From contig NC_015945.1 in the NCBI RefSeq assembly GCF_000224085.1, forward strand, positions 620,001 through 684,000: a stretch of 64,000 nt of DNA, written 5' to 3'. The DNA is from Allomuricauda ruestringensis DSM 13258 (lineage in GTDB: Bacteria > Bacteroidota > Bacteroidia > Flavobacteriales > Flavobacteriaceae). Position 1 is the first letter of the stretch. Each line of letters starts with the position of its first letter. Shown here piece by piece: positions 1 to 64,000 of the stretch. Below the pieces are notes generated by a model that saw only the letters and a program-made list of their open reading frames with translations, ran no database searches and was not told the DNA's origin. Position numbers and translations under genes: made by a program.

Positions 1-508
1 GGAACGAATCCCAGAATGAGACTACTTTGTGTTTTCCGGTTACGGCCCTTGCCAATTTTAGGGCAATTCCAATAGCAGAGCTTCCATTTGGCGTAAGCAA
101 AATACGGTCAAGGCCCTTGGGAGTATATGAGGTTAGTTTCTCAGCAAATCGAATAGCTGTTTCATTGGCATACCTCCGGGTGGAGAAGGTAAGGCTTTGC
201 AGTTGCTCTGTTAAGCGAGAAACCATTTTTGGGTGGGAAAACCCAATTTGATGTACGTTGTTCCCATGAAAATCGAGATACTTTTTTCCTGATACACTTT
301 CAATGTGCGAGCCTTCACAATTCTGGAGCACATCCAAACAAGGAGTGGACATAGATTGATGTATAAAGTACTTGGCATCTTTTTCCAATAGGTTTTTGGT
401 TTCTTCGTCCACTTCTTGCCGCAACCATTCAGCCCTGGCAGAGGTTAGATTAATGTCGCCTTCAACAACAGATTCTAAGTTGTGCTTATCGCGCTTTATA
501 CGGTCCAT
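1..508 (-). CDS. Class III PLP-dependent enzyme, PbfA-like (3' end beyond window)
   Basis: Only the first ~169 residues are present; the gene runs off the left edge. Its ATG at 506-508 lies inside the last codons of the upstream MBL gene (23 bp overlap), so it is translated as part of that operon. The N-terminus has the class III aminotransferase features: a stretch reading FIHQSMSTPCLDV near residue 50, LDFHGNNVHQIGFSHP near residue 80, and LLTPNGSSAIGIALKLAR before the cut. I recall this FHGNNVHxxGxxHP pattern from (R)-1-hydroxy-2-aminoethylphosphonate ammonia-lyase (PbfA), which makes phosphonoacetaldehyde. The nearby phosphonatase-like and FAD oxidase genes support that reading. An ordinary class III aminotransferase is the alternative, because the active-site lysine lies outside the window. 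Confidence 0.65.
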   Translation of the reverse strand, partial: MDRIKRDKHNLESVVEGDINLTSARAEWLRQEVDEETKNLLEKDAKYFIHQSMSTPCLDVLQNCEGSHIESVSGKKYLDFHGNNVHQIGFSHPKMVSRLTEQLQSLTFSTRRYANETAIRFAEKLTSYTPKGLDRILLTPNGSSAIGIALKLARAVTGKHKVVSFWDSF

Positions 509-1754
509 GTTCACTTAAAATTTTTCGTCCTTCTGTGGTGTCGTCCAGCACATAAACTTTATAGGCATCACCATTGTTGTACACCCGAATAACTATATGC
601 CCATTCTGACTTTTATAAAGATCCAACTTACCACCGATCACATCTTTTGCACCTTGCAGCATAACGGTTGAAAATATATCCCGGTCGCCAGGATATAATT
701 TGGTCGATGTTATTCTTCGCAGTACTTCTTCTCCTGGATGGTCCGCTGTCCAGTTTTGCTGAATCCAGACTCGAGGGCGAATCGTACGCACATAAAATGG
801 GTTCTGTGAGTCACGGTTCCCGTGATGATTCAACGTGGCCACATCCACGGGTCCGACAATTGGTGCAATATGGGATTCCACATCGTTAATATCGGTCTGT
901 CCAAAGCTATTGATGCCAGAAATATCCCCTCCGGTGTAATAATTAAACTTGCCATAATCAATACGGATTACGCTGCTCAACGAATTTTCCCCGGGATACT
1001 CTCCTTCTTTAAAAAGGGGATAAAACGAATCGTCGTAGCCTGTCCAAATATTCCCGTTGGAGGCTATGTTTTGAACAGAAAAGTTGGGATAATCCTTTGG
1101 ATGATTTTTTAATGTAATCTGATAGTTACTTCCTACCTGTAAAGCTTCATTTTCCAGACCAACTTTTCCTGATTGATATGCAATGAATTTCCAATATTCC
1201 TTCAAGGTTGGAATCATTCCGTAGGCGTCCTTGGAAAATCGTTCTTTAGATTGTACTTGCTCGTTGGTTAGATCAATAGGATAATCAAAACCACGGTCGA
1301 TCAATTTTTTAATCGGAATCAGTGTACCCACTTCCATAATCCCTGTAAGCTGGTATCCTCCTTTGGCAATTGAACGCAACGAATCAATCTCCCCGAAATG
1401 GTCGTCGTGGTAATGGGAGATCAATGCATAATCCAACTTGCGCTCTTGTTTTTTGGACAAGAACTGATCTATATAATCTACAATCCACTCGGGGGCAGTT
1501 TTACTCCTGTTCGGAACCAATTTGGCATTTCTGCTCGATGTTGTCCTTGGATGGGTTTCGGACATATCGCCAGCATCCACCAACATGGTCGTACCATCGG
1601 GAAATACCATAAAAGTGGCATCGCCCCTACCTGTATTGATATGGTGGATATCCAAAAATCCAGGTTGCCAATCGGGCAATTGTTTTTGCCCGTGTGAAAG
1701 TTGCACCATTAGAATAATGATGAAGAGATAAGGTCTTTTGAGGTTGAAATGCAT
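486..1754 (-). CDS. Exported metallo-beta-lactamase-fold hydrolase (ComEC/Rec2-like MBL domain)
   Basis: 422 residues. An N-terminal hydrophobic segment ending near HGQKQ looks like a signal peptide, so the protein is probably periplasmic or exported. The MBL zinc motif H-Y-H-D-D-H is at about residues 114-119, preceded by the usual LVDAGD strand (59-63), with later Asp and His candidates at YYTGGDISG and LNHHGN. The domain resembles the C-terminal MBL part of ComEC, without any membrane channel, which points to phosphoester or nucleic-acid hydrolysis rather than lactams. It starts 2 bp after the phosphodiesterase stop and overlaps the PLP enzyme downstream, so it belongs to the same operon. 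An MBL phosphodiesterase (PhnP) exists in the C-P lyase pathway, but this protein is not obviously PhnP. Substrate unknown. Confidence 0.8.
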   Translation of the reverse strand: MHFNLKRPYLFIIILMVQLSHGQKQLPDWQPGFLDIHHINTGRGDATFMVFPDGTTMLVDAGDMSETHPRTTSSRNAKLVPNRSKTAPEWIVDYIDQFLSKKQERKLDYALISHYHDDHFGEIDSLRSIAKGGYQLTGIMEVGTLIPIKKLIDRGFDYPIDLTNEQVQSKERFSKDAYGMIPTLKEYWKFIAYQSGKVGLENEALQVGSNYQITLKNHPKDYPNFSVQNIASNGNIWTGYDDSFYPLFKEGEYPGENSLSSVIRIDYGKFNYYTGGDISGINSFGQTDINDVESHIAPIVGPVDVATLNHHGNRDSQNPFYVRTIRPRVWIQQNWTADHPGEEVLRRITSTKLYPGDRDIFSTVMLQGAKDVIGGKLDLYKSQNGHIVIRVYNNGDAYKVYVLDDTTEGRKILSEHGPYKAR

Positions 1755-1756
1755 AC

Positions 1757-3427
1757 TTATTTTTCTCTATACAATTGATTTGCTGGAATGATTTGTTTTG
1801 GGGTGTCGGGACCTGAATATTTTACGTCCAGATGATAGCCCCCTCCTCCATTAAAAAACTCTATACGAACCAAATGTCTCCCCTTGGAAAGTTCAAACGC
1901 CCCGCTACGCTCCATTACACCATGGTCGCCATCGTTGTCCACGATTTCGATACCGTTAACATAAAGCTTGCTTCCATCATCACTATTGGTGAAAAAAGTA
2001 TATTTCCCTGCTTCCTGCACTTCCAAATAACTTTCAAAAGCAACAGCAACTTGCTCTTGTGGCATCGCTTCTGATAATGCCTGCTTATGTGAAAAATCAG
2101 TTACAAAACCTTCAAGAATCGGATTGAAATCAGCAAAATCAGGTAATTTCTTTATTCCGTTCACCTGATACACCCAAAATTTTACTGGATCTTGCTTTGT
2201 TTTTGACACAATTCTGAAGCTTCCTTCGGCAACAGTGCTCACCAATTGATCGTTCTGAAAGATACCTGCTTTGATAATGTTGGTCTGTTTCAAATAAAAA
2301 GTGTCCTGGTAGACTTGGCTATTTTCCAATGTTGGTACTTTGTTTCCAATGGTGTACCGAATCTGTCCCACATTATTTGGGTTTAGCATCACCACTGCAA
2401 CAGAATCCGCTTTAAAAACTCCCCCAGCTGGTTCAAAATAGCCAGCATCCGGAAGAATTTTTGGCGTGGTTATCTGCTCTTTTCGCCCATAGATCAGTTT
2501 TGGGGCTTCATTTCCTGTAAAAGCGCCTTTTACGGGTCTGCCTATCCAAGCTTGAGGTGTTTGCAAGCCCATGGCGTAGGCAACGGTAGGCGCATTATCG
2601 TATTGATACACGGTTTCTTCTATTTTGTAGCCTTTTTTGATTCCTGCACCGTACAAAATGAATGGTATTTCCATTTCAGCCAAGCTTTCCCCTCCATGAC
2701 CAAAGCCCAATCCTCCGTGATCTGCTGATACGATGAACATGGTTTTTTCAAAAATGCCTGCTTCTTTTGTGGCATCCAAAATTTTAGCAATCAGGGCGTC
2801 TGCTTTTTCCACAGACTTATAATAATCGGGAGTACCGTGGCCTTGGGCATGACCCGCGTGATCTACATGATCCAAATGCACAAAAGTGAGCGTTGGCGTA
2901 TTTTTTTTGATGTAGTCCACTGCGGCTTTGGTCGTCTTGTCCTCATGGTCCCCGTCAATATCAAAATCAACATCCTCTTTTTCGAACAAACGTCCAAAAC
3001 CATCCCAATCGTAGATGGCTCCAACATGAGCTTCTGGCTGCTGGTCTTTAAAAAGGGTGAATATGGTTGGGAATGTCCCGTTTTCGGTAACGACTACGGG
3101 TGGCAACTGATGGTCGAACTTTTCCCAACCGTTGGAGGTTACTCCGTGTTGTTCCGTATCGGCCCCCATAACCATACTGGCCCAATTGGGACTGGAGCTA
3201 GATGGAAGCACAGGCCTGGCATGCATAGTTGCCGAACCATTTTGAATCATCGTATCCAATGTCGGTGTACTTGCTTTTTGAATCCCGTTGGGACTCATTC
3301 CATCAACCCCGATGACAATAATATGTTCGATTCCTTTTGGAGTTTGCTCCTTTTTGGAAGAACAAGACCACAGGAACAGAATCCCTGTGGTCATGATCAT
3401 TGATTGTTTTGCTAATTTAAACAACAT
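1757..3427 (-). CDS. Alkaline-phosphatase-superfamily phosphodiesterase lipoprotein with PA14 domain
   Basis: 556 residues from ATG 3427, eight bases after the SusD stop. A start at 3451 is open but would overlap susD. The start chosen gives a lipoprotein signal with LWSC, Cys about 22. The catalytic domain (about 35-330) is type I phosphodiesterase/nucleotide pyrophosphatase-like: VIGVDGM metal Asp, LPSSSSPNWASM in the place of the NPP PTKTFPNH loop (so Ser instead of the usual Thr nucleophile), HLDHVDHAGHAQGHG and SADHGG metal ligands. A chitobiase-C-terminal-like beta domain follows (about 330-420; RYTIGNKVPTLENSQVY). Then comes a PA14 domain (about 430-550; FTNSDDGSKLYVNG, closing IIPANQLY). 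PA14 usually binds glycans, so the substrate may be a phospho- or phosphono-ester on a glycan or glycolipid. That is inference. Confidence 0.85.
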   Translation of the reverse strand: MLFKLAKQSMIMTTGILFLWSCSSKKEQTPKGIEHIIVIGVDGMSPNGIQKASTPTLDTMIQNGSATMHARPVLPSSSSPNWASMVMGADTEQHGVTSNGWEKFDHQLPPVVVTENGTFPTIFTLFKDQQPEAHVGAIYDWDGFGRLFEKEDVDFDIDGDHEDKTTKAAVDYIKKNTPTLTFVHLDHVDHAGHAQGHGTPDYYKSVEKADALIAKILDATKEAGIFEKTMFIVSADHGGLGFGHGGESLAEMEIPFILYGAGIKKGYKIEETVYQYDNAPTVAYAMGLQTPQAWIGRPVKGAFTGNEAPKLIYGRKEQITTPKILPDAGYFEPAGGVFKADSVAVVMLNPNNVGQIRYTIGNKVPTLENSQVYQDTFYLKQTNIIKAGIFQNDQLVSTVAEGSFRIVSKTKQDPVKFWVYQVNGIKKLPDFADFNPILEGFVTDFSHKQALSEAMPQEQVAVAFESYLEVQEAGKYTFFTNSDDGSKLYVNGIEIVDNDGDHGVMERSGAFELSKGRHLVRIEFFNGGGGYHLDVKYSGPDTPKQIIPANQLYREK

Positions 3428-3435
3428 ATAATATT

Positions 3436-4890
3436 CTAGTTTTCCCACCAAACTTTGGTGGTAATTTGATCTCCACCAATTCTGTTGGCAGCTTCGGTAT
3501 AGTTCGCGTTGTTCAAAGATTCTTCATTGCTTGGGTATTCGAACCTACTAGGGTATACATCATAGAAAGCATCCGGTCCTGGCTCAATTGTGGCAGGAAA
3601 ACCGGTTCTTTTGTACTCGATGAATCCTTGGTAATCGGTATAGAACAAGTTGATGTACTTCTGGGTCATGATGGTTTCCAAGCTATTGTCAAAAGCAACT
3701 CCTGAACTTGTTAGATAATCTGCTGGCAAATCCACGCCCCAGTATTCAAAATTGGCTGTTACCCCTTTTTCATAAAATGTTTGGGCATCGGCATTGATCC
3801 ACCCTCTTTGGGCCGCTTCTGCCAAAATAAACTGTACTTCGGAATACAGCATCAACCTTGCTTGGTTGGTATTTGGCTGAAAGTAGAAATAATCAATATT
3901 GAATTTGGAAAGGAATGCATCCCCTCCTTGGTAGGTGTATGCAGGTCCATCCACTACCCCGTTCAACATACCAACAATCTCTGGGGTACCTTGCTCAACG
4001 GAATTGGTAGTTGGATCCGCAAAGAACTCCAGCCGTGGATCTTTCAACCCTTCCAACATTGTTACAAAATGCTCGGAAATCCTGTATTCGTTATAAGATC
4101 CCACACGGTAAACGGACTCTTCGGTCACTGGGTGTGCATCTGGGTTTGCAGCCAAGAATGTAAGGGTTGCATTATCTTCATTGGATTCCATTATCGGGAA
4201 TTGACCTGGGTTGTTATAGATTTCAGCAATCACTTCAGAAGCTACCGATGGTGAAACTTCGCTTAAGCGAAGTGCCAAACGCATCCGCAGTGAATTGGCA
4301 AACTTTCTCCACATTTCCAAATCACCATCAAAGAGCAAATCCCCTTTGATTTGGGTTAAGTTGGCTCCCGACAATAGCGTGTTGGCAGTGGCAAGTTCGG
4401 CCAACATGTCGGTGTAGATTGCCTCTTGCTCATCATACATGGGCGTGTAGTTTTCCTCACTGGCTTGGTTTACCTCGGAGTAAGGAATATCTCCCCACAT
4501 ATCGGTTAATATACTGTAAGCCCAGGTCTGCATAATTTTGGAGACGGCCACATAACTCTTCAGGTCTGTCTCATTAGCCAATTCCTCCAATTCTTTGGCA
4601 TCCCTAATGGCATAGTAATAATCGTTCCATGCTCCGCCCTGATCGCCCCAATCGAACAAATCGAAAGAGGTAAATACGATTCGGGCCCCATATTGCCCCA
4701 TAAGGTTTCCTTCGCTCCAAGACCCACCTACGGCTTCCCTAATGGACCTTCTTTGAAGGTTTGTCAGGAGAAGTTCGGGGTTTTGGTTAATGTTCAAGGC
4801 AACATCAGGGTTCTCGTTGCTCACGTCAAACTTGTCACAAGACCCAAGAGTCATTGCAAGTACTGTCGCTATTAAAAATATCTTTTTCAT
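3436..4890 (-). CDS. SusD/RagB-family nutrient-binding outer-membrane lipoprotein
   Basis: 484 residues with lipobox LGSC at Cys18, typical of a surface lipoprotein that caps a SusC channel. The tetratricopeptide-like helical fold is visible as YYYAIRDAKELEELANE, IMQTWAYSILTDMWGDIPYSE and MWRKFANSLRMRLALRLSE, and the C-terminus has SEVQFILAEAAQRGW and YINLFYTDYQGFIEYKRTGFP. These match the SusD-like 2 subgroup rather than the classic RagB layout. It lies 19 bp after the SusC gene and just before the phosphodiesterase, so it should select the ligand for this operon. The neighbourhood suggests a phosphonate-bearing molecule instead of a plain polysaccharide; the sequence alone does not show this. 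Confidence 0.92.
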   Translation of the reverse strand: MKKIFLIATVLAMTLGSCDKFDVSNENPDVALNINQNPELLLTNLQRRSIREAVGGSWSEGNLMGQYGARIVFTSFDLFDWGDQGGAWNDYYYAIRDAKELEELANETDLKSYVAVSKIMQTWAYSILTDMWGDIPYSEVNQASEENYTPMYDEQEAIYTDMLAELATANTLLSGANLTQIKGDLLFDGDLEMWRKFANSLRMRLALRLSEVSPSVASEVIAEIYNNPGQFPIMESNEDNATLTFLAANPDAHPVTEESVYRVGSYNEYRISEHFVTMLEGLKDPRLEFFADPTTNSVEQGTPEIVGMLNGVVDGPAYTYQGGDAFLSKFNIDYFYFQPNTNQARLMLYSEVQFILAEAAQRGWINADAQTFYEKGVTANFEYWGVDLPADYLTSSGVAFDNSLETIMTQKYINLFYTDYQGFIEYKRTGFPATIEPGPDAFYDVYPSRFEYPSNEESLNNANYTEAANRIGGDQITTKVWWEN

Positions 4891-4909
4891 GTTATTATTG
4901 TTAACCTGA

Positions 4910-7900
4910 TTAAAATTCTACGTTGATTGCAAATCCTAAACTACGTGTTGTAGGCACAGTGGCATTTTCCACCCCTGGCACATAGCTTCCACCCCCGAAG
5001 GACAACAATTCCGGGTCTCCGTGGTTAAAATCCTTGGCCCATAGCCAAAGATTGGTTCCTATTACAGAAAAGCTGAGTTTTTTGATGTCGTCTCCCTTAA
5101 ATAATTTGGTAGGAAAATCATAGGTAAGTCTAGCCTCTCTAAGTTTAATGAAGGTAGCGTCATAAATACCCTCAGTATCATTGTCCCTTCTGTATCTGTT
5201 GTTGTGGTAAGCATTGGCAGGCACAATTACATCATTGGGCACATAGCCACCATCTTGCAATTTTACGCCATCACCAATAATACCATCGGTTTGAGTTACT
5301 CCATCGTCATTGGTATAAGAAAGTCCTGAATCCGAGATACCCGGATGTGGCCCTCCATACTCCGGCGAACGCCCCCAAAGGGTTTCTACTACGTTCCCGG
5401 ATGTTGCAGCAATCAAACGTGTTCTGGAAAGCAGCTCCCCCCCTTGTCTCCAATCAAACAAAAAGTTAAGTGAAAGATTTTTGAAGGTCACGGTGTTGTT
5501 CCATCCCAAGGTGAAGTCGGGATTAAAATTTCCGAGTTTTCTCAAGGTATTGTCCTGTTGCACCAAACCTTCGTTAAAGATTACCTGTCCGTTATATGGA
5601 CTATTCTCATCTTCTACTTTTACCAAACCAGTTCCCCACATATCACCGAGGGAACCTCCTTCTTCCGCAATAAGTGAAATTCCGTTGCCACCATATTGGT
5701 ATCTTTGCACACCATCGGCCAATTCCAGAACCCTGTTTCGGTTCAAACCAAAGTTGAAAGAAGAATTCCAATTAAAGTCCTCGTTGCGAATTGGATTAAC
5801 TCCCAACATAACTTCCAAACCTTGATTACGTATTTTACCAGCGTTAATGGTTCGTGCAGTCTTACCGGAGGTAATTGGCAAATCGATATCCAAAATTTGG
5901 TTCCTGGAAACTGTATTATAGTACGTAGCGTCCAAGGAGAGTTTATTGTTAAAGAACCTCAAATCGGTACCGAACTCGTAAGATGTCTGTATCTCTGGTT
6001 TTAAATCAAAGTTGGGCAACGTATTGGAAGGACTGGCCGTGGGATTGTCTCCTACTGGAGTTCCCAAGGCATAGAAGTCTGAAAGCCTGTAGGCATCGGT
6101 ATCACTACCAACCTGTGCCCAACCACCCCTTAGTTTGGCAAAACTAAGAACATCCTGGCTTCCGAAATCGAACAAATCGGAAAGCACCACACTCAGGGAT
6201 GCCGAGGGATAGAAATAGGAATTGTTTTGCTCCGGCAAGGTGGAGGACCAGTCGTTACGTGCCGTTAAATCCAAATAAATACTGTTGTTCCAACCCAACT
6301 GTGCAAATGCATACAAAGAATTGATTTGTTTCTCCGGACGGCTTGTGCGCTGCACCAAGGCTCCATCTACATTGGAAAAAGAGTAGATTCCTGGAATCAG
6401 CAGCTTGTTGGCCATCAAGGAGTTGAAGTGATTCTTCTGTACCATTCTGTTTCCACCAAAGTTGGCATTCACATGGAATTTATCGGTAACATTCTTATCA
6501 TAGGTCAACAAGAAATCCAAGTTGGTCTCCTGAAAATTGATTTTATCTTCCCTGTACTGACCGTTAGGGAAACGTTGGGTCGAGTAAGCTCTTTTTATGA
6601 ATCGGTATTCCGAAAAGAAATCCCGGCCACCACGCAGCATAAATTTGAAATCATTACTGATATCATAGGTTGCAGAAAGGTTTCCTATAATCCTGTCCTT
6701 GGCCAACCCATTGGTATTCTCATACATGGTAAAATATGGGTTGTCGTGGTAATTATAGTTGTAGTTGAACTGCTGGAAGCCTTCCAAACCATCTTGCCAG
6801 TAGTTTCTCAAACTATTTACATTGACCTGTTGACCCCACCAGATAAACAGATACATGACAGATTCGGTACCATATCCATTAACATGGCGGTTATCCGAGT
6901 CTGAACGGATATAATTGATTTTGGAAGACACCTTTAATCTATCTGTAATTTGATAATCCCCAGAAGCAGAAATGGTGTTTCGCTTAATGTCGGTATTGGG
7001 AACAATACCCTTGTTGTCCAAGTTGGTATAGCTCACTCTGTAGTTACCATTGTCGTTGGACCCGTAGAAAGAAACGGTATTGATCAAAGTTCTACCGGTT
7101 TCCATAAATTCTTCGGCAGGATTCCCACCGTACACAAATGGTGTAGGTGTAATGGTTCCCCTTCTATCCAAATCAACACCGGAAGACCCAAGCACATAAT
7201 CCAATCCGTGAACATCACCACCACGAAGTCCATTTGATGTTGGAGAATCGTGCTGTGCACGCAAAGTTCCATCCAACAATGGACCCCAAGATTCGTCTAC
7301 ACCATCGTAGGTTCCGCTTCCGTAACCGTCCACAAATTGAAAATCAAAATTTTTACCTTGACCATATACTCCTTGATATTCTGGAGCTTTTAGAACACTT
7401 TCAAAAGTAGTTTTGGAGCTAAAACTGATTCCGCCTTTACGACCTTTTCCAGACTTTGTTGTAATAATGACCGCCCCGTTCGCAGCCCTGGAACCGTAAA
7501 GTGCCGTTGCATTTGCACCTTTGAGTACCGAGATGGATTCCACATCATTCGGATTGATTTCGGCCGCCCCGTTACCGTAGTCCAGATTCATATTGGAAGC
7601 ACCACCCAAAGTATTGGTCCGGGTATCGGTGTTGTTATTAATTGGAATACCATCCACAATAAATAGCGGTTGGTTGTCTCCCTGCATGGAAGAGTACCCC
7701 CTGATCACCACAGATGATGATTGCCCAGGACCGCTGCCATTGGTGACCACCTGAACACCTGCTGTTCTACCTGATAATGTACTTACCGTATTAGTACTGG
7801 TCGACTGTGAAATTTCTTCACCTGCAACTTTTTGAACAGAATAGCCCAAGGATTCTTCATCCCTAGTAATGTTAAGGGCGGTTACAACAACCTCATCCAA

Positions 7901-8197
7901 TAGCTGGGAATCCTCTCGCAGCACAATGGTTGCATTACTTTTTCCAGCAGTGTCAAAATCTTGGGCAATATACCCAATGTAGGAAATCACCAAGATTTCG
8001 TTACCACCGGGCAACTCTATCTCAAAATTTCCATCAAAGTCTGTTGCAACGCCATTGGCGCTACCTTTTGCAACAACCGATGCACCGGGCAACGGAACGT
8101 TGTTTTGGTCTAATACCTTTCCTGAAAAGGTGACTTGCGAATAGCCAATTATACTTACCGTAAATGCAAGTAGAAATGCTACAATCGATTTTTTCAT
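4910..8197 (-). CDS. SusC/RagA-family TonB-dependent outer-membrane transporter
   Basis: 1095 residues and first gene of the leftward operon. Signal peptide ends near YSQ; carboxypeptidase-regulatory-like domain about 22-100 (GKVLDQNNVPLPGASVVAKG); TonB-box-like LDEVVVTAL near residue 103; plug about 115-240 with QPLFIVDGIP and SVLKGANATALYGSRAANGAVIITTK; then the 22-strand barrel ending in LGFAINVEF. It imports oligomeric or complex ligands across the outer membrane with its SusD partner using TonB energy. No ECF sigma/anti-sigma pair is nearby; control is more likely by the divergent HTH-cupin gene at 8479. Confidence 0.95.
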   Translation of the reverse strand: MKKSIVAFLLAFTVSIIGYSQVTFSGKVLDQNNVPLPGASVVAKGSANGVATDFDGNFEIELPGGNEILVISYIGYIAQDFDTAGKSNATIVLREDSQLLDEVVVTALNITRDEESLGYSVQKVAGEEISQSTSTNTVSTLSGRTAGVQVVTNGSGPGQSSSVVIRGYSSMQGDNQPLFIVDGIPINNNTDTRTNTLGGASNMNLDYGNGAAEINPNDVESISVLKGANATALYGSRAANGAVIITTKSGKGRKGGISFSSKTTFESVLKAPEYQGVYGQGKNFDFQFVDGYGSGTYDGVDESWGPLLDGTLRAQHDSPTSNGLRGGDVHGLDYVLGSSGVDLDRRGTITPTPFVYGGNPAEEFMETGRTLINTVSFYGSNDNGNYRVSYTNLDNKGIVPNTDIKRNTISASGDYQITDRLKVSSKINYIRSDSDNRHVNGYGTESVMYLFIWWGQQVNVNSLRNYWQDGLEGFQQFNYNYNYHDNPYFTMYENTNGLAKDRIIGNLSATYDISNDFKFMLRGGRDFFSEYRFIKRAYSTQRFPNGQYREDKINFQETNLDFLLTYDKNVTDKFHVNANFGGNRMVQKNHFNSLMANKLLIPGIYSFSNVDGALVQRTSRPEKQINSLYAFAQLGWNNSIYLDLTARNDWSSTLPEQNNSYFYPSASLSVVLSDLFDFGSQDVLSFAKLRGGWAQVGSDTDAYRLSDFYALGTPVGDNPTASPSNTLPNFDLKPEIQTSYEFGTDLRFFNNKLSLDATYYNTVSRNQILDIDLPITSGKTARTINAGKIRNQGLEVMLGVNPIRNEDFNWNSSFNFGLNRNRVLELADGVQRYQYGGNGISLIAEEGGSLGDMWGTGLVKVEDENSPYNGQVIFNEGLVQQDNTLRKLGNFNPDFTLGWNNTVTFKNLSLNFLFDWRQGGELLSRTRLIAATSGNVVETLWGRSPEYGGPHPGISDSGLSYTNDDGVTQTDGIIGDGVKLQDGGYVPNDVIVPANAYHNNRYRRDNDTEGIYDATFIKLREARLTYDFPTKLFKGDDIKKLSFSVIGTNLWLWAKDFNHGDPELLSFGGGSYVPGVENATVPTTRSLGFAINVEF

Positions 8198-8478
8198 TTG
8201 TTGAGTATTTGTAAAATTGGGTTAATTATTTATCAACAAATATCCAACACAAGAGTTAGGGCTAGCCTTAAAACAGATTAAAAAAATGATACGGAAAGGT
8301 TAAATGAAACAGCTTAATGTTAGGTAAACATTATTTACAAATACTCAATTTTTATAACACTCTGTCAATTTAGAATTTATAAGTATATCCTAGTGCTGTA
8401 GTGGATTAGTCATTTTTTTTAAGCATATTTACATGACGCAAAAACATTATAAATACTAAAATTTATTTCCCACCAAAA
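8198..8478. promoter_or_regulatory. Divergent promoter region between susC and the HTH-cupin regulator
   Basis: 281 bp of AT-rich DNA with no gene. On the minus strand, 30-45 bp before the susC ATG, GATATTTG is one mismatch from the Bacteroidota -7 element TAnnTTTG. Further out are AGATTAAAAAAA (8275-8286), TTAAATG (8300-8306) and AATGTTA (8316-8322). The same three words occur in the same order and orientation at 12242-12277, upstream of the converging DUF5690 operon. They are candidate operators for the neighbouring regulator. The match is in AT-rich DNA and could be chance. Confidence 0.4.
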
Positions 8479-9045
8479 ATGGAGGATTACCTGATCGGCA
8501 TTGGAAAACGAATCAAAGAAATACGCAAGAACAATAAAATGACCATTAACGATGTTGCAATCAGTGCCGGGGTTACTGCCGGGCTCATATCCCGTATTGA
8601 AAATGGCCGCACCATTCCCTCTCTTCCCGTTTTTCTAAAAATAGTGGATGCTTTGAAAACCGAAATGATTGATTTTTTTGAGGGTATTCCCAAAGCCAAC
8701 GGCCACAATTTTTTGGTGACCCGTAAAAACGAACTGTCCATTATTGAAAAGGAAGACGAAGCTGTTGGATTTACCTATAATTACATTTTTGGCAAACAAT
8801 TGAATTCGGTCGGTTTTGAGAGCGTGCTTTTGGAAGTTGAACCAAATTCCAAAAGAGAGAAGGTAGTGACAGATGCCTTTGAGTTTAAATACATCTTGAC
8901 TGGGGAATGCTATTATGAAATTGGTGACCAAGAAGTATTGCTAAAAGAGGGGGATTCCATTTTCTTTGATGGTAGAATCCCCCATGTACCTATCAACCGG
9001 GGAAAAGTTCCCTCGAAAATGTTGGTTGTATATTTTTTTATTTGA
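8479..9045 (+). CDS. XRE-family HTH regulator with C-terminal cupin domain
   Basis: 188 residues. The N-terminal HTH_3 domain is clear at about 7-65 (IGKRIKEIRKNNKMTINDVAISAGVTAGLISRIENGR is the helix-turn-helix region, followed by TIPSLPVFLKIVDAL). The C-terminal cupin at about 110-180 contains GECYYEIGDQEVLLKEGDSIFFDGRIPH. This architecture is common in regulators of amine and amino-acid catabolism, where the cupin binds the effector. The gene is divergent from susC, and its TGA directly abuts the TGA of the convergent phosphonatase-like gene (9045/9046), so it sits between the two operons it probably controls. Activator or repressor cannot be decided from the sequence. Confidence 0.9.
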   Translation: MEDYLIGIGKRIKEIRKNNKMTINDVAISAGVTAGLISRIENGRTIPSLPVFLKIVDALKTEMIDFFEGIPKANGHNFLVTRKNELSIIEKEDEAVGFTYNYIFGKQLNSVGFESVLLEVEPNSKREKVVTDAFEFKYILTGECYYEIGDQEVLLKEGDSIFFDGRIPHVPINRGKVPSKMLVVYFFI

Positions 9046-9720
9046 TCAAGGAAAGAGTACATCGGCCAAATCCGCTAGTGAATCCAATATCATGGAAGGT
9101 TCGGCAGTGGCCAATTGTTCACGTGTTTGAGCACCGGTCAACACTCCAACGGTCCAACCACAATTGGCATTTTTTCCTTCTTCAATATCAATGACCGAGT
9201 CACCTGCCTTTATCACATTCGCTGAAGCGGTAATACCAAACATGGCCATGGCCTTGTCTATCATTTCAGAAGAGGGCCTTCCGTGTACCACATCATCCGC
9301 GGTAATCAATCCATCAATCTGCTGTCCTGGAACCCAGCCCAATTTGTTTAAAAGTGATTGTGCCGTTTTTTGGTCGTAGCCAGTATTGAGAACAACTTTT
9401 ACATCTTTGTTTTTCAATAATTTAAACAATTCTTCAACACCATCATAAGAGGTCACCTCCAAATTGTTATAGGCTTCTTCCAACATATCTTTAAAATCTT
9501 TAAAGACTGAATTTGCATCTATTTCCGTTGTTTTGGTCTCTTCCAAAATATCCGCTATCGCCTTAAATTTTTCCTTGCCGGCCCCAAACCTCAATACGGT
9601 TTCCAAGGAAACCTCCACACCATGTTTAGCGAAAGCATCCCTAACGGTTTTGTACACCACATTATCCTCGTTTACCGTGGTACCTGCCATATCAAAAACG
9701 GCCAGTTGTATTTTCTTCAT
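9046..9720 (-). CDS. Phosphonatase-like HAD hydrolase (PhnX-like, TIGR03351 type)
   Basis: 224 residues. The HAD motif I is FDMAGT (nucleophile Asp10), the DxAGT form that separates phosphonoacetaldehyde hydrolases from ordinary HAD enzymes (DxDx[TV]). Before the final acidic motif the usual HAD lysine is replaced by arginine (HGRPSSEMI, Arg148), another mark of this clade. A cap-domain lysine is present in FGAGKEKFKAI (Lys49 or nearby), a candidate for the Schiff-base residue that polarises the C-P bond. The last motif is KAGDSVIDIEEG. The expected reaction is hydrolysis of phosphonoacetaldehyde or a hydroxy-derivative to an aldehyde and phosphate in the cytoplasm. Its ATG overlaps the oxidase stop (ATGA), so the two are translationally coupled. 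No PhnW transaminase is seen, as is usual for this subfamily. Confidence 0.85.
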   Translation of the reverse strand: MKKIQLAVFDMAGTTVNEDNVVYKTVRDAFAKHGVEVSLETVLRFGAGKEKFKAIADILEETKTTEIDANSVFKDFKDMLEEAYNNLEVTSYDGVEELFKLLKNKDVKVVLNTGYDQKTAQSLLNKLGWVPGQQIDGLITADDVVHGRPSSEMIDKAMAMFGITASANVIKAGDSVIDIEEGKNANCGWTVGVLTGAQTREQLATAEPSMILDSLADLADVLFP

Positions 9721-10889
9721 AAGTTAATTTTCTGCTTATTAAATATAGTGGCAATATGCTTCTTTGAGAATCCTGCGCTGCCAGTCATTCCCTTTCCCCC
9801 GATTCCAGTTACAATATGGATATTGTCATCAATGGTTTTTTGAAAAAGATCGCTGTTCTTGCATTGTGAGTAGATCCCATACCATCTTTTCTGGATTTGA
9901 TAGGTGGGCAGGTCGATTACTTTTTTAGCCTCCTCAATCATAAAGTTATCGATATCCATATCCAAGTCATACCCTAAATCTTCAATTTTGCCGGCATCGG
10001 CATATTGGTGGGAGTCTCCCAAAATTACGGAGCCATCCGCTGCTTGTTTAAAGAGGATATGCACGCCCCATTTCTTTTGGGGACTTCCCTTTGGTTCATT
10101 TTCCTTGATCTGTGAGTAGGAAGGACATTCATGGAATGCTTCGTATCTGCGGATGGACCATCCTGTTAAGATGGATCCCCTTAATTTGAAATTACCCTGC
10201 GGTTTAGTTTGCATCATCTGTAATTTGGAAACCTCAAGTTCGCTGGATGAGAACATCGCAGGATACAGGTTTTTAAAATCGCTTCCGTTACAGATAACAA
10301 CTTTACTGCCGAACACCTCTTCATCTTTCGTGCTTTGGACTGTAACATTTTCTCCTGTGGATTCACAGGAAATGACCGGGAAATCGAACTTAATGTCCAA
10401 TCCTCTTTGAGTCACCAAGTATTTCTGAAGTCTATGAATCATTGTTCTTGGCTCTACCGTAACTTCTTCAGGAAAAAAAAGCCCCGCCGTCACATAATCC
10501 GTTCGAAGTCCTGAATATTTTTCCAAACACTGGTGTCTCGTGAGCAATTGGGATTCGTAACCGTTGGAACTGTTTATGGCACCAAGCTCAACCAACAATT
10601 GTTCTTCCTCTTCATTGGAGGCCAAATATACCGTTCCATTCTGACGGATACTGATATCGAACCTAGATTGAATCCCTTTATAGATACGAAGACTTTCACG
10701 GCCGAATTGTTGCCATTTGGTATTCATGCCCGATGGAACCACTTGCCCAAAATTCTGCGTGGTCGCTCCTTTTGGATAGGCATCCTTTTCCACCAAACAA
10801 ACTTTAAGGCCCAATTCTAGGGCATGATACGCATGAAAAGTCCCTAACACACCTCCGCCTACAATGACGGCATCATATTTATTGTCCAT
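9717..10889 (-). CDS. FAD-dependent amine oxidase of the phosphonate-associated type (TIGR03364-like)
   Basis: 390 residues from the ATG at 10889. The longer open frame to 10934 would run deep into the transporter gene and delay the FAD motif. The N-terminus YDAVIVGGGVLGTFHAYHAL is the dinucleotide-binding GxGxxG fold, followed by VEKDAYPKGATTQNFGQV. The C-terminus has ITGIGGKGMTGSAGFSKKH for the FAD ribityl side. The fold is that of glycine/D-amino-acid oxidases (DAO). Members that sit beside PhnX-like hydrolases are thought to oxidise aminoethylphosphonates or their N-methyl or hydroxy forms to phosphonoacetaldehydes. Here the gene overlaps the transporter by 11 bp and the hydrolase by 4 bp, so the product would pass straight to the hydrolase. 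Exact substrate not readable. Confidence 0.85.
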   Translation of the reverse strand: MDNKYDAVIVGGGVLGTFHAYHALELGLKVCLVEKDAYPKGATTQNFGQVVPSGMNTKWQQFGRESLRIYKGIQSRFDISIRQNGTVYLASNEEEEQLLVELGAINSSNGYESQLLTRHQCLEKYSGLRTDYVTAGLFFPEEVTVEPRTMIHRLQKYLVTQRGLDIKFDFPVISCESTGENVTVQSTKDEEVFGSKVVICNGSDFKNLYPAMFSSSELEVSKLQMMQTKPQGNFKLRGSILTGWSIRRYEAFHECPSYSQIKENEPKGSPQKKWGVHILFKQAADGSVILGDSHQYADAGKIEDLGYDLDMDIDNFMIEEAKKVIDLPTYQIQKRWYGIYSQCKNSDLFQKTIDDNIHIVTGIGGKGMTGSAGFSKKHIATIFNKQKINL

Positions 10890-12159
10890 AATCCAATTCC
10901 TTGTTGAGTTGTTCAGCTTTACTGCGAGAGGCAAAGTGAGCGAATAAAATTAGTGTACTACAAATACCTATAAAAGCCACGGCGTACGTACCGTACACAA
11001 AAAAATTGAGCCAGGACAAACTGGCCTGTCCAAAGTTTTTATAAAGCAGCACCAAAACGCTGCCCACATAACCAAAGGCATCGGCAATATAAATAAGAAA
11101 ACCTGAATTTCCCTTTACCTTAAAGGTGGCAATAAAACGATCAAAAAATAGACAGTTGAACGGCACATAACAAATATAGAGTCCAAAACCAGTACAAACC
11201 ATCCATACAAAAGGGTCCAAAATCCCAACTTGAAACATTAGGGTGCTCCCCCCCAAAACCACTGTTCCCAAAATGAGAAGCACATGATAGGTAAGCAAGG
11301 CCTTAAAATTATCCTTGATGTAAAAAATGGCACCAATAATCAAGAGCACCACAATGGCAATGATAATCTCTGAAGTTGAAAATACGGAAACGTCGCCACG
11401 GTACCCGATACTGTCCCAAAGTTCACGGGCAAAGTTGTCCCTAAAATCCCGAAATGCCGTCAAAAAAGTATAAAACACTATGATGAGAAGCAAGGGGAAC
11501 AAAAACTTTTTCACCAAGTCCTTTCTGTCCCGGGCAGTCATAGGGATGCGCTCCGTTCGGTTGGCAATATCCTCTGTAGTCGGCGGGGGAACGCGTTGCA
11601 ACAAAAAAGAGCACAACAAAAGGGGAACAAAAAACAGGGCTCCTGTAACTGAAGGCATCCAAAATTCGCCAACGCCCCAAAATTGCATCACATAAAGTCC
11701 TACGGATTTCACCACACCGCTGGACACAATAAAGCTTGCAGACAACACCACGCCCAAAATATCGGTAAACCGCCTGCCCTCGATATAAGAAAAAACAATC
11801 CCCCAGATCATTCCCAAAGGAAAACCGTTAAGGAACATAAGGGGGATATTGTAGGGCGCGGGTACCCAGGCAAAAAGCACTAAAGATATCTCAGCAAAAA
11901 TAATCAGGGAAATCAAATACAGTAACCTACGGTTGGGCGTAAGCTCCGAGATAACCTTGATTCCAACAAACTTGGAAAGAGCATAGCCCAACACTTGGGC
12001 TATGACCAGCAGAATTTTGTAATCGACCCCCATAAATGCCAGTCCATCAAAAGTAGCAACGGAGAAAGGCTTTCTAAAGGCGTACATGCAAAAATAGGTG
12101 CCAAAGGCGGCCAAAGAGGCATGCAGGAGAAAGATTACGTTGGATCGTTTTTTGGACAT
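10879..12159 (-). CDS. DUF5690-family major-facilitator-like membrane transporter
   Basis: 426 residues with about 12 hydrophobic segments, mostly helices with small charged loops such as SYIEGRRFTDILGV and FRDFRDNFARELWDSIGYRG. The opening FLLHASLAAFGTYFCMYAFRKPFSVATF is the pattern I associate with DUF5690, a family with MFS-like topology and a glycerol-phosphate-permease-like first helix. It is the first gene of a three-gene leftward operon with overlapping reading frames (transporter, FAD oxidase, phosphonatase-like hydrolase). The natural inference is uptake of the aminophosphonate from the periplasm, or of a related organophosphorus compound. No transport data are visible in sequence. 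Confidence 0.75.
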   Translation of the reverse strand: MSKKRSNVIFLLHASLAAFGTYFCMYAFRKPFSVATFDGLAFMGVDYKILLVIAQVLGYALSKFVGIKVISELTPNRRLLYLISLIIFAEISLVLFAWVPAPYNIPLMFLNGFPLGMIWGIVFSYIEGRRFTDILGVVLSASFIVSSGVVKSVGLYVMQFWGVGEFWMPSVTGALFFVPLLLCSFLLQRVPPPTTEDIANRTERIPMTARDRKDLVKKFLFPLLLIIVFYTFLTAFRDFRDNFARELWDSIGYRGDVSVFSTSEIIIAIVVLLIIGAIFYIKDNFKALLTYHVLLILGTVVLGGSTLMFQVGILDPFVWMVCTGFGLYICYVPFNCLFFDRFIATFKVKGNSGFLIYIADAFGYVGSVLVLLYKNFGQASLSWLNFFVYGTYAVAFIGICSTLILFAHFASRSKAEQLNKELDYGQ

Positions 12160-12360
12160 GCAATGATGAATCGAAAAGTTTACAAATACTAAATTTGTTT
12201 TTCAAATTACTCACTTTTATTGAAAAGAACGGCTATTCCTAAGATTAAAAAAACGTTAGTTTAAATGTGCAATGTTAATCCTTAACAAATTTGAGCTTGG
12301 TCTAAACTGGAAACGGGCAAAGCATACCATCCACGCCTAAAGAAAAAAGTCAACAAAAAA
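12160..12360. promoter_or_regulatory. Upstream region of the DUF5690-oxidase-phosphonatase operon
   Basis: Non-coding, AT-rich. Contains AGATTAAAAAAA (12242-12253), TTAAATG (12261-12267) and AATGTTA (12271-12277), the same ordered set as upstream of susC (8275-8322) but with gaps about 6 bp shorter. TTTG-rich stretches near 12190-12215 on the minus strand could hold the -7 element, but no exact TAnnTTTG is seen. Confidence 0.3.
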
Positions 12361-12380
12361 GAGGCTAAAAAGGTAGCCTC
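12361..12380 (-). terminator. Rho-independent terminator of the 12423-12941 lipoprotein gene
   Basis: Perfect 7-bp inverted repeat GAGGCTA/TAGCCTC with a 6-base loop. Read on the minus strand it is followed by TTTTTTGTTGACTTTTTT, a good U-tract. It begins about 40 bp after the stop codon of the minus-strand gene. Confidence 0.8.
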
Positions 12381-12422
12381 TATATTGGTTATGTCTTGGA
12401 CATCGAGTGAAGTTTTTTTTTA

Positions 12423-12941
12423 TTAGGGTATTAAGGAATATGTAAAATCAATTCTTGTTTGAACTACAGTTCCTGTCACCTCTGTTACACTATAAATTTC
12501 TGAAAAAGTGAATTGAGAGGAATCCTCGTTAAATTCCAAGGTAGTGGTTTGCAAACTGCAGGAAGATACCAAACTAAGGTTTTGAGACGCCAATTCCCAT
12601 GTTCCAGTTGATGCAACAACGTACTCACAATCTTCTACATATTTTCCCAGTTCGTAAGCATACGACCTATCTTCCTCAAATGTATAAGAAGCATCTTTTT
12701 TACATTCAGCGTATTGTGCAAATAGGTCAGTAGATGGGTTGTCCGTGTTATCATCCGTCAGATCCAATTCTTTGACAGCCACAATTCCAGAAAGTACCCA
12801 CTCCCCTACCAATTTTTGCTCATTGGCACTAAGGTCTCCCGTAAAATCTTCGGCACATTCCACCCCGTCATCCGAAGTACACGATAAAAGCATTGCACCA
12901 ATACACATCACGATTCCAGCATTAAAAAGCTTTTCTTTCAT
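12423..12941 (-). CDS. Lipocalin-like lipoprotein of unknown role
   Basis: 172 residues with a short signal and lipobox LLSC at Cys21 followed by TSDDG. The mature part starts with LSANEQKLVGEWVLSGI, then SYTFEEDRSYAYELGKYVEDCEY, GTWELASQNLSLVS and TTTLEFNEDSSQFTFSE. This succession of 'xGxWxL' and short beta strands is typical of the lipocalin-like lipoproteins (DUF4923/DUF5004-like) common in Bacteroidota. Four cysteines in the mature protein could form disulfides. It is a single-gene unit with its own terminator at 12361-12380. Function unknown; no link to neighbours. Confidence 0.75.
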   Translation of the reverse strand: MKEKLFNAGIVMCIGAMLLSCTSDDGVECAEDFTGDLSANEQKLVGEWVLSGIVAVKELDLTDDNTDNPSTDLFAQYAECKKDASYTFEEDRSYAYELGKYVEDCEYVVASTGTWELASQNLSLVSSCSLQTTTLEFNEDSSQFTFSEIYSVTEVTGTVVQTRIDFTYSLIP

Positions 12942-13408
12942 TTTGATTTGAATTTTATTGTTTAATAAATGATGGGCAAGAGTGCAAATGGTTGTGTGTT
13001 GATTCTAAAAAATCTCTTTCCAAAACCTTATCCAATTAAAACGGTCAATGTCTATTAAGTCGAATTCACAAAATCGCCTTAGCTTCACATAAAAGTAAGT
13101 CTAATAAGGCATTGAGCACTTTCCTAAAATAGAGGTCACCGGTGTTTATGTGAACGAAACGCCTATTGCCTATTCCCCTATATTGAAGAACAAGAGGATG
13201 ATGAAATTGCGGATGAGTTGTGGCACAATTGCAAGCCAAGTTCAAGAAACTCACAGAAAAACCATCAAAAAAGAGAAGCCCAATTTATTGATTGTTTGCA
13301 GAAATTCTATTTTTTTTCGCAATACCAACGTCTACGGGAGCACTACCAGAAAACTGCCTAATGAGCGCTCCGAAAGTCCCTGTACTTATCATCTGATAAA
13401 GGATTTGC
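12942..13408. other. 467-bp gap with possible decayed coding remnants
   Basis: No intact gene is supported. Between about 13150 and 13345 three plus-strand frames each carry a protein-like stretch: VNETPIAYSP, then IEEQEDDEIADELWHNC in the next frame, then LQAKFKKLTEKPSKKRSPIY before a stop. This is how a short gene with frameshifts would look. A plus-strand 90-residue frame at 13150-13422 runs through all of it but has an unnatural composition and overlaps the DUF1080 stop, so I do not call it. Confidence 0.25.
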
Positions 13409-14173
13409 TTAGAGTTCCCTGATTTTTATATTTCGGAACCAAGTTTCAAAATACCAATACTGCAGTGCTATTTTGCCCTCGGTGGTCCGGCCAAACTCAG
13501 GATATTTGGAGAAATGGGTCCCTGCAATCTTTTCTTTCCATTGAGGCGTGCTGAAATCTTCCTCAGCAGTGAGAACTCCATTCAGGTAAAATGTTACTTT
13601 CCCATCCACTTGTTTTATTCGGGTCTTGTTCCACTCCCCTTGTTTTACCTCCACTTTATTTTGTTGAGGTTGAAAAACGTACAAACAACCCGGCCTTTTC
13701 TCTGGAACATTATAATCCATGTGGTCTGCTCCCAACATTTGATATTCTGGACCACTTTGCCATGCGGTTGGAACATCCGGCATTTCTATTACATTTATAA
13801 AAATTCCGCTATTTCCGTTCCCCGCCACCTTCCATTCCAATACTAGTTCATAATCGTCATAAGGCTGATCGGTAACCAAATCGCCTGCCGTTAAAGATTC
13901 ATCGTTGGTATTGCTATGCAGTTCACCATCCACAACTTCCCAAACCGAATTGGCATTAGGACCGTTGTACAAGTGCCATCCGTCCATCGTCTCTCCATCA
14001 AAAAGCAACTTCCATCCTTCTTTCTTTTCTACATCCAACAATTGGTTATGGGCAGCATTTTCTATGGCAGCTTTTTTGGTTCGCCAAGTATTGGACTCTT
14101 CCTTTTTGTTCTCGCTCTTACAGGAAGCCAACACCAATAATGCGATAATACATCGGGTAATTCTTGAATACAT
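13409..14173 (-). CDS. DUF1080 (3-keto-disaccharide hydrolase-type) lipoprotein
   Basis: 254 residues; lipobox LASC, Cys18. The core matches the DUF1080/PF06439 jelly-roll family: GWKLLFDGETMDGWHLYNG, WEVVDGELHSN, DLVTDQPYDDYELVLEWKVAGNGNSGIFINV, PTAWQSGPEYQMLGADHM, GEWNKTRIKQVDGKVTFYLNG and, at the C-terminus, YWYFETWFRNIKIREL. Some members hydrolyse 3-keto-glycosides made by GFO/IDH-type oxidoreductases, but no such oxidoreductase is in this window. The gene stands alone, divergent from thioredoxin, so its substrate cannot be inferred. Confidence 0.85.
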   Translation of the reverse strand: MYSRITRCIIALLVLASCKSENKKEESNTWRTKKAAIENAAHNQLLDVEKKEGWKLLFDGETMDGWHLYNGPNANSVWEVVDGELHSNTNDESLTAGDLVTDQPYDDYELVLEWKVAGNGNSGIFINVIEMPDVPTAWQSGPEYQMLGADHMDYNVPEKRPGCLYVFQPQQNKVEVKQGEWNKTRIKQVDGKVTFYLNGVLTAEEDFSTPQWKEKIAGTHFSKYPEFGRTTEGKIALQYWYFETWFRNIKIREL

Positions 14174-14270
14174 TTGTGGTTTAGTTTGATTTATAGTGCA
14201 GTCGCTAAAGATAAAAAAAGAAATTCATCCAATGTTGCCCAGATATGTATCAATATAAATTTTGATGATT

Positions 14271-14288
14271 AAGTGACCTAAGTCACTT
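14271..14288 (+). promoter_or_regulatory. CRP/FNR-like palindrome upstream of thioredoxin
   Basis: Perfect inverted repeat AAGTGAC-CTAA-GTCACTT. Its core TGAC-N4-GTCA is shared with the site upstream of the universal stress genes (16408-16419). The centre is 57 bp before the trx ATG. A weak -7-like TATAAATTG at 14307-14315 would put the site near -41 of the start of transcription. Confidence 0.55.
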
Positions 14289-14336
14289 TGGGAAAAATCG
14301 GGTTTTTATAAATTGCAGTCTATAATTTTTAGAAAA

Positions 14337-14636
14337 ATGAAAGGAAATTTTGCAGCTTTGATCAATAGCGACCAATTAACGCTAGTAGATTTTTCGGCAG
14401 AATGGTGTGGCCCCTGTAAAATGTTGGCCCCAATTTTAAAACAGGTAAAAGATGAAATGGGCGATGATTTAAAAATTGTGAAAATAGACGTCGATAAAAA
14501 CCAAAGCCTTGCCAATACCTACCAAGTTAGGGGTGTTCCTACAATGATTTTCTTTAAAAATGGCGAACAACTCTGGAGAAAATCTGGAGTACTCCAAAAG
14601 GCAGAAATTGTACAATTGGCAAAATCGTTCTTGTAA
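14337..14636 (+). CDS. trxA: Thioredoxin
   Basis: 99 residues from ATG 14337; an upstream in-frame ATG at 14313 would only add eight residues with no homology value. The active site is WCGPC in DFSAEWCGPCKMLAPILKQ, followed by KIVKIDVDKNQSLANTYQVRGVPTMIFFKNG with the cis-proline (GVPT). It is a small cytoplasmic disulfide reductase, slightly shorter than the classic ~105. The preceding TGAC-N4-GTCA palindrome suggests it is co-regulated with the stress proteins that converge from the right. A hairpin at 14649-14668 (TCATTCA/TGAATGA) lies over the convergent stops but lacks a U-tract. Confidence 0.93.
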   Translation: MKGNFAALINSDQLTLVDFSAEWCGPCKMLAPILKQVKDEMGDDLKIVKIDVDKNQSLANTYQVRGVPTMIFFKNGEQLWRKSGVLQKAEIVQLAKSFL

Positions 14637-14648
14637 TTTTTTACCGGA

Positions 14649-15509
14649 TCATTCAAATAAGTGAATGACCAAAAACGGTACCTTGGAGTTAAAGCTCACT
14701 TTTTTAATGACAGGTTCCCGTGTTAACCTTTCAAAGAAAGTATGGTTTTGATTGATCATTACAACCATATCAATGCTTTTGTCTTTTTCAACCAATTGCT
14801 GAATGGTATTGTTAACAGAAGTATCCTTTTCCACTTCAATAAATTCGTAGTCGATGGATTTAAGACGGTTTTTCAATCCTTTTTTTGAAGCTTTTTGTTC
14901 AGGAGCCAGTGCATCCAAACTACCTACATGGGCTATCCATAATTTAGCTTTGAAATGTTCGACGAAATTCAAAAGTGGTTTCAGTTCATAATTTTCAAAA
15001 AGATGTTCATAACCCGTTGCCAATAGTATGGCGTCTATTTCTTTGTCTATTTGATAATCATCGGGCACGGCAATAACAGGGCAAAAATCGACTTCCTTGA
15101 TAACTTTATAGGTATTGCTTCCTATAAAGACTTCTTTTAATCCTGAGGCCCCTTTGGTTCCCATAACAACATAATCAATCTCCTCGCGGTACACTGTCTT
15201 GCCAATGGCATTGACAAGGTTATCTGGAACGGAACGGGCAATAAATGTATGTTCAGGGTTTTTGTCAAAGCTTTTTATTTTTTCCAATTCCCTTTTGAGG
15301 TCACGTTCGGATTGTTCCTTGATTAAATTGTACAAACGGGTGTCGTTGGCTCCCGCCATTTTGGTTGATAAGCCAGAGGCACCCACCTGATAAGAATTCA
15401 GGATAAAAAAATCACAGGGAACATCTTTAAAGATCGTCAAAGCATAAGCAATGGCGTTCCAAGCATTATTGGAAAAGTCTGTGGGCAATATGATCCTTTT
15501 TTTCTTCAC
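14649..15509 (-). CDS. Tandem-domain universal stress protein (UspA family)
   Basis: 286 residues with a GTG start (15507-15509). Domain 1 (about 1-145) begins KKRIILPTDFSNNAWNAIAYAL and ends with the nucleotide-binding signature MGTKGASGLKEVFIGSNT followed by PVIAVPDDY (G-x2-G-x9-GS, so ATP-binding is likely). Domain 2 (about 150-286) is degenerate and lacks that signature. It lies 4 bp after the second Usp gene at 15514-16359 and shares its promoter. Usp proteins act in the cytoplasm in stress, energy-limitation or low-oxygen survival. The upstream CRP/FNR-like site fits that. Confidence 0.9.
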   Translation of the reverse strand: MKKKRIILPTDFSNNAWNAIAYALTIFKDVPCDFFILNSYQVGASGLSTKMAGANDTRLYNLIKEQSERDLKRELEKIKSFDKNPEHTFIARSVPDNLVNAIGKTVYREEIDYVVMGTKGASGLKEVFIGSNTYKVIKEVDFCPVIAVPDDYQIDKEIDAILLATGYEHLFENYELKPLLNFVEHFKAKLWIAHVGSLDALAPEQKASKKGLKNRLKSIDYEFIEVEKDTSVNNTIQQLVEKDKSIDMVVMINQNHTFFERLTREPVIKKVSFNSKVPFLVIHLFE

Positions 15510-15513
15510 AATT

Positions 15514-16359
15514 TTATCTCTTAATGTTCTGCATTACCATAAATGGTATTTTAATCTTCAACCCCAGTAAATCTACTGTTGACCTATAGAGCATATCCTC
15601 AAAAAAGGAGTGTCTCGAGTTCAACATAACAAGCATCCCCGCGTCTTTTTGCTCAATCTGCTCCAGAATAACCTCTGCTTTGTTTTTAACGGGCGTTGTC
15701 TCAAAATGGAGGTAAGAATTGGCCAAGGTCTCTTCCAAAAATAACTTATTGTCTTCTTGTCTGGGACTAAGTTCATCAAAATCTGTAATGTACAAACAAT
15801 ATACCTTGGACTTAAATTTACCGGCCAGGTCACCTAAAAGTTTTAACTCCCTCCGCTTATAAGGAAGCAAGTAATCTGTTGGAAAAAGAATGGCCTTGGG
15901 TTGTCTGTATTCAAAATCTTCCGGTATGGCCAGCACCGGACACTTTACATATTTAAAAATTTCTATGGTGAAACTCCCAAATGTGGTTTTGTGGTTGCTG
16001 GTCTCTCCTTTGGTCCCCATGATTACCACATCAATGTTCATTTCATCCACAAAATCATTTATACTATCTACTAGATTGTCAAAACGCGCTACGGTCTCAA
16101 AATTGTGCAGCGGGTTTGGTGGCTCTCCAATTACGGAGTTGACCAATTTATCCAATTTCTTTACCGTTTGTTCCCTTTTGTCTTCTTTCAGTTTCTCAAC
16201 ATCCTCTAACATTGCTGTTTTGTACTTACCGTACACCTCCTCGCCATAGGCGTGCAGTACAAAAAAACAAGCACGCTCACATTTAAAAAGCTCTTGTGCA
16301 TATTGCAGGGCATGCAAAGCATTTTTGGAGAAATCGGTAGGAATCAATACGGTTTTCAT
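15514..16359 (-). CDS. Tandem-domain universal stress protein (UspA family)
   Basis: 281 residues. Domain 1 starts KTVLIPTDFSKNALHALQYAQELF and carries MGTKGETSNHKTTFGSFTIEIFKYVKCPVLAIPED, a recognisable but altered ATP-binding loop. Domain 2 starts KAILFPTDYLLPYKRRELKLLGDLA and ends without a glycine loop. First gene of the two-gene usp operon. Its leader has an exact TAnnTTTG -7 box (16377-16384, minus strand) and a TGAC-N4-GTCA palindrome centred about 41-42 bp before the predicted transcription start. Similar in layout to its neighbour, so probably an old duplication. Confidence 0.9.
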   Translation of the reverse strand: MKTVLIPTDFSKNALHALQYAQELFKCERACFFVLHAYGEEVYGKYKTAMLEDVEKLKEDKREQTVKKLDKLVNSVIGEPPNPLHNFETVARFDNLVDSINDFVDEMNIDVVIMGTKGETSNHKTTFGSFTIEIFKYVKCPVLAIPEDFEYRQPKAILFPTDYLLPYKRRELKLLGDLAGKFKSKVYCLYITDFDELSPRQEDNKLFLEETLANSYLHFETTPVKNKAEVILEQIEQKDAGMLVMLNSRHSFFEDMLYRSTVDLLGLKIKIPFMVMQNIKR

Positions 16360-16376
16360 GGGTATCTCGCTTTTAT

Positions 16377-16419
16377 CAAAGATAAATCGATGAAAACGTA
16401 TAAAAAATGACGTAGGTCA
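16377..16419 (-). promoter_or_regulatory. usp promoter: TAnnTTTG -7 element plus TGAC-N4-GTCA operator
   Basis: On the minus strand TATCTTTG (16377-16384) fits the Bacteroidota -7 consensus exactly. TGAC-GTAG-GTCA lies at 16408-16419. With transcription starting about 6 nt after the -7 box, the palindrome centre falls near -41.5, the class II position for CRP/FNR-type activators. The same palindrome type precedes thioredoxin. Confidence 0.6.
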
Positions 16420-16480
16420 CGATGTTGGTAGAAAATATCTTAACATCCTTTATTTTGAGGGACTTCCGTAAAACAATAGT

Positions 16481-16628
16481 GGCTGTCTAAAAAGTATTGA
16501 AATACGTCATTCTGAACCTGCCTACCGGACAGGCAGGTTCATTTCAGAATCTCATCATACTGATAAACCAATTGTTATGAGAACCTGAAACAAGTTCAAG
16601 TTGACGGAAACCTACCTTTTAGACAGCC
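16481..16628. repeat. Composite extragenic palindromic repeat
   Basis: Bounded by a near-perfect inverted repeat GGCTGTCTAAAAAG (16481-16494) / CCTTTTAGACAGCC (16615-16628). Inside is a strong hairpin GAACCTGCCT/AGGCAGGTTC (16514-16540). It also holds inward-facing copies of an ACGTCAT-TCTGAAC unit, which recurs at 59134. It follows the stop of the symporter operon and may end or stabilise its mRNA. Confidence 0.7.
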
Positions 16629-16658
16629 TCTATTTATAACTATATATTCAAATAGTTA

Positions 16659-18278
16659 TTATTTACCATTAAACCATATCATCACATAGGCAACGATAGC
16701 TATAATAATGACAGAAATGGCAATATCCTTCCAATTGTAACTGCTTTTGTTCTTCTTTCTTTCTTCATCAGAAATAGTGGCATAGGTAAGGTTCTTTAGT
16801 TTTTCATCTGATGGTGCCGGAGTAGCATAACTCACGACCACAATCAATATGATACAGAAAAGGAAGAACCATGATGCAAAGGACAAAAAGTTCATATTTC
16901 CTAAAAGGAACCAAAAACTTCCGGGATCCAATGAATCCTTGACCAATTCAAGAACAATCCTTAAAGCTCCAACAATAAATCCAACCACCATGGTTACAAA
17001 GGCACCTTGTGAGTTGATTCGTTTATGGAAAATACCCAGTAAGAACACCGCTGTAATCGGAGGCGCAATATAAGATTGAACGCTTTGCAGATATTCGTAA
17101 AGCACTCCTGAGATATTGGCCATAATCGGAATCCAAATAATACCAATGATTACCACTATCACGGTAGCAATCTGTCCTGTTCTTACCAATTTTTTCTCTG
17201 GCGCATTGGGTCTTAATTTTTTATAGATGTCCACCGTAAACAAAGTAGAACACGAATTAAATACTGAGGCCAAGGAGCTCATTAAAGCAGCCAATAACCC
17301 TGCTGCTACCAACCCTCGCAGTCCGGACGGCAATAAATTGCTCATCAAAACCGGGAATGCTTCGTCTGGACTGTCCCAATGCAATTCTCCTCTCATTTTT
17401 AAGGTAAGGGCAATCACACCTGGAATCAAAAACAAGAATACAGGGAAGAGCTTTAACAAAGCACCAAAAATAGTTCCTCGTCTACCTTCTTTGATATTCT
17501 TTGCGGTTAAGGCACGCTGCACAATATATTGATCCGTACACCAATACCAAATACCGGTAATGGTACTGGCAATTAAAAGTGATGGCCAAGGAAAATCAGG
17601 GTCTGAGGCCGACCTCCACATGTTTAAGTATTCAGGAGTAACGGTTTCTTTCATGCTTTCCCACCCGCCTACGTGGTCCAAACCAATAAATGTTAAGGCT
17701 GCAGCACCTATTACCAAGATAATGGCCTGCAAGGTTTCTGTATATACCACGGCACGCATGCCTCCAAGAACGGTGTAAATCCCTGTAAGCACAACGGTTG
17801 CTATGGCTCCTGTCCAAAAATCGATACCAAGGAGTGCGGAAACCACAACCCCTCCGGCATAAATGGTCACGGAAATTTTGGTGAGCACATAGGCCACAAT
17901 AGAGAATACGGAGAGAATCCATCTAGCTCGGGCATCAAATCGTTTTTCCAAAAACTCGGGCATGGTAAACACTCCCGCTCTTGCGTAGAAGGGCAAGAAT
18001 ACCCAACCCAAAATCAGTACAATCCAAGCCTGTATTTCGTAAATAAGCATGGGCAATCTGTCCCCTGCACCAGCTCCTGCCAATCCCACAACATGCTCCG
18101 AACCAATATTCGATGCAAAAATGGAGGCACCGACCACAAACCATCCCACATTTCTACCTGCTAAGAAATAATCTTCGGTATTGTTTTCTTTTTTTCGAAT
18201 TACCCATAGGGCGATTCCCAGAAGGACCAGGAAATATATGGATATAGCAATCCAATCAAAAGTATCCAGCGTCTGCAT
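16659..18278 (-). CDS. Sodium/solute symporter (SSS family), probable L-arabinose transporter
   Basis: 539 residues with about 14 hydrophobic helices. The signature regions are present: DYFLAGRNVGWFVVGASIFASNIGSEHVVGLAGAGA (sodium/sugar symporter start), GMRAVVYTETLQAIILVIGA and GLVAAGLLAALMSSLASVFNSCSTLFTVDIYKK. The family imports sugars or other solutes with Na+ across the inner membrane. As last gene of the araB-araD-araA-galM operon (9 bp after galM), it most likely brings in L-arabinose. Specificity within SSS cannot be read from sequence alone. Confidence 0.92.
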   Translation of the reverse strand: MQTLDTFDWIAISIYFLVLLGIALWVIRKKENNTEDYFLAGRNVGWFVVGASIFASNIGSEHVVGLAGAGAGDRLPMLIYEIQAWIVLILGWVFLPFYARAGVFTMPEFLEKRFDARARWILSVFSIVAYVLTKISVTIYAGGVVVSALLGIDFWTGAIATVVLTGIYTVLGGMRAVVYTETLQAIILVIGAAALTFIGLDHVGGWESMKETVTPEYLNMWRSASDPDFPWPSLLIASTITGIWYWCTDQYIVQRALTAKNIKEGRRGTIFGALLKLFPVFLFLIPGVIALTLKMRGELHWDSPDEAFPVLMSNLLPSGLRGLVAAGLLAALMSSLASVFNSCSTLFTVDIYKKLRPNAPEKKLVRTGQIATVIVVIIGIIWIPIMANISGVLYEYLQSVQSYIAPPITAVFLLGIFHKRINSQGAFVTMVVGFIVGALRIVLELVKDSLDPGSFWFLLGNMNFLSFASWFFLFCIILIVVVSYATPAPSDEKLKNLTYATISDEERKKNKSSYNWKDIAISVIIIAIVAYVMIWFNGK

Positions 18279-18287
18279 AATAGTTTA

Positions 18288-19475
18288 TTATTTGGTTGAT
18301 AGTTTGAACATGGTCCTAGTAGAATACGTTTCCCCGGGATTTAACCTAGCGGAAGGAAAATTAACTTGGTTAGGACTATCTGGATAGTGTTGTGTTTCCA
18401 AACAGAACCCAGAGCGCTTCCCGTAGGCACCTCCATCTTTTGCAGGTAACGTACCATCCAAAAAGTTTCCGCTGTAAAATTGTATGCCAGGCTCATTGGT
18501 ATACACCTCTAACAATCGGCCCGTGTTGGGGTGGTACGCTGATGCTGCCAAACCAAAGCCTTCTTTCCCTTGGTTGAGCACCCAACAATGGTCATATCCT
18601 CCCCCAAGACCCAACTGTTCATTGTCGGCCTCTATCTCTTTACCAATTGATTTAGGAGCCGTAAAATCGAAGGGAGTTCCAGCCACAGCCCTTAACTCCC
18701 CTGTTGGAATCAGGCCTCCATCAACAGGAAGATATGTATCGGCATCCAAATAAATTTCGTGGTCCAAAATAGGTTCGGAAAGCTTCCCAGATAGGTTAAA
18801 ATAACTGTGCTGGGTCAAATTCACAACGGTAGGTTTATCCGTTACAGCTTCATATTGAACATCCAATTCGTTATTATCAGTAAGTGTATAGGTTACCTTC
18901 ACATCCAATTTTCCGGGGTATCCTTCTTCCCCATCTTCACTGATGTAGGTAAGCTCTAAAACCGCCCCAGCATCTGTATTTTTTGGTGTAGCGTTCCAAA
19001 GTACTTTATCGAACCCTTTTTCTCCTCCGTGAAGGTGATTGTCGCCATCGTTTGTGGCCAGCGTATAGGTCTCTCCATCCAAAGAAAACTTCCCGTTGGC
19101 TATACGGTTTCCATATCGGCCAATAAGTGCTCCAAAGTATGGACTACCATCAAGATATTGTTCCAAACTATCAAAACCTAGGACTATATCCTCATAGCTT
19201 CCTTGTTTATCGGGGGCCGTCCAACGGGTAATGATACCACCATAGGTGATGACATCCACTTCCATTCCGGCTTCGTTTTTCAAAGTGAATTTCTTCACTT
19301 TTGTGCCATCGGGCATTTCCCCAAATATGGTTTCTTCAATGGGGTTTTGTTCACTTTCAGTTTTTGCGGTTTCCATTTTTGACTGGCTTTCTTTTTTGTT
19401 TTGCTTACAGCCTATAGTTGTAAAGACCAAAAGTAAAACACAGTAAAATATAGAAGGTTTGGCTATCCTCATCAT
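18288..19475 (-). CDS. galM: Aldose 1-epimerase (mutarotase), lipoprotein
   Basis: 395 residues. The lipobox TIGC (Cys23) places it in the periplasm or outer membrane, unlike cytoplasmic GalM of E. coli. Core motifs: NRIANGKFSLDGETYTLATNDGDNHLHGGEKGFDKVLW, VNLTQHSYFNLSG (catalytic His), GGYDHCWVLNQ and SGFCLETQHYPDSPNQ with the C-terminal catalytic Glu. It interconverts alpha and beta anomers. In this operon the substrate is probably arabinopyranose released by arabinofuranosidases before uptake. It lies 22 bp after araA and 9 bp before the symporter. An alternative ATG is the next codon. Confidence 0.93.
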   Translation of the reverse strand: MMRIAKPSIFYCVLLLVFTTIGCKQNKKESQSKMETAKTESEQNPIEETIFGEMPDGTKVKKFTLKNEAGMEVDVITYGGIITRWTAPDKQGSYEDIVLGFDSLEQYLDGSPYFGALIGRYGNRIANGKFSLDGETYTLATNDGDNHLHGGEKGFDKVLWNATPKNTDAGAVLELTYISEDGEEGYPGKLDVKVTYTLTDNNELDVQYEAVTDKPTVVNLTQHSYFNLSGKLSEPILDHEIYLDADTYLPVDGGLIPTGELRAVAGTPFDFTAPKSIGKEIEADNEQLGLGGGYDHCWVLNQGKEGFGLAASAYHPNTGRLLEVYTNEPGIQFYSGNFLDGTLPAKDGGAYGKRSGFCLETQHYPDSPNQVNFPSARLNPGETYSTRTMFKLSTK

Positions 19476-19497
19476 TTATAGTTTTATGTTAGTTTGA

Positions 19498-21003
19498 TTA
19501 CATTCCATGCTGAAACAAATGATAGTATGCTTCGTTGGCGTGGAGTTGATCTTTAAATGCTCTAAGTTTCGTGTCCGAATCTATAACTAAAAGTTCTATT
19601 CCGAAAATATCGGCGAAGTCTTCCATGTATTCGGTAGTCAATGCTTGTGTATACACGGTATGGTGTGCTCCACCTGCATGAATCCATGCGGTAGCGGCAA
19701 CATCCAGATTCGGTTTTGCGTCCCAAAGCACACGTGCCACAGGTAATTTTGGCAAATCGGCCATGGGTTCTACGGCTTCTACTTCGTTTACGATCAAACG
19801 GAACCTGTTTCCCATATCAATCAATGATGCGTTCAGCGCTTCTCCCGCTGGTGAATCAAAAACCAATCGTACAGGGTCTTCTTTGCCTCCAATACCCAAA
19901 GGATGCACTTCGCAAGATGGCTTAGCACTTGCAATGGACGGACAAATCTCTAACATGTGTGAACCTAGCACATAATCTTTTTCAGGGGTGAAGTGGTAGG
20001 TATAGTCCTCCATAAACGAAGTTCCACCGTCCAATCCTTTGGCCATTACCTTCATGGTTCTTGTAAGGGCGGCAGTTTTCCAGTCACCTTCGCCACCAAA
20101 ACCGTATCCATCGGCCATTAAACGTTGTACTGCAAGACCTGGCAATTGTTTTAGGGCACCAAGATTCTCAAAAGTATCGGTAAAGGCTTTGAATCCGCCA
20201 TCATCCAAAAAAGTTCTAAGTCCCAATTCTATTTTAGCTGAATCTACTAAAGATTGACGCTGTGTTCCATTTTTTTGAAGTGATTCTGACAAGTTGTAAC
20301 TCGCTTCGTACTCCTCAATCAATTGATCAACAACTTTTTGATCCAAACCATCAATAATATTGGTAATATCTGAAGAATCGTAACCGTTTACTGCCACACC
20401 AAAACGCATTTGAGCAGCAACCTTATCACCTTCTGTAACAGCAACTTCACGCATGTTGTCCCCAATTCTGGCAACCTTCATGTGTTGCAATTCGTCTGCC
20501 CCTAAGGCAACTCTCGCCCAAACAGCTAGTTTTTGTTGCACGCGCTCATCTTTCCAATGACCGACCACTACTTTACGGTTTTTGCGCATTCTGGACATCA
20601 TAAATCCAAACTCACGGTCACCATGTGCGGATTGGTTCAGGTTCATAAAATCCATATCAATATTGTCCCACGGGATTTCCGCATTAAATTGTGTGTGTAA
20701 ATGGCACAGCGGCTTGCTCAATATTTTAAGTCCCGCAATCCACATTTTTGCTGGTGAAAAGGTGTGCATCCAAGTCACTACCCCAATACAGGATGGGGAG
20801 TTACTTGCTTCACGACAAAGAGCGGTTATTTCTTGAGGTGTGGTAACAATAGGTTTAAAAACCAAGGAGACAGGCAATTTCTCAGCTGCATTCAAACCAT
20901 CAACAATATCTTTTGAATTGCTGGCTACTTGTTTTAAAGTCTCTGGTCCGTACAAATGTTGGCTTCCTGTTACAAACCAGATTTCTTTTTTAGATATTTT
21001 CAT
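19498..21003 (-). CDS. araA: L-arabinose isomerase
   Basis: 501 residues, full family length. It begins [21 protein letters not shown], the diagnostic AraA N-terminus, and contains [39 protein letters not shown] and [21 protein letters not shown]. Metal-ligand region includes MLEICPSIA and the late [12 protein letters not shown]. It converts L-arabinose to L-ribulose in the cytoplasm with a divalent metal. It is third in the operon araB-araD-araA-galM-symporter, 14 bp after araD. Confidence 0.98.
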
Positions 21004-21017
21004 TTACTGTAATTTAT

Positions 21018-21719
21018 TTATTGACCGTAGTAAGCATTTTTTCCATGCTTACGTTCGTAGTGTTTTTTTATTAATGAATCTTTTAATCTAGGCGCTTGAG
21101 GGTTAATCTGTAAGGTTAAGTAGGCCATTTGGGCCACCGTTTCCAGTACTTTGGTATTGTAAACTGCCTTGGCCGCGTTTTTGCCCCAAGCAAATGGGCC
21201 ATGGTTTCCAATGAGTATCATTTCAACCTCGTTGTAATTCAAATTTCTTTCCTTAAAACAATCCAAGATTTGAATTCCCGTATTGTGCTCGTAATTTCCT
21301 TCAATCAGCTCATCTGCCATCGGTGGGGCACAAGGAATATCTTGGGTAAGGTGATCGGCATGTGTAGTTCCAAAAATTGGTATATCCTTTTGGGCCTGTG
21401 CCCAAGAAACGGAATATATGGCATGCGTATGGGCCACTCCCCCAATATTTTCCCAGTTTTTATAGAGATGGCTATGCGTTTTGGTGTCGGATGATGGCCT
21501 AAGACTTCCTTCAACCACATTATTATCGTAATCCATAATTACGATATCCGCTGGTTTTAGGGTTTCGTATGGTACACCACTGGGTTTTATGGCGAAAACA
21601 GCATTGTCCCTGTCCACGGCACTTACATTTCCAAAGGTGTATATTACAAGTCCAAGGGCATTGAGTTCCATGTTCGCCTCGTAGCATTCTTCCTTAAGCG
21701 ATTTGTATTTTGAGCTCAT
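21018..21719 (-). CDS. araD: L-ribulose-5-phosphate 4-epimerase
   Basis: 233 residues. Class II aldolase/epimerase fold: FGNVSAVDRD, IKPSGVPYETLKPADIVIMD, RPSSDTKTHSHLYKNWENIGGVAHTHAIYSVSWAQA (zinc His pair in HTHA), GTTHADHLTQDIPCAP and ILIGNHGPFAWG with the third His. It converts L-ribulose-5-P to D-xylulose-5-P, which enters the pentose phosphate pathway. Starts 7 bp after araB. The match to AraD is better than to fuculose-phosphate aldolase, given operon and length. Confidence 0.97.
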   Translation of the reverse strand: MSSKYKSLKEECYEANMELNALGLVIYTFGNVSAVDRDNAVFAIKPSGVPYETLKPADIVIMDYDNNVVEGSLRPSSDTKTHSHLYKNWENIGGVAHTHAIYSVSWAQAQKDIPIFGTTHADHLTQDIPCAPPMADELIEGNYEHNTGIQILDCFKERNLNYNEVEMILIGNHGPFAWGKNAAKAVYNTKVLETVAQMAYLTLQINPQAPRLKDSLIKKHYERKHGKNAYYGQ

Positions 21720-21726
21720 TGCTTAT

Positions 21727-23400
21727 TTATTTTTTGTTCGTTTGTTCTTCCACAAAGCTTCCAAGTTGTTTGTATTCTTCCAATAATTTGGCGTACACTT
21801 CCACTTGGGAGGATTGGGGGAAATATTCTGCTTCAAAGTCACTTCCCATTACTTTGCTTGCCTCGATTACATTTTCATAGATTCCTGATGCCACGGCAGC
21901 ATAAATTGCCGCACCCAAAGCAGGGGCTTGATCGGATTCTGCAACTTTAATGGGCATATTCAGCACATTGGCTAAGGTCTGCATAATAAAAGGGGACTTT
22001 CTTGCCACTCCACCAATTCCGATTACGGTTTCTATTTTTACGCCTTCATCTTCAAAACGGTCCACGATCATTTTGGAGCCAAAACAAATGGCATTGACCA
22101 ACGCCTTAAAAATATGGGGCGCCTTGGTTCCCAAGGAAATTCCAGATATGGCACTCTTCAATTCTTGATTGGCATCTGGTGTTCTTCTACCATTTACCCA
22201 ATCCAAAGCAACGGGTACAGCTTCAGCTAGTGGAATATTTTCCGCCTGTTCTGCCAAAGAGCGAATAAACTTTGCTTCCACCTCAGTCTTAAGTTCTGCT
22301 TTTTGTTCTTCTGAAAGGATTTCGGAGTTCAAAACAAGATTATCAATGGGCCATTGCAATACACTCTTGAACCATGCGAGTACATCTCCAAAAGCAGATT
22401 GTCCTGCTTCTAGACCGACCATACCGGGTATCACAGAACCATCCACCTGGCCGCAGATTCCCTTAACGGTTTTGTCACCAACAGCTTCGTTGGAAGACAC
22501 CATAATATCACAAGTGGATGTTCCCATCACCCGAACCAGCGCATGATGGTCCACTTTGGCACCTACGGCACCTGCGTGGGCATCAAAAGTACCTACGGCA
22601 ATTACCGTATCAGTGGTTAGGCCCAATTTACCGGCCCATTCTTCGTTTAGTTTTCCGGCTATTTCGTTGGATGTGAATGTTTCTTCATACAAATCATCAC
22701 GAAGTAATGCTAGATACGGGTCTAATTTAGACAAGAATTCCTTATCAGGTAGTCCACCCCAGCTTTCGTGCCACATAGCTTTGTGCCCTGCTGCACATCT
22801 GCTTCGCTTGAATTTTTTCAAATCCTTTTCATCGGCCAAGAGATAGGTAATGAAATCGCAATGTTCCATCCAAGTGTGTGCGGCATCGATTACGCTTTTG
22901 TCCTCTCTGGCCACGTGAAGTATTTTGGCCCAAAACCATTCGGAAGAATAAATTCCTCCTTCGTACTTGGTGTAATCCTCTCCGCCCCAGCTTCTGGCAA
23001 GTTTGTTGATTTCGTTGGCTTCCTTTACCGCAGTGTGGTCTTTCCAAAGTACCATCATGGCATTTGGGTTTTCCTGAAAGCCCTCCACACAGGCCAATGC
23101 AGTACCATCTTCGGTCACTGGCATTGGTGAGGAGCCCGTGGTATCTATACAAATACCCTTCACGGTTTCTGGTGAGACTCCACTTTGTTCCATTACGGAG
23201 CTAATTGTATGTTCCAGTCCTTCAATATGATCCAAAGGATGTTGCCTAAACTGGTTGATTGCCGGTCTACAATATTTTTGTGCTTTCCATCTGGGATACC
23301 AGAACACTTCCGAGGCCAGTTCCGCCCCATTTTGCGCATCGATCATCACAGCCCGTACCGAGTCGGAGCCGTAGTCTAGTCCTATTACGTATGCTTTCAT
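21727..23400 (-). CDS. araB: L-ribulokinase
   Basis: 557 residues of the FGGY kinase family. N-terminal ATPase fold YVIGLDYGSDSVRAVMIDAQNG; IDTTGSSPMPV; MVLWKDHTA; VGTFDAHAGAVGA; C-terminal half with VMGTSTCDIMVSS, GLEAGQSAFGDV and IGIGGVARKSPFIMQTLANVLNMPIKVAESDQAPALGAAIYAA. It phosphorylates L-ribulose using ATP. First gene of the five-gene arabinose operon. The 5' leader carries a small GAAA-loop hairpin (23422-23437) and an AraR-like half site (23441-23452). Confidence 0.97.
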   Translation of the reverse strand: MKAYVIGLDYGSDSVRAVMIDAQNGAELASEVFWYPRWKAQKYCRPAINQFRQHPLDHIEGLEHTISSVMEQSGVSPETVKGICIDTTGSSPMPVTEDGTALACVEGFQENPNAMMVLWKDHTAVKEANEINKLARSWGGEDYTKYEGGIYSSEWFWAKILHVAREDKSVIDAAHTWMEHCDFITYLLADEKDLKKFKRSRCAAGHKAMWHESWGGLPDKEFLSKLDPYLALLRDDLYEETFTSNEIAGKLNEEWAGKLGLTTDTVIAVGTFDAHAGAVGAKVDHHALVRVMGTSTCDIMVSSNEAVGDKTVKGICGQVDGSVIPGMVGLEAGQSAFGDVLAWFKSVLQWPIDNLVLNSEILSEEQKAELKTEVEAKFIRSLAEQAENIPLAEAVPVALDWVNGRRTPDANQELKSAISGISLGTKAPHIFKALVNAICFGSKMIVDRFEDEGVKIETVIGIGGVARKSPFIMQTLANVLNMPIKVAESDQAPALGAAIYAAVASGIYENVIEASKVMGSDFEAEYFPQSSQVEVYAKLLEEYKQLGSFVEEQTNKK

Positions 23401-23672
23401 TGTGTTGATCAGTCTTCATAGGGCATTTTTCAATGCCGAGTGTTGTATTTATGTGAAATATGCGTTTTTTAATATATCAACATGAATAACTTTTAAGGCC
23501 AAAACCTATTTTCGATACAATTCTTCAAAAACGCTGTTTTGAAAAATCAATCAAATTGACGGTTTTGAACATAAAAACATGTCAGTTCGAGTATTCTTTG
23601 GTCTATTTTTGAAAAGAATGCCATAAAAATGTATCGAGAACAAGTAATTTTTTATCCATTATTCAAATACTG
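23401..23672 (-). promoter_or_regulatory. araB leader and upstream region with AraR-like site
   Basis: 272 bp without a gene. TGTTGTATTTAT (23441-23452) matches 11 of 12 bases of TGTTATATTTAT found on the minus strand in the araR/GH51 divergent region, so it is a candidate operator of the Nudix-type AraR. Closer to the ATG, GGCATT-GAAA-AATGCC (minus strand, 23422-23437) forms a 6-bp stem with a GAAA loop in the leader. An 8-base inverted pair TCGATACA (23512-23519) / TGTATCGA (23630-23637) has no obvious role. No exact -7 box found. Confidence 0.4.
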
Positions 23673-25664
23673 TCAATCCGTATTGCCTTCTGCCTTTTTT
23701 GCGGGCAACCATACCTTCATTTTCCCGATTCCCCTATTGGACCACGTATAATAGGGTATAGCGGTCAAATCTTCATTGGAAATGGTGTTTACCCCGCCCA
23801 ATAGATCAGGCTGCATATTGATTTGAAATTCATCATCAGTGGACAGGGCTATTTTTTCAAAGTTGTCCTTGTTGTCAATCTCTTCCACAGCATAAACCAT
23901 TGGGCCATATTCCAAGGACATTTTATCCTTGTTTTCCTCCACCAGTTGATTGGCTTCCACTTTTCTTACTTCCATTGGGAATTCCAGTTCGACCACATCT
24001 CCTTTCTCCCACTCCTTCGCAATGGTAAAATAACCATCCCCAGCTTGAAGATCGAGTTCCTCTCCGTTCAGACTTATCTTATTTTTTTTATTGATGACTG
24101 TGGCATATTGGTAAAGATTACCGGGCAACACCTTGTTTCTAGCCCATCCAGGAACCCTGAACTTTATGGTAAACTTGCCTTTTTCGGTAGGATCTACCAT
24201 CAGTTTTACTTTACCATCCCAAGGATATTTGGTTTCCTGCGATAGTTTTACGGCACGATCTTTAAGATTGACCGTGGCACCGTTCGCTGCGTATAGGTTT
24301 ACATAAATGGTATCATCCGTTTTGGAATAAATCAAACCGGGCATAGCAGGAAGAAATCGTATGACGTTGGTGGGGCAACAGGAACAATCGAACCAGTCCT
24401 TTCTTGTACAGGCCCCTTGATTGAATTTATACACCCCATCGGATTCCAGGGCATTGGGGTAAAAGAATTTTTGTCCATCCAGAGAAAGCCCAGAAATCAA
24501 CCCGTTGTACAAGGTCCTCTCAATCACGTCAAAATACTTTACATCACCTGTCAGGTTGTGCAATCTGTGGTTCCAATACACATCGCCAATGGCCGCACAA
24601 GTTTCGTTATAGGCGGTAAGGTTGGGCAATTCGTAATTCTCGCCAAAAGCCTCTCCTTCGTGCTTCGCCCCGATTCCGCCTGTGATATACATTTTCTTGT
24701 TCACCATATTGTCCCAAAGGGCATTTACCGCTTTCAAATATGCCGTGTCTTTTTCAATGGCGGCTATGTCCGTCATCCCAGCATACATGTACACTGCCCT
24801 CACGGCATGCCCCACAACCTCGTCTTGTTCGGTCACGGGCACATGGTCCTGGGAATAATCACCAAAAAGTTGGTGGTGTTCCGACTTTCCCCTATGGTCC
24901 AAAAAGTATTTGGCCAAGTCGAAATATTCTTTCTTGCCCGTGGTTTGATAGAGTTTTATCAAGCCTGTTTCAATAATCTGGTGTCCCGGCACAGCGGCAA
25001 TTTTACCTTCCCCCTCACCGAAGGTCTGAACCATAAGGTCCGCATTTTTTATAGCGATGTCCAAAAAATTCCGCTTCCCAGTAGCCTTGTAATGCACTAC
25101 GGCAGCTTCGAACAAATGTCCCGCATTATAGAGTTCATGGCTCATATCCAAAGATTCCCAACGCTCGCCCTTGTCTACCTCTACCCAACTTGCCGGGGGG
25201 GTTGCAGGGTCTATGGTCCGCCAGGTAGTAAGGTAACCATCGTTTTCCTGTCCCACTTTTATGATGGCCACCAAGGAATCCAGCAATTTTTCCAATTTGG
25301 GGTTTGGTGCGCTGATCAGTGAATTGGAAGCTCCCTCTATAACCTTATACACATCCGTATCATCAAAGGGCATGGCTCCTTTAACCGAGCCTTCCATCTG
25401 GCCCCCAGCAATCAAAAAGTTATCGAACCTACCCTCTTCCCTGCATTTTTCTATGGCATATTCAATGGTTTTTTCCTGTACCCTTTCAATGATGGGCAGC
25501 CAAAAATCATCGTGTACCTTTACATTTTTTATGTTTATGGGCTCAATGGGATACCCGGATGCCGCATGGGCCATGTCTTCGCTATCTTGTTGTTTTTCCG
25601 GTTGCTCTTTACATGATGTTGTCAACACCAGCAGACTGGTCATTGCCAATAATGTTTTTTTCAT
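23673..25664 (-). CDS. GH127 beta-L-arabinofuranosidase, lipoprotein
   Basis: 663 residues with lipobox TTSC (Cys18). The fold and motifs match GH127 (type enzyme HypBA1): FDNFLIAGGQMEG, DSPYGYL-like NDGYLTTWRT, YNAGHLFEAAV, GIGAKHEGEAFGENYELPN, then the zinc/active-site set Glu354 and Cys356 in ETCAAIG and Cys429/Cys430 in DCSCCPTN. In HypBA1 the equivalent Cys is the nucleophile, held by zinc. The enzyme releases L-arabinose from beta-1,2-arabinofuranosyl chains such as those on hydroxyproline. It begins 6 bp after the GH51 gene, so both linkages are covered by one transcript. The lipoprotein signal puts it on the periplasmic or outer-membrane side. Confidence 0.93.
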   Translation of the reverse strand: MKKTLLAMTSLLVLTTSCKEQPEKQQDSEDMAHAASGYPIEPINIKNVKVHDDFWLPIIERVQEKTIEYAIEKCREEGRFDNFLIAGGQMEGSVKGAMPFDDTDVYKVIEGASNSLISAPNPKLEKLLDSLVAIIKVGQENDGYLTTWRTIDPATPPASWVEVDKGERWESLDMSHELYNAGHLFEAAVVHYKATGKRNFLDIAIKNADLMVQTFGEGEGKIAAVPGHQIIETGLIKLYQTTGKKEYFDLAKYFLDHRGKSEHHQLFGDYSQDHVPVTEQDEVVGHAVRAVYMYAGMTDIAAIEKDTAYLKAVNALWDNMVNKKMYITGGIGAKHEGEAFGENYELPNLTAYNETCAAIGDVYWNHRLHNLTGDVKYFDVIERTLYNGLISGLSLDGQKFFYPNALESDGVYKFNQGACTRKDWFDCSCCPTNVIRFLPAMPGLIYSKTDDTIYVNLYAANGATVNLKDRAVKLSQETKYPWDGKVKLMVDPTEKGKFTIKFRVPGWARNKVLPGNLYQYATVINKKNKISLNGEELDLQAGDGYFTIAKEWEKGDVVELEFPMEVRKVEANQLVEENKDKMSLEYGPMVYAVEEIDNKDNFEKIALSTDDEFQINMQPDLLGGVNTISNEDLTAIPYYTWSNRGIGKMKVWLPAKKAEGNTD

Positions 25665-25670
25665 TTGTTG

Positions 25671-27203
25671 CTATTTTCCTTGTAAAACAATAAGCGAGTG
25701 TGCGGGAACGGTAAGCGATATTTTTCCTTTTTTCAATTTGGCTCCCTTGAATTCCTTTGGCGTCACTTTTTCGGGGTCATCAAAGGAATTATAGTCCTGT
25801 AACTTATCCGATGTCAAAACCTGCCCATTGATGCTTTTGATTTCCAGACCGGAAATATCCAGTTCTACGGGCATTTCGTTTTCAGGATCTATGTTCACCA
25901 AGGAGATATGAACCTTTCCCGTTTCGTCCTTTGATGCGGATACGGATAGGGCCGGAAGTCCCCTGAATGTTATGTTTTTATCAATTTTGGATGGCAACAG
26001 CCGTGCATCTTGGTGCACTTTGTACATGTGCATGACATGATAGGTAGGGGTTTTGATCATTTTTTCCTCATCGGTGAGAATCACGGCCTGCAACACATTG
26101 ACCATTTGGGCCAGATTGGCCATTTTCACCCTTCGGGCGTGGTTGTTGAACGTATTGAGCACTGTTCCTGCGATCATCACATCGCGGATGGTGTTCTGTT
26201 GGTACAGCACCCCGTTTTTTACCTCGGGTTCGGCATCGTACCAGCCTCCCCACTCGTCCACAAAAAGGTCCACTTTCCCTTCGGGATCGTACTTGTCCAT
26301 AATCTCGATGTGTTTGGTGACGTACTCTTCCATTTTCAACGCCTGCTCCATCGATTTGAAGTAGACCTCATCATCAAAATTAACGGATGGCCCCTTGTTG
26401 GACCAATCAATGACTGCATAATCATGAAGGGCCACGGCTTCCATCAAATGGTGCGGCACATTTTTCATCAGGGTTTCCGTCCAGTGATAATCATCTTCCG
26501 ATGCACCGGATGCAATTCTGTAAACTTCTGTATCTCCGGACCAACCTGGCATAAAGGTGGCATATTGTCGATAGATATCGGCATAATATTCAGCTGTCAT
26601 GTTCCCGCCACAGCCCCAGGTTTCGTTGCCCACGCCCCAATATTTTACCTTCCATGGTTTTTCACGACCATTTTCACGGCGCCAGTCGGCCATGGGACTG
26701 ATTCCATCATGGTTGGTGTACTGCACCCAGTCTATCAACTCCTGCACAGTGCCACTGCCCACATTTGCAGAGAGGTAGGGTTCCGCTCCCAATTCTTCAC
26801 AAAGGTTCAAAAAGTTATGGGTCCCAAAGCTGTTGTCCTCTGTGGTTCCGCCCCACCATCGGTTCACAATGGTAGGTCTATCTTCTTTGGGCCCTACCCC
26901 ATCTTTCCAGTGGTAGGTATCGGCAAAACAACCTCCAGGCCACCTTAAATTAGGGATATTGAGTTCCTTGAGCGCCTCGATAATATCGTTTCGGACTCCA
27001 TCGGTATTGGGAATGATTTTGTTTTCCTCCCCAACATAAAGCCCTTCATAAATGCAACGTCCCAGATGTTCGGCAAAATGGCCATAAATCTGTTTGCTGA
27101 TTTGTGGCGAATTGGAATCTTCTGTAATTTGAACCACAACCGATTGTTGTGCGAACAATTGCATTGAGAAAATCAAGCAAAAAAGTAAGGCAAAATATTT
27201 CAT
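25671..27203 (-). CDS. GH51 alpha-L-arabinofuranosidase, secreted
   Basis: 510 residues from ATG 27203, which gives a clean signal peptide (KYFALLFCLIFSMQLFAQQ). The open frame continues to 27254 but the added residues disrupt the signal. GH51 motifs: YGHFAEHLGRCIYEGLYVG, LRWPGGCFADTYHWKDGVGP, acid/base Glu194 in YWGVGNETWGCGG and nucleophile Glu317 in VDLFVDEWGGWYDAEP. Removes alpha-linked arabinofuranose from arabinans, arabinoxylans or arabinogalactan in the periplasm. First gene of the GH51-GH127 operon and divergent from araR, with an imperfect 24-bp palindrome between them. Confidence 0.95.
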   Translation of the reverse strand: MKYFALLFCLIFSMQLFAQQSVVVQITEDSNSPQISKQIYGHFAEHLGRCIYEGLYVGEENKIIPNTDGVRNDIIEALKELNIPNLRWPGGCFADTYHWKDGVGPKEDRPTIVNRWWGGTTEDNSFGTHNFLNLCEELGAEPYLSANVGSGTVQELIDWVQYTNHDGISPMADWRRENGREKPWKVKYWGVGNETWGCGGNMTAEYYADIYRQYATFMPGWSGDTEVYRIASGASEDDYHWTETLMKNVPHHLMEAVALHDYAVIDWSNKGPSVNFDDEVYFKSMEQALKMEEYVTKHIEIMDKYDPEGKVDLFVDEWGGWYDAEPEVKNGVLYQQNTIRDVMIAGTVLNTFNNHARRVKMANLAQMVNVLQAVILTDEEKMIKTPTYHVMHMYKVHQDARLLPSKIDKNITFRGLPALSVSASKDETGKVHISLVNIDPENEMPVELDISGLEIKSINGQVLTSDKLQDYNSFDDPEKVTPKEFKGAKLKKGKISLTVPAHSLIVLQGK

Positions 27204-27587
27204 AAAAAACTGAATTACGGTTTTACAAAAAATCAAAAAAAGACCATAAACCAACCATGGCCTTAACTATAAATTACTAAACTTAAACCAACCCAAACAA
27301 GTCGACTCAATCAACTATTGAAGGTCACTTTTTTTTAAGTGTTGTTTTTACATTTATAAATATAACAAAAGTTTTTGCGTTAAAAAAAATTAAATTACAA
27401 TTTTTATGTGTTTAATTTACACAATTAAAATTTAAAAGACAATCAACTGATTTTATGTATTTTAAATATCCCTAAGTGTTGAGCAATTATTTTTTATTGT
27501 GAATTTTGAATGGTCCAAAAGAGATTTTGGAGCCATTTGCGTACTGGATATTTGTCAAAAAAAATTAGTTTTAGGAATTTAGAACCT
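27204..27587. promoter_or_regulatory. araR/GH51 divergent regulatory region
   Basis: 384 bp of very AT-rich DNA without a gene; short plus-strand codons before 27588 are read-through of the araR frame, not a supported extension. It holds a hairpin CACTT-T6-AAGTG (27326-27341) beside the palindrome at 27345-27368 that is listed separately. -7-like words with one mismatch occur on the minus strand, such as TAAGTTTA near 27280. Confidence 0.5.
27345..27368. promoter_or_regulatory. Candidate AraR operator (imperfect 24-bp palindrome)
   Basis: Centred on ATTTATAAAT, with 10 of 12 base pairs matching between arms; outer arms are TTTTTAC and ATAACAA on the plus strand. Reading the minus strand, its TGTTATATTTAT half recurs upstream of araB (23441-23452, one mismatch). 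This position suits repression of both the GH51 operon and araR itself. Confidence 0.45.
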
Positions 27588-28325
27588 ATGGAAATACCCA
27601 AAGAAGCGAAATTGACCAAAGACATCAACACACAACTCAATTTCTATCAAAAAGAAGACCAAGTCCTTTTGGCTGTGGACTGCATTATTTTTGGTTTCGA
27701 CAAAACCAACCTGAAAATTTTGCTGATCAAACGGAATTTTGAACCTGAAAAGGGAAAATGGTCCCTGATCGGTGGGTTTTTGAAAAAAAATGAAAATCTT
27801 GACCAAGCTGCGATACGGGTGCTTAACACCCTCACCGGATTGAGCGATATTTACATGGAACAGCTCTACACCTACAGTAAAGTGGACCGAGACCCTGGGC
27901 AACGCACCATTTCGGTGGCATATTTTGCCCTGATCGATGTGGATTCCCATCAGTTCGACGGGATTCAAATCGATTCTGCCCGTTGGTTCGACCTTGATGA
28001 AGCTCCTGAGCTGATTTTTGACCATAATGAAATGATCCGGAAGGCCATTTCAAGATTACAGCGTAGGGCCATGACCATGCCCATAGGTTTTGAACTGCTC
28101 CCCGAAAAGTTCACCATGCGACAGCTTCAAAATCTATATGAGTCCATTTTGGACAAAAAACTGGACAAACGCAACTTCATCAACAAGATCAATTCTTTGG
28201 ACGTACTGGTGAAATTGGACGAAAAGGACATGACCGTCTCGCGCAAGGGTGCCTATCTGTATGTTTTTGACAAGGAGAAATACGAAAAGAAAGTCGAGGA
28301 AGACGGATTCAGTTTCAAACTGTAA
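27588..28325 (+). CDS. araR: Nudix-domain transcriptional regulator of arabinose use (AraR/NrtR type)
   Basis: 245 residues from ATG 27588. An upstream in-frame ATG at 27510 adds residues without family likeness. N-terminal Nudix fold (about 25-150): LLAVDCIIFGFDKTNLKILLIKRNFEPEKGKWSLIGGF. The Nudix box that should read REUxEE is RVLNTLTG, so the catalytic glutamates are gone and the domain must sense a ligand instead. The C-terminal winged helix (about 165-240) includes LLPEKFTMRQLQNLYESILDKKLDKRNFINKI. This is the layout of the Bacteroides L-arabinose repressor AraR, released by L-arabinose. Placed between the GH51-GH127 operon and GH43, divergent from the former. A short hairpin AGCA-GTTC-TGCT overlaps the convergent stops at about 28337-28348. 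Confidence 0.88.
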   Translation: MEIPKEAKLTKDINTQLNFYQKEDQVLLAVDCIIFGFDKTNLKILLIKRNFEPEKGKWSLIGGFLKKNENLDQAAIRVLNTLTGLSDIYMEQLYTYSKVDRDPGQRTISVAYFALIDVDSHQFDGIQIDSARWFDLDEAPELIFDHNEMIRKAISRLQRRAMTMPIGFELLPEKFTMRQLQNLYESILDKKLDKRNFINKINSLDVLVKLDEKDMTVSRKGAYLYVFDKEKYEKKVEEDGFSFKL

Positions 28326-28346
28326 TCATCGTCAAAAGCAGTTCTG

Positions 28347-30497
28347 CTACTTTTTACCATCTGATGGCATTGTTGCTTGCATCAGCTTTTTGATTTCACT
28401 TTCGGTCAGCGCATAATCATACATCTGCATGGATGCCATATAGCCGGAATAGTTCTCGCCCACATCCGAGGCGCCTATCCTGATTTTGGCATCATCAATC
28501 TGTGAGGCCAAGGTCATGTTTTGGGAATTGTCCAACTCCCCATCCACATATACTTTTTCCACTACCCCATCAAATGTCAGCACAATATGGTGCCATTCAT
28601 TTGCTGGTGGAAGATTGTTGTATTTCATATCAAAATGGCCATCCAAATGTGCTGCAGCTCCATAGTTGCCACTGTTAAAATGCAAAGCATTGTAGGAATT
28701 GGCCAGATTATATTTAAAGCGGTCGCACCAAGAAACCAAACACTCATCCTCTTTGGCTATTTGCGGATTTTTGACCCAAGTGGCCATAGTAAAAGCCCCG
28801 TTCCATTCCAAGCTTTTGGGAACAGGCCTGTCCAGAACAAGAGCGCCTTTGGTGAAATTAAATGCTTTTACTCCTTCCTTATCTTCGTTTACGCTCACTT
28901 CGCCATCCTTTTCAAAGTTTCCACCAATGTCTCCTTTATTGGGCAAATCAATAAAGTCTCCATTTTGTGGAACATCCATGGCGTCAATAGCTACCAATTC
29001 CCTATTTAAACTTTTTGCTCCAGAGCCTTCTTTTGATGGTTTGCTTTGCAATGACAAAGGAATTTCAAACAAAGAACCAAAAACCTTGATGTTCCATACG
29101 GCTGCATATTGACCTGTTTTTTCCGTATCCAAGACGGTAAGTTTCAAATAGCGGGCCTTGACATCATTATCATCGATCATGGGGCTTCCTGGTATCTTGT
29201 TATCGGAGCGGTCAGCAAAATGTTTCCAGTTCTTCCCGTCCGTGGAATGTTCCAGTTTGTATTGGTAGTAGTACCCGGCAAACTCAAATTGGGTCATCAC
29301 TCTTTTGATTTGGGTCTCTTTTCCTAAATCCAAGGTCAAATGCTGCGGAAAAGAGTTGTCTCCGGCTTTCCACATCGTAGCGTTGTGATTATCCGTAGCA
29401 AAAGAGGGTTTATACTCATAATCGTATTGAAGAGACTGCAAATGATAAAAAGAAGAGGTTGTTGTCTTAGTTCCCAATGCCAAATTTTTTTGAGCGTCGG
29501 ATTTCACCAACTTTTGGAGGCTCTTGCTTCCCTGAAGCACTTTTTTTAGGGTGGAGTCATTTTCAAAAACCATTTCGTCCACACAAACTTGGCGCGACAG
29601 ACCTCCCCTTGTCATGGGGTAATCATGTTTGTGATAGACTATGTAGTAACGCCCGTTTTCTTCCAAAACTGAATGATGTCCGGGACCATGTACGGTTCCA
29701 TCTTTATTGGTGCTTAGTATAGGATTATTTTGCCCCGGAATGAAAGGACCGTAAGGACTATCAGAATAAGAATATCTCACATTGTAGGTTTCATCGTGAC
29801 AGGAACCTCCGGAATACATAAAAATATATTTGTCCCCTTTTTTTATCATGTAGGCGGCTTCAAAGGGCTGTGGGGTCTCTTCCAAAGGAATGTTCTTCGG
29901 TTTTTTGATTGTTGCCATACCGCCTGAATCCAACTCACCCACGGCATATCCGCCATTGTAGTGCACCCATGTGCCCCAATAGGCATAGATCCTACCATCA
30001 TCATCCTTAAAAAATTGTGCATCAAGGGACGGGAATCCCTTTCTTGGATAGTTATGGGCAATCACCGGGGTATCATCTTCGTTTAATTTTTCCCAAGGAC
30101 CTACGGGAGTATCGGACACATATCCATATATATTGCACCCTGCCTGACAATTACCAAAATAGAGATAATATTTGCCATCATTACCTTCAATGATATCCGG
30201 TGCCCAAAAATTCCTAAGATTCACGGACTCCAAGGAGGGAACCTCCATGGTATAATTGTACCAATGCTTGAAATCCTTGCTATACCAAACCGTAGGAACC
30301 CCAGAGGCCAACATTTCATTATCGGTGGTGGCGTAGATGTAATACGTATCACCAAACTTTTTGATGGTCGGGTCGGCAAAATATCCGGGAAGAATCGGGT
30401 TCACATTTTCAATGGACAGCTGTCCCATACGTTCTTGGCCAAAAACACTTCCAAAAACCAGCAACAGTAAAAATATGTTCCACAACCTTTGCCTCAT
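28347..30497 (-). CDS. GH43 glycosidase with F5/8-type and LamG modules, secreted
   Basis: 716 residues with signal peptide ending FGQ. The N-terminal five-bladed propeller (about 30-335) has catalytic candidates Asp42 (GYFADPTI), Asp159 (FPSLDAQFF) and Glu213 (QPFEAAYM), as in GH43. The middle module (about 345-480) looks like a discoidin/CBM32 domain (ATMWKAGDNSFPQHLTLDLGKETQIKRV, YQYKLEHSTDGKNWKHF, ARYLKLTV). The last module (about 525-705) is LamG/concanavalin-like (WNGAFTMATWVKNP, WHHIVLTFDGVVEKVYVDGEL). Activity probably alpha-L-arabinofuranosidase, beta-xylosidase or galactosidase; the operon suggests arabinose-containing glycans. It lies 24 bp after the DUF5695 gene, so the two are likely co-transcribed. 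Confidence 0.9.
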   Translation of the reverse strand: MRQRLWNIFLLLLVFGSVFGQERMGQLSIENVNPILPGYFADPTIKKFGDTYYIYATTDNEMLASGVPTVWYSKDFKHWYNYTMEVPSLESVNLRNFWAPDIIEGNDGKYYLYFGNCQAGCNIYGYVSDTPVGPWEKLNEDDTPVIAHNYPRKGFPSLDAQFFKDDDGRIYAYWGTWVHYNGGYAVGELDSGGMATIKKPKNIPLEETPQPFEAAYMIKKGDKYIFMYSGGSCHDETYNVRYSYSDSPYGPFIPGQNNPILSTNKDGTVHGPGHHSVLEENGRYYIVYHKHDYPMTRGGLSRQVCVDEMVFENDSTLKKVLQGSKSLQKLVKSDAQKNLALGTKTTTSSFYHLQSLQYDYEYKPSFATDNHNATMWKAGDNSFPQHLTLDLGKETQIKRVMTQFEFAGYYYQYKLEHSTDGKNWKHFADRSDNKIPGSPMIDDNDVKARYLKLTVLDTEKTGQYAAVWNIKVFGSLFEIPLSLQSKPSKEGSGAKSLNRELVAIDAMDVPQNGDFIDLPNKGDIGGNFEKDGEVSVNEDKEGVKAFNFTKGALVLDRPVPKSLEWNGAFTMATWVKNPQIAKEDECLVSWCDRFKYNLANSYNALHFNSGNYGAAAHLDGHFDMKYNNLPPANEWHHIVLTFDGVVEKVYVDGELDNSQNMTLASQIDDAKIRIGASDVGENYSGYMASMQMYDYALTESEIKKLMQATMPSDGKK

Positions 30498-30521
30498 GTC
30501 ACACCTTGTATCGCAACTTTG

Positions 30522-33227
30522 TTATTGTAGCTTAATCTCCGTTTCGTTCTTACCCAACTCAATTTGGTATGCTCCCCTCACCTTTTTGAAAGGAAGTTCA
30601 GCATCGCTTCCATCCACACGCAAATAGGCATAAGGGGTATGTGCTGTTTTGCTACCCAAAGTAAGATTCAGTTCGCCCGTTTTATCATTATAAGCCACTT
30701 TTTTAAACGAACCTGCATCCAAGGTCAACCATAACTTTTTAGGTGCTATGAAAACTTTTGATTTTGCGGCCGTGGTAAGTTCCACTTCCACCACATCCCC
30801 TTTTTGGGACAAGTTGCCCCCGAAGGCCAACCACCCCATATCCTCATCCTTGACAAGGTAGGAAGACGTGTTCACAGCATATCCGTAGAACCCAGAACCA
30901 TAATCCCCTGAAATCCCGTCAATTTTGAGCGCGGAAGGGTACGAATGGAACGCTGCCGGGCCAAATCCATCTTGGGTAATGTTGGAAATTCCTCCCAAAA
31001 GCCCCCCATAACCTACTTTCAATAGATAGAGATTATCAGGTTTCTTTCTGAAGTGGCTCAGCACGGGAATGGCATTCAAAGATGATCCATAATGATGGAT
31101 TTGACGTTCGACCCGTGAGGTCTCTCCCGCTTTTCCACCATACAAAAAGTCCCAATACCTTCTGGCATTGCCATTATAGCCCCAGTGTGGCATAGTGGGC
31201 ATATAGGCCAAAATAGCTCTAAGGGTAACCATTGCTTTTCGGTCATATCCGAAGTAATCGGACCACACGTACACTTCTTCCTGTCCTGTGGAATCCCAGG
31301 GCATTTCACTGCCAAAAGGATAATCCAATGCTCGCCAATGATCTGCTCTTTGCTTCATTCGTTCTTCCAGATCGGTGGCCATTTCTGTAAGCCCTTCATT
31401 TTTCAAATCTTCCAAAACAAAGAGGAACACGGAACCTTCCATCTGCCCAAATTGAGCATAATAGGGTGCTTGTTCCACCATGGCAACACTGGTATGGTAG
31501 GCATTTTCCAAATACCAATCCCAAGGATGGTTGTCCACCAATCCCTGATGATAACGGGACAAACGGTACATGACCCAATAGGCCGCTGCCACGTGGGGAT
31601 AATTGTACGATCTTCCAGGGTCGTTGGCATGTTTGTGGTCCCATGCGGCCCAAGTATTGTAATTAATCTTGTCACTGTACGTTCCCTTGGGCAGGGAATC
31701 GGGCTCGTAGTAAAATATGCTCTTTTTTACCCCATATTTTTGAGGTCCTTCGTTATACTGGATGCCTCCCCAAAGGGTTTCATCGACAAACGCTTGCAGT
31801 TTTTTGATTTCTTCTTTGTCAGGTTGCACCAACTGCTTCACAACGGCGGCCAACCAACTTCCGGCCCCGCCCTCATCACTCAATCCACTGATCCAAACCC
31901 TTCCATCTTGCACCACCTGTTCTTTTTTCTCATAATCATAACTGATGGCCGATGGATTACGTCCAAAAGGGTCGTTAGGGCCATCGAACCACTGTTCCGT
32001 AGTCAAAAAATGTCCAAAATCCTTGATGACCTCTGTTTCCGGCTTAATGATTTTATAGTTGATGGTTTGCTCCACGCCATCCTCATAAGTGACCGTGAGC
32101 CTTGCCCTGCCCCATTTTTTTCCTTGGACACTATATTTTTTCTTTCCTGATGGCGTAGTGTCTTCTTCTTTAACATCCAGGGCGCCTTTTGGCTCTACTT
32201 CCAAAGCAGCAATATCACTTTTGTAATGGATGAACAATTGGGCGTTGACATCTTGGGGCAACACATAACCGGGAACCCCAACCGCCACCGGATGTTCTTC
32301 CTTCACCAAGGTTTCTTGAATATTTTTAATGCCTTCGGAAAGGACGAATTTCAAAGAAAAGCTTTTTGTTTCCTTGGGTTCAAGGGTAAGCGATGTGGGC
32401 TTGTTCCACTGTTCCACTCCTTTCCATTCTTTTTCTGCGTAGGCCTTGCTATGGGCCATCCACTCGTGAAATCCTTCAAAAACGATACTCTTCGGTGTCG
32501 GGTCATCCAACAAAGGTCTGTACGCCTCAAAAGCCATGTTCTCCTTGGGCAATACCAATAGTGCTGGACCTCCTCCGCTCAATCTTTTCACCTCCAGATA
32601 GCCGGCATCTTTTCCAATATAGGGATCAAAGAACACGTTTTGGGCATGGGTCTCTACCAAAGATTTACCTTCCAGAATGTTGTTGAATACCATGGGAAGG
32701 CCCAATGCTCCAATTTCTACGGAAGTATTTTGTTTGTTGGTGATTTCAAAACGCATCACCAATTGATCGTTGTCCAGCTCGTAATACCGTTTTACTGAAA
32801 CCGGAATGTCATTGGGCAAGGTATTGGCCAAATTGGCGGCTGCAAGGATATTTCCACTGACCTCCAAAGGCTTTACAGCTGCACGGCTGGTAGCGGTGGA
32901 ATAATTTTTCCATATACCATTGGGATCCTTTATCCTAAGATTGATATCGCCCAAATGGTAGAGACTGTCCTTGTCCCTGATTTCTAGCCGTTCCCCGGGC
33001 GTAAAATCAAAATAAGGCTCACTATTTGGGTGAAGGGCTGCAATTGTTTGGGATGCCTTGACCAATTTCAATTGAAAGTCGGGGGTGTTGAATTTTTGAT
33101 AGACATCGGCAATACCCAAGGTAGATTCCCTTTTCTCGACCTTGCTCCAATACGTTTGCTGTGCTTCCACTGTTGATAGGGCCACAAAACAAAATGTCGA
33201 TACCATCCAATACTTTATATGCTTCAT
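30522..33227 (-). CDS. DUF5695-like secreted protein, candidate carbohydrate-active enzyme
   Basis: 901 residues from ATG 33227, giving a signal peptide ending VEAQQ; the frame extends to 33269 without benefit. The first half is beta-rich and resembles the galactose-mutarotase-like N-terminal domains of alpha/alpha-toroid glycosidases (YYELDNDQLVMRFEITN, IGALGLPMVFNN, FEGFHEWMAHSKAYAEKEWKG). The second half is helix-rich with aromatic clusters (YNYPHVAAAYWVMYRLSRYHQG, WDWYLENAYHTSVAMVEQAPYYAQFGQMEGSVF, AILAYMPTMPHWGYNGNARRYWDFLYGGK), as expected for a six-hairpin barrel. I recognise it as DUF5695. Encoded between the GH43 and a peptidase in the arabinose locus. Specific activity not readable; Glu/Asp residues in the helical half are candidate catalysts. 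Confidence 0.65.
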   Translation of the reverse strand: MKHIKYWMVSTFCFVALSTVEAQQTYWSKVEKRESTLGIADVYQKFNTPDFQLKLVKASQTIAALHPNSEPYFDFTPGERLEIRDKDSLYHLGDINLRIKDPNGIWKNYSTATSRAAVKPLEVSGNILAAANLANTLPNDIPVSVKRYYELDNDQLVMRFEITNKQNTSVEIGALGLPMVFNNILEGKSLVETHAQNVFFDPYIGKDAGYLEVKRLSGGGPALLVLPKENMAFEAYRPLLDDPTPKSIVFEGFHEWMAHSKAYAEKEWKGVEQWNKPTSLTLEPKETKSFSLKFVLSEGIKNIQETLVKEEHPVAVGVPGYVLPQDVNAQLFIHYKSDIAALEVEPKGALDVKEEDTTPSGKKKYSVQGKKWGRARLTVTYEDGVEQTINYKIIKPETEVIKDFGHFLTTEQWFDGPNDPFGRNPSAISYDYEKKEQVVQDGRVWISGLSDEGGAGSWLAAVVKQLVQPDKEEIKKLQAFVDETLWGGIQYNEGPQKYGVKKSIFYYEPDSLPKGTYSDKINYNTWAAWDHKHANDPGRSYNYPHVAAAYWVMYRLSRYHQGLVDNHPWDWYLENAYHTSVAMVEQAPYYAQFGQMEGSVFLFVLEDLKNEGLTEMATDLEERMKQRADHWRALDYPFGSEMPWDSTGQEEVYVWSDYFGYDRKAMVTLRAILAYMPTMPHWGYNGNARRYWDFLYGGKAGETSRVERQIHHYGSSLNAIPVLSHFRKKPDNLYLLKVGYGGLLGGISNITQDGFGPAAFHSYPSALKIDGISGDYGSGFYGYAVNTSSYLVKDEDMGWLAFGGNLSQKGDVVEVELTTAAKSKVFIAPKKLWLTLDAGSFKKVAYNDKTGELNLTLGSKTAHTPYAYLRVDGSDAELPFKKVRGAYQIELGKNETEIKLQ

Positions 33228-33300
33228 TTTCGTGCTAGTTTGGTTTTTGAGGGAAATGTACATTGACACCTCCCTTATCTCTAAAATAATCTGTATGTTC

Positions 33301-34998
33301 CTATTGGAACGCTGTGGAGAACTTCCACTTGGTTTTATAGTTTTTGTTGAGCGGCAGGTCTTGCAAAAGACTGCGAAGGAGCTCCACGGGCATTCTTCCT
33401 TCTTGCATCACCCGATCGTGAAATTGTTTCTCTGTCCAGCCCTTTTCCAACATTTCGTTCCGGAGCGCATAAAATTGCAGTCCGCCCATCATGTAGGCCA
33501 GTTGGTACAATGGTGGGTAATTGGTTGTAAAGGAGCGTCTCACCTCTGCTTCGGCATTGGCATACTCGTGACCCACTTCATCCACCAACAGATCGATACA
33601 TTCCTGTGGGGTCATCTCACCTAAATGAAACTTAAGCGAGAAAATAATCCGTGCACATCTGTGGATCCTCCAAAACAGCATACCGAGTTTTTGCTCTGGT
33701 GTTTGGGGAAAATCCTTGTTCCACAGGTTAATTTCCCAATAGAGGGCCCATCCTTCTGTCCAAAAAGGGGTGGAAAAAGGTCTACGGTAACTTTTATGAC
33801 GACTGGTCATGAAATATTGTAGGTTGTGGCCCGGCAACAATTCGTGCTGTACCGTGGGAAATGAGAAATTCGGATTGTTGCCCCGCATGCTCATCAACTT
33901 GTCGTTATGGTCCATTTCCATGGTGGGGTAGGAAATGATGATGTCCCTTCCTCCCAAAAAGAACGGATTGACCTTTTGTCTTTCTGGGCTCATCATTTTC
34001 ATGCCCCAGGTTTCCTTGGCCAAATCCGGCAAGGTAATCAAATCTCTTTCTTCAATAAACTCCACAGAATGTGAATAAAGGTCCATGATGGCCTGTGGTT
34101 GTTCGCCAGCGGGAACGTAGGTGTTTTTTACATGTTCCAAGGCCTTTTTCCAGTCATCGCCATACCCCAATTCGCGAGATGCCTTTATCATCTCGTTTTT
34201 GCACCATTCAAATTGTTCTTCGGCAGTTTTTATGAGCTCGGCCGGAGTGTAGGGAATGAATGCCATGGATAGGCTTTCATTCAACGCGTCCTCACCGATC
34301 GGTTTACCTACAATACCGCTGCCATCATCCTTGACACTGTTCTGTGAATAGTTGTTTTTTAAGAATTCGGCATAAGCGGTCAACTTTTCGTTGAGTTTTT
34401 CATAAGGTTTTTCCACCCACCACGTAAAATCCGGGTCGTAACCATAGTAAAAATTGTATGCCTCTTCCAAGCCTTTTTGCAGCGAAAGCACCACACTGGA
34501 AGCTTTGTCTGCCGTTTGCCAATCTTTAAAGGGCTTGGTTTTCCATGATTCTATTTCCGAATCAATGGTTTTGGTGGCATTTTGAAATAGCTGTGCCAAT
34601 TTTTTGGCATCTGGCTTTTTGCCCCTACGTCGCTCTTGCATAAACGGAAAAATATCCTTGGCAAAATGGCTTACTTCATCAACTTCCTTGAAAGCATTGT
34701 AATCTTGGTTTAAAAAATACTCGCCCTTGGTCATCAAATTTTTCAAAAGAACGTAGTCCACTTTCCCTTGCTGCGATAAGGAACCAAAGTCAATCCCTGC
34801 CATTTTCTTCTTCCAGTCGGAATAAAATGTAGAGAAACGCTGGTAATATTCTTCGGATTCATCAACTATGTATGTTCGGTTCAACGCCCAGTTATCTGCT
34901 TCAAACTCGGTAACGAGGTCGGCCAATTTGCTGGTCTGCGCCGTTGCGAAGGAGCCCACCATGGCCACGATTATGATTCCTGTTTTTTTTAAACCCAT
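33301..34998 (-). CDS. DUF885-family zinc metallopeptidase-like protein, exported
   Basis: 565 residues with a signal peptide (GLKKTGIIIVAMVGSFATAQ). The zinc motif HELLPGH (385-391) and the following FWTEGWALYWE, which would supply the third ligand Glu, are the DUF885 signature; the family is distantly related to M32 carboxypeptidases. Other landmarks: DKLMSMRGNNPNFSFPTVQ before the motif and YANAEAEVRRSFTTNYPPLYQLAYMMGGLQFYALR after it. It is likely a periplasmic peptidase. In this cluster it may work with the dipeptidyl-peptidase IV at 38304 on glycoprotein backbones. Substrate is inferred. Confidence 0.85.
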   Translation of the reverse strand: MGLKKTGIIIVAMVGSFATAQTSKLADLVTEFEADNWALNRTYIVDESEEYYQRFSTFYSDWKKKMAGIDFGSLSQQGKVDYVLLKNLMTKGEYFLNQDYNAFKEVDEVSHFAKDIFPFMQERRRGKKPDAKKLAQLFQNATKTIDSEIESWKTKPFKDWQTADKASSVVLSLQKGLEEAYNFYYGYDPDFTWWVEKPYEKLNEKLTAYAEFLKNNYSQNSVKDDGSGIVGKPIGEDALNESLSMAFIPYTPAELIKTAEEQFEWCKNEMIKASRELGYGDDWKKALEHVKNTYVPAGEQPQAIMDLYSHSVEFIEERDLITLPDLAKETWGMKMMSPERQKVNPFFLGGRDIIISYPTMEMDHNDKLMSMRGNNPNFSFPTVQHELLPGHNLQYFMTSRHKSYRRPFSTPFWTEGWALYWEINLWNKDFPQTPEQKLGMLFWRIHRCARIIFSLKFHLGEMTPQECIDLLVDEVGHEYANAEAEVRRSFTTNYPPLYQLAYMMGGLQFYALRNEMLEKGWTEKQFHDRVMQEGRMPVELLRSLLQDLPLNKNYKTKWKFSTAFQ

Positions 34999-35084
34999 AT
35001 TGCTTATGTTTAGTTTTTATCCTTTACTACCTAAAGGTAGTGATTGGTTTTTTGAATGCCAGGCACCATTTTTCTGTACTTGGC

Positions 35085-35160
35085 TGTCATTTTGAACGAG
35101 ACCAAGAAGAGTGAAGAACCTTTTGCCATCGAAGAGATTCCTGCCCTTGATCGGAATGAT
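35085..35160. repeat. Extragenic palindrome, flavobacterial type
   Basis: Begins TGTCATTTTGAACGAG and ends CGGAATGAT, with AAGAGTGAAGAACC and GAAGAGATTCC in between. Ends are partially complementary (GTCATTTT / GGAATGAT). It lies in the 196-bp gap between the LamG-GH127/146 protein and the DUF885 gene, beside a small CTACCT-AA-AGGTAG hairpin (35027-35040). It may mark a transcription-unit break. Confidence 0.5.
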
Positions 35161-35194
35161 AGTTTAGGGGCATTCAATGTTTTGATTATAAAAA

Positions 35195-38100
35195 TTATTT
35201 CAATGTAACATCCAAATAAACCGAATGGCGACCGTAGGTTTCGTAGAACGGTTTAAAAACCGTTCCGTCAATGGTAAATTCCAATGTTTTGGAGTCTCCT
35301 TGAATGGTTTTCCCAATATCCTCAGCATCTAAGGTTATCTTGCGCCATTCATTTCGTGGTTCGGGTTCCTGCGCCACCAACAATACAGGGCCGTAAAAAA
35401 GGCTTGCGATGTTCTGTTGGTCCATCACTGGATCCAAATGAAATTGGAACGGCATTTTCAAATCAATAACATCACCATCTTTCCATTTGCGACTTAGGGT
35501 AAGATACGTACCTGGCTTGGCCTCTACTTTTTCCTCCTTGCCGTTTATCTTCACAAAGAACCCTTTGGTCGCCCATTGTGGTACCCGTATGTTGAGATCG
35601 AATTTTCCCTTGCCCTTTATGGTCAATTGCGTGTTGTCCTCCTTCGGAAAAGCGGTTTTTTGCTCAACAGTGATATCTTTTTCTGCCCATTTCAATGTGG
35701 AAGGAACGAAGAGGTTTACGTAAAGTGTACTGTTATCCTGACTTTTGAAGTAAATGGAATTCTGGAGTTTAGTACTGCTCTCCAAAGCGGTACCGTTGCA
35801 ACAGGTAAACCCGGTCATATCAGAATTTCCGAATCTTTTCACAGAACCTGGTCTCAATGGCACATGATAGGTATTGGCCGGACTGTCCTCTGCCACAGAA
35901 GCAAGGATATGATTGTACAACCCTCGTTCATAGTAGTCCATCAATTCGGTACGTTGATCAAAAAGGAATAGATTTTTGGTCAATTTTAGCATGTTGTATG
36001 TGGCACAGGTTTCATTTTGTCCTCCTGATGAAAACCCATTTTCGTACAATGTAGCTGGTTGGGCGATAAAGCATTCCGCGTTCGTGGGATTCCTTGCTCC
36101 GGCAACCCCGCCTATGCTATACATGTAATCATTTTTGGCTTTGTACCAGAAATTGTCGGCCACTTGGTAATATTCAGGGGATTCCGAATCGCGATATATT
36201 TCCAACGCTCCCACAATTTGGGGAATGTGCTGATTGGCGTGCAATCCACGGAAGGAGTCCACATTTCTGGCCAATCCATGCGAATGTTCTGCATCACCAA
36301 AAAACATTTTGATATTATCGAACAATTGGGCCACTTTGAGGTAACGGGGTTCATCGGTGATTCTATCCAAACGGGCCATGGCCTCGTTCATACCCCCAAA
36401 CTCACCTGCAATATAAGTGTTCCACATGCTAATTAGGGTATCGGTAGGTAGTTGGCTCAATCGGGCATATACCCAATCGCCCATTCCTTTGGCAATCTCA
36501 AGTGCTTTCTCATTTCCACTGACCTCATAAATATCCATTAACCCGGCCAAAATTTTGTGCAAGGTGTAATAAGGCGCCCAAACCTGTGTGGGTTGTGTGC
36601 CATACGTGGCCCCATTTTCCAACATAATGAACTGGTCTGGTGGGTAAGCACTGATAAACCCTTCTCCCCAGTTCCAGTAATCGGTACGGATACCATTTTC
36701 GCTTAAATCGGAATCATAGGTTGACTTACCAGGGCCGGGTGGTACGGCCGTCGGGTCGGCGACATGCTCTCCTCCAGCTTTGGCAGACTGCCCTGACATC
36801 TGGGAGAGTTGGTATAGTACATCCACCATGTAATTCATTTTGTCCGCAAAGTTGGCCTGCAATGCCTTGTCATAGCCTGTACTGGCATAAGCCTGTGCAA
36901 TGGCCGTTAGATAGTGTCCCGTGGCGTGTCCCCGTAATTTGGTTTCTTGGCTGTCCCAAACTCCCAATGGTTTTGCTCCTTCGGGCTGTTCTTGACCAAA
37001 GGCATTGCGGAACATATAGAGAAAGGAATCCGGATTGGTCTGCACCAAGGTATTTATGAATTTGTCACGATTTTCAATAAATTTTGTTTGCTGGCCGTGA
37101 GCATCGGCATTGAGTGACACTTGGTCCAACCCGAAAACATCCAATTTGAGGCTTGGTGTACCCGATTCCTTGCTTGCTTTTACTGTAACTCTGGCCTTTG
37201 GTTGAAAATCCGTACCGGAAACCTGACCTGTGACTACATAATTTCCAGGTTTTGAAACTTCAGAATTGTCCGTTGGGGATGGCCAAAGCACCCTTACTTT
37301 TGGACCTTCAATCCCATTGCGGTACGTACCTTGGACATAGCGGGGCAATCTTGGTAAAAAGCCCATTTCGGTTTCGACCTCTATATCGGATACTCCTGTT
37401 AGATATTCATTATACAATTGAGGGGTATTTGGAGGGAACTTTGGTAGATCGTTCTCTGGTTTTTCCCTTTGTGCCATGCTATCTCCCCCACGAAGGGCAA
37501 TATAGTGGATCCGGGCAATCTGTTTTTCGCTCAAAGGAGTCCGGTACAATCTAAAATCATGGACCTTGGCTTTGAGGTAGGTATCACCGGATGCTATCGA
37601 CTTTCCAATGTAAAGTTGATTTTCATGGGTGAACAATTGTCCCAGTTCCATTTCCATATTCTCCGCTTTTCCTACTTGCTCCCCGTTGATGTAGGTCATC
37701 ATGGATTTTGAGGGAATATCCAAAACCACGGCAACATGTACCCATTGGCCAGTCTCCATTTTTGCTTCAGGTGAATTTGCCTCGTATGCTTTCTCGCCAT
37801 CTTTGATAATGACGGCCTGAAAACCTTCTTTTTCATCAATGCCCGATGGTGCTATAAAAAGATGCGTTCTGTCGTCCTTGCCAAAATCAAACAACCGCTG
37901 GCCCAATGCTGTAGATTGAAGATTCATCCAAGCAATAATGCTCAGGGATTCTTCTCCTTCCAGAGATTCACCGGGAATTGAAACATAAGACTCGCCATCC
38001 CCTGGCAAAACAAGTACCTTCCCAAACTTCTCATCCTCGGTAAACCTGACATTGGGGCCGTGAATTCTCCCATGCAAGTTGTTCCGTGACCAATCCTTGG

Positions 38101-38245
38101 CATCGCCATCAAAAATGTACCGGGCAATCATTGCGGTCTCACCGATTCCATCCAAAATCTGATTGCCACTCTGTGCTTGGACAAAACTTGTACACCAAGC
38201 AGTAAAAAACAAAATCGTACCAACGAACAACTTACTTAACTTCAT
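35195..38245 (-). CDS. Large beta-L-arabinofuranosidase (GH127/GH146 clan) with LamG and Ig-like modules, secreted
   Basis: 1016 residues from ATG 38245 (an ATG six codons earlier is also open). Signal peptide ends VQAQ. LamG module about 35-245 (YIFDGDAKDWSRNNLHGR, WVHVAVVLDIPSKSMMTYING). A Big_4-like Ig domain follows at about 295-365 (VRVLWPSPTDNSEVSKPGNYVVTGQV). Catalytic alpha/alpha-barrel from about 370: GQEQPEGAKPLGVWDSQETKLRGHATGHYLTAIA, YTLHKILAGLMDIYEV, HANQHIPQIVGALEIY. The zinc set is Glu745/Cys747 in NETCATYNMLKLT and Cys815/Cys816 in GFTCCNGTALESS, as in GH127 and GH146. It is much longer than the GH127 at 23673 and differs at the CC motif, so the two probably attack different beta-arabinofuranosides. 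Confidence 0.87.
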   Translation of the reverse strand: MKLSKLFVGTILFFTAWCTSFVQAQSGNQILDGIGETAMIARYIFDGDAKDWSRNNLHGRIHGPNVRFTEDEKFGKVLVLPGDGESYVSIPGESLEGEESLSIIAWMNLQSTALGQRLFDFGKDDRTHLFIAPSGIDEKEGFQAVIIKDGEKAYEANSPEAKMETGQWVHVAVVLDIPSKSMMTYINGEQVGKAENMEMELGQLFTHENQLYIGKSIASGDTYLKAKVHDFRLYRTPLSEKQIARIHYIALRGGDSMAQREKPENDLPKFPPNTPQLYNEYLTGVSDIEVETEMGFLPRLPRYVQGTYRNGIEGPKVRVLWPSPTDNSEVSKPGNYVVTGQVSGTDFQPKARVTVKASKESGTPSLKLDVFGLDQVSLNADAHGQQTKFIENRDKFINTLVQTNPDSFLYMFRNAFGQEQPEGAKPLGVWDSQETKLRGHATGHYLTAIAQAYASTGYDKALQANFADKMNYMVDVLYQLSQMSGQSAKAGGEHVADPTAVPPGPGKSTYDSDLSENGIRTDYWNWGEGFISAYPPDQFIMLENGATYGTQPTQVWAPYYTLHKILAGLMDIYEVSGNEKALEIAKGMGDWVYARLSQLPTDTLISMWNTYIAGEFGGMNEAMARLDRITDEPRYLKVAQLFDNIKMFFGDAEHSHGLARNVDSFRGLHANQHIPQIVGALEIYRDSESPEYYQVADNFWYKAKNDYMYSIGGVAGARNPTNAECFIAQPATLYENGFSSGGQNETCATYNMLKLTKNLFLFDQRTELMDYYERGLYNHILASVAEDSPANTYHVPLRPGSVKRFGNSDMTGFTCCNGTALESSTKLQNSIYFKSQDNSTLYVNLFVPSTLKWAEKDITVEQKTAFPKEDNTQLTIKGKGKFDLNIRVPQWATKGFFVKINGKEEKVEAKPGTYLTLSRKWKDGDVIDLKMPFQFHLDPVMDQQNIASLFYGPVLLVAQEPEPRNEWRKITLDAEDIGKTIQGDSKTLEFTIDGTVFKPFYETYGRHSVYLDVTLK

Positions 38246-38303
38246 AATAAATCTTTTCTCCAATATTTATACTAACCTTTGGTTCTATGTGTATTTAAAT
38301 TAT

Positions 38304-40556
38304 CTATTCGTAGATTTCTTGCCATGAGGGCGGGTCAACACCCATCAAGTGTTTTACAAAAAAGTCCTTGCGCTTCCGTTCACCGAATTCCCCTCCTGAA
38401 GAATGACCCATACCGGGTATGGTGACCAGTTCAAAATCCTTGTTGGCCTTGATCAGGGCATTGGCAAACTGCATGGTGCTTGCGGGATCGACATTGTCGT
38501 CCACTTCTCCCAAGATGAGCATCAAATTGCCGCTCATTTGGCCCGCATTTTCCACATTGGAACTGGCCGCATAATGTGGCCCAATGGGATAGCCCATGAA
38601 CTGTTCGTTCCACCAGATCTTGTCCATCCTATTGTCGTGGCACCCACATGAGGAGACCGCCACATCATAAAAATCCGAATTGAAGACCAAGGCGGCCGCT
38701 GCGTTCTGCCCTCCAGCCGAAGTTCCGAAAATCCCCACTTTGTCGGCATCTATGTAGGGGTATTTTTTTGCCGCTTCCTTGATCCATATCTTCCGGTCTG
38801 GAAAACCACCATCTTTTAAATTCTGCCAACATACATCATGAAAAGCCTTTGAACGGTTTGAAGTACCCATCCCATCTATCTGAACCACAATAAAACCCAA
38901 TTCGGCCAAGGAGGACATGGACCAATTGTAGGCCCTGAAATCCTTGGGAACAAAGGAACTGTGGGGTCCAGCATAAATATATTCAATGACCGGGTATGTC
39001 TTGTTGGGGTCGAAAGAGGTTGGTCTGATGATGATGCCCCAGATATCGGTAACGCCATCCCTGCCCTTTGCAGTAAACACTTCGGGTGCAATCCATCCTT
39101 CCTTCAATAAAGCAGAATGGTCTGCCTTTTGCAACTGCATGATGGTCTTGCCATTTTTCGACGACTTCAAAAGTGTGACTGGCGGTGCATCGACCCGAGA
39201 AAATTGATCTATATAATATGAATAATCCTCGGAAAATGTGACCTCGTGGTTACCATTTTCCTTGGTGAAACGGGTAAGGTTATTTCCATCAAAACCAACT
39301 TTGAAGTAGTGCAAAAAGTATGGATCCTGATTCTTGTCAAGCCCACTCGCGGTGAAATACACTTCCCTGTTTTCCTCATCCACATGAATGACCTTGCGCA
39401 CGACCCACTCACCTTTGGTGAGTTGTTTTTTCACCTGTCCTGTTTCCCCGTCATAAAGGTATATGTGGTTCCAGCCGTCCCGCTCGGAAGTCCATATAAT
39501 TTCCTTACCGTCGGCCACATCGTATCGATATTTTTTACTACTGTAGTCGATGAAGGTCTTGCTTGTCTCATTCACCAACACTTTTACATTTCCAGTAGTG
39601 GCATCCACCTCGATCACCTTGTATGCTTGGTGTCCCCGTTGATTATATTCGAAGCTAAATGCGCGGCTGTCATCCCTCCAATCTATATTGTTCAGCCCAA
39701 ATTGGTGGCTGAATTCGTCCGTGGAGATTTGGATGTGTTTTTTGGCATCCACCAAAAACAACTGTGGGCTTTTGAAGGGAAGTTCATCCCCGGGCTTCAA
39801 ATAATCCCTGGATTTTAACTTGGGCTGGAATTGATCTTCTGGGCTGGATTCCACAAAGTAAATTTTACGGTCGTCTCCCGGACGCACCTTGTACGCCATA
39901 ATCTTTTTGCCATCGGGAGACCATTTGATGTAGGTGGAATAAAAAAACCCGGGAGCGCCGTCATAGCTCAACTGGGTTTCCTCCTCGGTCTTGTTGTCCT
40001 TAATGTATAAGTTGTTGTTTTTGATGAATGCTGTCATAGTGGAATCCGGAGAAACCACGGGCGGATTGCCCTTCTCATCAAATCTGCTGCCCCAATAACC
40101 TCGGTTTCTATCTCTATCCTCTATATTTTCCTCAATTACCGTCAATTTGTTGTCATTGGGACGATAGGAAACCTTTGCCTTGTCAAAAATGAATTTCAAC
40201 TCGGACAAATCTGCATCAAACTCCAATGCACTAATTTCCATGTTCTTCGAATCGACATCCTTATCAAATTCTTCAGAAAGTAATTTGGCCAAGGCCGTAT
40301 GATCGAAACATTTTGCTTGCGTTTTCTTGATGGGATCAACCCGAAGATACTCTTTTCCCTCAGCAGTATTGTTGACATACCACAGCAGATTGTTTTCAAG
40401 CCAATGAAAAGTTGAGGGTGAGTTTGTGACCTTGTCCCGAAACAGGGAATCCAAGGCTATCGCCTTTTTATATTCCGCTAAAGTTCCTTGGGCAAATGAT
40501 GTGCTTACCGAAACAAGTATAAAAAATACACTTATTTTTTTGACAAAAGATTCCAT
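38304..40556 (-). CDS. Dipeptidyl-peptidase IV-like S9 serine peptidase, exported
   Basis: 750 residues with signal peptide ending SFAQ. The beta-propeller (about 60-480) carries LKFIFDKAKVSYRPNDNKLTVIEENIEDRDRNRGYWG and IKWSPDGKKIMAYKVRPGD. The alpha/beta hydrolase domain holds Ser613 in GIFGTSAGGQNAA, Asp686/687 in EVDDNVDP and His718 in GMGHSSGG. DPP IV enzymes cut dipeptides after a penultimate proline (and often hydroxyproline or alanine). It is the first gene of a leftward run DPP IV, LamG-GH127/146, DUF885, DUF5695, GH43, though gaps of 58-196 bp mean separate promoters are possible. It lies just beyond the hydroxyproline operon, which would use its products. Confidence 0.9.
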   Translation of the reverse strand: MESFVKKISVFFILVSVSTSFAQGTLAEYKKAIALDSLFRDKVTNSPSTFHWLENNLLWYVNNTAEGKEYLRVDPIKKTQAKCFDHTALAKLLSEEFDKDVDSKNMEISALEFDADLSELKFIFDKAKVSYRPNDNKLTVIEENIEDRDRNRGYWGSRFDEKGNPPVVSPDSTMTAFIKNNNLYIKDNKTEEETQLSYDGAPGFFYSTYIKWSPDGKKIMAYKVRPGDDRKIYFVESSPEDQFQPKLKSRDYLKPGDELPFKSPQLFLVDAKKHIQISTDEFSHQFGLNNIDWRDDSRAFSFEYNQRGHQAYKVIEVDATTGNVKVLVNETSKTFIDYSSKKYRYDVADGKEIIWTSERDGWNHIYLYDGETGQVKKQLTKGEWVVRKVIHVDEENREVYFTASGLDKNQDPYFLHYFKVGFDGNNLTRFTKENGNHEVTFSEDYSYYIDQFSRVDAPPVTLLKSSKNGKTIMQLQKADHSALLKEGWIAPEVFTAKGRDGVTDIWGIIIRPTSFDPNKTYPVIEYIYAGPHSSFVPKDFRAYNWSMSSLAELGFIVVQIDGMGTSNRSKAFHDVCWQNLKDGGFPDRKIWIKEAAKKYPYIDADKVGIFGTSAGGQNAAAALVFNSDFYDVAVSSCGCHDNRMDKIWWNEQFMGYPIGPHYAASSNVENAGQMSGNLMLILGEVDDNVDPASTMQFANALIKANKDFELVTIPGMGHSSGGEFGERKRKDFFVKHLMGVDPPSWQEIYE

Positions 40557-40703
40557 AGTTTAAATAAGTCTAAAACTAGAGATAATCTCCCGTTGTTCAT
40601 CAATCCAAATTATCACATACTTATACTATATTATCCTTAACATCACTTTAAGCACAAAAAGATGCAAGTTTATAGTAATGTCGTATTGATATTGTGGATT
40701 TGG

Positions 40704-41948
40704 TTATTTGAACCTGTCCGGTGAAAAGAGTTCGAGGTTTACCATGGTTTTCTCCTTGGCTATTTCCTGCGCTACTAACTTTCCGGTCACAGGTCCCAAG
40801 CTCCAACCCATCATGGCATGACCTGCGGCAATGGTCAAATTTTGGTATTTAGAGGTTTTGCCAATATAAGGCAAGCCATCAGGGGACACAGGCCTGAGCC
40901 CCGATGTGGCCTTGTTTAACTCGTCAGCCTGTATTTCTATATCCCGATAGTGGGCCTTAACGGCCTTCGCCAAGGCTTCAACCCTTTCTTTTTTGATAGT
41001 ATTGTTGTTACCAGAAAACTCCATGGTTCCCGCAAAACGGGTAAAACCATCCATAGGGGTTATAGCCATTCTGGCATCTACCAAAATAGTGGGTAACGTA
41101 ATGCCCGTAGGCCTGTTCACATCCATGCTGTACCCTTTTCCACCTTGAATAGGGATCTTCAATCCTAATGAAGAAGCCAGTTTTGAGGTCCAGCTACCAC
41201 TGGCCAAAACAAATTCATCGGCCTCAAAAATGGAGTCCTGAGTTTTTAAGGATACTATTTTTTCCTCCTTTACGGTAAAACCCTCAACCTTTTCACCCAA
41301 CTTAAATTGCACTCCATGTGCTTGCAGCCATTCCTTTAGTTGCTGCATAAAGTGGTTCGGGGTCATGTGGGCATCACATTGGTAATGTACCGCTCCTTTT
41401 ACCTCATCTGAAAGTACCGGTTGGATTTCTTGCAGCTTTTCCTTGGAAAGTATGGAAACCTCAAGTCCTTCCCTTATGGCCTGTTCGGCGACTTCCCGCT
41501 CTTCATGTTCTGCTTTATCGGTACAATAAGCCATCAGCACCCCTTTTCTTTTGTAATGAAAATCAAAATCGTGGGAAGCCAACAGCTCTTCGTACAAACT
41601 TCTGCTCTTCAGGTTGAGTTCCTTGAGTACCGGAAGTGCTTTTTTGACCTTGGATGCTGTTGCAGATTTTTTAAAAAGCAGGGCCCATTTGAAAAACTCC
41701 ATGTCCCATCTGGGTTTTATATAGAAAGGACTGGAACTGTTGAGCATCCATTTAAGCCCTTGGGTAATGATTCCCGGTGCGGCCAATGGAATAAAATGGC
41801 TCGGAGTGATATATCCTGCATTAATAAAGGAGGCTCCACTGGTCATATCGGTTTGGTCCAATATTGTAACATCATACCCTTCCTTTACCAAATAGTAAGC
41901 ACTACAAAGGCCGGAGATTCCTCCCCCTACAACAATCACTTTCTTCAT
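40704..41948 (-). CDS. FAD-dependent D-amino-acid dehydrogenase, probable cis-4-hydroxy-D-proline dehydrogenase
   Basis: 414 residues. Rossmann start KKVIVVGGGISGLCSAYYLVKEGYDVTILDQTDMTSGASFINAGYI is typical of DadA. Later motifs: FVLASGSWTSKLASSLGLKIPIQGGKGYSMDV and the C-terminal SGLRPVSPDGLPYIGKTSKYQNLTIAAGHAMMGWSLGPVTGKL. As DadA-like dehydrogenase in a hydroxyproline operon it should oxidise cis-4-hydroxy-D-proline to 1-pyrroline-4-hydroxy-2-carboxylate at the inner membrane face, passing electrons to the quinone pool. Last gene of the operon, 15 bp after the epimerase. Confidence 0.88.
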   Translation of the reverse strand: MKKVIVVGGGISGLCSAYYLVKEGYDVTILDQTDMTSGASFINAGYITPSHFIPLAAPGIITQGLKWMLNSSSPFYIKPRWDMEFFKWALLFKKSATASKVKKALPVLKELNLKSRSLYEELLASHDFDFHYKRKGVLMAYCTDKAEHEEREVAEQAIREGLEVSILSKEKLQEIQPVLSDEVKGAVHYQCDAHMTPNHFMQQLKEWLQAHGVQFKLGEKVEGFTVKEEKIVSLKTQDSIFEADEFVLASGSWTSKLASSLGLKIPIQGGKGYSMDVNRPTGITLPTILVDARMAITPMDGFTRFAGTMEFSGNNNTIKKERVEALAKAVKAHYRDIEIQADELNKATSGLRPVSPDGLPYIGKTSKYQNLTIAAGHAMMGWSLGPVTGKLVAQEIAKEKTMVNLELFSPDRFK

Positions 41949-41963
41949 TTTGGAAAAATCTAT

Positions 41964-42971
41964 TTACAATACTTGGAACCCATGGGCATAAGGGTCGTCA
42001 TCATCTATGATGATGTTATTGTACCCGGTAACTTGGGCCCATCCTTGGATGCTGGGCACAATAGCTTTTTTGTCCCCCAATGTTGTTTCTTTCTCAATCC
42101 TTCCAACAAACTTGCTTCCAATAAAGCTTTCATGAATAAAAGGTTCACTTGATTTCAATTTTCCTTTGGCGTACAATTGGGCCATGCGAGCAGAGGTTCC
42201 CGTACCACATGGGGAACGGTCTATGGCCTTGTCCCCATAAAAAACGGCATTTCTTCCTGAAGATGTTGGGTCGATTGGGTCTCCTGTCCAGAGCATGTGG
42301 CTTACATCCCTAATGGTGCTATCCTCTGGATGCACAAACATGTCAGGGTATTTTTCATTGATTCGTTTTCGTACTACTTGGGAGTAATGTATAATCTGGC
42401 CTGCCGTAAAATTATGCACGCCCTTAAAGTTTTCCTGAGGGTCCACAATGGCATAATAATTTCCCCCGTAGGCGACATCAAAAGTAATCTCACCCAGTTC
42501 CGGGCATTCCACCGTCAAATTTTCGGCGGCCAGATAGGATTTTACATTGACCAATCGGACCCAATCCACCTTCTTTCCAGTTTGCTGGTATTCAATTTCC
42601 ACTAATCCCGCAGGAGCTTCCATTCTGATTTTTCCGGGTGTTTTGGGAACAATTAAGCCCTCTTCAATGGCCACGGTAATGGTTCCGATGGTCCCGTGTC
42701 CGCACATGGGCAAACAACCAGAAGTCTCGATGAAGAGAATGGCAAAATCATTTTCGGGTTCATGAGGTGGGAGCAAAATGCTCCCACTCATCATATCATG
42801 TCCCCGGGGCTCAAACATTAACCCTTTTCTAATCCAGTCAAATTCCTTTAGGAAATGCTGTCTTTTTTCACTCATGTTGGCCCCCACTAAATTGGGGCCG
42901 CCCCCTGCCACAACCCTTACCGGATTCCCACAGGTATGGGCATCAACACAAAAAAAAGTTTTTCTTGCCAC
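41964..42971 (-). CDS. 4-hydroxyproline 2-epimerase (proline racemase family)
   Basis: 335 residues, GTG start (42969-42971). Both catalytic cysteines are present: Cys90 in GCLPMCGHGTIG and Cys255 in DRSPCGTGTSARM. This argues for an epimerase; trans-3-hydroxyproline dehydratases of this family carry Thr in the second place. N-terminus FFCVDAHTCGNPVRVVAGG is standard. It converts trans-4-hydroxy-L-proline to cis-4-hydroxy-D-proline, first step of the oxidative pathway. Flanked by the dehydrogenase (15 bp) and the semialdehyde dehydrogenase (52 bp). Proline racemase is the other possibility, but the pathway context favours hydroxyproline. Confidence 0.93.
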   Translation of the reverse strand: MARKTFFCVDAHTCGNPVRVVAGGGPNLVGANMSEKRQHFLKEFDWIRKGLMFEPRGHDMMSGSILLPPHEPENDFAILFIETSGCLPMCGHGTIGTITVAIEEGLIVPKTPGKIRMEAPAGLVEIEYQQTGKKVDWVRLVNVKSYLAAENLTVECPELGEITFDVAYGGNYYAIVDPQENFKGVHNFTAGQIIHYSQVVRKRINEKYPDMFVHPEDSTIRDVSHMLWTGDPIDPTSSGRNAVFYGDKAIDRSPCGTGTSARMAQLYAKGKLKSSEPFIHESFIGSKFVGRIEKETTLGDKKAIVPSIQGWAQVTGYNNIIIDDDDPYAHGFQVL

Positions 42972-43023
42972 TCGTTGTCTTTAAAACTGACACATTTTTT
43001 TTATAAATCACTGCCTGTATACC

Positions 43024-44547
43024 TTACCCCTTTAGGTGGTCGGGCAACAGATTTTTGGGGAAAGACTGATAGCTTACAGGCCTTACCCATCTTTTAATGG
43101 CGTGTGTACCCACGGCAGTAAAACGGGAATCCGTAGATGCAGGATATGGCCCACCATGTTGCATGGACGGACAAACTTCCACTCCTGTGGGAACACCATT
43201 GTAAATAATTCTACCTACTCGGTTTTGAAGGGCGTCCACCATTTCCATCAAGTCAAGGGAATCACTTTCTTCCGCAATAAGGGTTCCAGTCAGCTGTCCT
43301 TCCAGTCCTTCTATGATTTGCAAAAGCTCTGCTTCATCCTTGCATTGGACCACCATGGAAAAAGGTCCGAAAACCTCTTGGTGCAGTTTGGGATTGGCCA
43401 AAAATTCGGTGCCCGATACTGTTGCAACCACTGAAGCTGCATAATTGGGCTCCAATTCCCCTTCTACCTTACCAACAACTTCTACTCCCGATTGTGAAGT
43501 TACATCGGCACCTTTTTTCTCATATCCGCTTTTAATGTTGGGGTGCAACATGCACTGAGGGTCCAAAGCAATGGTCTCTTTTGCCAATTCTTTGACAAAA
43601 TCTTGGGTGTTTTCGCTTTTTACGGTCAACAACAAACCTGGATTGGTACAGAATTGACCTGTTCCCAAGGTAATGGATCCTGCATAGGTCTTGGCAATTT
43701 CATTCCCCCTTTTGGAAAGGGCACTGGGAGTGATGATAACCGGGTTGACACTTCCCATTTCCGCAAATACGGGAATAGGCTCTTCTCTTTTTGCAGCAAT
43801 ATCAAACAGCGCTCTTCCTCCTGTGATGCTTCCTGTAAAACCAACCGCTTTTATCTTGGGATGATTTACTAGGTCTACTCCTGCCTGAATACCTCCATTG
43901 ATACTGGAGAACACTCCTTTTGGCATTCCGGTTTTCTCTGCAGCCTTTACAATGGCAGAGGCCACCAATTCCGAAGTTCCGGCATGCATGGGGTGCGATT
44001 TAACAATTACGGGGCAACCTGCCGCTAAAGCACTAGCTGTATCGCCTCCTGCAGTGGAATAGGCCAATGGAAAATTACTGGCTCCGAATACGGCCACTGG
44101 CCCCAAGGGAATCATCGTTTTTCTCAAATCATCTTTTGGCAATGGTTTCCTATCCGGTTGGGCTGCATCAAAGGTGTTTTCCCTCCAATCGTCATTGGCA
44201 ACTAGTTCAGCAAAGGACCTTAACTGGTTCATTGTACGTCCTCTTTCTCCCTTTGCCCTTCCTTCGGGAAGCCCGGACTCTGTAACGTACATATCTACCA
44301 ACTCTTGGTCCAGCGCCAAAATTTCATCGGCAATGGCATTCAAGAAAGCTGCTCTTTGCTTGCCTGATACTTTTCGATAAACTTTAAAGGCATTCCATGC
44401 CGAGATAGCAGCCTCTTCAATTTCTTCTTTTGTGGCCTCCACAAAAGTTGTTGGGTTTTCAATGTTCAGTTTGGGATCCATTGTTTTGAATTCAACGTTT
44501 CCCTTAGCGCTAAAATCTCCTGCTATACAGTTTTTTCCTGTAATCAT
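43024..44547 (-). CDS. 2-ketoglutarate semialdehyde (2,5-dioxovalerate) dehydrogenase
   Basis: 507 residues of the ALDH superfamily. Catalytic Cys300 in SITLGTGQFCTNPGLLL and Glu263 in PVFAEMGSVNPV; cofactor region FGASNFPLAYSTAGGDTASALAAGCPVIVKSHPMHAGTSE. The AEMGSVNP and GQFCTNPG wording is typical of the NADP+ alpha-ketoglutaric semialdehyde dehydrogenases. It produces 2-oxoglutarate, the last step of hydroxyproline breakdown (also used in some sugar acid and arabinose oxidation routes). Its ATG overlaps the stop of the upstream deaminase gene (ATGA). Confidence 0.93.
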   Translation of the reverse strand: MITGKNCIAGDFSAKGNVEFKTMDPKLNIENPTTFVEATKEEIEEAAISAWNAFKVYRKVSGKQRAAFLNAIADEILALDQELVDMYVTESGLPEGRAKGERGRTMNQLRSFAELVANDDWRENTFDAAQPDRKPLPKDDLRKTMIPLGPVAVFGASNFPLAYSTAGGDTASALAAGCPVIVKSHPMHAGTSELVASAIVKAAEKTGMPKGVFSSINGGIQAGVDLVNHPKIKAVGFTGSITGGRALFDIAAKREEPIPVFAEMGSVNPVIITPSALSKRGNEIAKTYAGSITLGTGQFCTNPGLLLTVKSENTQDFVKELAKETIALDPQCMLHPNIKSGYEKKGADVTSQSGVEVVGKVEGELEPNYAASVVATVSGTEFLANPKLHQEVFGPFSMVVQCKDEAELLQIIEGLEGQLTGTLIAEESDSLDLMEMVDALQNRVGRIIYNGVPTGVEVCPSMQHGGPYPASTDSRFTAVGTHAIKRWVRPVSYQSFPKNLLPDHLKG

Positions 44548-45467
44548 ACTTCACTTTTTAGGTTTTTATATTCCGGGAGTACTGGTCTGTTTTTCATGGC
44601 ATCGTCGATAACCTTGATCACTCTTTCCCTTTCTTTTCCTTGCAAGGGCAATCTTGGTGCCCTGACATGTTCGGTCCCTATTCCGGTAGCCACTTCGGCC
44701 AATTTGATGTTCTGCACCAATTGCGGGCTTATGTCCAACTCCAACAAAGGCATGAACCATCGGTATATTTCCAGGGCTTTGTTGATTTTGCCAGCTTTTA
44801 CCAATTCGTAGATGGCAACGGTCTCTGCCGGATATGCACAGACCAGCCCGGCCACCCATCCGTCCGCTCCTATCACCAAACTTTCCAAGCCCAGTGTATC
44901 CACTCCCGTAAAGACCTTTAAGCGGTCACCGAAGCGGTTCTTCAATCGAATCACATTTGTGATGTCCCTTGTGGATTCCTTGATGGCCTGAACATTCCCA
45001 CATTCCAATAACTCCTCCATCATGTCCAAAGTTACCTCAATTTTATAATCCACCGGGTTATTATAGATCATTATGGGAAGCGATGTGCTGTTTGCTATGG
45101 CCTTGAAATACACTACTGTTTCATGATCGGTTGCCTTATAACGCATGGGAGGCAACACCATAAGTCCTTTAGCGCCCAATTTTTCTGCATTTTGTGCCAC
45201 GGCTATGGCTTCTTTGGTACTCTGCTCTGCAATATTGATAATTACAGGAACCTTATGACCTACAATTTCCAAGGCGGTCTTGATCAAGGTTTCTTTTTCC
45301 TCTTTGGCCAAAGTGCTTGCTTCACCCAGAGTGCCACCCAAAATGATTCCGTGTACTCCAGCTTCAACTTGAGCCCTAATATTTTTTTCAAACATGGCAA
45401 GGTCCAATTCGTCCTCACTTGTAAATTTCGTTGTTACAGCAGGCATAACGCCTTCCCAATGTATCAT
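44544..45467 (-). CDS. DHDPS/NAL-family lyase, probable 1-pyrroline-4-hydroxy-2-carboxylate deaminase
   Basis: 307 residues from ATG 45467; the frame opens at 45506 but the added residues are hydrophobic and atypical. TIM-barrel motifs: GIILGGTLGEASTLAKEEKE, MIYNNP with Tyr135, and the Schiff-base lysine Lys163 in VQAIKEST. In hydroxyproline operons this family member turns 1-pyrroline-4-hydroxy-2-carboxylate into 2-ketoglutarate semialdehyde plus ammonia. First gene of the four-gene operon; the AraC-type gene lies divergent 132 bp away. Dihydrodipicolinate synthase is unlikely given the context. Confidence 0.9.
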   Translation of the reverse strand: MIHWEGVMPAVTTKFTSEDELDLAMFEKNIRAQVEAGVHGIILGGTLGEASTLAKEEKETLIKTALEIVGHKVPVIINIAEQSTKEAIAVAQNAEKLGAKGLMVLPPMRYKATDHETVVYFKAIANSTSLPIMIYNNPVDYKIEVTLDMMEELLECGNVQAIKESTRDITNVIRLKNRFGDRLKVFTGVDTLGLESLVIGADGWVAGLVCAYPAETVAIYELVKAGKINKALEIYRWFMPLLELDISPQLVQNIKLAEVATGIGTEHVRAPRLPLQGKERERVIKVIDDAMKNRPVLPEYKNLKSEV

Positions 45468-45487
45468 AATGCTTAGTATTTTGATTA

Positions 45488-45570
45488 CAAAAATAAAATA
45501 CAACAAGCCAAGAATCGGTCTATTTATTAGCTCGTTGTGATACTATATTGACCCAAATTATTGACCAAGG
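45488..45570 (-). promoter_or_regulatory. Hydroxyproline operon promoter with tandem TATTGACC motifs
   Basis: On the minus strand TATTTTTG (45488-45495) fits the TAnnTTTG -7 element, about 20 bp before the first ATG. Upstream lie two direct repeats, TATTGACCCAA (45546-45556) and TATTGACCAA (45558-45567 as TTATTGACCAA) on the plus strand, about one helical turn apart. The same TATTGACCAA word occurs upstream of susC2 (51371-51380). These are candidate half-sites for the AraC-type regulator encoded at 45600. Confidence 0.5.
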
Positions 45571-45599
45571 ACGATTTTTTAATGATATTTGTATAAAAA

Positions 45600-46442
45600 A
45601 TGAAAGTTCTCCCATTCAAAATACCCAAACCCAAAGATGAAGCCTTGGTCTACCAAATAGACCGGGAACGGGTTTTTTATGACCAGCTTCATCAACATGC
45701 AGAAATTCAGATAAGTTATATTGCCAAAGGTTCCGGGTCTTTGATTGTGGGCGACTCTATTAGTGATTACAGGGAAGGGGATATCTTGGTTATTGGAGGG
45801 TATGTGCCCCATGCCTTTAAAAGTGATGTCTCCGCATCACCAAAATCGCTTATGTACACCTTGTTTTTTGACATTAATTCTTTTGGCAAGGAATTCTTTC
45901 GTATTACAGACCTTTCGTCAACTAAAGAGTTTTTTAAAAAATCGGAGCTTGGAATGCGAGTGATTTCCAATACAGAAATCATTATTGAAGAGTTCAACAA
46001 ATTAAAGACGCAGAACAAAGTGGAGCAAATTGCCACGCTTTTGATCATAATCAGCCATATAATGCAATCAGAAACTGAACCCTTGTCTTCCTTTGTATAT
46101 AGAAAGTCGTTCTCTGATGATGAAGGAAAACGGATGAACGATGTGTTCAAATATGCCATGGACAGGTTTCACGAGCCCATTAACCTTGATGAGGTGGCAG
46201 ATGTAGCCAATATGAGCAAAAATGCTTTTTGTAGGTATTTTAAGAAGCGAACGAACAAGACTTTTTTCCAATTCTTGATCGAGATACGGATAGAAAATGC
46301 CTGCAAGCTTATTTTAAACAACCCAGAACTTGCCATTTCCATGATTTCCGATCAATGTGGTTTCAACAATATTGCGAATTTTAATAGAAAATTTAAAGAA
46401 TTGAAGGGTTGTTCCCCCACACAATTTCGGTCCCAGTTTTAA
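45600..46442 (+). CDS. AraC-family regulator with cupin sensor domain
   Basis: 280 residues. N-terminal cupin about 25-100 (HQHAEIQISYIAKGSGSLIVGDSISDYREGDILVIGGYVPHAF). C-terminal double helix-turn-helix about 180-280 (INLDEVADVANMSKNAFCRYFKKRTNKTFFQFLIEIRIENACKLI and ISMISDQCGFNNIANFNRKFKELKGCSPTQFR), a textbook AraC motif. It is divergent from the hydroxyproline operon and convergent with the SusD gene, so the likely target set is both. The effector may be hydroxyproline or a pathway intermediate. It is not the L-arabinose regulator, which here is the Nudix-type gene at 27588. Confidence 0.92.
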   Translation: MKVLPFKIPKPKDEALVYQIDRERVFYDQLHQHAEIQISYIAKGSGSLIVGDSISDYREGDILVIGGYVPHAFKSDVSASPKSLMYTLFFDINSFGKEFFRITDLSSTKEFFKKSELGMRVISNTEIIIEEFNKLKTQNKVEQIATLLIIISHIMQSETEPLSSFVYRKSFSDDEGKRMNDVFKYAMDRFHEPINLDEVADVANMSKNAFCRYFKKRTNKTFFQFLIEIRIENACKLILNNPELAISMISDQCGFNNIANFNRKFKELKGCSPTQFRSQF

Positions 46443-46516
46443 TTTGTCCCTTATCCCATAAGGAAAAAGAGCGTGGATTTCTTTCTTCATGAAATTTACA
46501 CAACCCATTAAAATAT

Positions 46517-46545
46517 AAAAGCGGATGGTGACCCATCCGCTTTTT
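46517..46545. terminator. Bidirectional terminator between the AraC-type gene and susD2
   Basis: AAAAGCGGATGG-TGAC-CCATCCGCTTTTT: a perfect stem of 8 GC-rich bases (GCGGATGG/CCATCCGC) extended by A/T pairs, with T-runs on both strands. It lies between the two convergent stop codons (46442 and 46606). Confidence 0.9.
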
Positions 46546-46605
46546 CACTAAACTACAAACTCAAATAATCACTAAATAAGAATATGTTTGAATCGTATTT
46601 TTAAT

Positions 46606-48204
46606 TTAATATCCAGGATTCTGGCTTAGATTGGTATTGGTATTCAATTCTTCCAAACCTATTGGAAACAATGTTGTATGTTCTCCTTGCGGTGTGTGGT
46701 TATACCAGTTTTTTGTCTGGTACACACCAAATCGGATCATATCGGATCTTCTTCTTGCCTCTGCGGCAAATTCCCAACCCAATTCATCCAAAAAACGACC
46801 GTAGGGCACCGCTGATTGATCTCCTGGATCATCAATGGTTCCATCTTCGGCCAAAGTACCGTACTCTACTGTGGTGTCACCTTCCAATTCAGCTCCGGTA
46901 ACTGTTGCTTGGGCAGGGTCCTCAAAGGAACGCATACGTACTTCGGTCACAATGGCTGCTGCTTCATCGCTCTTATTGGTTCTAAGGAGAGCTTCGGCCT
47001 TCATCATGAGTACATCGGTATATCGTAAGAAAGGAAAATCTACACTGAGTCCTCCTGTTGCTCCTGATTCTATCTCATATTTTCCACATCGGAAACCATC
47101 GGTAAAATCACAATCATAAATACTTGGCATTTCTTTTCTCAAGGTCATTACCACACTACCATCCGACGCGTTCAATTGGTCCCCCATCAACCAAGTATCT
47201 TCCAAACGGTTGTCGTTTGGATTATAACTATCTATAAATTGTGGGTTACAGCTAGATCCTCCCCATGGTTGGGCCTGCATATCAAAAACCAGTCGGTGAT
47301 CGGGCAAAAGCATTTTCATGTGTGCGTTCCATTGTCCTGCAAAAATTTGATCGTAGGGTATGGCAAACACCATTTCTGGATTAGTTTCATTTTCTGTTTT
47401 GAAAATGTCTGAATAACTAGGTGACAATTCAAATGCAGTGCTGTTGATGATTTCGTTACAAGCTTCTATAACCTTGCTCCATTGCGGGGTTCCGGTGTAC
47501 ACCTCAGCATTGAGATATACCCTTGCCAATACGTGATAAGCTGCCCACTTGGTCATACGACCATAGGTAGATTGATCAACGGTTTCTGTTAAACTGGGTA
47601 TAACCTCGGTCAATTCAGATACTATAAAGTTATATACCTCGGCACGTTCGCTCTGTACCGGAAGTTCATCGCTATAGCTTGCAATAATTGGTACATTTCC
47701 GTGGGTGTCCACCAACATGGAATAGTATAGGGCCCTCAACGCCCTCATTTCGGCAACGATGGATGCTGCTTGCTCCTCACTAACGGGAAGTTCTCCCGAT
47801 TCTATCTGAAGTATTACCCTATTGGCACTATTGATTCCATTAAAACAGGTAATCCATGTGTTTCTTGGCTGCCATTGGGTCTCTGTCCATTCATGGAAAT
47901 GCATTCTTTTGTAGGTACCTCCATCATCCCATCCGTTGGGTCTTGTTGGGGTTACAAACATATCACCAGGCTCTTCCTGTAGATCAAAGTATCCCTGCCA
48001 CCCCATTACAAAACGCATGGGTGTGTAGGCCGAGGCCATTACCGAAATTATATCCGACTCGGATGGCGTGAACGAAGACTCGGTTACTTCCGAGTACACT
48101 TCCTCTTCCAAATCGGTACATCCTATCGGCAGCAGTACTAGGCCGACAAGGAGTGTCAATAATTTTACTTTAAGTGAAATCACTTTGTTCGTTATATTTT
48201 TCAT
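46606..48204 (-). CDS. SusD/RagB-family outer-membrane lipoprotein
   Basis: 532 residues; lipobox PIGC near Cys29. RagB-type features: ESSFTPSESDIISVMASAYTPMR, ITCFNGINSANRVI, EMRALRALYYSMLVDTHGNVPII, and C-terminal FLDELGWEFAAEARRRSDMIRFGVYQTKNW with LFPIGLEELNTNTNLSQNPGY. It is partnered with the SusC gene 12 bp upstream. The pair adjoins the AraC-type regulator and hydroxyproline operon. The susC upstream region shares TATTGACCAA with that operon, suggesting import of hydroxyproline-containing peptides or glycopeptides. The sequence alone does not prove the ligand. Confidence 0.93.
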   Translation of the reverse strand: MKNITNKVISLKVKLLTLLVGLVLLPIGCTDLEEEVYSEVTESSFTPSESDIISVMASAYTPMRFVMGWQGYFDLQEEPGDMFVTPTRPNGWDDGGTYKRMHFHEWTETQWQPRNTWITCFNGINSANRVILQIESGELPVSEEQAASIVAEMRALRALYYSMLVDTHGNVPIIASYSDELPVQSERAEVYNFIVSELTEVIPSLTETVDQSTYGRMTKWAAYHVLARVYLNAEVYTGTPQWSKVIEACNEIINSTAFELSPSYSDIFKTENETNPEMVFAIPYDQIFAGQWNAHMKMLLPDHRLVFDMQAQPWGGSSCNPQFIDSYNPNDNRLEDTWLMGDQLNASDGSVVMTLRKEMPSIYDCDFTDGFRCGKYEIESGATGGLSVDFPFLRYTDVLMMKAEALLRTNKSDEAAAIVTEVRMRSFEDPAQATVTGAELEGDTTVEYGTLAEDGTIDDPGDQSAVPYGRFLDELGWEFAAEARRRSDMIRFGVYQTKNWYNHTPQGEHTTLFPIGLEELNTNTNLSQNPGY

Positions 48205-48216
48205 AATCTTATTTTT

Positions 48217-51213
48217 TTAGAATGTGAAGTTGATACCCAATGTAAATGTCCTTGTTGAAGGGTATTTATCCCTCTCGTCATTACCAGGGGACAATCCATT
48301 TCTGTTCACTTCAGGGTCTATCCCCTTATACCCTGTTATAGTAGCTAGGTTTAGACCTGATGCATAAATGCGGAAGCTCTGGGCAAACTTAATGGCATCT
48401 TTTGGCAAGGTGTAGCCCAAGGTAACGTTGTCTATCTTCAAGAAATCCCCATCTTCCACATAATAACTCACAAATCGCTGCACATCTTGCAATACGGCTT
48501 TGCCGTACACCATATCGTAAGCAGAATCCAAGGTATTGTAGCTTATTGTTGGGTTTTCATAGAACATCCGAGAGAAATTCAATATCTGATAGTCCAACGC
48601 GCCTCTTAAGTTGACCATCAAATCCCAGTTCTTGTACCTTACCGTATTGTTCCAACTGTAATATGCCTTTGGCAGTCCGTTACCCAATACTTGTCTGTCA
48701 TCGTTTGTGGCTTCGGTGGCTGGAACCAAAGATCCATCCGGTCTTTCTATGACCCAAATACCGTCATCGGTAATGTCAACACTTTTTAGACCATAGAAAT
48801 TACCAATTGGCTGTCCTTCTTGCACACGGTGCGTACTAATTTGAATAGGTTCACCGGTGTAGCCTTCATCAAAGAAATCATTGGTCAACTGGAATTCATC
48901 ATTGGAAAGTGACATAATTTCGTTGGTGTTTGTAGAATATGTCAAGTTAGCGGTCCACTCAAAATTATCTGTTTGGAACGGAGTTACATTCAACAAAAAT
49001 TCTACACCGGTATTCTTGATTTGTGCAACGTTGGCGGCAATGGTACCGAAAAAGTATGGAGGTGTTGGCACACTATAATTGAACAAAGCATCCTTTGTAG
49101 TTCTGTTATAATAATCAACAGATCCATTGATTCGTCCATCAAGAACACCAAAATCCAATCCCAGGTTAAACTCTTCCTTTTTCTCCCAACGTAAATTTGT
49201 ATTGGCATTACGTGAAGGTATCAGTTGCCTTACCCATTGTCCGTTATTCAAGAAATAATCTCCGTAGGTAAGTCCGCTCAATGATTGATAATTGGAACCT
49301 GCATTGATTCCGGTAACCCCAAAACCAGTCCTTAACTTTAGGTTGGAAAGCCAATCCCAGTTTTCTGCAAAGGATTCTTGGTTTACACGCCATCCCACTG
49401 AAACACCTGGAAAATTACCCCATTTATAATCCTCACCAAATCGAGAGGAACCTTCACGGCGCAAACTTGCCATTAACAAATAGCGATCATCATAATTATA
49501 AGTGACCCTAGAGAAGAACGCAATCAATTTATCAGAATTCTTGTAGCTGCCCATTCCGGCCTCACCCAATTGAAGTCCTTGTCCGCTACCAAGGTTGTTA
49601 TAAGTAAAGCCATCTGTTGGAAAACGGCGGTTTGTGGCCCAAAAGCCTTCGTTGGTATTATCTTCATAGTTGTAACCTACCAAACCTGTTACTTTGTGTT
49701 TTCCGAAACTATTGTCGTAATCCACGGTAAACTGGCCATAATTGCCTACATAATCATCCGTTCCCCTAGAAGCAAATCCCTCTTGTCCGTTTTTTGTGGT
49801 AGAAACATGATCCTTGGTTTGGTAAAACCCTCTAATATTTGAATTTCCTTTACGGGTATATAATCCCTTAACGGTAACATGATCTCCAAAATCATAACTC
49901 AAGGAAAAGTCGAATCTGGTGTTTCTATACCTGTTTTGGCCTATGGTTTCTTCAATATAGGCAACAGGGTTATCGTAGAAATATACATCCCTTTCGTACC
50001 AGCTTCCATCTTCATTGTATACTGGCTCAGTAGGATTCCTAATAATAGCCTGTCTGTATATGTATGGATTAAAGCTAACCCCATCACCCAAAGCATTATA
50101 TGTTTGTTCGCTTAAAATCACCCCAACATTGGCCTTTAAACGATTATCGAACATCGCGTGGTTTACACTTACTCTGGCTGTGTGTTTTTTATTGTCCGAT
50201 TTCTGAAAAATACCTTCTATATCTCGATAGTTCAATGAAGCTGTCATATTGGAAGTTGAGTTCCCTCCCCTGAAAATAAGGTTGTGTACTTGGCTAAAGG
50301 CATCTCTGGTAATTTGATCTACCCAATCTGTATTTGCGCCAAAATCCTGTAGGTTGGCCCCATTAAAGGTGTATCCCTCTTCAAATTTCTGTCTTAGTTC
50401 TCCTGCATCCAAAAAGTTCATTCGGTTGGCTATGGTAGAAAGTGAAGCATACCCATTGTATTCAATGGTTGATTTCATATCATTTGTTCCTTTCTTTGTT
50501 GTGATGATGATCACACCATTGGTGCCCCGGGTACCATATATTGCCGTAGCGGAACCGTCCTTAAGCACATCAATGGATTCGATATCCTCGGGTGCCACGG
50601 TATTTAAACTCCCAGGAACCCCATCGACCAAAACCAAGGGGTTGGTTCCACCCAAAATTGAAGATGTACCCCTTAAATTAATCTGTGTGCCTTCGGTCGG
50701 GTCGCCCGAGGGGGCCGATACCGACAGACCTGCAACTTTACCCTGAATAAGCTGTGCGGCATCCTTTACGTTACCCTGCACAAAATCCTCCGATTTTACC
50801 GTTGCCACCGAACTGGTTACATCGGCACGTTTTTGGGTACCGTAACCTATTACCACTACTTCGGAAAGCTGCTGGAGGTCTTCCTTCAGTACCACATTTA
50901 TAGTAGATTTTCCTTGTACCGGTATTTCCTGGCTTAAAAAACCTAAATAGGAAAACACCAATACCGCATCGGATTGCGAGGTGGTAATTTCATAATTTCC
51001 ATCAAAATCGCTGGCAGTACCATTGGTGGTATTCTTTTCCAATACCGATACACCTGCAATAGGTATCCCCTGCTCATCTGTGATGCTACCCGTAACCGTC
51101 TGTTGGGAAAACCCAGCTTGCGCCATGAAAACGCAGAGCAAGGACAAAACAATTTGTTTTTTTAAACGATTGGTTCCCAGACATTCTTTAAATAAAAAGC
51201 TAGCCAATTTCAT
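48217..51213 (-). CDS. SusC/RagA-family TonB-dependent outer-membrane transporter
   Basis: 998 residues. A long N-terminus (KLASFLFKECLGTNRLKKQ) precedes the signal helix ending AGFSQQ, a form often seen in flavobacterial SusC proteins. Carboxypeptidase-regulatory-like domain about 40-115 (GSITDEQGIPIAGVSVLEKN). TonB-box-like LSEVVVIGYGTQ; plug with NPLVLVDGVPGSL and SIDVLKDGSATAIYGTRGTNGVIIITTKKG; barrel ending FTLGINFTF. First gene of the two-gene susCD operon, with a long 5' region. Different in sequence from the first SusC (1095 residues) so probably a different ligand. Confidence 0.95.
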   Translation of the reverse strand: MKLASFLFKECLGTNRLKKQIVLSLLCVFMAQAGFSQQTVTGSITDEQGIPIAGVSVLEKNTTNGTASDFDGNYEITTSQSDAVLVFSYLGFLSQEIPVQGKSTINVVLKEDLQQLSEVVVIGYGTQKRADVTSSVATVKSEDFVQGNVKDAAQLIQGKVAGLSVSAPSGDPTEGTQINLRGTSSILGGTNPLVLVDGVPGSLNTVAPEDIESIDVLKDGSATAIYGTRGTNGVIIITTKKGTNDMKSTIEYNGYASLSTIANRMNFLDAGELRQKFEEGYTFNGANLQDFGANTDWVDQITRDAFSQVHNLIFRGGNSTSNMTASLNYRDIEGIFQKSDNKKHTARVSVNHAMFDNRLKANVGVILSEQTYNALGDGVSFNPYIYRQAIIRNPTEPVYNEDGSWYERDVYFYDNPVAYIEETIGQNRYRNTRFDFSLSYDFGDHVTVKGLYTRKGNSNIRGFYQTKDHVSTTKNGQEGFASRGTDDYVGNYGQFTVDYDNSFGKHKVTGLVGYNYEDNTNEGFWATNRRFPTDGFTYNNLGSGQGLQLGEAGMGSYKNSDKLIAFFSRVTYNYDDRYLLMASLRREGSSRFGEDYKWGNFPGVSVGWRVNQESFAENWDWLSNLKLRTGFGVTGINAGSNYQSLSGLTYGDYFLNNGQWVRQLIPSRNANTNLRWEKKEEFNLGLDFGVLDGRINGSVDYYNRTTKDALFNYSVPTPPYFFGTIAANVAQIKNTGVEFLLNVTPFQTDNFEWTANLTYSTNTNEIMSLSNDEFQLTNDFFDEGYTGEPIQISTHRVQEGQPIGNFYGLKSVDITDDGIWVIERPDGSLVPATEATNDDRQVLGNGLPKAYYSWNNTVRYKNWDLMVNLRGALDYQILNFSRMFYENPTISYNTLDSAYDMVYGKAVLQDVQRFVSYYVEDGDFLKIDNVTLGYTLPKDAIKFAQSFRIYASGLNLATITGYKGIDPEVNRNGLSPGNDERDKYPSTRTFTLGINFTF

Positions 51214-51600
51214 AATACATTTTAATTTGTTTAGTTAATTCTCCAAGTAAAAAACCATTGCTCAACATCGTTAATGTTTTATTAAAGATTAATAAGCGTT
51301 AATTTCACACTTGTAAATGTAAACTTATGTATTAGAAGATTTCTGGAAATATTATCCGGTTTTGATATTATATTGACCAATCAAGGCTATTTTACTTGTC
51401 ATAATCGACTTAATCCTATCAATACACCTATATTAAGTATAATTTACACACTTGTTTCTAAGGGATTGTTATTATTAAAAATTGGAAAGACACCCTTTTT
51501 ACCTTCCATATAATCCTATCCTAAAAAAGAAACACATCATTCCCCCAACTCAAATTAAGTGCAGATAAAACCCTAACTTTAAAAGCCAATTTTTTAGACT
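51214..51600. promoter_or_regulatory. Upstream region of susC2 and of the exonuclease gene
   Basis: 387 bp, AT-rich, no gene. TATTGACCAA at 51371-51380 (plus strand) repeats the tandem motif of the hydroxyproline promoter in the same orientation relative to the regulated gene. TAAGTTTA near 51320 (minus strand) is one mismatch from a -7 element. Nothing else is evident before the TTG start at 51601. Confidence 0.4.
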
Positions 51601-52971
51601 TTGTACACCATAATTGACATAGAAACCACAGGTAACGGAATCAAGGGAAATAAGATTACCGAAATCTCTATTTTTAAATATGATGGTAACCAAGTCGTGG
51701 ATGAATTCACTTCACTGGTAAACCCTCAATGTCCCATTCCCTATTTTATAACCGGACTTACAGGAATTGACGACCAAATGGTGCAAAATGCACCTACCTT
51801 CCCTGAAATTGCAGATACCGTACAATTCATTACGGAGGGTTGTATTTTTGTGGCCCACTCTGTTAATTTTGATTATGGTGTGATCAAAGAGGAGTTTCGA
51901 CAAATTGGTGTTGATTTTACTCGTAAAAAGCTCTGTACGGTACGTTTATCCCGTAAGTTGATTCCCGGTCTACGTTCTTACAGTCTGGGAAAGCTGTGTT
52001 CTGCGGTTCAAATTCCCTTGGTGGATCGCCACCGTGCTCGGGGAGATGCGCATGCCACAGTGCTTTTGTTTGAAAAGCTTTTGAAAAAACCTGAATCGGA
52101 AGTGGTTTTTAAAAAGTTTTTGAATGCCCGAAGTCAAGAGGCCACCCTTCCGCCCCATCTGCCCAAATCTGTTTTTGAGAATATTCCCCAAAAACCCGGT
52201 ATCTATTATTTTATGAACCAAAAAGGGGAAATTATATATGTGGGAAAGGCCATCAACTTAAAAAAAAGGGTGTTGGGCCATTTTTACGACAAGAGCCGCA
52301 AAGAAATCCAAATGTGCAGCGAAACGGCCAATATTGACTTTAAGTTGGCAGGCAGCGAATTAGTGGCCCTATTGATGGAATCCGCAGAAATAAAAAGATT
52401 GTTCCCACCATACAACCGTGCGCAAAAAAGAACTGGAAGGCAATACGCCATTTTCGCCTACGAAGACCGAAATGGAATTATGCACCTTGCCTACAATACC
52501 ATTAAAGGGGTTCCCAACCCGTTAAAAGTGATTCATAACCCAACAGAGTGCCGAACATATTTGGAAGAAGTCTGCAAAAGCTTTTCGCTCTGCCCAAGAT
52601 ATTGCCATTTACAACAGACCAACGCGGCTTGTTCCCATCATGAGATAAATACCTGCGAAGGTATTTGTAGGGGCGATGAAAATCCTGAAGATTACAACCA
52701 AAAGGTTGAAGAAGCGATTGCGACCATGAAGCTATTGACTTCGGAGGTTCGAATCATCAAGGAAAAAGGCAGGGATGAAAACGAAAGTGCCGTGGTTTTG
52801 ATTGCGGACGGTATCTACAAAGGTTTTGGCTTTATTGATACTGATATTCAAATTTCCAACCTAGAAGATGTAGAGGCCTTTATAACTCCACAAAAACATA
52901 CCGTGGAAACCGAAAGTATTCTCACCCAATACTTTTTAAAACAGGACAAAAGCCAAGTATTGGCACCATAA
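51601..52971 (+). CDS. DnaQ-type 3'-5' exonuclease fused to UvrC-like GIY-YIG nuclease
   Basis: 456 residues with a TTG start at 51601; an in-frame TAG three codons upstream leaves no ATG, and the protein then begins right at YTIIDIETTG as homologues do. Exonuclease domain about 1-170: DIETTG (Asp6, Glu8), FVAHSVNFDYGVI and HRARGDAHAT. GIY-YIG domain about 195-275: KPGIYYFMNQKGEIIYVGKAINLKKRV, and ELVALLMESAEIKRLFPPYN. A C-terminal region of about 180 residues has conserved cysteines (CPRYCHL, CSHHEINTCEGIC). This fusion resembles Cho/epsilon-like proteins thought to act in DNA repair. Single gene. Confidence 0.92.
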   Translation: MYTIIDIETTGNGIKGNKITEISIFKYDGNQVVDEFTSLVNPQCPIPYFITGLTGIDDQMVQNAPTFPEIADTVQFITEGCIFVAHSVNFDYGVIKEEFRQIGVDFTRKKLCTVRLSRKLIPGLRSYSLGKLCSAVQIPLVDRHRARGDAHATVLLFEKLLKKPESEVVFKKFLNARSQEATLPPHLPKSVFENIPQKPGIYYFMNQKGEIIYVGKAINLKKRVLGHFYDKSRKEIQMCSETANIDFKLAGSELVALLMESAEIKRLFPPYNRAQKRTGRQYAIFAYEDRNGIMHLAYNTIKGVPNPLKVIHNPTECRTYLEEVCKSFSLCPRYCHLQQTNAACSHHEINTCEGICRGDENPEDYNQKVEEAIATMKLLTSEVRIIKEKGRDENESAVVLIADGIYKGFGFIDTDIQISNLEDVEAFITPQKHTVETESILTQYFLKQDKSQVLAP

Positions 52972-52983
52972 ATTAAGGGAAAG

Positions 52984-53760
52984 CTAAGCTTCTGGTTTCA
53001 GAGTAACTTTAAATTCGGCCGTCTCCTCCAACTTTTGAAATCCTTTATGCAATTGAGTTTGATTTACGGCATAGGGATAAAATGATATGGGTTCAATGCA
53101 GACCATATTCCGCACCTCTGTCCAGCACATAAAATTCCCAAAACCTTCGGTTTCAATAGTGATTTGTTTCTCATCCTTTAGTGTTATGGAAGTGCAATCT
53201 GCCACTTGAAGCGCCCGACTCCCAACTTCCAAAACCTCATCCAATGTAATCTCTTTGTCCTCGGCCACAATCATTGGCGATTTTGAATACAGTTTAAAAG
53301 CAGGATGATACCCTAACATAAAAGGCATCCCTTCTTCTCCTGAAACTTTAAAATGAACTTCCAGCCCATCATCGGTCAACAAAAAGGATTTCTCAAACCT
53401 AAAATCGTAAGGCCATGATAAAACCGCTTCGGTAGATTTTTCTGGAAATTTTGAATTGGAAACTTCAGTTCCCGAGCGGTATTGCTTTACAAAAACGGCA
53501 GAAGTATCGGTTTGGTGCTCCAACTCGTATTCCATTTGGCGCAAAAGTCCGTGTTGGTCTTGAATTGCTTCCCCTTTTGGTGTCTTTACACGAAAATCAG
53601 ACTCGTTTACTGGGCCGATTATAGGGAACATTTCTGTATCGGCACTGTCCCACCCTGGGCTTCCTTTTTGGTGAATAAATTCGTGTCCGTTTACTTCATA
53701 ACCCACAAGTTCCCCCGCATCAATCTTTACTACGGAAGTATTTGTTTTTAGTGTTACCAT
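52984..53760 (-). CDS. Aldose 1-epimerase-like protein, cytoplasmic
   Basis: 258 residues without signal peptide. Mutarotase-fold pattern: AGELVGYEVNGHEFIHQKG, DTEMFPIIGPVNESDF, IQDQHGLLRQMEYEL (His in QHGLLR), FMLGYHPAFKLY (His), and MVCIEPISFYPYAVNQ with the C-terminal Glu. The order is that of YeaD/LacX-type aldose 1-epimerase homologues, whose physiological substrate is often unknown. Its ATG overlaps the stop of the upstream M20 peptidase by one base (TAATG), so coupling is likely though the functions look unrelated. Confidence 0.85.
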   Translation of the reverse strand: MVTLKTNTSVVKIDAGELVGYEVNGHEFIHQKGSPGWDSADTEMFPIIGPVNESDFRVKTPKGEAIQDQHGLLRQMEYELEHQTDTSAVFVKQYRSGTEVSNSKFPEKSTEAVLSWPYDFRFEKSFLLTDDGLEVHFKVSGEEGMPFMLGYHPAFKLYSKSPMIVAEDKEITLDEVLEVGSRALQVADCTSITLKDEKQITIETEGFGNFMCWTEVRNMVCIEPISFYPYAVNQTQLHKGFQKLEETAEFKVTLKPEA

Positions 53761-55058
53761 TATTTGGTGTTTATCAATCGGTAAATCAAAATGGCAGTAC
53801 GTTTTGTCAAAGCTTCAATGGTATTCAAGTTAACGGTTTCCTGAGGGGTATGTGCCCCAGAGCCCATAGTACCCAATCCGTCCAAGCCATCCACATAATT
53901 GGCTACAAATGAAATATCGGCAGCCCCCCTTTTTCCTGGATCGTAAGCCAAGACTTCGCCTTGTTTTAAATCCAAACTTACTTCGTTTAGTGTACTCAAC
54001 AATGCACGATTTCCTTCTGTAGGTCCCATGGCAGGGTAGCTATCCGTAAAACTAATACTTGCTGAAGTTTGCGGAAGATTATTGGCTATGATTTCCCTCA
54101 TTTTGGCTCTAGCACGTTCTTTTTGCTCTTCGGATATAAATCGAAGTCCACCTTTAACCACAGCTTTTTGAGCAACCACATTGGTTTTTCCGAAGGCATC
54201 ACCCTTGCTGGTCAGTTCATCATAATTCACAAAAGTTCCACCAAGCAGTACACCTGGATTAAAGGTTAGCAAATCCTCCCCTTTCGCATCAGTATAAAAT
54301 TGATGGAGGATTCGGGACATTTCAAAAATGGCACCTGCCCCTGTATTTTCACTAAAAACACCAGAGGAATGTGCACGTTTGCCCTCAACTTCAACTGCCC
54401 ATCCCGAGGACCCCCTTCTGGCAACAGTGGCATAGTTGAAGCCTGTGGAAGTTTCAAATCCCAAGGCAACATCGCTTCGCTTTGCAGCATCAATCAAATC
54501 TTTTCTACTGATGGACAAAGGTTTACCTGTACTCTCTTCATCCCCAGTAAAGGCTACAATAATCTGTGCATCATCCAATAGACCATTGTCCGACAATGCT
54601 TTTAAGGCATACAGCACAATTACATCGCCGCCTTTCATATCGTTGCCACCCGGAGCATGGGCGATACTGTCGTTAACCATTTCAAAAGTTTGAAACGGAC
54701 TATCTTCTTCAAAAACGGTATCCAAATGACCAATAAGCAATAGTTTTTTTCCTTTTGAACCCGAGGTTTCCGCAAATAAGTGACCTGAGCGATTCATTTC
54801 GGCGGGCATTTCTATCCACTTGGTCTCAAATCCGATATTGTCAAAGGCATCTTTAAAAACCATGCCCACTTTTTTAACGCCTTCGGCATTAAGGGTACCG
54901 CTATTGATGTTCACTACCTTTTCCAGAAAATCAATCGCATCAGAATTGTTTTTTTCGATGGCGGAAACAATCTTTTTTTCGGTTCTGGAAAGTTTTTGTG
55001 CAGATATAGATGCAGTTAAAAGTAAAGCAAATAATGTGGAATAATATTTAAATGTCAT
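53760..55058 (-). CDS. M20-family metallopeptidase, exported (carboxypeptidase G2-like)
   Basis: 432 residues with signal peptide ending SISAQ. Zinc residues are visible: His in LLIGHLDTVFEED, Asp in HAPGGNDMKGG, Glu pair in TGDEESTGKP, and a late His in GSGAHTPQETVN. The dimerisation domain starts near RRGSSGWAVEVEGKRAHSSG. The family removes C-terminal or N-acyl amino acids from peptides in the periplasm. First gene of a two-gene unit with the aldose epimerase-like gene. Confidence 0.92.
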   Translation of the reverse strand: MTFKYYSTLFALLLTASISAQKLSRTEKKIVSAIEKNNSDAIDFLEKVVNINSGTLNAEGVKKVGMVFKDAFDNIGFETKWIEMPAEMNRSGHLFAETSGSKGKKLLLIGHLDTVFEEDSPFQTFEMVNDSIAHAPGGNDMKGGDVIVLYALKALSDNGLLDDAQIIVAFTGDEESTGKPLSISRKDLIDAAKRSDVALGFETSTGFNYATVARRGSSGWAVEVEGKRAHSSGVFSENTGAGAIFEMSRILHQFYTDAKGEDLLTFNPGVLLGGTFVNYDELTSKGDAFGKTNVVAQKAVVKGGLRFISEEQKERARAKMREIIANNLPQTSASISFTDSYPAMGPTEGNRALLSTLNEVSLDLKQGEVLAYDPGKRGAADISFVANYVDGLDGLGTMGSGAHTPQETVNLNTIEALTKRTAILIYRLINTK

Positions 55059-55122
55059 GGTGGGTTATTTTGTTCCACAAGTTATCAATTTAGATTGAAA
55101 AGCCCACACGAGAAAATAGCCT

Positions 55123-56364
55123 CTATTCGAATTGAATGGCTTTTACCGGTGTTATTTTAGTGATGATGTACGATGGCACCAAAAGCATCAATAAACAAAG
55201 TAACATTACTCCTATATTCAAAAGTAAGATGGTTGCCACATCCATGTGCACGGGAATATATTCGATATAATATTCCTCGGGGTTCGGGAATTTGAACATA
55301 CGGTACTTGTTCTGAAGAAATATGAGTCCCAGACCTATGAGGTTGCCCCAAAAAAGTCCAATGGCAATCAAATAGGCCGCGTTGTACAAAAAGACTTTTC
55401 GGATACTCCAATTGGCAGACCCCAGTGCTTTTAAAATTCCTATCATTTGGGTTCGCTCTAGAATCAAGACCAACAAAGCTGTGATCATGTTGATACCGCC
55501 AACAATGATCATAATGCCAATGATCAGGGCAATATTAAAATCAAAAAGGCCTATCCATTCAAAAATGCGGTAGTATTTGCTTTTGATGTTTTGGGTATCT
55601 AAAACGGATACCGTTTTACCGTAGATTTCGTTGCTTTTTTCTTCCAATTGGTCAAAATCATCAAGAAAAACCTCAAAATTGCCAATTTGGTTTTCTTCCC
55701 ATTTGTTCATCCGTTGGATGTGGCGGATATCTACAAACACATAGGTTTCATCAAACTCCTCAAAACCGCTATCATAAATACCAACAATCTTAAACCTCCT
55801 ATTGTTGGGCATTTTGGAAGCATCACCATCCCGAAGAAAAAAGGAGAAAAAGGTATCGTCAACTTTTAACCGTAATCTATTGGCCATTAAACTAGATATG
55901 AGCACCTCCTCGTTTAGTTTGCCGCCATAATCGGGCAATCTGCCCTCGACTAGATATTCTTTAAAGGTGTTCCAATCGTAATCGGTGCCCACGCCTTTGG
56001 CCAACATACCTTCAAAAGTATCGGCCGTTCGGATAATCCCACCTTTGGTGGCCACAGCCTGTACGTGACTCACCCCCTCCACATTTTTAAATTCTGGGTA
56101 AAAATCCTGATTAATGGAAATCGGTATTAAAGAAACCTCGGAATTATTATTATCGAAATTGGAAATCTGAATATGACCGTTGAATGCGGCAACTTTTTCC
56201 CGAATTTTATTTTTTAGGCCCACACCGGTGGCTATGGCAATTAGCATCATTACCACACCGATGGCAATCGCAGCGATTGCAATTTTTATTATCGGGGCGG
56301 AAATACTAATTTTATGTTCCTTCCCTGTAACCAGGCGTTTGGCAATAAATAACTCTAAATTCAA
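55123..56364 (-). CDS. LolC/LolE-type ABC transporter permease
   Basis: 413 residues, TTG start (56362-56364); an in-frame stop lies a few codons upstream, and the typical N-terminus LELFIAKRLVTGKEHKISISAPIIKIAIAAIAIGVVMMLIA follows. Topology is one N-terminal helix, a large periplasmic domain (about 50-260), then three C-terminal helices (FNIALIIGIMIIVGGINMITALLVLILERTQMIGILKALGS is the FtsX signature). It probably moves lipoproteins from the inner membrane to the carrier. No ATPase gene is adjacent. Only 3 bp separate its start from the divergent gene at 56368. Confidence 0.9.
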   Translation of the reverse strand: MNLELFIAKRLVTGKEHKISISAPIIKIAIAAIAIGVVMMLIAIATGVGLKNKIREKVAAFNGHIQISNFDNNNSEVSLIPISINQDFYPEFKNVEGVSHVQAVATKGGIIRTADTFEGMLAKGVGTDYDWNTFKEYLVEGRLPDYGGKLNEEVLISSLMANRLRLKVDDTFFSFFLRDGDASKMPNNRRFKIVGIYDSGFEEFDETYVFVDIRHIQRMNKWEENQIGNFEVFLDDFDQLEEKSNEIYGKTVSVLDTQNIKSKYYRIFEWIGLFDFNIALIIGIMIIVGGINMITALLVLILERTQMIGILKALGSANWSIRKVFLYNAAYLIAIGLFWGNLIGLGLIFLQNKYRMFKFPNPEEYYIEYIPVHMDVATILLLNIGVMLLCLLMLLVPSYIITKITPVKAIQFE

Positions 56365-56367
56365 CGA

Positions 56368-57591
56368 ATGCCCATTTTATCTAAGATCAAAAGTACAGTT
56401 TTATTGTTGTTTTTGGTGTTTTCATCATGCAAGGGACAACAAAAAGAAGCTATTTCTGCTTCAGAACCCTCAACCGAAGCACCTGCTCCCATTAAAGCGG
56501 CAGCGAACCGAACTAAAATTTACCTACCTCTTTTAAAAGGAAAAAAAGTGGGCGTAGTAGCCAATCCCACTAGTGTTGTTTTCAACGAAAAAGGGCATAC
56601 GCATTTGGTGGACTCCCTACTTTCCTCTAGTGTTGATGTAAAGCAAGTTTTTGCCCCCGAACACGGGTTTCGAGGTACAGCGGATGCGGGGGAACATGTT
56701 AAAGATGGCGTGGATACCCAAACCGGCCTACCCATTATTTCACTCTACGGCAAAAATCGTAAACCATCCAAAGAGCAGTTGAGCGAACTGGATGTTATTA
56801 TTTTTGACATTCAGGATGTGGGGGTCCGATTCTATACATTTATTGCCTCGTTGCAACTGGTGATGGAAGCCTGTGCCGAAAATGACATGCCCATTATTGT
56901 TTTGGACAGACCCAATCCCAACGGACATTATGTAGATGGCCCTACCATGATGAAAGAACACACCAGTTACTTGGGGATGAACACGATTCCGTTGGTCTAC
57001 GGGATGACCATGGGCGAATACGCAAAAATGCTCAACGGAGAAGGATGGTTGGAAAATGGCAACAAAGCTGATTTAACGGTTATTGAACTGGAAAACTACA
57101 CCCATGATTCCGAATACCACTTACCCATCCGACCTTCCCCAAACCTCCCGAACGACGTTTCCGTAAACTTATACCCTAGTTTGGGACTGTTTGAAGGCAC
57201 CAACGTGAACGCCGGGCGTGGTACCGAATTCCAGTTTCAACGTTATGGGGCATCGTTTATGGATAGCACGGTGTATGATTTCAGCTATGTTCCCGAACCC
57301 AACTTTGGTTCTAAGTATCCGAAAGAAGAGGACAAAACCTGTTTTGGTCGTGACCTCTCCAAAACCCCAAGAATGAACGAGGTGACCATGCAATGGGTGA
57401 TTGATGCCTACAACAACACTTTGGATAAGTCCAAATTCTTTTTAACGGATGGTTTTACTAAACATGCGGGGACTCCCTTACTTCAACAACAAATTGAAGA
57501 TGGAATGACGAACGAAGAAATCAAAGCCACTTGGCAAGATGATTTGGAAATCTTTAAAAAAATACGAGCGAAATACTTGATTTACGATTGA
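56368..57591 (+). CDS. DUF1343 lipoprotein, NamZ-like exo-beta-N-acetylmuramidase (GH171 type)
   Basis: 407 residues; lipobox FSSC, Cys21. Family landmarks: GKKVGVVANPTSVV, QVFAPEHGFRGTADAGEHVKDGVDTQTGLPIISLYGKNRKPSKEQLSELDVIIFDIQDVGVRFYTFIASL, VLDRPNPNGHYVDGP, IPLVYGMTMGEYAKMLN, RPSPNLPNDVSVNLYPSLGLFEGTNVNAGRGTEFQFQRYGA. NamZ removes MurNAc from peptidoglycan fragments for recycling. Divergent from the LolC-like gene with 3 bp between start codons; followed by an extragenic repeat. Confidence 0.9.
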   Translation: MPILSKIKSTVLLLFLVFSSCKGQQKEAISASEPSTEAPAPIKAAANRTKIYLPLLKGKKVGVVANPTSVVFNEKGHTHLVDSLLSSSVDVKQVFAPEHGFRGTADAGEHVKDGVDTQTGLPIISLYGKNRKPSKEQLSELDVIIFDIQDVGVRFYTFIASLQLVMEACAENDMPIIVLDRPNPNGHYVDGPTMMKEHTSYLGMNTIPLVYGMTMGEYAKMLNGEGWLENGNKADLTVIELENYTHDSEYHLPIRPSPNLPNDVSVNLYPSLGLFEGTNVNAGRGTEFQFQRYGASFMDSTVYDFSYVPEPNFGSKYPKEEDKTCFGRDLSKTPRMNEVTMQWVIDAYNNTLDKSKFFLTDGFTKHAGTPLLQQQIEDGMTNEEIKATWQDDLEIFKKIRAKYLIYD

Positions 57592-57605
57592 TTTAAACGT
57601 TAACA

Positions 57606-57720
57606 CGCCTGCCTGCCGCTAGGCAAGAATTACTCAAATTTTCTCGAATACTGCATTTGTCACATCGAGCGCAGTCGAGATGTCTTAAAAAGTAAAGTTT
57701 TCTCAATAGATGCAAAGCAT
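57606..57720. repeat. Extragenic repeat with short inverted repeats
   Basis: Contains a TGTCACATCGAGCGCAGTCG-type unit continuing GAGATGTC (57658-57684), a form repeated throughout flavobacterial genomes, and a GCCTGCCTGCC/GCTAGGC stretch just upstream. It follows the NamZ-like gene and overlaps the region before the convergent desaturase stop. Probably non-coding. Confidence 0.5.
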
Positions 57721-57721
57721 C

Positions 57722-58570
57722 TTATTCTGAAATGACCTCTTGACCTTCTGTGGTCGGCCTCCGATATTTATGAAAAGGTTGTTTTAGCAAACCTTTGATA
57801 CTGCTGTTTTCCTTTTCATCTGGAAAGGTATCCACTCCATACACAATATCTTTTAAGTCCATCGACATGTAAGTACCAAATAGTCTATCCCAAATGGAAA
57901 AAATGTTTCCGTAGTTGGAGTCGGTATAAGGTAACTGATAATGATGGTGCACTTTGTGCATATCGGGGCTTACAATAATCCAACTGATAACATTGTCCAC
58001 TTTTTTGGGCAAGCGAATATTGGCATGGTTGAACTGTGAGAACACCACGGACAAGCTTTGATACAACATAATGATGCCAATGGGCGCCCCAATAAGTATA
58101 ACACCTGCCAAAGTAAACGCATAGCGTATCAAACTTTCCAATGGATGATGCCTGTTGGCTGTTGTTGTATCCACATTATGATCGGAATGGTGCACCAAAT
58201 GTACCATCCATAAAGGTTTTACTTTGTGTTCCACCCAATGGGCCGTGTATGCACCTATCAAATCCAAAAGCATCACCCCGAGTAAAACATAAAGCCACAA
58301 AGGCATTTCTGGCAACCAATTAATGATGCCAAATTGGTTTTCCACCGCCCAATCCGACGATTTTAACAATAAAAAAGCCAGCGGAAAATTGATTAGAATT
58401 GTAGTGAGCGTGAAGAAAAAATTAGGAACGGAATGTTTCCATTTTTTATAAGGAGCATTGAACAAGGGCAAAATACCTTCCAAAATCCAGAAAAAAGTAA
58501 TACCGCCCACCAAAATCAGGCTACGGTGCCAAGAGGGAATGGTCTCGAAATAAGAAATCAGTTGCTCCAT
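57722..58570 (-). CDS. Sterol desaturase/fatty-acid hydroxylase family membrane protein
   Basis: 282 residues with about four membrane helices and the histidine clusters of the diiron family: HWVEH (about 121-125), HLVHHSDHN (about 133-141) and HKVHHH (about 212-217). The last helix pair is followed by a cytosolic tail. These enzymes hydroxylate or desaturate lipids, carotenoids or hopanoid/steroid-like substrates; the substrate cannot be told here. Single gene, its start 21 bp downstream of the YkgJ-like gene on the same strand. Confidence 0.9.
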   Translation of the reverse strand: MEQLISYFETIPSWHRSLILVGGITFFWILEGILPLFNAPYKKWKHSVPNFFFTLTTILINFPLAFLLLKSSDWAVENQFGIINWLPEMPLWLYVLLGVMLLDLIGAYTAHWVEHKVKPLWMVHLVHHSDHNVDTTTANRHHPLESLIRYAFTLAGVILIGAPIGIIMLYQSLSVVFSQFNHANIRLPKKVDNVISWIIVSPDMHKVHHHYQLPYTDSNYGNIFSIWDRLFGTYMSMDLKDIVYGVDTFPDEKENSSIKGLLKQPFHKYRRPTTEGQEVISE

Positions 58571-58591
58571 TCTTTCAAATATAGCAAATCA

Positions 58592-59086
58592 TTAAAATTT
58601 TATGGATTTTTTCATCTCCTCCACAATATTATAAGCTGCGGGACAAATTGCTACATTTTTTAAGGTAAGGTTGGTTATCTGTTGGAACTTTTTCCTATCC
58701 GTATGCGGAAATTCGCGGCAGGCTTTGGGCCGAACATCGTAAATAGAACAGTAATTATCGGCCCCTAAAAAAGTACAAGGAACAGCTTGAAGCACATAGT
58801 CGTTTTCTTCATCAACCCTTAAATATTCATCTATAAACTGGGAGGGCTTCATCCTAAAATATTTAGAAATCCTGTTAATATCAGCATTGGTGAACAACGG
58901 ACCCGTAGTTTTGCAACAATTGGCACAGGTGAGGCAATCCATGCGTTCAAATTCCGCTTCGTGCAGTTCCTGCATCGTATAATCCAGGTTTTTGGGAGGA
59001 CGCTTTTTTAACTTGGCAAAAAACTTTTTGTTTTCAGAATGCTTCTCCTTGGCCCTTTGGGGCAATTCTTCCAAAATTTCATCCAT
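58592..59086 (-). CDS. YkgJ-family cysteine-cluster protein
   Basis: 164 residues. The CxxCxxCC motif in MDCLTCANCCKTTGPLFTNADI and the later CTFLGADNYCSIYDVRPKACREFP plus a C-terminal ICPAAYN form the eight-cysteine zinc/iron-chelating set of this family. Cytoplasmic; function not established. Likely in one transcript with the desaturase. Confidence 0.9.
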   Translation of the reverse strand: MDEILEELPQRAKEKHSENKKFFAKLKKRPPKNLDYTMQELHEAEFERMDCLTCANCCKTTGPLFTNADINRISKYFRMKPSQFIDEYLRVDEENDYVLQAVPCTFLGADNYCSIYDVRPKACREFPHTDRKKFQQITNLTLKNVAICPAAYNIVEEMKKSIKF

Positions 59087-59133
59087 AACAAAACAAATAT
59101 TTCTTATCTATAATGCACCAAAGCTCTTTTAAA

Positions 59134-59220
59134 ACGTCATACTGAACTTGTTTCAGCATCCCATAACCAATAGCACTCAATGCTTTATGATGAGACCCTG
59201 AGATGAGCTCAGGGTGACGT
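59134..59220. repeat. Extragenic palindrome, same family as 16481-16628
   Basis: ACGTCATACTGAACTTGTTTCAG at the left is nearly the complement of CTGAAACAAGTTCAAGTTGACG at 16586-16608. The right end has CCCTGA-GATGAGC-TCAGGGTGACGT with a 6-bp stem. Ends ACGTCA/TGACGT pair. Lies between YkgJ-like and methyltransferase starts. Confidence 0.6.
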
Positions 59221-59304
59221 ATTTATGTGCAGACAAACATTCAAGAACAAACTTATCCATTTTAAAGCTTTCTCTGCAATTAAAGTCACACCTTTGCAAA
59301 ATAA

Positions 59305-60024
59305 ATGCGAAACATGGCAGACGTTTTTGGAATGGCACTGAGAGATTATCAAAATGGCCATTACACGGAAGACATAAAAACATATTCCTCTTTGGATGAA
59401 ACCGATGTAATTCCTGTTCCCTATTTGTTCCGAGAGTTTGATGAAATGCCTAAAATTGAGCAAAAGGCGCTTCAATTAGCTCGTGGAAAAATATTGGATA
59501 TTGGTGCTGGAGCAGGAAATCATGCCCTTTATCTACAAAAAAAAGGATTTGATGTCACCGCCTTGGACAATTCCGAAGGATGCATTGCTGTTTGTAAAGA
59601 AAGAGGCATCCATTCGACAGTCGTAAGTGATGTATTGGATTATGCCGATGAACGTTACGATACCTTACTCCTACTTATGAACGGCATTGGATTGGCAGGC
59701 AAACTGAACAATTTAAGCCGTTTTCTACAGTATTTGGCCTCATTATTGCTACCTAATGGACAGATTTTATTGGATTCCAGCGATATTATTTACATGTTTG
59801 AACAGGATGAAGATGGCGGATACTGGATTCCCAATGATGGAACCTATTATGGCGAAGTAGTTTTTGAAATGGAATACAAAGGCCAAAAAGGCAAACCGTT
59901 TGATTGGGTTTATGTAGATTTCGATACCTTGCAAAACGCTTGTGAATCCAATGGCCTCAGTTGCGAACTTGTAATTTCTGGTGAGCATTATGACTATTTG
60001 GCCAAGCTTACGTTAAAAGAATAA
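59305..60024 (+). CDS. Class I SAM-dependent methyltransferase
   Basis: 239 residues from ATG 59305; the next ATG (59314) is an equally good start. Motif I is ILDIGAGAGNHALYLQKKGFDVTALDNSEG (about 63-92), with the acidic residue closing beta2 at LDNS. Motif IV region YDTLLLLMNGIGLAGKLNNLSRFLQYLASLLLPNGQILLDSSDI. Substrate unknown; small-molecule type by size. Single gene. Confidence 0.9.
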   Translation: MRNMADVFGMALRDYQNGHYTEDIKTYSSLDETDVIPVPYLFREFDEMPKIEQKALQLARGKILDIGAGAGNHALYLQKKGFDVTALDNSEGCIAVCKERGIHSTVVSDVLDYADERYDTLLLLMNGIGLAGKLNNLSRFLQYLASLLLPNGQILLDSSDIIYMFEQDEDGGYWIPNDGTYYGEVVFEMEYKGQKGKPFDWVYVDFDTLQNACESNGLSCELVISGEHYDYLAKLTLKE

Positions 60025-60065
60025 TAGATTCCGATGTGGAACGTTTTAGTACATATTAACTTGTT

Positions 60066-60866
60066 ATGAAAAAAATTGCGCTTTACGCTTTATGTAGTTT
60101 TGGATTACTGATAAGCTGTTCCAAAGATGCGGATATCTCGTCATCGGATTCCACTATTAACATTGACAAATCTGGAAATCGCCTATCTACAGGGGCTTCT
60201 GCTAGAAACTTGTTGTCCAATGATACTTTTGACAAACTTTTGATTGAAATTGATTATGTCACCGGTTTTGCACCCACCGCTGGGGCAATCGCCAATTTTG
60301 AAGAGTTTTTAAGAGCGCGCACCTACAAAGAAAGTATTGAGCTTAAATATACTGCACTATCCTCTCCGAATGAAGAAACATTGACTCTTGAAGAAGTAGT
60401 TGACTTGGAAAAAGAGAACAGAAACGAATACAACAATGGTTCCACATTGGCCATTCATATTTACTTTGCCGATGCCCCTGCCGACAGTGACGATGAAAGT
60501 GAGGGCCTTGTAACCTTAGGAGCTGTGTATCGCAATACTTCCATGGTTATTTACGAATCCACCGTAAAAAAAATTGCCAACAGCAGCACATCCGTGAGCA
60601 CCGAAGAGGTTGAGACTGCCACGCTCTTGCATGAGTTCGGCCATTTATTCGGTCTGGTCAATTTGTCAACTCAATCCGTTAACGAGCACGAAGACACCGA
60701 ATCCGACAACCATTGCAATGTGGATGGCTGTTTAATGCGTTCGGAACTGGAATTTGGGTCTTCCTTACTTAAACAAATGGAAAAAAATGCTTCCAAAGGC
60801 TTGGCTTCCATTCCAGATTTGGGTCCCGAATGTATTTTGGACCTTCAGAAATATGGGGGCCGTTAA
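60066..60866 (+). CDS. Zincin (archaemetzincin-like) lipoprotein
   Basis: 266 residues; lipobox LISC, Cys18. Zinc motif HEFGHLFGLVN at about 196-206 has the two His and Glu of HExxH plus the metzincin Gly, and a candidate third His in NEHEDTE further on. Then CNVDGCLM matches the Cys-x4-Cys-x-Met spacing of archaemetzincin-type proteases, with about ten extra residues between the zinc motif and the cysteines. A surface or periplasmic peptidase of unknown substrate. Confidence 0.75.
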   Translation: MKKIALYALCSFGLLISCSKDADISSSDSTINIDKSGNRLSTGASARNLLSNDTFDKLLIEIDYVTGFAPTAGAIANFEEFLRARTYKESIELKYTALSSPNEETLTLEEVVDLEKENRNEYNNGSTLAIHIYFADAPADSDDESEGLVTLGAVYRNTSMVIYESTVKKIANSSTSVSTEEVETATLLHEFGHLFGLVNLSTQSVNEHEDTESDNHCNVDGCLMRSELEFGSSLLKQMEKNASKGLASIPDLGPECILDLQKYGGR

Positions 60867-60875
60867 TCTTTTGGC

Positions 60876-61508
60876 TCAAGGAATATTCAAATACTTATGG
60901 GTCTGTAAAGAAACCTTCCATTTCGGATGTTTCATCACATAATCCACAATTTGCGGCACCATTTTGTCGCGAACGCTCCATTCAGGCTGTAAATATAGAA
61001 TACAATCATCATTGACTTTGGCCGCTTGTTCCTCGGCGAAAATAAAATCGTGCTTGTTGTAAACAATTACCTTAAGCTCGTGGGCTTTTCTATAAATATC
61101 GTCCACAGGAAGTTTGTTTTTTTTGGGCGATAGACAAATCCAATCCCAAACACCCGTCAATGGGTAAGCTCCAGAGGTTTCGATATGAATCTTCATGTTT
61201 TTGGCCTTAAGTCCTTGGGTCAATGGTCCCATGTCCCAAGTAAGCGGTTCACCTCCAGTAATTACTATGGTATCCGAATATTTTTCAGCATTGGCTATAA
61301 TACTATCAATAGGTGTTGGGGGATGTGTTTCGGCATTCCAACTTTCCTTAACATCGCACCAATGGCAACCCACATCGCAGCCGCCAATCCTTATAAAATA
61401 AGCAGCTGTTCCTTTGTGGTACCCCTCCCCTTGAATCGTATAAAATTCTTCCATCAAAGGGAGCGTTAAGCCCTTTTCCACCAAATCCATCACGTTTTCT
61501 TCTACCAT
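60876..61508 (-). CDS. queE: 7-carboxy-7-deazaguanine synthase
   Basis: 210 residues from ATG 61508 (the ATG six codons earlier, 61526, is also open). Radical-SAM cluster CxxxCxxC in GGCDVGCHWCDVKESW, glycine motif ITGGEPLTWD, GYHKGTAAYFIRI near the start and CLSPKKNKLPVD. QueE makes 7-carboxy-7-deazaguanine in queuosine/7-deazaguanine synthesis. No other queuosine gene is near, as is common. Confidence 0.95.
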   Translation of the reverse strand: MVEENVMDLVEKGLTLPLMEEFYTIQGEGYHKGTAAYFIRIGGCDVGCHWCDVKESWNAETHPPTPIDSIIANAEKYSDTIVITGGEPLTWDMGPLTQGLKAKNMKIHIETSGAYPLTGVWDWICLSPKKNKLPVDDIYRKAHELKVIVYNKHDFIFAEEQAAKVNDDCILYLQPEWSVRDKMVPQIVDYVMKHPKWKVSLQTHKYLNIP

Positions 61509-61541
61509 GGTGCAAAGATAATTCACTTCTATGGTTTGGCC

Positions 61542-61994
61542 TTATTTTACGGCAATAACATCAATTTCTATGTTACCCTTGGCTGCAATACCCTTGGCTG
61601 CAAAGGTGGTTCTTGCCGGTTTTTTGGTGAAATATTGGGTGTAAACTTCATTAAAGGCCGCAAAATCGTCAATATTGGCTAAAATCACGGTGCATTTTAC
61701 CACATGGTCCAAGGTCATATCATGCTGAGCCAAAACGGCCTCAATATTTTTAATGGCCTGTTCAGTTTCAGTTTTAACTCCGCCTTTAACGAGTGTGCGA
61801 GTCGTGTGGTCCATCCCTATCTGACCAGCCAAAAAGTACATATTGCCAGCCTGTACCACATCACTAAAAGGGGCGTTTTGTTTTTTGGGCTCATGCGACT
61901 TATGGAAAATAATCTCGGTAGTTTCTTGTGCATAGGAAGTAGCCATTGCCCCGCTCATCAAAATAAACAACAATGCATAGTGGAAAGGTTTCAT
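61542..61994 (-). CDS. Exported RidA/YjgF-family protein
   Basis: 150 residues from ATG 61994, which gives a signal peptide ending TSYAQ; the open frame continues 80 codons upstream across the divergent gene and is not credible. RidA motifs: FSDVVQAGNMYFLAGQIGMDH, TEQAIKNIEAVLAQHDMTLDHVVKCTVILANIDDFAAFNEVYTQYFTKKPARTTFAAKGI (Arg that binds imine/enamine carboxylates). RidA is normally cytoplasmic, hence export is unusual. Divergent from the HerA-like gene. Confidence 0.9.
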   Translation of the reverse strand: MKPFHYALLFILMSGAMATSYAQETTEIIFHKSHEPKKQNAPFSDVVQAGNMYFLAGQIGMDHTTRTLVKGGVKTETEQAIKNIEAVLAQHDMTLDHVVKCTVILANIDDFAAFNEVYTQYFTKKPARTTFAAKGIAAKGNIEIDVIAVK

Positions 61995-62050
61995 AATCTC
62001 ATTTTTAGTTTTGCTTAAAATTACCCTATTTTTATCGGAAATTGAACAGG

Positions 62051-63553
62051 ATGGGCAGCAAAGAAGAATTCTTTGAACACATTGAACATGGGTACACCAT
62101 GAAGGGCGATTACATAACCTTGGGTGCCGGAATGTTGGATGGCGAAACCATGACCAACGCTTACATAAAGGTTCCCCTAAAAATGATGAATCGTCATGGC
62201 CTAATTGCAGGGGCAACGGGAACGGGAAAGACAAAATCGCTACAAGTATTGGCCGAAAACCTATCCGATAAAGGGATCCCCGTGTTGCTCATGGACCTTA
62301 AAGGTGATCTTAGTGGCATTGCCCAACCCAGCCCTGGACATCCAAAAATTGATGAACGTCAAGAAAAAATAGGCCTTCCTTTTGAAGCCAAGGGGTTTCC
62401 CGTAGAAATTATGTCACTTTCAGAACAGAACGGTGTTCGCTTACGGGCCACGGTATCGGAGTTTGGTCCCGTGTTGCTTTCCAGAATCTTGGACCTGAGC
62501 GTTACCCAAGAAGGTATTGTTGCCGTAGTATTCAAATATTGTGATGACAACAAGCTGCCACTCCTTGACCTCAAGGATTTTAAAAAAGTACTGCAATATG
62601 CCACTGGCGAAGGGAAAGAGGAGTTCCGAAAAGAGTACGGTCGTATTTCAACCAGTTCCACAGGAACCATTTTGAGGAAAATTATTGAACTAGAGCAGCA
62701 GGGTGCCGACCTCTTTTTTGGGGAAAAGTCGTTTGATGTGGAAGATTTGGTCCGAATCGATGAAAATGGACGCGGCTATGTGAATATTATCCGATTGACC
62801 GATATCCAAGATCGTCCAAAACTCTTCTCAACTTTTATGTTGAGTCTTTTGGCAGAAATCTACTCCACTTTTCCCGAACAAGGGGACAGCGACAGACCTG
62901 AGCTGGTACTGTTTATAGATGAGGCCCACCTGATTTTTGACAATGCAAGCAAAGCACTTTTGGACCAGATTGAAAGTATTGTGAAGCTCATACGTTCCAA
63001 GGGAATCGGACTTTATTTTGTGACGCAAAACCCAACCGATGTACCAGACGATGTCCTAGCGCAGTTGGGCTTGAAAGTTCAGCATGCGCTCCGTGCTTTT
63101 ACCGCCAAAGACCGCAAAGCCATAAAACTAACAGCACAAAACTATCCCATTTCCGATTATTACGATACGGCAGAGGTATTGACTTCGTTGGGAACGGGAG
63201 AAGCATTGGTATCCGCATTGGACGAAAAAGGACGCCCAATGCCATTGGCAGCTACAATGATGCGTGCGCCGATGAGCCGCATGGATATTTTGAACGATGA
63301 CGAGTTAAAAGATGTACTGGGCCAGTCCAAATTAATTAAAAAATACAATGAGGAGATAGACCGTGAAAGCGCCTACGAAATCCTCTCCGAAAAGATTGAA
63401 AGAGCCGAAAAAGAAGCCGAAAAGGAAGAAAAATCAACATCCCAAAGGTCCTCCAGCAGAAGAAGCACCCGAATGAATCCTGTGGTTAAAGTTTTAACCA
63501 GTGCTACATTTATAAGGGGTGTTTTAGGAGTATTAAAAAAAGTGATTCGATAA
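62051..63553 (+). CDS. HerA/DUF853-family ATPase
   Basis: 500 residues from ATG 62051 (a TTG three codons upstream is open). Walker A is GATGTGKTKSL (about 54-64), Walker B LVLFIDEAHL (about 282-291), with ISTSSTGTILRKI and ISDYYDTAEVLTSLGTGEALVSAL in between and after. The C-terminal 60 residues are highly charged coiled-coil (IERAEKEAEKEEKSTSQRSS). HerA-type ATPases translocate DNA in end processing; this subgroup (DUF853) has unproven function. Next gene follows in 7 bp. Confidence 0.88.
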   Translation: MGSKEEFFEHIEHGYTMKGDYITLGAGMLDGETMTNAYIKVPLKMMNRHGLIAGATGTGKTKSLQVLAENLSDKGIPVLLMDLKGDLSGIAQPSPGHPKIDERQEKIGLPFEAKGFPVEIMSLSEQNGVRLRATVSEFGPVLLSRILDLSVTQEGIVAVVFKYCDDNKLPLLDLKDFKKVLQYATGEGKEEFRKEYGRISTSSTGTILRKIIELEQQGADLFFGEKSFDVEDLVRIDENGRGYVNIIRLTDIQDRPKLFSTFMLSLLAEIYSTFPEQGDSDRPELVLFIDEAHLIFDNASKALLDQIESIVKLIRSKGIGLYFVTQNPTDVPDDVLAQLGLKVQHALRAFTAKDRKAIKLTAQNYPISDYYDTAEVLTSLGTGEALVSALDEKGRPMPLAATMMRAPMSRMDILNDDELKDVLGQSKLIKKYNEEIDRESAYEILSEKIERAEKEAEKEEKSTSQRSSSRRSTRMNPVVKVLTSATFIRGVLGVLKKVIR

Positions 63554-63560
63554 TATATAT

Positions 63561-64000
63561 ATGAAAAAGACAAGCCGAGTAATTGCCCTATTTTTTGGGA
63601 TTACATTAATCCATTCCTGCCAAAAGGATACCACATTCTTGATTACAGAAACCAGTGTTGGACCATTGACCCAGACCACCAAGGTCAATGAATTGGAAAG
63701 CACCTTTGTGAAAGATTCCGTTGTTGGAGACACAGCCCGAATCAATTTAGGCACATCCACCAAAAAAATCGAGGTATTTGAAAAGGGAGGCAAACACCTC
63801 TTGACCCTAACCCCCAATTCTGATAGCATCCCTACTATTCAAAATGTTAGAATCATGGATTCCAGATATGTATCAGAAAAAGGAATTGGGCTTCAAAGTA
63901 CTTTTAAGGATATCCAGAACAAATACAGTATCAAAAAAATTGTGACGACCTTAAACAGTATTGTGGTCTTCCCAAAGGGCAGCAATCTTTATTTTACCAT
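63561..64000 (+). CDS. Lipoprotein of unknown function (3' end beyond window)
   Basis: Starts at ATG 63561, 7 bp after the HerA-like stop, and is open to the window edge (146 codons). Signal and lipobox IHSC (about Cys20). The visible part is acidic and repetitive in beta-strand-like segments (TTKVNELESTFVKDSVVGDTARINLGTSTKKIEVFEKGGKHLLTLTPN) and then IGLQSTFKDIQNKYSIKKIVTTLNSIVVFP. No domain recognised. Probably one transcript with the ATPase gene. Confidence 0.75.
   Translation, partial: MKKTSRVIALFFGITLIHSCQKDTTFLITETSVGPLTQTTKVNELESTFVKDSVVGDTARINLGTSTKKIEVFEKGGKHLLTLTPNSDSIPTIQNVRIMDSRYVSEKGIGLQSTFKDIQNKYSIKKIVTTLNSIVVFPKGSNLYFT

Follow-up and report, generated by a model that had tools for sequence, protein, structure and literature searches.

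A predicted aminophosphonate utilisation locus with its own SusCD import pore in Allomuricauda ruestringensis and related flavobacteria

Two operons and a regulator gene lie at the start of the window, the 64,000-nucleotide stretch of the Allomuricauda ruestringensis DSM 13258 genome that was analysed. The SusCD operon begins with a SusC/RagA TonB-dependent outer-membrane transporter (4910..8197; TIGR04056, 660.5 bits, cut-off 368.25), followed by a SusD-like lipoprotein (3436..4890; PF12771, SusD-like_2), a lipoprotein assigned by Pfam to the NPP-family phosphodiesterases with a C-terminal PA14 domain (PDE-PA14, 1757..3451), an exported metallo-beta-lactamase (MBL)-like hydrolase (486..1754), and a class III PLP enzyme of the PbfA family, whose 458-codon gene occupies 2..514, is cut by the window edge and continues to genome position C1:619138. 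A purple-acid-phosphatase-like gene, just beyond the window, comes last. The other operon opens with a DUF5690 MFS-type membrane protein (10879..12159; Pfam), continues with an FAD oxidoreductase (DAO, 9717..10934, likely start 10886) and ends with a PhnX-like HAD hydrolase (9046..9720), the latter two genes overlapping by 4 bp. The gene families named in the initial annotation (HAD, DAO, class III PLP, HTH-cupin, SusC, SusD, PDE-PA14 and exported MBL) are all present. The operons do not face each other as it had described, since both are on the minus strand and only the HTH-cupin (PuuR-like) transcriptional regulator (8479..9045, from domain profiles) is on the plus strand, and the PLP gene that it had grouped with HAD and DAO is a member of the SusCD operon. 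Pfam and NCBIfam searches, which covered the nine genes in the window plus the complete PLP and phosphatase genes, found no CAZyme catalytic domain. No phosphonate biosynthesis gene was seen among the locus genes examined.

The three families that had been read as phosphonate-catabolic hold up in that role. The PLP protein scores 714.1 bits on the PbfA model NF049939 (cut-off 525), covering model positions 2-440 of 442, and the DAO reaches 406.8 bits on TIGR03364 (cut-off 285.1). We call the DAO PbfD type because PbfD1 of A. baumannii, which makes phosphonoacetaldehyde, is annotated TIGR03364 (PMC10590968). The HAD protein is barely above the cut-off of TIGR03351 (222.3 bits, 218.9) and falls below that of the true phosphonatases (TIGR01422, 109.5 against 220). 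This shortfall might suggest that HAD is an ordinary phosphatase and that no C-P bond is cleaved at the locus, a reading we regard as very improbable given the residues that HAD retains and its partner, a DAO of the kind found in the phosphonoacetaldehyde-making PbfD1. HAD carries a DMAGT motif and the GRP arginine, and keeps D10, cap K49, R148, D174 and D178; K49 falls at the position of the cap lysine in solved PhnX (aligned to 2iof and others), in a region of low alignment confidence. The phosphonatase catalytic set (nucleophile Asp/DxAGT, cap lysine, GRP arginine and acidic pair) is invariant in all 12 aligned HADs, and all 115 distinct HAD proteins have the lysine, 112 of them within a cap motif GAGKEK and three within AAGKEK.

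The exported proteins point to hydrolysis of phosphorus esters. PDE-PA14 matches PF01663, the NPP phosphodiesterase family, at 104.2 (cut-off 23), with D50, D197, H201, D244 and H245, which we take to be metal ligands, aligned and S86 in place of the threonine nucleophile. NPP enzymes are also the top matches to its structure model, at low TM-scores (0.35-0.40 by query). Its lipobox is followed by CSSKKEQ with no acidic stretch, so that what is presumably the acidic export signal of surface lipoproteins is missing; the MBL and the phosphatase have plain signal peptides. The MBL scores 21.7 on Pfam Lactamase_B, slightly below the cut-off of 22.7, and the pneumococcal phosphorylcholine esterase Pce/CbpE is its sole solved relative with E<1e-5 (E 1.4e-6, a weak match), the HxHxDH regions aligning. 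Judging from sequence, the MBL may be a Pce-like hydrolase. For the DUF5690 protein, UhpT and GlpT came top of 11 E. coli MFS-type proteins compared by hhalign, weakly (E 0.005-0.014), and R29 aligns with the RKNF-motif arginine of the GlpT/UhpT comparison within that weak overall match; a search of solved structures with its profile yielded no informative match.

The arrangement is conserved. Gene order and strands, MFS-DAO-HAD, HTH-cupin, then SusC-SusD-PDE-(MBL)-PbfA-(phosphatase), are the same in all 40 complete loci of the genus (Flagellimonas/Allomuricauda type; this locus and 39 others), with DAO missing from one, MBL from 12 and phosphatase from five; L067 is without DAO. SusCD and PDE accompany the catabolic genes in 40/40 genus loci; of the 14 other family genomes carrying both DAO and PbfA, 13 show the same association. 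The separation in all relatives that would speak against a link was not seen. There are exceptions: L077 retains PbfA and the core and has lost PDE and most of susCD, and these searches showed neither a full SusCD nor a SusD-less receptor in 18 of 57 named non-genus loci, a few of these ending at contig edges. A chance neighbourhood was considered and rejected, as 23 SusC genes in 3.84 Mb would place one in at most about 12% of 20 kb stretches, and the gene order is conserved across the genus and several further genera. The receptor itself varies: apparently exchanged SusCD alleles share 37% SusD identity, and SusD-less TonB receptors can stand in their place.

A palindromic operator also ties the parts together. 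A model trained only on sequence 5´ of the regulator finds three matches of at least 13 bits in the window, all at the two promoters: adjoining the susC start (8200..8216), in the susC/regulator intergenic region (8333..8349), and 5´ of the MFS-DAO-HAD operon (12178..12194). Among 84 non-redundant related loci, 59 have the site 5´ of the MFS operon above the 99% shuffle level. It also precedes 40 of 49 distinct outer-membrane receptor genes; the receptor counts are not independent because the receptor loci are related. Held-out receptor genes carry it in 30 of 38 cases, compared with 13 of 223 control ORFs (a set that was not deduplicated). The held-out total divides into 22/22 SusD-less TonB receptors and 8/16 SusC-type genes; six of the eight SusC-type genes without a site are extra SusC copies and two belong to the locus. 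The in-locus SusC genes without a site score 12.4 bits (L162) and 12.2 bits (L073), and the adjacent L183 (10.1) is also of the locus. Outside the locus, one-mismatch copies occur at C1:2300662 and four other places, while a reversed control pattern gave five matches in all; the copy at C1:2300662, inside a coding gene of the same genome, was taken as chance. These patterns suggest that the HTH-cupin regulator, the presumed operator binder, would govern the two operons together with the receptor by way of a single operator. On the strength of the conserved neighbourhood and the operator common to both operons and the receptors, SusCD very likely belongs to an aminophosphonate system and is regulated together with it, and the proposed tie between SusCD/PDE and phosphonate catabolism stands.

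It is conceivable that the SusCD operon instead serves phosphate esters, with hydrolases that strip phosphate or phosphoethanolamine off glycans or lipids and a PLP protein that works as an ethanolamine-phosphate phospho-lyase, and with the phosphonate operon a mere neighbour in a common phosphorus regulon. PDE, MBL and phosphatase do belong to phosphodiesterase/phosphatase families, ETNPPL (6tor) is a class III PLP relative, and Flavobacterium PUS loci target organic phosphate (PMC8115612). PDE relatives are also found away from phosphonate genes: in 299 genomes, three of 20 long PDE places had none nearby, and one of these three adjoins a GH92 mannosidase. Shorter PDE domains were away from PbfA and DAO in 12 of 14 places. 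However, the PLP protein scores well above the PbfA cut-off, ETNPPL is not among the best solved relatives of the enzyme, and the DAO-HAD operon carries the operator as well. Moreover, in L096 SusCD and a PDE-PbfA pair adjoin PhnA, PhnY and PhnW, each above its curated cut-off; the operator is present there, and no such HTH-cupin regulator was found in that genome. We therefore consider the phosphate-ester explanation distinctly improbable.

A published assignment raises a different possibility, that SusCD is a transporter of laminarin or another polysaccharide placed here by accident. The Maribacter forsetii pair P177_RS04595/04600 was assigned to laminarin because its SusC was the most raised on laminarin versus control, yet the pair is expressed on glucose too, and its listed neighbours are an alkaline phosphatase, an FAD oxidoreductase and a phosphonatase-like hydrolase, without a co-oriented CAZyme (PMC11345257). 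In the Maribacter loci L143, L169 and L171 a SusCD pair sits within the phosphonate locus. With phosphonate-type neighbours and no CAZyme at our locus, we rejected the polysaccharide explanation as barely credible. The likely reassignment of the Maribacter pair to a phosphonate locus appears to be new.

Harder to set aside is the idea that SusCD takes up free small aminophosphonates, the exported hydrolases acting on other phosphorus compounds or in clean-up of substituents. Four simpler loci (L075, L131, L140 and L143) combine a SusCD pair with MFS-DAO-HAD and retain the operator; neither PDE nor PbfA was found in these stretches. We nonetheless think this unlikely, as SusCD and PDE travel together where PbfA is present, and 2-aminoethylphosphonate (AEP) should be small enough to pass through porins. 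There are also hints of glycans, in a Laminin-G domain protein after SusD in L096 and in GH92 mannosidases that, in L094 and L201, adjoin relatives of PbfA or PDE.

We propose that this is probably an aminophosphonate utilisation locus equipped with its own outer-membrane import pore; that its cargo is a glycan- or lipid-bound phosphonate ester is something we infer. In this scheme, SusD and SusC would capture an ester or conjugate of AEP, N-methyl-AEP or hydroxy-AEP and bring it in, and in the periplasm the NPP-type PDE-PA14, the Pce-like MBL and the purple-acid-phosphatase-like enzyme may release the phosphonate head group, as their relatives suggest. The DUF5690 protein, the presumed inner-membrane importer, would carry the head group across the inner membrane. 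There, judging from family and retained residues, PbfA would convert hydroxy-AEP to phosphonoacetaldehyde, the PbfD-type oxidase, judging from family, would produce the same compound from AEP or N-methyl-AEP, and the PhnX-like HAD is predicted to split it into acetaldehyde and phosphate. The fuller version is tentative, and we give it somewhat less than even weight: a PUL-like "phosphonate utilisation locus" in which SusCD would import glycans or lipids bearing (hydroxy-)AEP, such as AEP carried on mannose in glycans from algae, protists or invertebrates. Dedicated NPP-PA14 and Pce-like esterases would then release the head group, with C-P cleavage inside the cell, and the receptor, whether SusCD alleles or a SusD-less TonB protein, could be swapped within a constant, operator-marked regulon.

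Such a locus shares features with several known systems. Its enzymes resemble the PbfA/PbfD/PhnX clusters (PMC8154272; PMC10590968) in combining PbfA, a TIGR03364 DAO and a phosphonatase-kind HAD. PhnW, searched with TIGR02326 only, gave no match above the cut-off in this genome, which recalls Mariniblastus fucicola, in whose cluster PhnW would be replaced by PbfD2 (PMC10590968). Unlike those clusters, the locus adds outer-membrane import, exported hydrolases, a DUF5690 MFS protein and an HTH-cupin regulator; Bacteroidetes, TonB and SusC receive no mention in the main texts of either paper. With PULs it shares the SusC-SusD pair, exported enzymes, operon layout and local regulator, but it has no CAZyme catalytic domain, its predicted enzymes cutting phosphorus esters and C-P bonds. 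Also similar are the PUS/PusCD clusters of Flavobacterium, in which a SusCD pair is likewise co-located with phosphodiesterases/phosphatases in place of CAZymes. In a 2020 report these clusters are said to contain "phosphonate-degrading enzymes" (PMC8115612), so a PUL-like phosphonate system, which would have been new to the initial annotation, is not entirely new in kind. PusCD is low-phosphate inducible, whereas our locus has a dedicated HTH-cupin regulator and operator and holds a complete predicted hydroxy-AEP/AEP route. What appears to be new is the operator common to the catabolic operon, the regulator and the receptors, together with the exchange of susCD cassettes inside a constant locus. 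The latter may be compared with ragAB allele exchange in Porphyromonas gingivalis, where a SusCD pair is also replaced as a block at a conserved place; the exchange here would differ in falling within a metabolic locus.

The exchange of a susCD cassette in a fixed regulon provides a well-defined setting in which to ask why surface receptors vary. If our reading is correct, certain SusCD pairs that are currently taken for polysaccharide transporters, and serve as markers of glycan use, would be reassigned to phosphonate uptake. A large share of biogenic AEP is attached to glycans and lipids, and a SusCD-coupled locus of common marine flavobacteria provides a testable route to this bound phosphonate. 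Marine flavobacteria appear to possess a conserved, jointly controlled block in which an outer-membrane import pore and ester-splitting enzymes are coupled with those that cleave the C-P bond of aminophosphonates, and may thus feed on macromolecule-bound phosphonates.

The window opens with 12 kb that contain two minus-strand operons and, between them, a single plus-strand regulator gene. The left operon encodes SusC and SusD, a phosphodiesterase lipoprotein of the NPP type with a PA14 domain (PDE), an exported metallo-beta-lactamase-like hydrolase (MBL) and a class III PLP enzyme (PbfA) that is truncated at the window edge; taken from the genome, the full PLP enzyme has 458 aa, and the gene after it encodes an exported protein resembling purple acid phosphatases (phosphatase). 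The right operon encodes a DUF5690 membrane protein (MFS), a DAO-type oxidase (DAO) and a PhnX-like HAD enzyme (HAD), and the HTH-cupin regulator gene is divergent from susC and convergent with the HAD gene. Gene and family searches of the window and genome bore out the genes listed in the initial annotation, but the operon it described as facing lies on the minus strand, as does the other, and the PLP gene belongs with SusC. The genome has 23 SusC genes, and a second one within the window lies at 48220-51102.

The enzyme families point to aminophosphonate catabolism. The complete PLP enzyme reaches 714 bits on the PbfA model, whose cut-off is 525; DAO exceeds the TIGR03364 cut-off, and HAD exceeds that of TIGR03351 by a narrow margin while falling below that of the true phosphonatase model, TIGR01422. 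The nucleophile Asp, DxAGT, lysine 49, the GRP arginine and the acidic pair are invariant in all 12 aligned HAD sequences, and a (G/A)AGKEK lysine stretch is present in all 115 distinct mapped HAD proteins. In a low-confidence stretch of the alignment, lysine 49 matches the cap lysine of a solved phosphonoacetaldehyde hydrolase, the residue that forms the Schiff base. A search of our genome with the TIGR02326 model found no PhnW over the cut-off. The available part of PMC10590968 reports that PbfC and PbfD enzymes convert N-methyl-AEP (AEP, 2-aminoethylphosphonate) to phosphonoacetaldehyde, that PbfD2 additionally oxidises AEP, and that PbfD1 of A. baumannii carries the TIGR03364 annotation; the PbfA reaction is given in the available parts of PMC8154272 and PMC12366243. 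The predicted route would thus take hydroxy-AEP, AEP and N-methyl-AEP to phosphonoacetaldehyde and then to phosphate.

Of 60 genomes of the genus searched for PbfA, our own included, 37 have it, and DAO is over its cut-off in 41 of 71. We compared 36 genus neighbourhoods plus seven further stretches, counting the pairs L059/L106 and L068/L107 each as opposite ends of a single split locus. The order and strands MFS-DAO-HAD / regulator / SusC-SusD-PDE-(MBL)-PbfA-(phosphatase) recur in 39 complete genus loci besides our own; among these 40, one lacks DAO, 12 lack MBL and 5 lack the phosphatase. The locus without DAO between MFS and HAD (L067, genome G053) keeps the remaining genes except the phosphatase. 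Across 299 family genomes, DAO occurs in 22 and PbfA in 21, with both in 15 (our own included), DAO without PbfA in seven and PbfA without DAO in six; where both are present, they always lie on one contig, at most about 11 kb apart. The conservation survey proposed as a check in the initial annotation found SusCD and PDE together with the catabolic genes in 40/40 complete genus loci and in 13 of the 14 other family genomes with both DAO and PbfA, including one in which SusC extends past the fetched stretch (L093) and one whose PDE frame contains a stop (L079). The fourteenth, L077, has lost PDE and most of susCD; both it and L164 (Ulvibacterium, the same contig judging by length) are without PDE and retain short susCD remnants between regulator and PbfA. 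Named relatives come from a sample, 80 of at least 554 confirmed loci kept from one scan, and include Flagellimonas/Allomuricauda/Muricauda, Flavobacterium, Aquimarina, Maribacter, Zobellia, Tenacibaculum, Echinicola and others. Among the 57 non-genus loci in this sample, SusCD is present in 19, another TonB receptor in 22 and either in 39, with PDE in 13 and PbfA in 14.

A palindrome, tTTTACtAATAGTAAAa, modeled as the operator from a non-redundant set of 74 regions that precede the regulator gene, exceeds the 99% shuffle level in 37 of these training regions; in a non-redundant set of 84 regions preceding the MFS gene, it does so in 59. Only three matches of at least 13 bits occur in the 64-kb window, all at the two promoters. 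With a stricter pattern, the whole genome has two exact matches, both in the susC/regulator gap; the MFS site has one mismatch, as do five other places, compared with five control matches. A site lies within 300 bp upstream of 40 of 49 distinct outer-membrane receptor genes of relatives versus 13 of 223 control ORFs, an enrichment whose significance is overstated because many loci are close kin. Eleven of the 49 adjoin the regulator and overlap training regions (10 with a site); the held-out genes have a site in 30 of 38 cases, comprising 22/22 SusD-less TonB receptors and 8/16 SusC-type genes. The eight SusC-type genes without one are six extra SusC copies and two locus receptors just below threshold (L162 and L073). 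SusD-less TonB receptors with an upstream operator were seen in Tenacibaculum and Flavobacterium loci and at one locus of Aquimarina. Judging from sequence, we take this to be a real, conserved locus for aminophosphonates that includes import by SusCD and is very likely under joint control, the operator sites being predicted.

The receptor is the variable part. Single linkage at 65% groups the 40 SusC sequences of the genus into three types with 20, 18 and 2 members, while neighboring genes stay similar. Between loci L053 and L054, PDE is 98% identical and PbfA and MFS are each 99% identical, versus 51% for SusC and 37% for SusD; DNA identity drops about 300 bp inside susC and recovers at the PDE start. 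The L043/L047 pair has the same pattern. Given such near-identical flanks around diverged susC-susD blocks, the receptor blocks look to have been swapped by recombination, with regulator and enzymes retained.

Variant loci combine these parts differently. At L096, one of the six family genomes with PbfA but without DAO, SusCD and a PDE-PbfA pair adjoin PhnA, PhnY, PhnW and an MFS protein. This PDE is without PA14; PhnA, PhnY and PhnW each exceed a curated cut-off (PhnW passing TIGR03301 and failing TIGR02326), and the MFS protein is closest to, but below the cut-off of, the PgtP-type family. A strong operator copy lies upstream of phnA (L096:13651), although a search of that genome at E 1e-30 gave no HTH-cupin regulator of the kind seen here. 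Long PDEs occur at 20 places in the 299 genomes, 19 of them spanning PA14; 16 adjoin a PbfA-type gene, one (L199) has MFS, another DAO, HAD and regulator as neighbors, and three are without phosphonate genes. Of 14 shorter PDE-domain places, two adjoin PbfA and 12 do not, so PDE relatives also occur outside such loci. At L094 (G127 C1), a single SusCD-PDE-MBL-phosphatase operon lies between two PbfA-type genes; ECF sigma and FecR genes accompany it, and a GH92 mannosidase is present as well. Among L146, L135 and other loci of Tenacibaculum, Aquimarina and Flavobacterium, several have a different phosphodiesterase (~26% identity) between HAD and regulator, in L146 with hemopexin repeats.

The initial annotation regarded a polysaccharide-utilization-like phosphonate system as new, but the general idea of such coupling is already known, as PusCD clusters are stated to co-locate with phosphonate-degrading enzymes in the available part of PMC8115612. 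Among titles and abstract openings listed from the open-licence literature, we found no worked-out account of such a locus, operator or receptor exchange, and the available parts of PMC7029141 and PMC9381506 hold nothing bearing on it. Three Maribacter species have a SusCD pair inside this aminophosphonate locus. The M. forsetii pair P177_RS04595/04600 was published as a laminarin transporter and is expressed on glucose too (PMC11345257, available part). Judged from the neighbors listed there, it probably belongs to this locus type, which fits those neighbors and the glucose expression better than laminarin does.

The exported proteins bear on what is imported. The PDE profile and predicted model (mean pLDDT 77.9) best match NPP phosphodiesterases. 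Other matches include sulfatases, the phosphonate monoester hydrolase 4upk and, in 44th place, ENPP7 bound to phosphocholine. Over the best 50 matches listed, query-normalized TM-scores run from 0.35 to 0.40, low because the similarity covers a portion of the model. The catalytic ligands align, with serine replacing the threonine nucleophile, and the PA14 part matches solved PA14 proteins. The MBL profile has three matches below 1e-5, all pneumococcal phosphorylcholine esterase. Against 11 E. coli MFS-type proteins, DUF5690 ranks UhpT and GlpT first, as weak matches; the known AEP permease AepP is GlpT-related (PMC8316502, available part). GH92 mannosidases adjoin a PbfA copy in L094 and a PDE copy in L201, a Laminin-G domain protein follows SusD in L096, and published mentions place AEP on N-glycans of microalgae and, putatively, on Euglena high-mannose glycans (PMC12507850 and PMC8678454, available parts). 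These neighbors and reports are compatible with a mannose-type AEP glycan as substrate, and the putative cargo of SusCD is likely a bound phosphonate.
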